29,642 nt of DNA from a virus, in IMG/VR virus record IMGVR_UViG_3300028607_000290, positions 1 through 29,642 of that record. One strand, written 5' to 3'. Of this stretch, positions 1 through 29,642 are shown piece after piece; position 1 is the first letter of the stretch; every line of letters begins with the position of its first letter. A program made the translations under genes and the position numbers. Under the pieces are notes generated by a model. It was not told the DNA's origin. It did not search any database and saw nothing but the letters and a program-made list of their open reading frames with translations.

Positions 1-70
1 CAGGTACTGTAACTTGCGCATATACTATTAAACTTAGAAGTGATATTAAAATAAATAATATTGTTTTCAT
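1..70 (-). CDS. Secreted protein, N-terminal fragment with signal peptide (runs off the window)
   Basis: The minus strand from an ATG at 70 encodes 23 residues before the window ends: MKTILFILISLLSLIVYAQ, then VTVP. It has one basic residue, a run of Leu/Ile, and a small-residue cleavage site (V-Y-A before Q). Signal peptidase I cleavage just before Gln is common in Bacteroidota. The protein should therefore be exported to the periplasm or surface. The start is 6 bases past the stop of the upstream membrane-protein gene, so the two are probably one transcript. Function cannot be judged from this fragment; an envelope-acting lysis protein or a secreted host-modifying protein are both possible. 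Confidence 0.6.
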   Translation of the reverse strand, partial: MKTILFILISLLSLIVYAQVTVP

Positions 71-76
71 TTGATT

Positions 77-376
77 TTATATTTGTTTTAGTGATATTTC
101 ATATAGTCTTTCGTCTAGTTTCTCTAACTTCTCTAAGATACTTTCTATATCTTTTTGAGTTTCTATTATTGCTTGCCGTATTAATTCATCTTTTAAATCA
201 TATTCAATTCTTTCTATAGAAGGTTTAGGTAATTCTTTTGCTTCTTGTATGTCAGCTTGTAAAGTAAACCACACACCAGCAAGTGATATAATACCAAAAA
301 CAGCAGCAACTATTGTCTTTATTGAAATATTAAAATCTGATTTTATATCAAAATTTTTATTTAATTTATTTGCCAT
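77..376 (-). CDS. Small membrane protein with one TM helix and a C-terminal coiled coil; possible holin or spanin-like protein
   Basis: The 99-aa protein has a polar N-terminus (1-18), one hydrophobic helix (about 19-38, containing TIVAAVFGIISLAGVWF), and then a charged, heptad-like region rich in Glu, Leu and Lys (about 55-99) that should form a coiled coil. It follows the giant cargo gene and precedes a signal-peptide protein, a common position for a lysis cassette. A single-helix holin or an inner-membrane spanin would fit; so would a virion-associated membrane anchor. I recall similar small proteins with a WFTLQAD segment in uncultured marine phages, without an assigned role. The leader is A-rich with no Shine-Dalgarno site. 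Confidence 0.65.
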   Translation of the reverse strand: MANKLNKNFDIKSDFNISIKTIVAAVFGIISLAGVWFTLQADIQEAKELPKPSIERIEYDLKDELIRQAIIETQKDIESILEKLEKLDERLYEISLKQI

Positions 377-401
377 ATTTTTTTTATTTAAATTTTAAAT
401 T

Positions 402-420
402 AACACCAAAGGTTGGTATT
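402..420 (-). other. Short hairpin in the 89-base gap after the giant gene
   Basis: On the minus strand an 8-bp stem (one G-T pair) encloses a 3-base loop: AATACCAA, CCT, TTGGTGTT. An AT-rich run follows, but without a clean T tract, so it may be a weak terminator or a processing site between the giant gene and the 99-aa gene. The rest of the gap (377-465) is plain AT-rich sequence. Confidence 0.35.
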
Positions 421-465
421 GCATATAAGTTATTTGTATTTCAAATATATAGTTTAAGTCTTTTA

Positions 466-534
466 TTATTCATATTCAATATTTTCATATATAATTTCTT
501 CATATTTAATGTTTTCATATTTAATGTTTTCATA
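466..534 (-). repeat. 15-base in-frame tandem repeat at the 3' end of the giant gene
   Basis: Reading the minus strand from 534, four full 15-base units (534-520, 519-505, 504-490, 489-475) are followed by a partial unit and the stop. The first two units are identical; the third and fourth have a few changes. They encode YENIK, YENIK, YEEII, YENIE and a final YE. The unit is a multiple of three, so copy-number change would keep the frame. Confidence 0.85.
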
Positions 535-3500
535 TTGAATGGGTTTATCTTTATTTAAATGCTTATATAAATCTTTTAATTGTTTTTCACTTAAACCTAA
601 TTCCCATTCTTTCCACCCAGCTAGCAAAGCTACTTTTGCCCACATCTCATTATCTTCGTCCATAGCATCTTGTATATTTGTCATTTTCTTTAAAACTCTA
701 TCGATGGGTAAGTTAAAAGTAGCAGATATTACATTACCACCAGCTAACCACGCTGGATTATCTATACTAAATCCCATAGTTTTCATCTCATCTAAATCAT
801 AATCAAGAGATCTAAGAGCTGATCTTACTTTTGTAACTTTAGAAGATATTGGTGGCGAAAAGTCTAAAAATTCCCAAGCGGCATTTTCGTATTTAGGTTT
901 ACCCTTAGCATGTTCCTCCGATATTTTATGTAGTACATTTTTAACAGTGGCAACCGCGGCACCACCATAACCAAGACCTCTTAATGTAGAATCAAGCATT
1001 CCATTTATAAGTCTACCCGATTTATTCATTATTTGTTGTTGATCATCTGGATCTTCGTCAAATCCTATAGCCAAGAAAGCTTGTTGTAATGCATTAAATA
1101 TTAAGTTTTGTATAAAACCATAATATAGTATTTTTGATAAATTAGTTTTAGCATCACCTCTACCATTATATAAATCTTGTATAGCTCTTTTTTGTAATCT
1201 AGCATACTGCATAGGGGCGTTAGCAAAAGCTAAAACAACTCTACCTAAACCAGATGCTTGTTGAGCACTAATTTTATCAGTTCTACTTGATTGTTGCGAT
1301 TCTTCAGTTAATTCTCTCCAATCTATAAACGCTTTTTCTTTAGCTTGTTTTTCAGATAACCCTTGTTTTTTATAAGCATTAATTCTATTTCGGTAAAAAC
1401 TTGCTCCACCAGAAGCAATTGCAAAACTATCAGCATGCCGTGTCATAATAAATCCTTTCTTTAATAAATACGCTAATGCCGCCTTAGATTTGTTTGTAGA
1501 TGTTGCTGCCATTTCAGCAATCTCAGCCTCATTTATATTAATTTTTAATCCATCACGTCTTTGTACTAAATATTCGGAATTAAATAAATAGTTAAAATCT
1601 TTCCAATATTGTGGTTGATTAGCAAATGCTTTTGCTGCAGCTAGGGGGTTATTGTCTCTAAGGTTAATATAATTCATAGCTGATATTGTTTGTAGCACAG
1701 CTGATCTAGAGTTTAAAAACATTATAGCACCAACAGAATTGTTTGTCCAATCTAAAACCTCATTTTCTAATTTTTGGAAAACACCACCTAATTTTTTTCT
1801 ATTTTTACCACTCTCCATTCTCTCTAATGCGCTCTCTAAACCTGCTCTATTGTTTTTACCAAAAGCAGCTTCATATTTATTTAAATTTTCTTTAGAAAAT
1901 ATAATATTTTTATTTGTTACCCACTCTTTTAAATGTCTTTGTCTTTTAGTAGTATTTAATCCATCAATTAAATCTGTAGTAATTGTTCCTGCTAGCCAAC
2001 TACTTCCAGGTTTAGCATAACCATCACCTTTATTTATTAATATTAATTTATCAGCAAATTCTTGTAAAGATTTGTTAGTATTAACATGATCAAGTAATTT
2101 TTTTAAATCTGTTTTAGATAATTCAGGAACTTTCATACCTTGTTTATTCCACATATAAACCCTCATTGCCTGCTCATTGGTATATCCTTTAGCTGGTCCT
2201 TTTTTTATCAAATCTCTAAGACTTTTAGGTACATCTGCAATTTCCTGTTTAAGCGCATGAAAATCCCTCATTAATTGACCTCTTTCTTTTGTAACACCAT
2301 TTTCCCCTCTAGCAAAAGGATCTAATAAATTCTTTTTATACCAAGCCATTTGAGCATCACCTTCTTTACCTTTGGCAAGTGTAGGGTATATTAATCCTAG
2401 AAAATCTTCCGCCGATGGTGGAATCCAAAATTGAAATTTACCTTTATTAGCACCTTGTACTTGCCCTTTTGATCTTGAATAAGTTTTATGAGAAGCAATA
2501 CCCGTTCTCTTTTCTAATATATCATTAAAATCTTTATTTAAATCTCTACTTGCTAAAGCTTGTTGAACATCTGACTTAACATCTATTTGATTTAAAACCC
2601 TACTAACAGCTTTTATATTTTTTATAGCATCATCAGCAAAATAAAAATCATTATATCCTTCACTTGCTTTTTCTAAAATCCAATCAGCTTTAGCTTTAGG
2701 AGTACTATTTTCTAAACCGGTTATATTTTCAATAGGTATTTCCAAACCAATACCTTTCAAAAACTTGTGTATAGCAACTGCAGATGCTTGTGGTCTAGCG
2801 GTTAATACAAATATATCACCACTACCAAATTTACCTTGTCTTTTTAATGCAAGATCGGCTAATGGTCCTTTTTTAGCCCCTATAACATTATTAAAATCAC
2901 TAAAGTCAGCAGTAGCGCCGGCTTTTTCTAATTCTCCATATTTTTCTGCAAATTGTGAAGGGGTTAATTTCATTGTTGCTGAGGTTGGACTTCCTGGAGC
3001 AAAATAAGGTAAATGGATTATAATTTTTTCTTTTGTTTTAGCTAGTGTATCATCAAAATCAAATACACTTAATCCTTTTAAATCTTTAGACTGTTTAGTT
3101 TCTCTACCTTTTATAATAGCTTGATCTATAATATTATTTTTAATTATATTTTCAATATTTTTTACTTGGTGTTTATATTCTCCATTAATCATTTCTTGAT
3201 AAAGCGTTTCCCTAAAACCACTTTTAAAACTATATATATGTTTAGCTAATTCTAAATTTTTACCAAATCTATATATATCAGCTATACTTGTTGCGGCAGA
3301 AACTATTTTACCATCGATTTTTATATAATCAATTATATTAAATTCAGATAACAGACCATATATTCCTCTATAGGTTTTTAATGCTCTTTTACCTTTCGTG
3401 CTCCATTTACCTTCAGCAATTAATAAAAATGATTCTAAACTCATTTCATTACTAGATTTTAAATGCTCATATTTTCTAACTTCCTTAAATACTCTTGTCT

Positions 3501-6500
3501 CAGCTGCAGATCTACTTTTTATTTTAACAAAAGTACTTTTTTGCATCTCACCATCTATTTTTTTATATGTCCAATATCCACCATCCTTCATTATTTCATC
3601 TACTTTAGATTTAAAATCTTGAGTATTAAAATAATTTTTAGGTGGTATAAACATATAACCAAATCCAGACCAAACTCGTTCACCCACTGACCCAAGTTCA
3701 GCATTATTTTTCTTTAATTTAGCTACATGCCCTAATCTCTCATTGAACATAATGTTCCCTTCACTGCTATGAACCCAGTGTTCTAATATTGAATTCCATA
3801 TATCATATAATTCTCTTTGAGCGTTAACTCCTTTATTACTAAAAAGTTTTCTAGCCATTTTTTGTCCACCACCATTTATACCTGCCCTCCAAATGGCTTG
3901 TATATTTTTCCATGTTCCGGCATCATATGCACCTCTTAATGCTTCCCATAAATCTACATTTTTTAAACGATCATGTAGTTCTTGTGGTAAATCTTTTAGA
4001 CTAACTTTTAATCCAGCTTCTATTTCCTTTTCCGTTAGTTTATGTTTTTTAGCTTTTGTGCTTATAGCAGCAAATATTCTATTTTTTGTTAGTGTGTTTT
4101 TTGTAGAATGCGGACTACCAACAATTGAATGGTGAATACCTACTAAATCCCCAAAAATACCTTTGTTACCTTCTAAATGTTCCTTGGGTATTTCGAATAG
4201 TTCTAGTATTGAGATATTTTGCCGAATATATTTCTTTATTGCTACTGGATCTTTTCTAAACTCCGCACTAGACATATTAGCATAACTATTCATATACATT
4301 TCACTGTACTTAGGATGATTTTTTAATACTTTTGTTAACTTAGTTGGTCCACTAATACCATCTTCAGCTCTTTGTGGTAACAATACAAAGTTAAAAAAGT
4401 CATCTATTTTATTCCATTTTGTATCATCATATTGTTTTATAAATTCTTTTCTACTAAAAAAGTTCCAAGTACCAAGAATTTTAATATAACTTCTGTAATT
4501 AGATATTCCTAACTCTTTTTGTAAATCTTTAGATGCTAATGATTCTGATTTACCACCCATGATTTGATTAAATAGAGCATCTTTTGATAGTTTATCGGCT
4601 AACGCGGGGTTAACATCATATTCTTTTTCCAAATATTCTCTAACAACTTGATTCCTTATAGCTTTATCTATTTCAATAAAGAATCCATCTATTTGCCTTA
4701 TTTGTTTACTTTGAGCTTTAATCTTTGTTTTCTTAAAATCAATATTACCATCTTTATCAAGTACTACATTAAACTTTTTAGCAAGTTCTTCTTTTGTTGT
4801 TATAGGTATTTTATCTTGTACTTTTAATCCAGATTTTTTACCTGTTTTAGCAGCTGACGCTTGCGCTTGCTCTCCAGTTCTAGGAGTTGTTTTATATAAA
4901 AAACCATTTAATAAAACATCTTGTATATTTGTAGATAATCCTTCTATTTCAGCTTTACCTGTTTTGAGCATAGCTCCATGAGGTAATATTTTCCACCCCG
5001 TTTTCCAGTTGTCATAGCCATTAGTAGTACCTTCAAATAACCATTTTAGTTTATTTTTAATGTATTTAGTAGATTCACCTAAATATTTTTTATTTATTCT
5101 TACTTCTGCTTCTTTTAATGTATATTTAGATCCGTCTTTTTTTCTACCTTCTTGAAATAGCTTTTGTATTTCAGTCTGTCTTTTAGCTCTAGGTATACCA
5201 CCGACCATCTCCATAGTATAATCTATAGTTATACTTTCTAAATCCCTATAATTGTATTCATGTAATTTATCAAAATTTATTTTGTTTTCTATTGCTGTTA
5301 ATTGGGCATTACTAATATTAAATCTTTTTCTAATGTGTATTAATCCTGCTTCTGCTTGTCTATGTCCAATACTACCACCAGCTGATATACCACCCTCTAA
5401 TTGTAAGAAAGTTCCGTCGGCATCTATACTTACAAATTCCATAGGTCTTTTTGTTTTTTCAAATCTTTCAAGTATATTACCTTGTCTACCGATTGGTCCC
5501 ATCATGCCACCTCCTGTACCTCTTGTAGTACCATAAAGTGCAGAATTTAAATAAGCACCAAATTCTGCTTGACCTTTTGTACTCTTAGTATTTTTTAAAT
5601 AGCTTTTAGTTAATTTAACAACTTCAAACATTGTTTCAGCTTCAAACTCTGCTCTTTCACCACCCTTTTCAGGTTGAAAAAAGTCATTTACAAACCCTTT
5701 TATCATAGGCATATTATTTTGTAACAACTTACCCTCAACGTTTCTAATTAATTCTTCTCTACCTTCTTCTCTAAATTTAATTAATTCTTCTGACAATCTT
5801 TTATTTTCTTGAACTAAATCTTTAGAGAAACGTGATTTATTTTTTAAATTACTTTTACCTTTTGCTTGAGCGAAATCTATTTCAAGTAAATCTATTTCTC
5901 GTAATTCTCGTAATTTTTTCCCATCAATTTCAAAATCAAACTCTACATAACGTTTTAATTTTTGTTTATACCGTGCTCCCGTAGTTATATCTCGTTGTAA
6001 CCTACCTATATAACCAATAAAATCTTCAGCTGTCCTTATTTTAGGAACATAACCTGGTATCCATTCTTCAAAGAAACTAGTAAATTCTTGTTTTATTTCT
6101 TTAACTACAGTATTAGCTGTTAAATCATAATATAATTCTGGTGTAGCAAATGCTTCTAACATATACGCTAAATATTCTTCTGATTTTATCTCATTAGATT
6201 TATCACCTTCTATTTTCTCTATCATGTCTTTCAATCCAATAGGAACACCACCTTCTAATCCAAGTAAAGATGCCATGATTTTTTTGTCATACTTTTTAAA
6301 TATAGTTGACATTTTTTTATTAAATCGTATGGCCATATTTTTATTTTGAGGTCTACTCATTATAGCATTAAAAGCAGCATGACCAACCATTTCATGTATT
6401 TCTTTACCTTTATAACCTCTTTCATATACTTCTCGTGAAATAACAACTTTATCCTTCACACCAGTACTTATTCCCTCAACATATTCTGCAAGAGCACCAT

Positions 6501-9408
6501 TAGCTGGTGCTTCAAGAGAGTTTTTATCAACAAACTTTACATAATAACCTTTATAATAATATTTACCACTTTCCGGATCTTTACCTACGGCTTCTTTTAT
6601 TACATGGTTTAAAACATCAGTTCTTCTTTTCTGGAAATTTTCTTCAAATTTTGGATTGTCAGGATTAAGGTCTTTAGCCATAGTTTCAACTTTAAACATG
6701 TAATCTAATGTTTCAATAGTTTTTTGATAACCATCATATTTAGCTTTATCTTTACTATTTAAGTTTTCAGGTAATATATTTCTACCACCTTTGCCTAGTA
6801 ACTCCTCCTGTTTTTGTTTTAATTTTACGATAGTACGTCTTTTCATATTAGTAGTCATAAAATCAGTTTTCTTAAAATGATGCGCACCAACAATTGCAAA
6901 TACAAAAGAATTAATTATTAATCTTTGTACTACCTCATCAAAATCACCGTACATGTCATTGAATTCAGCTCTAAAATCTTTTATATCCATAAAGTCATCC
7001 CATGCTAATTCTGTTATACTAGCTAATTCCATAGATGCTGCTCCTACAGGTCCAGCTTTTACTGTTTTCTGAAATAAACTATTTAACCAGGGCAATCGTG
7101 TAAGCCGTATACCAGATGTAAGAACACCACCAGTATAAAATGCAGCACCAGCAGTTGGTTTAAATCCAGCCACTTGCATCTTTGCTTCCTCAAGACCGGC
7201 TAATAAAATATGATACTTCATTTTATCATAAATATTTTTAGCTCTTCTTAAATTAAGCATTAATTTAGCTGGAACACCTGTTGCGCCAGTTGCGGCCGTG
7301 ATTAAAGCTAACTCAACTAACATAGGTGTAAAATGACCAATACCTTCAGATATATTCTCCCAAAAACCCCTTTCAAGGTTTTCAGCTTGTTCTTCTGTAA
7401 AGGTAAGAGCTCTTATATTACCCTTTTCAATTTCTTTTTTATTTTGATTATTAAAATCACTAACTAATTCGCTAACTTGATCTAACATATATCTTTTAGT
7501 GTTTATTTTACCACCTAATTTAGCTAATTTTTTATCCGCTTCGTGTTCTGATAAACCAAACCAACTAGTCATCATAGCTTTAACACCAGTATTAACAATA
7601 CTTCCTCCAAATCCGACTTTCTTAATTTTTTCTGGATCTGTGTCTAATTCATATATTTCAAACATTGCTCTTCTAGCACCTTCATTATCATCTAATGCGT
7701 TGTCATGCATCTCTATCCAGTCTAAATCTTTTTCTGAAATACTACCTCGTAGCATATCAAATACCCCATCAAATTTTCTACTACTAATCCCCAATTTATG
7801 CAACTCAGCATATGTTGCTTCACCTTTAAAAGTTTTAGGATCAATTATCCCTTTAGTAATTAATGAGATTATGTGTTTTTTATTTCCGACTCTTGTACCT
7901 CTTGTTGGTACAATTCCACCTGCCCAAGCATCACGATAATAACTTAGATCAATTTTAATTTTTTTATCTGCAGCTTCTTTTTGTAAACTATAATATCTAT
8001 TAAATAATTTACTATAATATTCACCCATAGCATCATAATCACTTAATGATTGGTCAGATGCTTTAATCATAGCAAGTTCATTATCAATAGTTGCTTTTGT
8101 ACCGTTATAAGCATCAGCTATATTTTCAGCTGATTTTTTACTATATTCACCTTCAAAGAAACTACTAGTTATATATTCATCTTCAGGGGTGAATTTTATC
8201 GCGCCCCATTTGGAAGCTGTGGATTTTTTAGGTTTACCAAGATCTTTAATATTTTTTTCCCAACTAATTATTTCTGCTCTAAACTCTATTATTTGCTTTT
8301 GAATACTTTCTTTGTTAGCCCCGTCTTTTGTTAAATTGTCTTTTAGATTATTTATTTTATCATAGTTACCCACCATTTTTCTACGAATCTCTCGTTTTGC
8401 GGCTCTATCTTTATCAATATAGTTTCCGTTCTCATCCGTACCACCAAGCATTGTAGCAACAAAAATTTCATACCTAGGATCTGATGTATATGGAAAATCC
8501 CCAAATTCTTTTTGAGCCTCGTTCATATTCTTTGATTTCTCACTATATGCCACATCATTTTTTGTGATATTAAATAAACCTTTACTCTTTTTTAAACCAG
8601 ATATTAAACTAAGGAATTGATCTTTAGACATATCAATACCTGTATCTTTTTTTACTTTTTCGTATGTTAGTTGTTGAATTTTCCCATCTTGTTCATCATC
8701 GAATGTTTGGGAATCTGCGCTGTGAGCTTCTGATATTATACCAAATTGCGCGGGATTATGTAGTATTTCTCTAAGATTTCTCTCAGCACTAATAAGAAGA
8801 GCTTCTACTTGGTCAGCACTAGCTTGTTTTTGCATAGGTTCAGCGTGATATCGTCTAGAAAGTGATAACAAATCTGAAAAAGAGCCTACGGCGGGTTTCG
8901 CGGTACCAGTGCTAGTTTCACCGGTATAAACATCTGGATATACTGATGGTTTTAAATTTGAAACCTCAAAGATTTGCGCTTCTTGATCAGTAGCATCGTC
9001 AGAGTCTAAAAAACTAATAAAATCATCATATTGACTTCTTAGTTTTTCTATATGTACACCCCAAGCGCGTGCATTCCACTTTGATTTTAAATTAAAAACA
9101 GTCCAATCAACATCATTAGTTCGTTTTACTCTAATAGCATCTGTACCCATTCTAGCTTCATCAAATTCCAAATTAGTATTAGCATATTGTCTAATTAACT
9201 TTTTAACAAGAGTTCCTTCAACTTTTTTACCTGCACTAAAATCAAATTCTTCTCTAGATATGTGGTCACTTTTAGGTACTCCCTGTTTTTCTTTGTAGGT
9301 TAATTTTAATCCGCGTGATTTAATATACTCTTCTAAACTTAATTGGTTCTTATCAGCTGCAGCTTGAACCTCTTCAAGAGAAAATATATAACCGTCTTTT
9401 TCGTACAT
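466..9408 (-). CDS. Giant polyvalent virion/cargo protein (2980 aa) with zincin-like and HAD-like domains
   Basis: This gene takes 30% of the window. The N-terminus (MYEKDGYIFSLEEVQAAADK) resembles short leaders on other giant phage cargo proteins. Hydrophobic segments lie near 690-715 and 820-838. A zincin-like site follows: HEMVGH at 1005-1010 (HExxxH spacing, as in the dipeptidyl peptidase III type) and EEYLA at 1077-1081 as a possible third-ligand motif. A HAD-superfamily domain spans about 2113-2268: DFDDT at 2117-2121 (motif I), LTARP with T2203 (motif II), K2238/K2240 (motif III), and FADD with D2259/D2260 (motif IV). Residues about 2570-2960 match a C-terminal block I recall from giant proteins of uncultured marine phages (for example SRSAVLQTISAMNYIN and LAFANAPMQYARLQK). 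It is probably packaged and injected. Substrates are unknown, and I see no convincing RNA polymerase site. The tail is a YENIK repeat. Confidence 0.8.
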   Translation of the reverse strand: MYEKDGYIFSLEEVQAAADKNQLSLEEYIKSRGLKLTYKEKQGVPKSDHISREEFDFSAGKKVEGTLVKKLIRQYANTNLEFDEARMGTDAIRVKRTNDVDWTVFNLKSKWNARAWGVHIEKLRSQYDDFISFLDSDDATDQEAQIFEVSNLKPSVYPDVYTGETSTGTAKPAVGSFSDLLSLSRRYHAEPMQKQASADQVEALLISAERNLREILHNPAQFGIISEAHSADSQTFDDEQDGKIQQLTYEKVKKDTGIDMSKDQFLSLISGLKKSKGLFNITKNDVAYSEKSKNMNEAQKEFGDFPYTSDPRYEIFVATMLGGTDENGNYIDKDRAAKREIRRKMVGNYDKINNLKDNLTKDGANKESIQKQIIEFRAEIISWEKNIKDLGKPKKSTASKWGAIKFTPEDEYITSSFFEGEYSKKSAENIADAYNGTKATIDNELAMIKASDQSLSDYDAMGEYYSKLFNRYYSLQKEAADKKIKIDLSYYRDAWAGGIVPTRGTRVGNKKHIISLITKGIIDPKTFKGEATYAELHKLGISSRKFDGVFDMLRGSISEKDLDWIEMHDNALDDNEGARRAMFEIYELDTDPEKIKKVGFGGSIVNTGVKAMMTSWFGLSEHEADKKLAKLGGKINTKRYMLDQVSELVSDFNNQNKKEIEKGNIRALTFTEEQAENLERGFWENISEGIGHFTPMLVELALITAATGATGVPAKLMLNLRRAKNIYDKMKYHILLAGLEEAKMQVAGFKPTAGAAFYTGGVLTSGIRLTRLPWLNSLFQKTVKAGPVGAASMELASITELAWDDFMDIKDFRAEFNDMYGDFDEVVQRLIINSFVFAIVGAHHFKKTDFMTTNMKRRTIVKLKQKQEELLGKGGRNILPENLNSKDKAKYDGYQKTIETLDYMFKVETMAKDLNPDNPKFEENFQKRRTDVLNHVIKEAVGKDPESGKYYYKGYYVKFVDKNSLEAPANGALAEYVEGISTGVKDKVVISREVYERGYKGKEIHEMVGHAAFNAIMSRPQNKNMAIRFNKKMSTIFKKYDKKIMASLLGLEGGVPIGLKDMIEKIEGDKSNEIKSEEYLAYMLEAFATPELYYDLTANTVVKEIKQEFTSFFEEWIPGYVPKIRTAEDFIGYIGRLQRDITTGARYKQKLKRYVEFDFEIDGKKLRELREIDLLEIDFAQAKGKSNLKNKSRFSKDLVQENKRLSEELIKFREEGREELIRNVEGKLLQNNMPMIKGFVNDFFQPEKGGERAEFEAETMFEVVKLTKSYLKNTKSTKGQAEFGAYLNSALYGTTRGTGGGMMGPIGRQGNILERFEKTKRPMEFVSIDADGTFLQLEGGISAGGSIGHRQAEAGLIHIRKRFNISNAQLTAIENKINFDKLHEYNYRDLESITIDYTMEMVGGIPRAKRQTEIQKLFQEGRKKDGSKYTLKEAEVRINKKYLGESTKYIKNKLKWLFEGTTNGYDNWKTGWKILPHGAMLKTGKAEIEGLSTNIQDVLLNGFLYKTTPRTGEQAQASAAKTGKKSGLKVQDKIPITTKEELAKKFNVVLDKDGNIDFKKTKIKAQSKQIRQIDGFFIEIDKAIRNQVVREYLEKEYDVNPALADKLSKDALFNQIMGGKSESLASKDLQKELGISNYRSYIKILGTWNFFSRKEFIKQYDDTKWNKIDDFFNFVLLPQRAEDGISGPTKLTKVLKNHPKYSEMYMNSYANMSSAEFRKDPVAIKKYIRQNISILELFEIPKEHLEGNKGIFGDLVGIHHSIVGSPHSTKNTLTKNRIFAAISTKAKKHKLTEKEIEAGLKVSLKDLPQELHDRLKNVDLWEALRGAYDAGTWKNIQAIWRAGINGGGQKMARKLFSNKGVNAQRELYDIWNSILEHWVHSSEGNIMFNERLGHVAKLKKNNAELGSVGERVWSGFGYMFIPPKNYFNTQDFKSKVDEIMKDGGYWTYKKIDGEMQKSTFVKIKSRSAAETRVFKEVRKYEHLKSSNEMSLESFLLIAEGKWSTKGKRALKTYRGIYGLLSEFNIIDYIKIDGKIVSAATSIADIYRFGKNLELAKHIYSFKSGFRETLYQEMINGEYKHQVKNIENIIKNNIIDQAIIKGRETKQSKDLKGLSVFDFDDTLAKTKEKIIIHLPYFAPGSPTSATMKLTPSQFAEKYGELEKAGATADFSDFNNVIGAKKGPLADLALKRQGKFGSGDIFVLTARPQASAVAIHKFLKGIGLEIPIENITGLENSTPKAKADWILEKASEGYNDFYFADDAIKNIKAVSRVLNQIDVKSDVQQALASRDLNKDFNDILEKRTGIASHKTYSRSKGQVQGANKGKFQFWIPPSAEDFLGLIYPTLAKGKEGDAQMAWYKKNLLDPFARGENGVTKERGQLMRDFHALKQEIADVPKSLRDLIKKGPAKGYTNEQAMRVYMWNKQGMKVPELSKTDLKKLLDHVNTNKSLQEFADKLILINKGDGYAKPGSSWLAGTITTDLIDGLNTTKRQRHLKEWVTNKNIIFSKENLNKYEAAFGKNNRAGLESALERMESGKNRKKLGGVFQKLENEVLDWTNNSVGAIMFLNSRSAVLQTISAMNYINLRDNNPLAAAKAFANQPQYWKDFNYLFNSEYLVQRRDGLKININEAEIAEMAATSTNKSKAALAYLLKKGFIMTRHADSFAIASGGASFYRNRINAYKKQGLSEKQAKEKAFIDWRELTEESQQSSRTDKISAQQASGLGRVVLAFANAPMQYARLQKRAIQDLYNGRGDAKTNLSKILYYGFIQNLIFNALQQAFLAIGFDEDPDDQQQIMNKSGRLINGMLDSTLRGLGYGGAAVATVKNVLHKISEEHAKGKPKYENAAWEFLDFSPPISSKVTKVRSALRSLDYDLDEMKTMGFSIDNPAWLAGGNVISATFNLPIDRVLKKMTNIQDAMDEDNEMWAKVALLAGWKEWELGLSEKQLKDLYKHLNKDKPIQYENIKYENIKYEEIIYENIEYE

Positions 9409-9438
9409 GTACTTTATGTTTATATGTTAATCTATAAT

Positions 9439-11376
9439 TTATTGCTCCAAACCTAGCATGGGAAATGTTAGTGTTCCTGTGGTATAGGTGTTTGTCTCAT
9501 CAGCATGCTCAGGAATTTTATTCATCGCGTCTAACCGCTCTTTCTCTTTTTTTTCCAAGATTTGTTTAGTTTTGTAAGTATAATATTTAAATAAATTATT
9601 TGTCTTTGTCGAATCTCTGGAACCTCCCATTAGAGCCGCAAATAAATTTTCCCTACCCGTTTCATTACTTATATCAAAGTCCATTGGTGCCAAGGATTGC
9701 GTTTTGTTAGTAACACTTCCTGTTGGATACCAAAGGACCACGAAAGTTTTACCATTTACTTTTTTTATGGTAGCGTTTTGAATGAGCTTCCCCTTTATAG
9801 TTCTACTACTAAAGTTTAATAATTCATCAAGAAGACTTTGGTTTTTACCCATATCTGCGCTAGTACTAGTTTGTAATTCTTTTTTCCAAATCTTATATAC
9901 TTTTACTTCTTCTTCTTTACGTGAGAATTCACCCGCTTGTTTAGCGTCATCATGTTCTAAACCTTCTTCCACTATCTCCCTCAATTTTTCGGATGTAAGT
10001 GGCTTCTCACCCCACGCTTTCTGTAATAAGTTATATTTTTTACCTTCTGTAGGTAAACTTACATCTGTAAGGTCAGATGGTTTATTTATTGTAGTAGATT
10101 TAAATAGTATATTTGCTAGGCGCATAACTCTTGAAAACATAGCAGTACCACTAGGACTAATATCCTCCGCGGTTAACCTATGCCTTTTTAGGAGTGCTGC
10201 ATCTTGGTTTGCTACCAGTTGTTCTGCAGTCGGAGTAATGCTTGGTATATCTGGCGCAAATAACGTAGGATCTTCAACTACGTTAAAAGCAGTATTAACA
10301 AATTCCATAAAATCGACATTAAAACTATTAATATTATCCTCTCCTATAGTAGTTATTCCATCTGGCAAAAGTTCTTCATTTTCAAAATCTGTTTTTAGGT
10401 ATCTTTTATCTTCCCCAAGGAAATTATGATGTAAGAATTTTCGCGTGTTATATCCGTAACCCTCTCCGGCAAAAATACCCTGTCCTGACTCCCATATTCC
10501 AGTGTCTGGATTTTGTTTACCAATAAGTTGTCTTTGTAAATCTTGTGTTAATTTTTTTATTTCAGCTTTTCCGTCTGCTTTAGTAATACCACCGTTTGCA
10601 ACCAACTTTTGTATATCTGAAATTTTCTTTCTATGTGGTGCAACGATCTTTTCAATTTTATCCCACTGTTTATCTTTCTCTACTGATGCATCTTTCCATA
10701 CACCAACGTTTGCAATTAAAACACTAAGCTCCATAAATTCCTCTTCTCCATCTTTTGTTGTATAAAAAACACCCATCACACCGTTTTGTTCATCAATTTT
10801 ATGCATAGAACCTGGTGTTTTAAACATTTGATTTAAAAAATCCATTGTTTTAGGGCTATCTATTAATCTTGAGTAATCTATATCATTATTTTTATGCCAT
10901 TCTAGACCTAACATTTCTAGCGCGTTTTTAGCCCCACCTATTTGTTTCATTTTTCTTGCTTCCGCATCTCGCTGTTTTATTGATAAGTCTCCCCAGCCTG
11001 CATCAGATCCTAATCCCAGACCTCCATCTTCGATAGATTTTCTCCAATATTCCTGGCGTTGTTCATAGTAATCTGTAATCATTTCCCCATTTTTCTTATC
11101 AATACCACGCGCTGCTCCATAATCCATTGCTTCCGCTCCGGCAGCATTCTTTTCTTGCCGCTCTTTCTCTTCTTTTTCTATTTTTTCTGCTTTTGCTATT
11201 GCGGCATCTTGAATTTCTTTAACCCCACTAACTATACTTTTTTGCATGTTTTGCCAACCCGCGGTAATTGATCTCCAATCTGGAATAACGGCTTCTGGAT
11301 TTCTATAAGCTCCACCTGGACTTTGTTGCCCCGGTGATTTTATATTTGGATTCCATTGTTCTAAGTTTGTTGCCAT
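9439..11376 (-). CDS. Probable internal virion or cargo protein (645 aa), function unknown
   Basis: I do not recognise a catalytic domain. The N-terminus is Pro/Gly/Asn-rich (1-35), followed by an amphipathic Lys/Glu/Ala-rich stretch (about 41-80) likely to be a coiled coil. The rest is a soluble mixed sequence with no signal peptide or membrane segment. The gene sits between the gp14-like/Hint internal protein and the giant cargo protein, and starts 2 bases past the end of the former; the giant gene's start lies 30 bases beyond its stop. That placement suggests one of the proteins stored in the capsid or tail barrel and released at infection. A structural baseplate or hub role cannot be excluded. 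Confidence 0.6.
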   Translation of the reverse strand: MATNLEQWNPNIKSPGQQSPGGAYRNPEAVIPDWRSITAGWQNMQKSIVSGVKEIQDAAIAKAEKIEKEEKERQEKNAAGAEAMDYGAARGIDKKNGEMITDYYEQRQEYWRKSIEDGGLGLGSDAGWGDLSIKQRDAEARKMKQIGGAKNALEMLGLEWHKNNDIDYSRLIDSPKTMDFLNQMFKTPGSMHKIDEQNGVMGVFYTTKDGEEEFMELSVLIANVGVWKDASVEKDKQWDKIEKIVAPHRKKISDIQKLVANGGITKADGKAEIKKLTQDLQRQLIGKQNPDTGIWESGQGIFAGEGYGYNTRKFLHHNFLGEDKRYLKTDFENEELLPDGITTIGEDNINSFNVDFMEFVNTAFNVVEDPTLFAPDIPSITPTAEQLVANQDAALLKRHRLTAEDISPSGTAMFSRVMRLANILFKSTTINKPSDLTDVSLPTEGKKYNLLQKAWGEKPLTSEKLREIVEEGLEHDDAKQAGEFSRKEEEVKVYKIWKKELQTSTSADMGKNQSLLDELLNFSSRTIKGKLIQNATIKKVNGKTFVVLWYPTGSVTNKTQSLAPMDFDISNETGRENLFAALMGGSRDSTKTNNLFKYYTYKTKQILEKKEKERLDAMNKIPEHADETNTYTTGTLTFPMLGLEQ

Positions 11377-11377
11377 A

Positions 11378-11740
11378 TTATATTAGTTTAAGTTCTAGTT
11401 CTTTATTAACTTTTTCTATTTTACCAGAAGCAACAACATTATTAATTATAAAAGTACTTTCTGTTTCTAAGTTGTATAATTTATCTACAAACTGAGATTC
11501 ACTATTCCAATTTAATTCTTTAGCATTGGTCCATCTATTATTTATATAAAGAGGATGTTCATCTGTTGTATAACAAGAACTATTATTGTATATTCTCTCA
11601 ATATCATTTATATCATGAACTAATACATTTTTAACTTTTACTTTTCCATTAAGTGATTTAACTTCATCTCCAGTTTTAACATCTTGTATAGATTTTAATG
11701 TTCCATCGTTCATATGAACTTTAGAATTTTTAATAAAACA
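11378..11740 (-). other. Hint domain module with much lower GC than its host gene
   Basis: The segment from the codon of C252 to the stop codes for the Hint domain. Counting by hand, 11401-11740 is about 24% G+C (80 of 340). The 140 bases just upstream (11741-11880) are about 51%, and the next 180 about 38%. The shift falls on the predicted cleavage Cys, which fits a domain acquired separately from the internal-protein part. Confidence 0.7.
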
Positions 11741-12493
11741 CAGCCCTGTTTTAAACGATTCCAGAACGGATACTGGCATGAGAGTTTTGGGGCGACTGAC
11801 GCTGTCTGTACCTTCGCCAGAAAATGCGCCCTCTGATATACCAGCAGAGAACATACCTCCAACAGCGCTAATGCCAGAAGATATTGCTTGTTGTTGTGCA
11901 CCCCAAGCAGCCATTTCTTGTTGTTGATAGTTTGTTTGTGTTTTAGACAATCTATCTAATTGAGACATGGTTCTATTTTCTTGTCCTTCCCACATATAAG
12001 CTCTACCTTGAGCTTCCATAGATTGCATTCTCCTAGCTTCATTCATTCTCACGGTCATAGCCTGTTGTTCACCTTGTGCTCTAAACATAGTATTTTTAGC
12101 TTCTTCTTGTCGTATCTTAGCAGATATACCTCTTTTACTTTGTAAAGCACCTTGTGCTAAAGCAGTAGCGCCACCACCACCCATACCAAATGCCCTCATT
12201 TGATCTAATGTGTTTGCTAATGATATATCTTCTTCTTCAGCTTGGAATTCCGCTGCTTCTGTAGCTACAGTAAGTTGTGTCATTGGATTACTAACCATAC
12301 CTCCTAGATTACTCATCCTATCATAAGGATCTATTATCTCTTGTCTATTTTGCTCTAAGGTTTCTATTTTACCTTGAGTTCTGCTAGCAGCTCTCCTAGC
12401 CTTTCTAGCACTACTTCCTGCCGATATGGCACTTACCCCGGTTGCTACCGCAGATATTCCTGCCCCAATTAACATTGCTGTTGCTACTCCCAT
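11378..12493 (-). CDS. T7 gp14-like internal virion protein with a C-terminal Hint (autocleaving) domain, 371 aa
   Basis: Residues 1-27 form an Ala/Gly-rich hydrophobic segment. Residues 28-205 are Gln/Ala/Met/Arg-rich helix of the kind seen in short-tailed phage internal (gp14-like) proteins. Residues 206-220 form a second small-residue hydrophobic patch. A Hint domain starts at C252 (CFIKNSKVHMNDGT, block A), with TTDEH at 309-313 (block B, H313) and TFIINNVVASGK at 347-358 (end block). The terminal His-Asn pair of splicing inteins is missing and only about 13 residues follow, so N-terminal cleavage at C252, not splicing, is expected. An upstream start at 12550 would overlap the GNAT gene by 52 bases; ATG at 12493 begins at the conserved hydrophobic segment and follows an AAATAAACTAAA leader. 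Confidence 0.8.
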   Translation of the reverse strand: MGVATAMLIGAGISAVATGVSAISAGSSARKARRAASRTQGKIETLEQNRQEIIDPYDRMSNLGGMVSNPMTQLTVATEAAEFQAEEEDISLANTLDQMRAFGMGGGGATALAQGALQSKRGISAKIRQEEAKNTMFRAQGEQQAMTVRMNEARRMQSMEAQGRAYMWEGQENRTMSQLDRLSKTQTNYQQQEMAAWGAQQQAISSGISAVGGMFSAGISEGAFSGEGTDSVSRPKTLMPVSVLESFKTGLCFIKNSKVHMNDGTLKSIQDVKTGDEVKSLNGKVKVKNVLVHDINDIERIYNNSSCYTTDEHPLYINNRWTNAKELNWNSESQFVDKLYNLETESTFIINNVVASGKIEKVNKELELKLI

Positions 12494-12498
12494 AATTT

Positions 12499-12909
12499 TT
12501 AGTTTATTTTTTTTATTAATTCGTAAGATGGTGTACGATCTACACTCCACCCTAATTTTTCAAAGGTATTAATTAAGTTATCATGTTTACCTATAAATAA
12601 TACATATTTAAAACCTTGTTCCCTGCAAACATTCTCTGCCGTAATAATTAAGAGCTCTAAAGCTTGTTGTCTGTCATTATCTCTATACTTAGGATCTGAT
12701 ATAATCCACTCAAACCAAACTCCTTTAGAATTCGTTGTATATATAAATCCAGCTAATACTGGTTTACCTTCTTTCTCAACCATTAAACCACCTAACCCGT
12801 TTTCAGGTAAAGCGTCTCTTGATGGTGTTTTCCATTTAGGCCATTGTTCCCACCATATAGGTAAGATATCCCAGTCTTTTTCATTTAATCTTCTTATATT
12901 TAATTTCAT
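12499..12909 (-). CDS. GNAT-family N-acetyltransferase-like protein (136 aa)
   Basis: Length and pattern fit a single GNAT fold: an N-terminal strand (MKLNIRRLNEKDWDIL), a Trp-rich segment (WWEQWPKWK), central strands (GLMVEKEGKPVLAGFIY; VWFEWIISDP), then the expected acetyl-CoA loop and helix (YRDNDRQQALELLIITAENV), and a final helix-strand (FEKLGWSVDRTPSYELI). The loop lacks the classic Q/R-x-x-G-x-G/A glycines, so cofactor binding may be altered. The gene lies between the muzzle half and the gp14-like protein and is probably co-transcribed with both. Acetylation of a virion or host protein is conceivable, but the substrate is unknown. A purely structural use of the fold is the alternative. 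Confidence 0.6.
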   Translation of the reverse strand: MKLNIRRLNEKDWDILPIWWEQWPKWKTPSRDALPENGLGGLMVEKEGKPVLAGFIYTTNSKGVWFEWIISDPKYRDNDRQQALELLIITAENVCREQGFKYVLFIGKHDNLINTFEKLGWSVDRTPSYELIKKIN

Positions 12910-12935
12910 TTTATTTTAGTTTATTTAATTTAATT

Positions 12936-14309
12936 TTATTTTGAAGATAATATAACTTCAGAACTAGCACCAAATAATTCAGCTTTATTAGCGTTAGCAC
13001 TTTCTGTAGGATTCCAATACCTCATTCTAACATCTGTATAATATCCTTTTATACCGGTTGTATTAAAATAACTATTATCTTGAAAAACATCAACTGCTTT
13101 ATTTCGTAATTCGCTAAAGTATTTACCTTCTTTTCTTACAAAGCCTATTATCTCTCCTGAAGCTACAGTACCTTCTTTTGGTACTTTATATGCTTCATTT
13201 ACATTATTATAATCAATATATCCAGTTATAGCATAACTACCTGATGATAAACTATCCATTTCCCAACCAGTGGTACCTTCATAATTAATTGTTAAAAAGT
13301 TCTTTATAATACTAGGTTGATCATTAAATATAAAATCTATATATGCTGGATCAGGGAAAGATATAACACCGTTTACCGCATAAAATTTTGATCTAGGTAC
13401 ATCAGTAGCATAGTGTTTATACATATCTTTTCCGGCAAACGTATAAAACTTATTATTTAAACTAGCGCCAAACGTTGGTTTATATGTATAAAAACTAACC
13501 CAACCTTTTACTTTTTCACTAAAACATAACGTTCTATATTTACTTAAGTCCGTATCTATTACTGGTGCACCATCCGAATTAGTACTAAATACACCACCCT
13601 TTATTTCAGGACCTTGTAAAGATAGAACATATGTTTGTTTTTGTTCATCAAAACATCCATATATATCATCACACAGAACTAGGTTATCTTTAAAAAAGTC
13701 TTTCATTCCATATTCAGATATAGGTGTTATACCATCACCGCCACCGCTACCGCTAGATAATCTACATATAACACCCCTGTCTTTATCTGCAAAGTATTTT
13801 CTATTACCAAACACGGCAAAACTTTCAGGATTTCTACTTATACCATACTTACCAGCGTAAGGAGTTATTTGCCCTATTATTTGAGCACCAGAAGTTGTTA
13901 TTCGTCCACCTTCAGCGGTATAAATAGCATCTTTATCTATAAGAGCTCTATTAACTTTATTTTCTTGAAATATATTTAAATTTGTATCTTCAGCGTGTAG
14001 TTTTTGTATACTACCATGGGATATATCTACAGCCCTTGTAATTTCTTCACCAACCGGAAATTGATTTAATTCATTAAATTCAGTTCTAGAATTAAATATA
14101 CCACTATGTATCATAGCATTTGGTCGTTTATATTCATCATACCTCTCATTGACAACATATGCTTTAGCACCATAATCCATCTGTGTACCATTAAATTCAC
14201 CTTTTATCCTAGATTCTTCAACATGATATTGACCAGTAGCTTGACTACCAGTATCTCCACCTGCTAGTATTATCGAATTAAAATATCCTATTTCTATTGT
14301 TATTGCCAT
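12936..14309 (-). CDS. Muzzle/stabilisation protein, C-terminal half encoded separately (457 aa)
   Basis: The strongest blocks are NQFPVGEEITRAVD (82-95), GSIQKLHAEDTNLNIFQENK (99-118), ALIDKDAIYTAEGG (122-135), YGISRNPESFA (155-165) and ITPISEYGMKDFFKDNL (194-210). These match the second half of long muzzle (tail stabilisation) proteins of crAss-like phages, where in the examples I recall they share a chain with the region encoded here by the upstream 1205-aa gene. Repeated beta segments suggest propeller-like structure. The start is 16 bases past the upstream stop, with an AAAATAAACAAATG context. Probably part of the tail barrel or nozzle. The separate reading frame looks like fission of one gene, but could be an ancestral arrangement in this lineage. 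Confidence 0.7.
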   Translation of the reverse strand: MAITIEIGYFNSIILAGGDTGSQATGQYHVEESRIKGEFNGTQMDYGAKAYVVNERYDEYKRPNAMIHSGIFNSRTEFNELNQFPVGEEITRAVDISHGSIQKLHAEDTNLNIFQENKVNRALIDKDAIYTAEGGRITTSGAQIIGQITPYAGKYGISRNPESFAVFGNRKYFADKDRGVICRLSSGSGGGDGITPISEYGMKDFFKDNLVLCDDIYGCFDEQKQTYVLSLQGPEIKGGVFSTNSDGAPVIDTDLSKYRTLCFSEKVKGWVSFYTYKPTFGASLNNKFYTFAGKDMYKHYATDVPRSKFYAVNGVISFPDPAYIDFIFNDQPSIIKNFLTINYEGTTGWEMDSLSSGSYAITGYIDYNNVNEAYKVPKEGTVASGEIIGFVRKEGKYFSELRNKAVDVFQDNSYFNTTGIKGYYTDVRMRYWNPTESANANKAELFGASSEVILSSK

Positions 14310-14325
14310 TTGTTTATTTTAAATA

Positions 14326-17300
14326 TTAACACATTACAGGAACTGATGATTGAACCACTCCACTTACTAAAGTATATTGTAACGCTAATCCACCACTATT
14401 TTCTATAACAAATTGCCCTGAACCAAGCAAGTTACTTAAACCGGAATCAGTATATATTTTATTTTCTGCGTATAAATTAGTTTGTGTTGGTGGCATACTA
14501 CCTGTTCCCTGTACAATATAATATTGTGTTGCCACATCAGTTCCAGAAAAAGCACACGCGTCAGTAACATGAAACCAACCATTTATTATTAGTGGTGAAG
14601 TTAAAGTTATATTAAATACCCCGCTAGTGGTTTCGCCGCCATTATCGGTAATGTTTATAATAACTATTTTAGTCGATGCTGTACCAAATAATGAACTTTC
14701 ATTGTAACCCACACTTGTTTGAACTTGTATTGTTCCCTCAATAAATTGACTTAATTCAAGTTCTTCAATTTCAGCACCCCCAACTAGTTCTGTTACATTA
14801 CCAAGTGTTATGAATTTTTGATGTAATGCGGCATTAGCAGATCCATTAAATGCTTGAGTACCTCCTATCACAACGCCTTGACCTGTTTCTCCTGTCGCAA
14901 TATTACCAGCCCCACTATTTATACTTGGGTTTGAGTTTGTAACAGATACTTCAATATCTGCAGTAGAATATGTGCCATCAGCTTGAGTACATTTAATAGT
15001 TAATATAAAAGTATCTTTACCTGATAAATTATTAAATGCAAAAGTAGTGTTTGTTTTAACTGCTGCTGTATCCACTATTACAAATGAACCTGGATGACTA
15101 TCACCGTTTCCATCTTTTATATTTAATAAAAGAAAGCTATCAATAGTTGATCCAACAGCAGTCGCACTAAGAGTACCTACAGTTGTTCCAGACGTGGCAT
15201 CTTCTGTAAATGTACTATCACCAGTTATAACAATATCTTCTGGACCACCAGAGGAAGCTATAACTTGTTCATTTAAATCTTGTAGTAAACCACCTGTTGA
15301 GGTCTCCCAAAATATATCAAGTTTTGATTTAAAAGGTTTTGTTTCAAATACAGTTAGACCCGCAGACTGTTTTTCAGGAAAACCAAATGGCATATCTAAA
15401 GCTTCATTATTTGTAGTCCTGATATCCGCATCTTGTTTTATACAACCAACATCCTCTGTCTTTAAATTAGGTAATTCTGCAACTAAAGGATTTCTATCTT
15501 TACCTAGTACAAATAAATAAGTATATTGTTTATCTGCTAATTCACTTGAACCCCCAATGTGCGCGTTATCGCTAAATAAACCTTGTTCTATAGCGTTACC
15601 AATACTAAGGACATCTATATATTCTTGATCAACACTCCCCATTCTTGATCTTGCGGCATATGTATTATCATTAACGATTTTAGGGTATAATTGAACTTCA
15701 GATCCCGCAATACCATCTTTTGTAAAATCACTTTTATGAACAGATCTTGGTATTTTATTTATATTATCACCATATAATGTCACCCACGTTCTACCACTAC
15801 TCGTCAGGTCTTCCACGCCGTTTATAGTTTGGTAAGCGCTTCCACTTGAAAGTTGTGTTCTTGTATTACCATCGTTCTTCCATGAATTTATTGGATGTGA
15901 TACATATATGTTGTAATAATCTTGTTCTGTTTGTTTTACAACTAATCTCCAAGAATACCAACCGTTTGGATTAGTGGTTTTATTATATAATTGACTATCT
16001 TCTATAATACGACTATCTTCAAAAGTTATAGTTAAGGCTTTACCTATTGCTTCTTGATTTGTACTCCAACTATATTTATCCCCACCACCACTAGCATTAC
16101 TATCATAAGTGGTAGCAAGATCAGTTGTGATAGCACTTACAGTTGTTGTATCTGACACACCTAAACCAACGCTTGATGGGTCTGATGCTGTATTAGTTGA
16201 TAAAATAACAGTTGATTTTCTACCATATATATCAGACAGTACAACACCGACTTGATATGTTCTTCTTTGTTTTACTGAATGAAATGGATAAATATTATTG
16301 TGATTTTGAATTAATCCAAATGTGGCATCATATTCACTATCACCTTTTGAAGCGTTACTTACTGTATAATCAATACCTTTTCTATTACTACTATCTAATG
16401 GTAATGCATAATTTTGTGTTATATTACCATAAATAAGTCTATTACTTACTATTTCTTGAGCTTTTGCTCTAACAGGTATTTTATCACTAACCCTTATTAA
16501 TTGTCTCTCTGGCAATACTTTGTAAGGTTCATCACTAGTATATATATACGTTACCGCTTGTCTATAGTATAATTTTTTAAATATTAATGAATCGTCATTA
16601 TCAACATCAATAGCACCATTTAATGTTATTGTAGTACCATCAACCCCTGTTACATAAAGACGACCTGTAGAACCTAATATAGTTGTTCCATAGTTTTCAA
16701 TAACCCAATCAACTGCAATCTTAGTTGGGGCGGTATCAACTAGTAAAGTCGTATCATCATTATTGCCATCTGCAGTAACGGTTTCGCTTTGAACAGCTCT
16801 ACTATATGTACTATATATTATTCCTGTATCATTAAGATCTATAGTATCAATTAACTTAACAGCTAAACCATCAGATTCTTTAGATAATATTTCAATACTA
16901 TCTATTTTAAAAGGATTACTATACTCTGTAGGAGCAGTTTCGTAACCATTTCCACCAATAAACTCATCTAAATTTGGTACTGGTATACGCATAGTAACTT
17001 TATTATATGCGTTTTGCATTATAGGTATAGTGGTTTTTTCATAAATATCTTCTACACTAACTGGAACTTTAGGTTCAGCATTCGTACCTGTATCTGCACC
17101 ATCTCCTTCATCGGCTTTAGTAGCATTTCTTTGACCAACATTATAAGCAATGACAGCATCATTTAATGGTTTAAATACACTTTGAGTAAATGGTGATATA
17201 ATTGAATATTGTCCATCACTATATTTGTATCTATATGCAAATCGAATAAATTTATCTTGCATGAAATCTGATTTAACATCAGCATCTCTTACTAGTGTTG

Positions 17301-17943
17301 TACCATCACCTAATGATAAACCTGTACCATCAACAACAATATTTGTTGAGGTTAATAATGGTTCTTGGTATGGTGCTATTTTTGCAACAGATATTTTTTC
17401 TTCACAATCATAATAAAGATAATCATTATCTCCATTAGGATCCACTATATTTATATCAATACTTCTTGGTTGGTTATAATTATCTGTCCAAAATAAATAA
17501 TTATCTATAGTATTTATACCTGTAATTTTATATGATTTGTTGAAATTTAAAAAATGACCAGTAACTAATACTATTGGAGCACTATCACCTTCTTTCATAA
17601 TGATAGCCATTTCATTAGTATCAGCAGTTCTTGCCATAGAAATTATACTTCCTTCTGAACTATCTTCAAAATCTGTTGTAAACCAAAATATCCTATCCTT
17701 ACCAGCGTCAACATGTACACCTATCACGGTACCTCCAACATCTGTATATTCTACACCGTTTTGTAATATTTTGTCGTATGCTAATTTGTTACCTAAAATA
17801 TTTTCTACGGCACCAACATCACTATCTTCGCTATCAGAAACTTGTACATTTTGAGCCTCCCTGTACTCACCATTTGGTACAAATCTTTCATCAAGATCTT
17901 GATTCATCTTACCTTTCGCAAAAACTTTTTTTATTTCAGGCAT
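14326..17943 (-). CDS. Tail muzzle/nozzle protein, N-terminal half, with added cadherin-like and C-terminal domains (1205 aa)
   Basis: The N-terminus carries the family signature (MNQDLDERFVPNGEYREAQN at 13-32, then SDVGAVENILGNK at 41-53). A long beta-rich body follows, and the block FWETSTGGLLQDLNEQV near 876-892 marks the end of the conserved half. After it comes sequence with a cadherin-like pattern (about 900-1003: FTEDATSGTTVGTLSA, then FILTIKCTQADGTYSTADIE and VSVTN), a second beta-rich segment (about 1004-1115), and a terminal domain (about 1120-1205: YYIVQGTGSMPP, LYAENKIYTDSGLSNLLGSG) ending in Cys. The added part is likely exposed at the tail tip and may bind the host surface. The second muzzle half is the next gene. 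No transmembrane segment. Confidence 0.75.
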   Translation of the reverse strand: MPEIKKVFAKGKMNQDLDERFVPNGEYREAQNVQVSDSEDSDVGAVENILGNKLAYDKILQNGVEYTDVGGTVIGVHVDAGKDRIFWFTTDFEDSSEGSIISMARTADTNEMAIIMKEGDSAPIVLVTGHFLNFNKSYKITGINTIDNYLFWTDNYNQPRSIDINIVDPNGDNDYLYYDCEEKISVAKIAPYQEPLLTSTNIVVDGTGLSLGDGTTLVRDADVKSDFMQDKFIRFAYRYKYSDGQYSIISPFTQSVFKPLNDAVIAYNVGQRNATKADEGDGADTGTNAEPKVPVSVEDIYEKTTIPIMQNAYNKVTMRIPVPNLDEFIGGNGYETAPTEYSNPFKIDSIEILSKESDGLAVKLIDTIDLNDTGIIYSTYSRAVQSETVTADGNNDDTTLLVDTAPTKIAVDWVIENYGTTILGSTGRLYVTGVDGTTITLNGAIDVDNDDSLIFKKLYYRQAVTYIYTSDEPYKVLPERQLIRVSDKIPVRAKAQEIVSNRLIYGNITQNYALPLDSSNRKGIDYTVSNASKGDSEYDATFGLIQNHNNIYPFHSVKQRRTYQVGVVLSDIYGRKSTVILSTNTASDPSSVGLGVSDTTTVSAITTDLATTYDSNASGGGDKYSWSTNQEAIGKALTITFEDSRIIEDSQLYNKTTNPNGWYSWRLVVKQTEQDYYNIYVSHPINSWKNDGNTRTQLSSGSAYQTINGVEDLTSSGRTWVTLYGDNINKIPRSVHKSDFTKDGIAGSEVQLYPKIVNDNTYAARSRMGSVDQEYIDVLSIGNAIEQGLFSDNAHIGGSSELADKQYTYLFVLGKDRNPLVAELPNLKTEDVGCIKQDADIRTTNNEALDMPFGFPEKQSAGLTVFETKPFKSKLDIFWETSTGGLLQDLNEQVIASSGGPEDIVITGDSTFTEDATSGTTVGTLSATAVGSTIDSFLLLNIKDGNGDSHPGSFVIVDTAAVKTNTTFAFNNLSGKDTFILTIKCTQADGTYSTADIEVSVTNSNPSINSGAGNIATGETGQGVVIGGTQAFNGSANAALHQKFITLGNVTELVGGAEIEELELSQFIEGTIQVQTSVGYNESSLFGTASTKIVIINITDNGGETTSGVFNITLTSPLIINGWFHVTDACAFSGTDVATQYYIVQGTGSMPPTQTNLYAENKIYTDSGLSNLLGSGQFVIENSGGLALQYTLVSGVVQSSVPVMC

Positions 17944-17949
17944 ATAATT

Positions 17950-19089
17950 TTATTTTATTTGTTTAGATTTACCTCTCATTACCTGTGTAAGTTCACCAAT
18001 TTTTAAATTAGATAATCTAATCTTAGCATTCCTCATTGCGGCTCTTCTTTCTTTTCTATATCTATTTATAACATATTCAGGTACGGCATTCCTTGTTGAT
18101 AGTATACTATAAATTAAAGTTTTATACATTGCTTCTTCTGCAAATTTATGTATTTTCATTTCCTTATCAGTACCTAATCCATCAGATATATATTTTAAAG
18201 TAACTGTTCTGTCTTTTAAATCACTACTAAAAGATATTTTACCATTTAATTCATCTATTATAAATACACCATTTTTCTGTGTTGTTTCTGGATCTAATCC
18301 ATATCTTAATCCCAAGTGATTAGGAAGTTCATCGGAACTATTTAAGTTACTCGAAGCATTACCTATATTAAAATCTTTAAAACGTGTATCAGTTAATGAT
18401 TCCCCTGTTAATATATCACTATCACCAGCAAATATATAATTATAATCAGAATCTTGTAGTACTGATTCGCTCGGTTTTGATGTTATTCTACTAGGGTATA
18501 TTATATGTTCAATACCAGCAGTATCCACCCAAGACAATCTAACATAATTTATATAATCTTGTGGCATTGGTATTGATAAACCTGGTCCAACGTCAACCTC
18601 TTGTATTTTCTCTACTCTACCAATATCGTAATTAAATTCTTGTATACATCTTTTTGAATGAAATAATATTTCGGATCTTTTAACTGTATTTATTAATTTA
18701 CCATCGCCGACATAACCAATCATAAAATTATTAACTATATCTTTTAAAGATATATATCTATAATCCCCTAACACCTGCGTTAATAGTAATGCAATTACTA
18801 TATCGGTTATTGCTATAGTTACACTGGCAGATAGAGTTGATGTTACATTATCTACAGTTTTCTTTTGAAATGTTATTACCCCTGAAGCATAAGTATAATT
18901 ATCTCTATCTTGTTCTTGACCATTTAATGTTACAATAAACTCACTTTCATCAGCTGGTGTATGTGTAAAATCTGAATCAAATGTATATACAGCTCTTGGT
19001 ATACTACCACTTATAGTACCTTCTGAACCTAACCACTTGTGTTTGTTATTGTAGTATTGATAATGTGTTGTTGATCCTAATAGTCCCAT
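17950..19089 (-). CDS. Neck ring protein with an N-terminal beta-domain insertion (379 aa)
   Basis: Residues 1-13 (MGLLGSTTHYQYY) and the run from about 108 (GDYRYISLKDIVNNFMIGYV, then KRSEILFHSKRCIQEFNYD, MPQDYINYVRLSWVD, GIEHIIYP) match a ring protein of crAss-like phages that stacks between portal and tail. Between them, residues about 18-107 look inserted: a beta-rich segment containing SEFIVTLNGQEQDRDNYTY and GVITF, a pattern found in phage fibre- and adhesin-type modules. The chain ends in a basic helical region (YRKERRAAMRNAKIRL). The start is 2 bases past the stop of the 344-aa gene and the end is 6 bases before the muzzle start, so the three are tightly linked. Confidence 0.7.
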   Translation of the reverse strand: MGLLGSTTHYQYYNNKHKWLGSEGTISGSIPRAVYTFDSDFTHTPADESEFIVTLNGQEQDRDNYTYASGVITFQKKTVDNVTSTLSASVTIAITDIVIALLLTQVLGDYRYISLKDIVNNFMIGYVGDGKLINTVKRSEILFHSKRCIQEFNYDIGRVEKIQEVDVGPGLSIPMPQDYINYVRLSWVDTAGIEHIIYPSRITSKPSESVLQDSDYNYIFAGDSDILTGESLTDTRFKDFNIGNASSNLNSSDELPNHLGLRYGLDPETTQKNGVFIIDELNGKISFSSDLKDRTVTLKYISDGLGTDKEMKIHKFAEEAMYKTLIYSILSTRNAVPEYVINRYRKERRAAMRNAKIRLSNLKIGELTQVMRGKSKQIK

Positions 19090-19091
19090 AT

Positions 19092-20126
19092 TTATTGTTG
19101 TTTAGCTGCTGCGTTACTTTGTATCGCTTGCGCCGCTTGTTGTGTTATTCCCTGATCTTTTATAACAATACCAGCAAGTACTAATACTTGTGCTATTAAC
19201 TGAGGTTCTTCAGATGGGTGTAATTCAAAATTAGTTGAACCCTTTGTTGTACTTGAATAAATATTTTTTGCTTGAAGTTTTAAAACTAAATCATCAGCGC
19301 CAGTCCAACCTAATGTATTTGATATAGTTATTGTATCACCTACAGCAAAACCTGAACCTACTATATTAATTACTACCGCAGTTACAATATCATCACTTAT
19401 TGTTAATGTTATACTAGCGGCTGTACCACTTCCACTTGTGCTTACACCAGTTGTTGTACCAATTACTATAGTTTGATCACTATCCATTAATCCTGTATTA
19501 CCACTATCTATAATAGATGTATCATTTGATCCTAATATTATGCCATTAGATATATATGAATTTGAATCATACACATTTGTACCATATGTTGCATTTCTAG
19601 TATATCCCCATCGTGGATCTGTTGGGACTTTAATGTAATCAAGTGTTGCGGTTGTAATACTTGTAGGATTAACTTGTACTGAAGTTGCTCCAGAAGAAGT
19701 TGTTGTTTTATAGTATATGGGATAATCTGTACTTGGTTTTGTCAAAGGAGATGACAATAAGTAAGGAAGTTCATGTTTGTCAACTAGTTCAAATGGTAAT
19801 GTTCTACCACTATTTATTAGTTCTATTATTTTATATATATCAGTTGGTAAATTACCAACACCAGTATCTAATGTTATTGATGCTGTTTTATAAAAAGTAT
19901 CTATTTTTTCTTTGATTTTTGATGGAACATCGGCGTAACCTGTATTAATTCTACCTTGAGTACCTAAAGTTAATACTTTATTATATTGCATAAAGGCTAT
20001 ATCTAGCAATTGTATTTGAGCTTGTTTAGCTATTTTGTTAAATTCATCTGGTGTTAAATAGCCTCTTTGTTCTTTATTTAGTATTGATAAAACTGATTTA
20101 TATACTGTGTCTATGTTTATAGCCAT
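19092..20126 (-). CDS. Neck ring protein with an internal beta-domain insertion (344 aa)
   Basis: The start (VYKSVLSILNKEQRGYLTPD, then EFNKIAKQAQIQLLD) and end (NFELHPSEEPQLIAQVLVLA at 299-318, then GIVIKD) are blocks I recognise from a conserved ring/adaptor protein of crAss-like and marine phages, which is usually nearer 230 aa. Residues about 185-297 appear inserted: Gly/Ser/Thr-rich beta sequence including VVINIVGSGFAVGDTITISN. The C-terminus is Gln/Ala-rich. It probably forms a dodecameric ring under the portal. The 60-base leader contains paired inverted repeats. Confidence 0.7.
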   Translation of the reverse strand: MAINIDTVYKSVLSILNKEQRGYLTPDEFNKIAKQAQIQLLDIAFMQYNKVLTLGTQGRINTGYADVPSKIKEKIDTFYKTASITLDTGVGNLPTDIYKIIELINSGRTLPFELVDKHELPYLLSSPLTKPSTDYPIYYKTTTSSGATSVQVNPTSITTATLDYIKVPTDPRWGYTRNATYGTNVYDSNSYISNGIILGSNDTSIIDSGNTGLMDSDQTIVIGTTTGVSTSGSGTAASITLTISDDIVTAVVINIVGSGFAVGDTITISNTLGWTGADDLVLKLQAKNIYSSTTKGSTNFELHPSEEPQLIAQVLVLAGIVIKDQGITQQAAQAIQSNAAAKQQ

Positions 20127-20147
20127 AATTTCTTTTTTTTATAGTAA

Positions 20148-20180
20148 GTGGTCACCTTATAGAGATGACCACCCCTATAA
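20148..20180 (-). other. Interleaved inverted repeats: possible pseudoknot or switch upstream of the ring gene
   Basis: On the minus strand the order is TTATAG, GG, GTGGTCA, TCT, CTATAA, GG, TGACCAC. TTATAG can pair with CTATAA (6 bp) and GTGGTCA with TGACCAC (7 bp). The arms alternate, so they form an H-type pseudoknot or two competing hairpins. No T tract follows on the minus strand (TTACTATAAAAAAAAG), so it is not a usual terminator. The element lies 22 bases before the ring gene start. Confidence 0.6.
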
Positions 20181-20186
20181 AGTTAT

Positions 20187-21002
20187 TTATTTTAATCTCT
20201 TTTCAATAGTTTGATATATTTCTATACCATCATCTGTTTTAAAGAAAGCTGCCAACGCAGAGTAAGGATTCTCATCAAAAGGAACAGTTAAGATTTTTCT
20301 ATCATTACTTCCCCAATGAAAAGTTCTTTGATCTTGAGCTAATTTTATAATACTAGCTTCAACCGCTCTTATACCGGTATTCCTGATTTCTATATTTTCA
20401 TCACTTGCGAGTTCTAAGAACAATTTTGGATTTTTCTTAGCAAATATTAATGTATCACGTTTAAGTTCTTTAGATTTCATCTCAGTAACCCTAGAACCAA
20501 CTTCTGTTCTTAATATTGCCTCCATTTTATCAACCTCCATATTTACAGCTGCTTGTAGTGCATCAATCTCTATAGTTAATATATCAAGATCTGATTCAGC
20601 TTGTTTTTCATGATCTATTTCATAAAAAAGTCTGTTAGAATCTGGATGATATATAGATAATAATTTTTGTAGAGTTACTTCATTTTTAGGTACAGCTATA
20701 AAACCATCTCTAAAAATAATATGCCCTAATCTTTGTGGACCTTTCATCTCATCAACAAATACTGTTTTTTGATTTCTACAGTATTTCATTTCTCTTTCAT
20801 AACCCTTTTCTTCATCAAACCAAAATAAACCTCTTGATTTCATAATATAAACAACAGGTTTAATTTTTCCTTTAAGTTTATAAACCCTGTCTTTTATTTC
20901 CCAAATATCTTTTTTGGATTTAGTAACTGTAGGTTTTTCTACAACCACTTCTTTTTTTACTTGTGGTTTTTTAACCACTTCTTCTTTTTTTATTTTTTCC
21001 AT
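20187..21002 (-). CDS. Conserved head/neck protein following the capsid gene (271 aa)
   Basis: After a Lys/Glu/Val-rich flexible N-terminus (1-32), the protein has blocks I recall from a conserved family encoded next to the capsid gene in uncultured marine phages: GLFWFDEEKGYEREMKYC, KTVFVDEMKGPQRLGHIIFR, LQKLLSIYHPDSNRLFYEID, KSKELKRDTLIFAKKNPKLF and FDENPYSALAAFFKTDDGIE. No enzyme motif is visible; a capsid-accessory or head-completion role is an inference from position. The ATG at 21002 is preferred: a longer reading from 21059 would start inside the terminator and add a Pro/Phe-rich leader. The start context matches that of the scaffold gene. Confidence 0.65.
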   Translation of the reverse strand: MEKIKKEEVVKKPQVKKEVVVEKPTVTKSKKDIWEIKDRVYKLKGKIKPVVYIMKSRGLFWFDEEKGYEREMKYCRNQKTVFVDEMKGPQRLGHIIFRDGFIAVPKNEVTLQKLLSIYHPDSNRLFYEIDHEKQAESDLDILTIEIDALQAAVNMEVDKMEAILRTEVGSRVTEMKSKELKRDTLIFAKKNPKLFLELASDENIEIRNTGIRAVEASIIKLAQDQRTFHWGSNDRKILTVPFDENPYSALAAFFKTDDGIEIYQTIEKRLK

Positions 21003-21015
21003 AATATAATATAAT
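20993..21015 (-). promoter_or_regulatory. Leader/start element shared with the scaffold gene (copy 1)
   Basis: The 23 bases spanning the start read ATTATATTATATTATGG then AAAAAA on the minus strand, the same as at the scaffold gene start (23763-23785). This copy has an extra ATTAT unit just upstream. It may be a translation leader or part of an AT-rich promoter restarting transcription after the terminator. Confidence 0.45.
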
Positions 21016-21035
21016 ATAATTAAAAAGTTAAAAAT

Positions 21036-21070
21036 AAAAGGTGGAGGGTGCCGAAGCACCCTTACCTTTT
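21036..21070 (-). terminator. Intrinsic terminator with TTCG tetraloop after the major capsid gene
   Basis: On the minus strand a 7-bp stem AGGGTGC/GCACCCT closes a TTCG loop, and an outer stem AAAAGGT/ACCTTTT adds 7 bp across a small internal loop. It is followed by ATTTTTAACTTTTTAATT (21018-21035), a T-rich tract. It starts 8 bases past the capsid stop. It should end or reduce transcription after the most highly expressed gene. Confidence 0.85.
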
Positions 21071-21078
21071 AATAGTTA

Positions 21079-22527
21079 TTATCTGAATAACACAAAGTTA
21101 TTCGCAGCTTGAGTTACAAGACATCTTTCAGATAGATAATGAATATTCATATCATCCACTGAAGAGTTTTGAGCCCCAACTGAACCTGTTATCCAGGATT
21201 TCATCTTTCTGTCATCCGCTTCAGATGCTCTGTATCTAACGTGTAATAACGGTCTTTTGACGTTTTTACCTAGACTTTGATCATAAACTGAAGAAGTTCC
21301 AGCAGGAATTAAACACCCAGCTACTTTACCAATAGTTGCTCCAGAGTTTACTAACCCCCTAGCAGACTTGTTATTTAGATATTTCCAGTCAGTTTTATAG
21401 AAGTCATAAGAACCTCTTCTAAAACCGGTGAAACCTAAATTTAAAGCCATATCTTCTTCGTTGTTAAATACACCATAAGAAGAACCAGCTGCATAGTTTG
21501 AATTTACATTCGCTAACATATTATCAAATCCTAAATTAGAAGATCTATCTAAGAAAAGCATATTTTCTTCAATAGCCCCTTGTTTATCTAATTCACCGAT
21601 TAATGTATCGAAATCAGCCAAATCATCAGTAGCCGTATCAAACATATTTGTTGCTAGCATTCCTCTGCTTTCAATCGCTGCAAAAAGACCTTCAGTACCA
21701 GTACCAGTTACACCTGAAGCGCTATCTTTAGTGATACCCTCTATTACGGACATCTCTAAATAATCTTCGAATCGTTTTCTAGTATCACCTTCTGCTTTTA
21801 TATACCATAGGTATCCACTTTGTCCAGCTTCACCAGAAACTTCAACCCAGCCAATTTGAGCCGTATCAGATCCATTAATAATGTATCTATCTTTAATTAT
21901 GATAGGTTTGTTAGTAAAAGATTTGAAATTTGGTTCAACCGCGTTTAAGATGTTTTCTGTACCTTTTGCAAAGTCAGAACCAATCGCGAATACTCTAGCT
22001 ACTGCCGTTGTACTGGCTGCGATATTATCCATATCTTTGAAAGTTGCATTACCATAAGGTAATATTGTAAACGTATCTTGATCTGGAACCGCAGTAACCT
22101 GTGCTGTTACAACAGCAACATCGGCTGGTCCGCTACCAGTAGTAATTTGTACTACTACAGTTGTACCTACTCTAAGAGCATGCGCTATATTAGATCCTGA
22201 TTCGTTATCAATATCTTTTGGAGCTGAACATGCGCCAGTAGTTGTGTTTAATATGACTTTGTAAGCCAAATGTAATCTACCTTGCTCAGACCAAATTATT
22301 TGATCAGAAGCCATAGGCATTTCCGCACCCACCATCTTAAGAAATCCACTCATAGATCTGTCTCCATATCTTTCAACTTCAGACTCATATAGTTCAGGTA
22401 CATATTGTTGCGCCCAACCTTGAACTCCAGAACTAGTAAAATCCAAATAGGATAATGCTCCAGGAGATTTAGTTACGCTAGGCGTTACGAGACCCGCGGT
22501 CCCGAGTGTAATATTTGTATTTGCCAT
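21079..22527 (-). CDS. Major capsid protein (482 aa)
   Basis: The N-terminal region carries a block I recognise as typical of crAss-like major capsid proteins: GWAQQYVPELYESEVERYGD (37-56), RSMSGFLKMVGAEMPM (57-72), then DQIIWSEQGRLHLAYK (75-90). Length fits the HK97-fold family (about 480-500 aa). A Gly/Thr/Val-rich middle is consistent with the insertion domain. The C-terminal half (GFTGFRRGSYDFYKTDWKYL, then GAQNSSVDDMNIHYLSERCL) is the usual conserved end. No protease or delta-domain is visible. The gene follows the scaffold gene by 27 bases, has an A-rich leader without Shine-Dalgarno site, and is followed at once by a strong terminator. Confidence 0.88.
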   Translation of the reverse strand: MANTNITLGTAGLVTPSVTKSPGALSYLDFTSSGVQGWAQQYVPELYESEVERYGDRSMSGFLKMVGAEMPMASDQIIWSEQGRLHLAYKVILNTTTGACSAPKDIDNESGSNIAHALRVGTTVVVQITTGSGPADVAVVTAQVTAVPDQDTFTILPYGNATFKDMDNIAASTTAVARVFAIGSDFAKGTENILNAVEPNFKSFTNKPIIIKDRYIINGSDTAQIGWVEVSGEAGQSGYLWYIKAEGDTRKRFEDYLEMSVIEGITKDSASGVTGTGTEGLFAAIESRGMLATNMFDTATDDLADFDTLIGELDKQGAIEENMLFLDRSSNLGFDNMLANVNSNYAAGSSYGVFNNEEDMALNLGFTGFRRGSYDFYKTDWKYLNNKSARGLVNSGATIGKVAGCLIPAGTSSVYDQSLGKNVKRPLLHVRYRASEADDRKMKSWITGSVGAQNSSVDDMNIHYLSERCLVTQAANNFVLFR

Positions 22528-22554
22528 TTTTTTAAGTTTAAAATGTTAAATTAA

Positions 22555-23772
22555 TTAATAGTGTTTGAGTTTAAATTTAAGCTTAGAACTATCGTCTCCA
22601 CTTATAACCTTAAATTTACCACCTTTAGTATCTATAAATCCTATATCAGTTTTTCGTGCGTCCATGTTAATATTCTTGGCTTCACTAGTCATCTCTTTTA
22701 TAGCATCTGCTTTACCTTGTTGATAAAAATGATTAGAAATGGAATCAGCGTTTGATGCGGCAAACAACATCTTATGGTATCCACTAGCATTTATTAATTT
22801 TCTTGATTTTTTTTCCAAAAATGGAGCAACCAAGTTCATAATGTCACTTTGGAGTTCTTTAGTTTGTTTAACATCTTTAACATTGTAGCGATATTTCTTG
22901 TCTCCAACTTTAAAATCAAAACCTTTGAAGTTTTCATTAAAAACTGTATCAGTCTCTTTGTCAAAATGTGCTTTAGCCATTACGGCTTGTTCATTAGCTT
23001 TATCTTGCTCTGTATTATAACGATTAAAAAACTCTACAGCTTTTTGTTGTTCTGGAAGCAACTTAGAACCCAACTTGACTTCTTTGTAGTATTTATCTTT
23101 CAGACCTTCTAAATGTTGTCTAGCATCATGAACCGCTTCTTTATAAGCAAGTTTTTTCCTCTGTATGTCCCTAGGTTCATCTATATCTTCGTCGAAACTA
23201 TATTTATCTTCAATTAAGAAGCTAATTTCATCTTGATTTAAATGTTCCTTAGTTTGTTCAAGATAATTTCTTAATAAGACATTATCATCAACTTTTGAAT
23301 AATCCGCGCTGAGTCGGACATAGTCCTCTAGCGTTCCACCAGTCTCGTTCATAAACTTCACGAGTTTTTCAACATTTTCTGGTAGATCCATTCCTGGAGT
23401 TGTTTCTTTAATATTTTCTAAAACAGGTTCATCAGTTTTTTCTTTAACTATTGTTTCTTCAGTTTTTTCTTCTGAATCCGTAATTTCTTCAAGAACAGGT
23501 GCCTCTACCTTTTCTTCTTTTTTACCTTCTTCTTCTTGTTCTTGTTTTGGTAAACTTTTTTTGTCAGTACTGACTTCTTCCCGTACGGCATCTTTTTTAG
23601 TTTTAGTTGTTTCACTTAAATTAACCTTATAAGAACCATCTTCTTGTTTAGCAGATGATTTTTTAGTAGTTTTTGATTTAGATACTTTCATATCTCCACC
23701 TTCACTTGTAATATCGGTGCTATCCACCTCTTTTTTTACTTCGACTTGCAAAGTTTCTTTTGTTTTTTCCAT
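22555..23772 (-). CDS. Scaffolding-like protein (405 aa)
   Basis: Placed between portal and capsid, as scaffold genes usually are. Residues 1 to about 125 are extremely Lys/Glu/Thr-rich and probably disordered, with a rough internal repeat (APVLEEI and EPVLENI). From about 126 the chain is helical and charged (LVKFMNETGGTLEDYVRLSA, LNQDEISFLIEDKYSFDEDI, and a long Lys/Ala/Gln helix), with a basic C-terminus (KLKFKLKHY). This fits an assembly core that is not in the final shell. A tail length-control protein is a less likely alternative. Its start context is shared with the 271-aa gene after the capsid gene. Confidence 0.7.
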   Translation of the reverse strand: MEKTKETLQVEVKKEVDSTDITSEGGDMKVSKSKTTKKSSAKQEDGSYKVNLSETTKTKKDAVREEVSTDKKSLPKQEQEEEGKKEEKVEAPVLEEITDSEEKTEETIVKEKTDEPVLENIKETTPGMDLPENVEKLVKFMNETGGTLEDYVRLSADYSKVDDNVLLRNYLEQTKEHLNQDEISFLIEDKYSFDEDIDEPRDIQRKKLAYKEAVHDARQHLEGLKDKYYKEVKLGSKLLPEQQKAVEFFNRYNTEQDKANEQAVMAKAHFDKETDTVFNENFKGFDFKVGDKKYRYNVKDVKQTKELQSDIMNLVAPFLEKKSRKLINASGYHKMLFAASNADSISNHFYQQGKADAIKEMTSEAKNINMDARKTDIGFIDTKGGKFKVISGDDSSKLKFKLKHY

Positions 23773-23785
23773 AATATAATATAAT
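23763..23785 (-). promoter_or_regulatory. Leader/start element shared with the 271-aa head gene (copy 2)
   Basis: On the minus strand this reads ATTATATTATATTATGG then AAAAAA, identical over 23 bases to 20993-21015. Both encoded proteins begin MEK and continue Lys/Glu-rich. Confidence 0.45.
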
Positions 23786-23823
23786 TAAATAATTAAAAAT
23801 TTTTTTTGTTTTAATTTTAGTTT

Positions 23824-26241
23824 TTATCTTGGTTCAAACTGTTCAAGACCAAAACCTCCTAAATTATCAAATCCAGCGGATTCGAATTTTTTGGGTCCTG
23901 TATTACCTTTTCTTTGTTCAATCATCTCGCTTTGTTGAGACGCTTGTATTCTAGTTCTTTCATCTTTACGATCTTCTTTACCAGTATCTTTACTTTTTGC
24001 TAACTCTAATTCTTGAGATCTTAATCTCATATTCATTGAAAATTCAAGTTCCATTAATTCTTTTTTAATAGCAGCTTCTCTTTCCATTTTTGTAATATCA
24101 AATTGAATTTGTGCTTCAGCAACTTGTATTTTAGTTTGTGCTAACGCTTGTTGTTTCTGCATATCAGCGGCAGCAGCAGCTTGAGCAGCTTGAACATTTG
24201 ATTGTGTTTGAGCTTGAATATTCTCCATTTGGATTTGTCTATCTAACGCTTGTTTTTTCTTTCTACGTACTTTTAATAATTGATTTGCAAGTTTTAAATT
24301 TTTAATTTCCCTTACATCTATAGCATCTTCAAGATATATTTGATCTTTTTGAAGAGCCATTTGTATATTATTTTCAAGTAGTTGTTTTTCTTCTTCGTCT
24401 GGAGTTAATTCTAAAAATATACCAAAATCATGTAAATGTAATTTTTTTATTTCAGTTAGTGTAGCAACATTAAATCTACCTAAAGAATTTATAAATTGAT
24501 TTTTAGTTTTCGAATATTCTAATACATCAGATATTCTCAACGATATGCATTCTGCAGTTTTAAGCGTTAAGTACAAACCAGCTTGTAATATATGTCGTGT
24601 TGCAGTATTAGAATTTGCAGCAGCTAGTTTTTGTATACCAACTAAAGCATTGCTATCTGGTTTACTACCATCTCTTGCTTCATTTAATCCTGTTACATCC
24701 CTCATCATTTGTAGATAGTAATTATAAGCATTAATTAAACTACTTATTTTTTGACCACCACTGCTAGATTGTATTTCTTGTATAGGTACTTTACCTGGGT
24801 TCATGTCACCATCTTGTGTCATGGATCTACCTATAATCGAACCAGTTTGAAAATACATATTCAATGCTTCTTGTGGATTATAGTTTGTACCATTACCTAA
24901 ATCAATTTCAGAAAGTCCATCAGCATCCATATAAATACCATCTGGAACCATTCTAGATAACACTTGCTGTAATTTCAAATGTGTTAATTGAATCATATCA
25001 GCGAAACTAGTCATTCTACTAACTAACGACTCTGGTTTTCCTTTGTAAATTCTTGGTGCACATATTTGATAAGACATATGGCATTTTGTAATATCAGACT
25101 TTGGTCTAGCCATATTCTCAGCCATATACCACTGTAATAATGTTTCATGACCAACAATTTTGGCACCAGTGTATAAAACTTCTATAGCCCTATCTACTTT
25201 TATAAATCTAGATCTATCATCTTTAGGAGGATTAAAATCACTATCTTTTTTTAATGCTTTATTATACCCGCTAGCCCCTTGTTTTATTTTGTATGTTTGA
25301 TTTCTATATGTTTTGTATTCAAAATATACAATTTCTACAAAATTATCTTCATCTTCTTTTTGTGTTGTAAATTGACCACGTGATGCATTAGGTGAAATTG
25401 ATTTTTCTATCTCTTCTACTTCTACGTCTGTTAAATCTGGAAATTGTTTTTTAAGTTCAGGTATTGATATTTTAGTTATTTCACCTACATAATATAAATC
25501 TTCAAAATAAGGGGAATCTGTATATGAATATACTATATTAACAGGATCAACATATTCTATTTTAATTCCATCAGCTTTATTAAAACTATTTTTAACGCAT
25601 GCTATACCCAAAACTGTAAGATCATAATCTAATCTATTTTTGATTAAATCATAATTATTTAAATCCATTACGTTATTTAAAGCTTCTTCTTGCGCTATTT
25701 CTATAGACTGTTTATAATCTAATTGCATGTGTAAAGCTAATTCTTCATCATTTTCAGGTAACTTGCTAGGATCATTATTAAACATGTTTACACCTGTTTC
25801 TTGAGCAAGTAAAGCTATAAATTCTTTATTCCTCATATCCTTAACCATTTTTTCAATATAGTCAGTTCTTTTTGATACAGAAGAAGGATCTTGTGAATAT
25901 GATTTTAAATCATATATTCTATCTGACATACCATTTACTACTATATCTACAAATTTAGGTATAATCGGGACTGGTTTCCAATCTAAATTAAGGTATGATA
26001 AATCACCGTTTATAGATAGTTCATTTTTATATTTTTGTATAGATTGTTCACCTCTAGCGTATAATCTTAAATCATGATAATTTTGTCTAGAATTAGAATA
26101 TTTTGTAGAACCAGAATCTTTTTTAAACCATTCATTTTCTATAGCCCTACCAACCTGGAGACCATACTCTGAACTAGCTTTTTCACTTTCTGACACAGCG
26201 TGACTTGGAAAAGAAGTTTTTGGTTTTGTTTTAAATGCCAT
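23824..26241 (-). CDS. Portal protein (805 aa)
   Basis: The portal forms the twelve-fold DNA entry ring at the capsid vertex and docks the terminase. The N-terminal region has blocks I recognise from crAss-like portals (about 800 aa): NYHDLRLYARGEQSIQKYKN, then YLNLDWKPVPIIPKFVDIVV and NGMSDRIYDL. A further block, YVDPVNIVYSYTDSPYFEDL, is followed by a helical stem region including LQQVLSRMVPDGIYMDADGL and VTGLNEARDGSKPD. Residues about 660-760 are a long Gln/Ala/Glu-rich helix (barrel), and the chain ends GGFGLEQFEPR. The ATG lies directly against the TAA of the terminase gene (TAAATG), which suggests translational coupling. Confidence 0.87.
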   Translation of the reverse strand: MAFKTKPKTSFPSHAVSESEKASSEYGLQVGRAIENEWFKKDSGSTKYSNSRQNYHDLRLYARGEQSIQKYKNELSINGDLSYLNLDWKPVPIIPKFVDIVVNGMSDRIYDLKSYSQDPSSVSKRTDYIEKMVKDMRNKEFIALLAQETGVNMFNNDPSKLPENDEELALHMQLDYKQSIEIAQEEALNNVMDLNNYDLIKNRLDYDLTVLGIACVKNSFNKADGIKIEYVDPVNIVYSYTDSPYFEDLYYVGEITKISIPELKKQFPDLTDVEVEEIEKSISPNASRGQFTTQKEDEDNFVEIVYFEYKTYRNQTYKIKQGASGYNKALKKDSDFNPPKDDRSRFIKVDRAIEVLYTGAKIVGHETLLQWYMAENMARPKSDITKCHMSYQICAPRIYKGKPESLVSRMTSFADMIQLTHLKLQQVLSRMVPDGIYMDADGLSEIDLGNGTNYNPQEALNMYFQTGSIIGRSMTQDGDMNPGKVPIQEIQSSSGGQKISSLINAYNYYLQMMRDVTGLNEARDGSKPDSNALVGIQKLAAANSNTATRHILQAGLYLTLKTAECISLRISDVLEYSKTKNQFINSLGRFNVATLTEIKKLHLHDFGIFLELTPDEEEKQLLENNIQMALQKDQIYLEDAIDVREIKNLKLANQLLKVRRKKKQALDRQIQMENIQAQTQSNVQAAQAAAAADMQKQQALAQTKIQVAEAQIQFDITKMEREAAIKKELMELEFSMNMRLRSQELELAKSKDTGKEDRKDERTRIQASQQSEMIEQRKGNTGPKKFESAGFDNLGGFGLEQFEPR

Positions 26242-28455
26242 TTATTCTATTATTTTTGATATTATTCCTTTATTATTGTATTTTGTAAATCCAAAATCTA
26301 TATTTGCTATAGTTTTTTCGGGTTTTGGTTTGTATAAATTTTTATTACACGCCATTATTGCAAGACCAGAGCTAATAGTAGCATCAAACCTTGTTCTATT
26401 ATTTATATCAAATTTAGACCAATCATTAAGGGTATTGGTAAAATACATATCCCCATATAATAAATCTCCTTTTACACCAACATATTGTTGTATATAACTT
26501 TCGATAGCAGCCGCATGAGCTTGTTTTATATCTTCACTTGAATTAGGTATCCCCCCAATTTCTTTTTCAGCTACAGATAATTTATTCCAAATTTTATCAG
26601 GTCTATTCATACTAAAACCTCTATAACCTCTTCTTTTTAAATAATATAATAATCTAGGTTTATTATTTTCACATAATAACGGCATACCATAGAATACTAT
26701 TGCCATTAATACATCCTCAAAAAATATTTCAGATGTTGGAGGTCTAGCTATATATTCTAAGAAAAAATGATTAGGTGGACAATCTTCCATAGAAAATTTT
26801 GTTAACCCATGTAAAGCACCTTTAGATCCTCTACCATCAACTGTTCCAGATATATCATAGCTATCACAGCCAAAAGCTCCCATGTGTTCATTACCAGGAT
26901 ATTTAAAACCATTTTTTAATATAATATTATTCTGTAAATTATTACTTGGTACCCAACTTATTAAAAATCTTCCTTGCGCGTCTGGATAAAATTTAACTTT
27001 TGTATCTTTTATACCATTTTCCCAAGCAAAACTACCTTTCGTTATCGAAGAAGATTTAGTAACATCGTTATTATAATCTATTTGTTCATATATTCTAACA
27101 AGATTAAATAGACTACCTTTTGTTTCATCTCTAAATGCATGATCTTCAGATCTTGGAAACTGACGATAAAATTCATTTAAACTATCTTGATCGTTCTTTA
27201 ATCCATCAACTTCATTTTGCCAATGTTCTAGAATTCCAGTATCTATATAATCGCCGTATGGTCCTTTAACTTCGGTTTCTGGTGTATCAAATACAGGGTG
27301 TCCATAAGAATCGATGAATCCTTCGTAATTCCATTCCATAGGTATGAACATAGAATATAATCCTGAGCGAGTCTGTCCATTGCGGTTTCTTTTTGTAACA
27401 TTTGAATTATCATATAATTTTTTAAAATTATTACCACCTTTATCTAATGCATTTGAAGTACTTCCCATCATGCATTTACCAATAATTCTACTACCAAGTC
27501 TTAATGTAGTTTTTGTAACCCTCCAATTATTTAATATATTATTAGGTCTCTCCCACTTACCGCTTTCATCATGCGCTAATAGTTTTAATTTTTCACCATC
27601 ATAACTATTATCACCTGTATTTTTCCAATCTATAGTAGTATCTAATCCTTGTAAATCCATGGCTTCACTACCCATTTCGATCTTTCTTCTAGTTAACTTA
27701 CTAGCTGGTACTCTATATGCTAATTCACTTTTTGGTCGATCCATACCATCTTGGATCGGTTTAAAAAAGAAAGGATAATTAACTGATATAGGTACAACCT
27801 TATCGGTAAACATTTTCTTAGCATCTGGACCCGTTTTTGATAATATACCAAATCTTGCATCACTTGATATAGTCGCCATATTAACAAGTTCCCCTGACGC
27901 CATAAAAGAAAATCCAGATCTTCTATTTTTTAAATAACATATGCCATAACACCGTTGATCTGCTTTGCATGCCTCCCAGAATATAAAGAATAATCTATTA
28001 GCCTCTCTGAAATCTGGTTTCCCAACATCAATTTTTGACCATTGTAAGTACATGTAATGTGTACCTGTTATATAAGTTGGTACACCTTTATTGTAATACC
28101 AAAAACCTTCTTCTCTTCTTCTAAACTCTTCTTCTATATAATCTATATACCGAGTTTTAAACTCATTAGGATAATCTTTCCAATCAAATATAGTTTTTAT
28201 TATTTGTAGGGCTTTAGGTTGTTCAGTTACCTCCCACCTACCGCTATTAAATTTATGTATTTTTTTAGGTTGTTTTGGTAAAGCTATTTCAAAATTTTGT
28301 ATTTCATATATCTCCCCAATTACCCCAGTTTTACTAATAACTACAATATCATTTTCCTTATTATAACCATATTTCCATTTTTTAGACTTATTAAGTCTTT
28401 TAACGGTGTTTATTCTAATAGGTTCTACAATCTTATATAAAGTTTGTTCATACAT
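26242..28455 (-). CDS. terL: Terminase large subunit (737 aa)
   Basis: The packaging motor cuts and pumps DNA through the portal. ATPase parts: a diverged Walker A (YLKNRRSGFS, 174-183), Walker B with catalytic Glu (KLLAHDES, D296 E297), and a coupling motif (CMMGSTS, 328-334). Nuclease candidates: D531 in AFGCDSYDISGT, an acidic residue near 596 (LLCENN), and D691 in RFDATISSGLA near the C-terminus. The region around FPRSEDHAFRDETKGSLF is also typical. At about 740 aa it is longer than most terminases, as in crAss-like phages. The start overlaps the preceding stop as TAATG. Confidence 0.9.
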   Translation of the reverse strand: MYEQTLYKIVEPIRINTVKRLNKSKKWKYGYNKENDIVVISKTGVIGEIYEIQNFEIALPKQPKKIHKFNSGRWEVTEQPKALQIIKTIFDWKDYPNEFKTRYIDYIEEEFRRREEGFWYYNKGVPTYITGTHYMYLQWSKIDVGKPDFREANRLFFIFWEACKADQRCYGICYLKNRRSGFSFMASGELVNMATISSDARFGILSKTGPDAKKMFTDKVVPISVNYPFFFKPIQDGMDRPKSELAYRVPASKLTRRKIEMGSEAMDLQGLDTTIDWKNTGDNSYDGEKLKLLAHDESGKWERPNNILNNWRVTKTTLRLGSRIIGKCMMGSTSNALDKGGNNFKKLYDNSNVTKRNRNGQTRSGLYSMFIPMEWNYEGFIDSYGHPVFDTPETEVKGPYGDYIDTGILEHWQNEVDGLKNDQDSLNEFYRQFPRSEDHAFRDETKGSLFNLVRIYEQIDYNNDVTKSSSITKGSFAWENGIKDTKVKFYPDAQGRFLISWVPSNNLQNNIILKNGFKYPGNEHMGAFGCDSYDISGTVDGRGSKGALHGLTKFSMEDCPPNHFFLEYIARPPTSEIFFEDVLMAIVFYGMPLLCENNKPRLLYYLKRRGYRGFSMNRPDKIWNKLSVAEKEIGGIPNSSEDIKQAHAAAIESYIQQYVGVKGDLLYGDMYFTNTLNDWSKFDINNRTRFDATISSGLAIMACNKNLYKPKPEKTIANIDFGFTKYNNKGIISKIIE

Positions 28456-28727
28456 TACTTAGATCTTTTTTCAGCAAACCCACGAAATGCCTCTTCTTTT
28501 TGGCTTAGAGGTTTATTATTTAATAAAGCCTCTTCATTTTGAATTCTACTTAATATTTCAAAGGCATCGAATATAGCTAATTTTTTTGTTGCCGCCGCGT
28601 TTTTTAATCTATCTGCGGATATATCATCATCTGAGTCTACAATAGGTTCTTTAGCCACTTTAATAAGTTCCTCAACCGCTTTGTGCCCAGCTAGGATTAT
28701 ATTCTTTTTCGTCTCCTTGATATTCAT
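28455..28727 (-). CDS. Probable terminase small subunit (90 aa)
   Basis: A small, helical, charged protein immediately before the large subunit and coupled to it by TAATG. The block ISADRLKNAAATKKLAIFDA, followed by FEILSRIQNEE, is one I recall from short genes before terminases in uncultured marine phages. A DNA-recognition role is inferred from place and size; no helix-turn-helix is evident. The ATG at 28727 (MNIKETKK) overlaps the end of the 197-aa gene by 56 bases; a TTG at 28739 would overlap by 68. The N-terminal helix lies in the overlapped part, so the true start is uncertain. Confidence 0.6.
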   Translation of the reverse strand: MNIKETKKNIILAGHKAVEELIKVAKEPIVDSDDDISADRLKNAAATKKLAIFDAFEILSRIQNEEALLNNKPLSQKEEAFRGFAEKRSK

Positions 28728-29265
28728 ATTTAATTTCAATAAATTTATTTGGTATCTTATATAATAATTCGCTATCTACTATAAACTCATGATTCATTTT
28801 TGGATTAAATCCAACTAATTCATCTTTTTTAAAAGTTCCATCAGTATATTTTACAATACCAATAGTAGAATTTTCTTTTTGAAAGAAATAAAAATCATTA
28901 TTTTCTTCTATTGGTTTTACAAAAGTAAAACCATCTAAAGCATTCCAAGTATTATTTTTTTTATATAAATACACTTGATTTAGTTGAACAAAATATAAAT
29001 TATCTTTAAAGTAAGATCTACTAGTTTTTTCTTTACCATATTGATTATACCATCTTCTAAATACATTGTGATGAATAATGATTTCGTCACCAATATTTAT
29101 AGGGGTATTAAAATGTTTAGGTGTTTGTACAACAATCGCGTTTTTATTAATATACCTATGATCTGATATATTGTTATTTAATATTAAGTTAGTATCATTT
29201 ATTTTTTTAGTATTGTTATATATCTTACCTTTTGGTTCTACTATAAAATCAAATAACCCTCGCAT
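28672..29265 (-). CDS. GroES-like (co-chaperonin-like) protein, possible tandem fold (197 aa)
   Basis: The middle of the protein resembles the GroES pattern: VVQTPKHFNTPINIGDEIII (45-64) then HHNVFRRW, with a mobile-loop-like polar segment (72-86), and YFVQLNQVYLYK (91-102). A second, weaker copy may follow: STIGIVKYTDGT, then ELVGFNPKMNHEFIVDSELL. Phage co-chaperonins help host GroEL fold the capsid protein, which would suit its place beside the packaging and head genes. The similarity is distant. The start overlaps the stop of the 72-aa gene as TAATG. The gene ends in TGA. It could instead be an unrelated beta-barrel protein. Confidence 0.5.
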   Translation of the reverse strand: MRGLFDFIVEPKGKIYNNTKKINDTNLILNNNISDHRYINKNAIVVQTPKHFNTPINIGDEIIIHHNVFRRWYNQYGKEKTSRSYFKDNLYFVQLNQVYLYKKNNTWNALDGFTFVKPIEENNDFYFFQKENSTIGIVKYTDGTFKKDELVGFNPKMNHEFIVDSELLYKIPNKFIEIKYEYQGDEKEYNPSWAQSG

Positions 29266-29483
29266 TAATACTCTAAATTATATTCAATAGCTATAGCCAT
29301 ATTTTTATTAAAATCTTTCCATGGTATTACATCATCACCCTTTTTAATAAAAATGCCAAACCCTGTCGCGTTTTCTTGTATATCAACTATTGTATGCCCA
29401 CCATACACCTCTTGACCAACAGAATAGTGCATAGCTTCATTTTTATAATCTTTACCTATACTAATTTTTCGTATCAGTTTCAT
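29265..29483 (-). CDS. Small conserved phage protein upstream of the packaging genes (72 aa)
   Basis: The protein has no signal peptide or membrane segment. Blocks such as ISIGKDYKNEAMHYSVGQEV and VIPWKDFNKNMAIAIEYNLE look familiar from the same position in uncultured marine phages, but no function is known to me. A GTG at 29486 just before the ATG at 29483 gives one more residue; ATG is preferred. The start lies inside the end of the preceding gene (overlap 23 bases) and its stop overlaps the next start as TAATG. Confidence 0.6.
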   Translation of the reverse strand: MKLIRKISIGKDYKNEAMHYSVGQEVYGGHTIVDIQENATGFGIFIKKGDDVIPWKDFNKNMAIAIEYNLEY

Positions 29484-29642
29484 CACTAACTACTTCAACT
29501 TGTTCAGTAATACTTTGATAAGCGCCATCTTGTATATTAATATTAACTTTACCGTATTCTTTTTCAAGTTTTTCTTGAAATTCTTGTAGTTCTTTTCTAA
29601 GACCTGGTATTATACTAATAATATCATACTTCTGAGATTCTA
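29461..29642 (-). CDS. C-terminal part of a small helical acidic protein (5' end outside the window)
   Basis: The frame open at the right edge gives about 60 residues ending in TAG: SQKYDIISIIPGLRKELQEF, then QEKLEKEYGKVNINIQDGAY, then a Glu/Asp-rich tail. It is helical and charged with no recognised domain. It overlaps the next gene by 23 bases in another frame, in keeping with the compact, coupled packaging block. Confidence 0.6.
   Translation of the reverse strand, partial: ESQKYDIISIIPGLRKELQEFQEKLEKEYGKVNINIQDGAYQSITEQVEVVSDETDTKN

Follow-up and report, generated by a model that had tools for sequence, protein, structure and literature searches.

What does a Hint domain do at the end of a small phage virion protein? 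The question is raised by a gene in a 29,642-nucleotide viral DNA stretch (positions 1 to 29,642 of IMG/VR record IMGVR_UViG_3300028607_000290; hereafter, the window). The gene (11378..12493) is one intact open frame from ATG to TAA and encodes a 371-aa fusion protein. Coordinates given below refer to the window unless another locus is named, and all window features lie on its minus strand.

The fusion protein and its gene neighborhood

The fusion protein was divided into four parts: a helical gp14-like internal virion protein part (residues 1-219; 11837..12493), which is 45-58% identical to its relatives; a linker with high third-position GC and no counterpart in relatives (residues 220-251; 11741..11836); a minimal Hint domain (residues 252-356; 11426..11740); and a 15-residue tail (residues 357-371; 11381..11425). 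The part shared with the family stops near residue 219, before the start of the Hint domain at C252.

The gene order in the window is terminase, portal, a gene in the capsid position, muzzle-like and GNAT-like genes, the fusion gene, and then two genes encoding proteins of 645 and 2980 aa. The muzzle-like tail protein (12936..14309) matches crAss_MUZ (E 1e-7) and the virion structural family phrog_14478, while the GNAT-like protein (12499..12909; phrog_17252, E 8e-32) is a conserved neighbor in relatives. The 645-aa protein (9439..11376) was assigned to the gp15 position by the same gene order as in cultured relatives, and the 2980-aa protein (466..9408) to the gp16 position by gene order and by its relatives in L018, L015, L006 and L008. 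Cultured flavobacterial phages share this order, namely Cellulophaga phages phi18:3 and phi19:3 (Pachyviridae), the Flavobacterium elemo phages and Maribacter phage Panino; judging from these cultured relatives, the host would be a marine flavobacterium. A contig chimera at the Hint junction was considered and rejected, as the flanking gene order is kept on both sides (GNAT-like and muzzle-like genes upstream, gp15 and gp16 positions downstream), and the gp16-position protein downstream of the junction is related to those of L018, L015 and L006.

Several further features of these neighbors were observed. The GNAT-like gene adjoins the ejection-type gene here, in cultured Pachyviridae and in elemo phages; next to the Hint-bearing protein of L172 there is likewise an acetyltransferase-like gene. 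The gp15-position protein has no Pfam match and can hardly be aligned to the versions in relatives, though the muzzle proteins are 66-72% identical; this gene either changes very fast or was exchanged. In the gp16-position protein, where no Pfam domain was found, there are a zincin-like HEMVGH motif at residue 1005 (6379-6396) and a HAD-like FDFDDT motif at residue 2115 (3040-3066).

The preliminary description of this locus had called the N part gp14-like and had assigned it to the internal virion proteins. The second assignment is supported at the level of the family: MS/MS is the source of the structural annotation given to the protein at the matching position in phi18:3 (gp120), and a profile comparison by hhalign links the window's family to the cultured Pachyviridae and elemo proteins with a probability of 96.7 (E 3e-10). 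Like T7 gp14 (PF24072), the N part is small (about 200 residues), helical and encoded ahead of two large ejection-position genes. Helices are predicted at residues 12-48, 78-102 and 107-218. On the sequence side the link is an indirect one made through profiles: the elemo homolog matches Pfam T7_gp14 with E 0.003, below the cut-off, and the 371-aa protein itself has no direct match to the gp14 family. Solved structures gave neither a sequence match nor a fold match to the N part (Foldseek with a low-confidence model, pTM 0.38), and PDB matches to Tako8 consisted of low-complexity repeats and were set aside. Because it draws on position, size, helices and weak, indirect profile evidence with no structural match, "gp14-like" is a fair working name rather than proven membership. 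The 371-aa protein is probably a small internal virion protein of the DNA-ejection type; by analogy with T7 gp14, its N part may act on membranes.

A Hint domain suited to cleavage and its kin

Against a Pfam cut-off of 27, the Hint part scores 42-45 bits with Vint (E 1.1e-11). Residues 238-371 were modeled with AlphaFold2 on an alignment with 18 other phage Hints, at a mean pLDDT of 80, the linker part excepted. The top fold matches of this model (Foldseek, VIA-align; rmsd 1.9-2.8 over 102-117 residues, with Z of 12.7-13.5) are Vint 8r2c, BIL2 6y75/6tmm, Hedgehog 1at0, BIL 2lwy and the gp41-1 intein 6qaz. The position-1 residue is C252 (11738..11740), the predicted nucleophile, with the predicted cleavage point between Leu251 and Cys252; block B carries the TxxH motif T310-D311-E312-H313 (11555..11566).

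Splicing inteins have a His-Asn pair, followed by Cys, Ser or Thr and a C-extein, and their last step is Asn cyclization. Here the end block reads FIINNVVASGK, with Ala355-Ser356 (11426..11431) at the place of the pair, then Gly357 and 15 residues to the C-terminus. Since C252, T310 and H313 are present and Ala-Ser stands for His-Asn, the residues for the first step, an N-S acyl shift, are in place and those for Asn cyclization are missing. From its residues, the Hint domain should cleave and not splice. No homing endonuclease was found in it. These results agree with the preliminary description, which had placed the start of the Hint domain at C252, had pointed to the missing His-Asn pair and the near absence of sequence after the domain, and had judged the residue set competent for cleavage and deficient for splicing. 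It had also proposed fold prediction as a check, and Hint structures indeed top the matches.

Among the known systems, Vint (PF14623) is the best Pfam match and its Tetrahymena structure 8r2c aligns with Z 13.5 over 117 residues, sharing Cys1 and a TxxHP block B. In eukaryotes, Vint has been described downstream of VWA and Vwaint domains (PMC2362128), whereas the window Hint is shorter and sits behind a phage internal protein, and the 371-aa protein has no VWA match. The Hedgehog Hint (PF01079; 1at0, Z 12.9) is likewise C-terminal, starts with CF, has TxxH, lacks His-Asn and shares the end block -N-V-V-A-S-; however, the window Hint scores under the Pfam cut-off (24.7 vs 29.7 bits), and with 15 residues past the core it has no sterol-recognition region of the Hedgehog/Hog kind. 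BIL domains, whose main reaction is cleavage rather than splicing (PMC7664689), have the same fold (2lwy, Z 12.8), but the window Hint is C-terminal, lacks a C-extein and has a different end block.

Closer kin were found in uncultured phages. Hints are common in phage contigs, as found by a degenerate motif scan and a profile-guided scan, and 24 other distinct Hints form a class of short domains that end 0-38 residues short of the C-terminus, none of which has His-Asn. All 24 have CF and the block B His, with Thr or Ser at -3 in 19 and Ala in 5; 15 of them came from a scan with no Cys requirement. An alignment of 19 minimal phage Hints likewise shows no variation at Cys1 or at the block B His. 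The window Hint aligns with the class members over its full length at 20-31% identity, and resembles them (L172, L251, L227, L276, L145, L125 and others) in length, end position and the kept Cys and His, the His-Asn place being occupied by [ST]-D or A-S. It belongs to this C-terminal His-Asn-less class. Unlike the fusion protein, the class carriers are other structural-region proteins; those in L172, L227 and L251 are 375-385 aa long with the Hint starting at residue 247-257. Homology of their N parts to ours, suggested by GG..SGA motifs seen by eye, is not claimed, as the hhalign probability is just 0.7.

The C-terminal slot across the family

We assembled 180 distinct family members (the window protein and 179 relatives) from three viral-contig scans centered on different branches and from earlier loci. 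Only the window protein has a Hint domain, nine members have a Peptidase_S74/ICA-like domain, and 170 have neither, stopping where the helical part does or running on into loose tails. A Vint search in the records of 49 relatives found none, and single-protein searches of viral contigs, genome contigs and cultured phages brought up nothing closely related to either the fusion or its Hint. On the family tree, the nearest kin of the window protein are L015 and L018, which have no domain, and L002-L006, which have S74 or none. As the Hint is absent from 179 relatives and from the nearest kin, it is best described as a private gain of the window lineage, and the lineage-specific gain proposed in the preliminary description is thereby upheld.

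In our view, the most useful new point of this analysis is that some relatives carry a second, unrelated fold of the self-cutting kind in the same C-terminal slot. Peptidase_S74/ICA, the endosialidase chaperone, is unrelated to Hint in both fold and chemistry. It is carried by L002 (10470-10676), L003, L004, L031, L067, L069, L389, L440 and L446, and in all nine the domain starts with SDRRLK, which holds a Ser and a Lys at +5. The same spacing is seen in the cutting dyads S911/K916 of endoNF and S587/K592 of MyRF (PMC8326128). The domain of relatives is short and scores 13.6-18.2 bits, below the Pfam cut-off of 22, and it stops before the final C-terminal coiled coil, which in MyRF drives trimerization and activates cleavage (PMC8326128). 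With no final coiled coil and a score under the cut-off, self-cutting of this domain is unsure. The slot is empty in most members, so the module is dispensable in the mature protein as such.

The S74-like domain is scattered on a tree of 78 members and requires five gains or losses there, at least four of which are forced by well-supported branches. It is present in L069 and missing from the near twin L084. Coupling of S74 to the gp15 type was rejected, since the gp15 proteins of these two genomes are almost alike (1094 bits) and S74 occurs in at least five gp15 groups. The gp15 of the window is unlike all others compared. A by-eye likeness of the linker or tail to an S74 remnant (SVSRPKT...; ELELKLI vs DVEFKRI) is too weak to claim.

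The preliminary description had counted about 24% GC in the Hint part and about 51% in the 140 bases before it and had taken the break as a sign of recent capture. The counts were accurate: residues 1-251 have 42.4% GC, the last 140 bases ahead of C252 have 50.7% and the Hint has 23.3%, and the step at C252 is the largest in the window between adjacent 360/360-nt stretches (0.197; none of the 613 other positions exceeds 0.122). The interpretation is not borne out. The GC expected for the Hint from its amino acids and the phage's own codon use is 25.3%, near the observed value, whose GC3 is slightly low, so the drop is mostly a matter of amino-acid composition, and S74 relatives show a like fall at the matching place, from about 0.40 to 0.22-0.30. 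This comes close to the outcome that had been named as refuting capture, a break common to relatives. Capture of the Hint is therefore supported by its absence from relatives and not by GC.

In the codon profile, which had been suggested as a check, the oddity lies in the linker before C252, the Hint being near expectation. Over about 47 codons before C252, GC3 is 0.40 against 0.16 expected, and none of 5000 simulations was as high. Third-position GC in the stretch 11741-11860 is 0.40, and 0.11-0.25 in the phage's other genes. This stretch may be a trace of the joining event. Searches with the pre-C252 and junction DNA came back empty for E. coli genomes and for plasmids and gave only a 26-base chance match in phages.

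Proposed role of the Hint domain

We propose, with a probability of about 0.55, that the 371-aa protein is an ejection-type precursor whose C-terminal Hint removes itself and probably serves as a temporary cap. In this mechanism C252 would attack the carbonyl of Leu251 in an N-S acyl shift aided by T310 and H313, and, for want of His-Asn and a C-extein, water or a small thiol would then resolve the thioester. The preliminary description had suggested that such cleavage could time the protein's release or attach a nucleophile to its end. In our proposal the mature protein would have 251 residues, and the 120 residues of the Hint would be set free after having probably acted as a cap during folding or head assembly, in the slot that other members leave empty or fill with the S74/ICA-like domain. 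The Vint match, the fold, the constancy of Cys and His, the S74-like domain in the slot, the mostly empty slot and the MS/MS annotation in phi18:3 all count in favor of this proposal. Against it, no close relative has a Hint fusion that would show selection on the catalytic residues here, the S74-like domain of relatives is perhaps non-cutting (no coiled coil, sub-cut-off score), and homology cannot be demonstrated for the N parts of the carriers of the closest Hints (L227 and L172 types).

A rival reading, which we consider rather unlikely, is that the Hint folds without cutting and remains part of the virion, where it would serve for binding or as a structural module at the C-terminus; the S74-like domain of relatives may behave likewise. 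The lack of a C-terminal coiled coil in that domain is consistent with this, as are the free swapping of C-terminal modules and their absence in 170 of the 180 members, which would be expected of accessory binding modules; yet Cys1 and the block B His, needless for a purely structural role, are kept here and throughout the class of 24. Alternatively, the Leu251 thioester might be taken by a nucleophile other than water (an amine, the N-terminal Cys of a partner, or a lipid), leaving the protein cross-linked or modified, as in Hedgehog or as proposed for some BIL domains. A His-Asn-less C-terminal Hint with an N-S shift is indeed the Hedgehog arrangement, and 1at0 is among the best structural matches, but with no sterol-recognition region and no partner identified we find such a transfer improbable. 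Finally, the Hint might be a functionless remnant of a mobile element, a former intein or stray Hint tolerated at a dispensable C-terminus. Its occurrence in one of 180 members and the unusual composition of the linker fit a remnant, but the frame and catalytic residues are intact, there is no homing endonuclease, and the phage class is uniformly C-terminal and His-Asn-less rather than a set of decaying copies, which makes this reading very improbable.

Returning to the self-removing cap, it can be speculated that the C-terminal slot of the whole family takes disposable self-cutting caps, with Hint and S74/ICA put there independently, keeping the protein assembly-competent and then removing themselves; we consider this generalization unlikely as it stands. 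If the cap reading is true, the caps would be an assembly timer or a solubilizer of a membrane-active protein. T7 gp14 alone is insoluble in water and is held by gp15 (PMC8954989). The solubility and head packing of membrane-active ejection proteins are little understood and could be explained simply by a removable C-terminal cap. This family offers a natural comparison of members with Hint, with the S74-like domain and with neither.

The C-terminal His-Asn-less phage Hint class, with its conserved Cys and His, is worth naming in its own right. Three queries against 50,697 cultured-phage records found no member of it, the only hits being short block A matches in helicases. In uncultured phages, structural-region proteins of L125, L201, L110 and L120 carry tandem Hints, the first with His-Asn and the second, C-terminal one without it.
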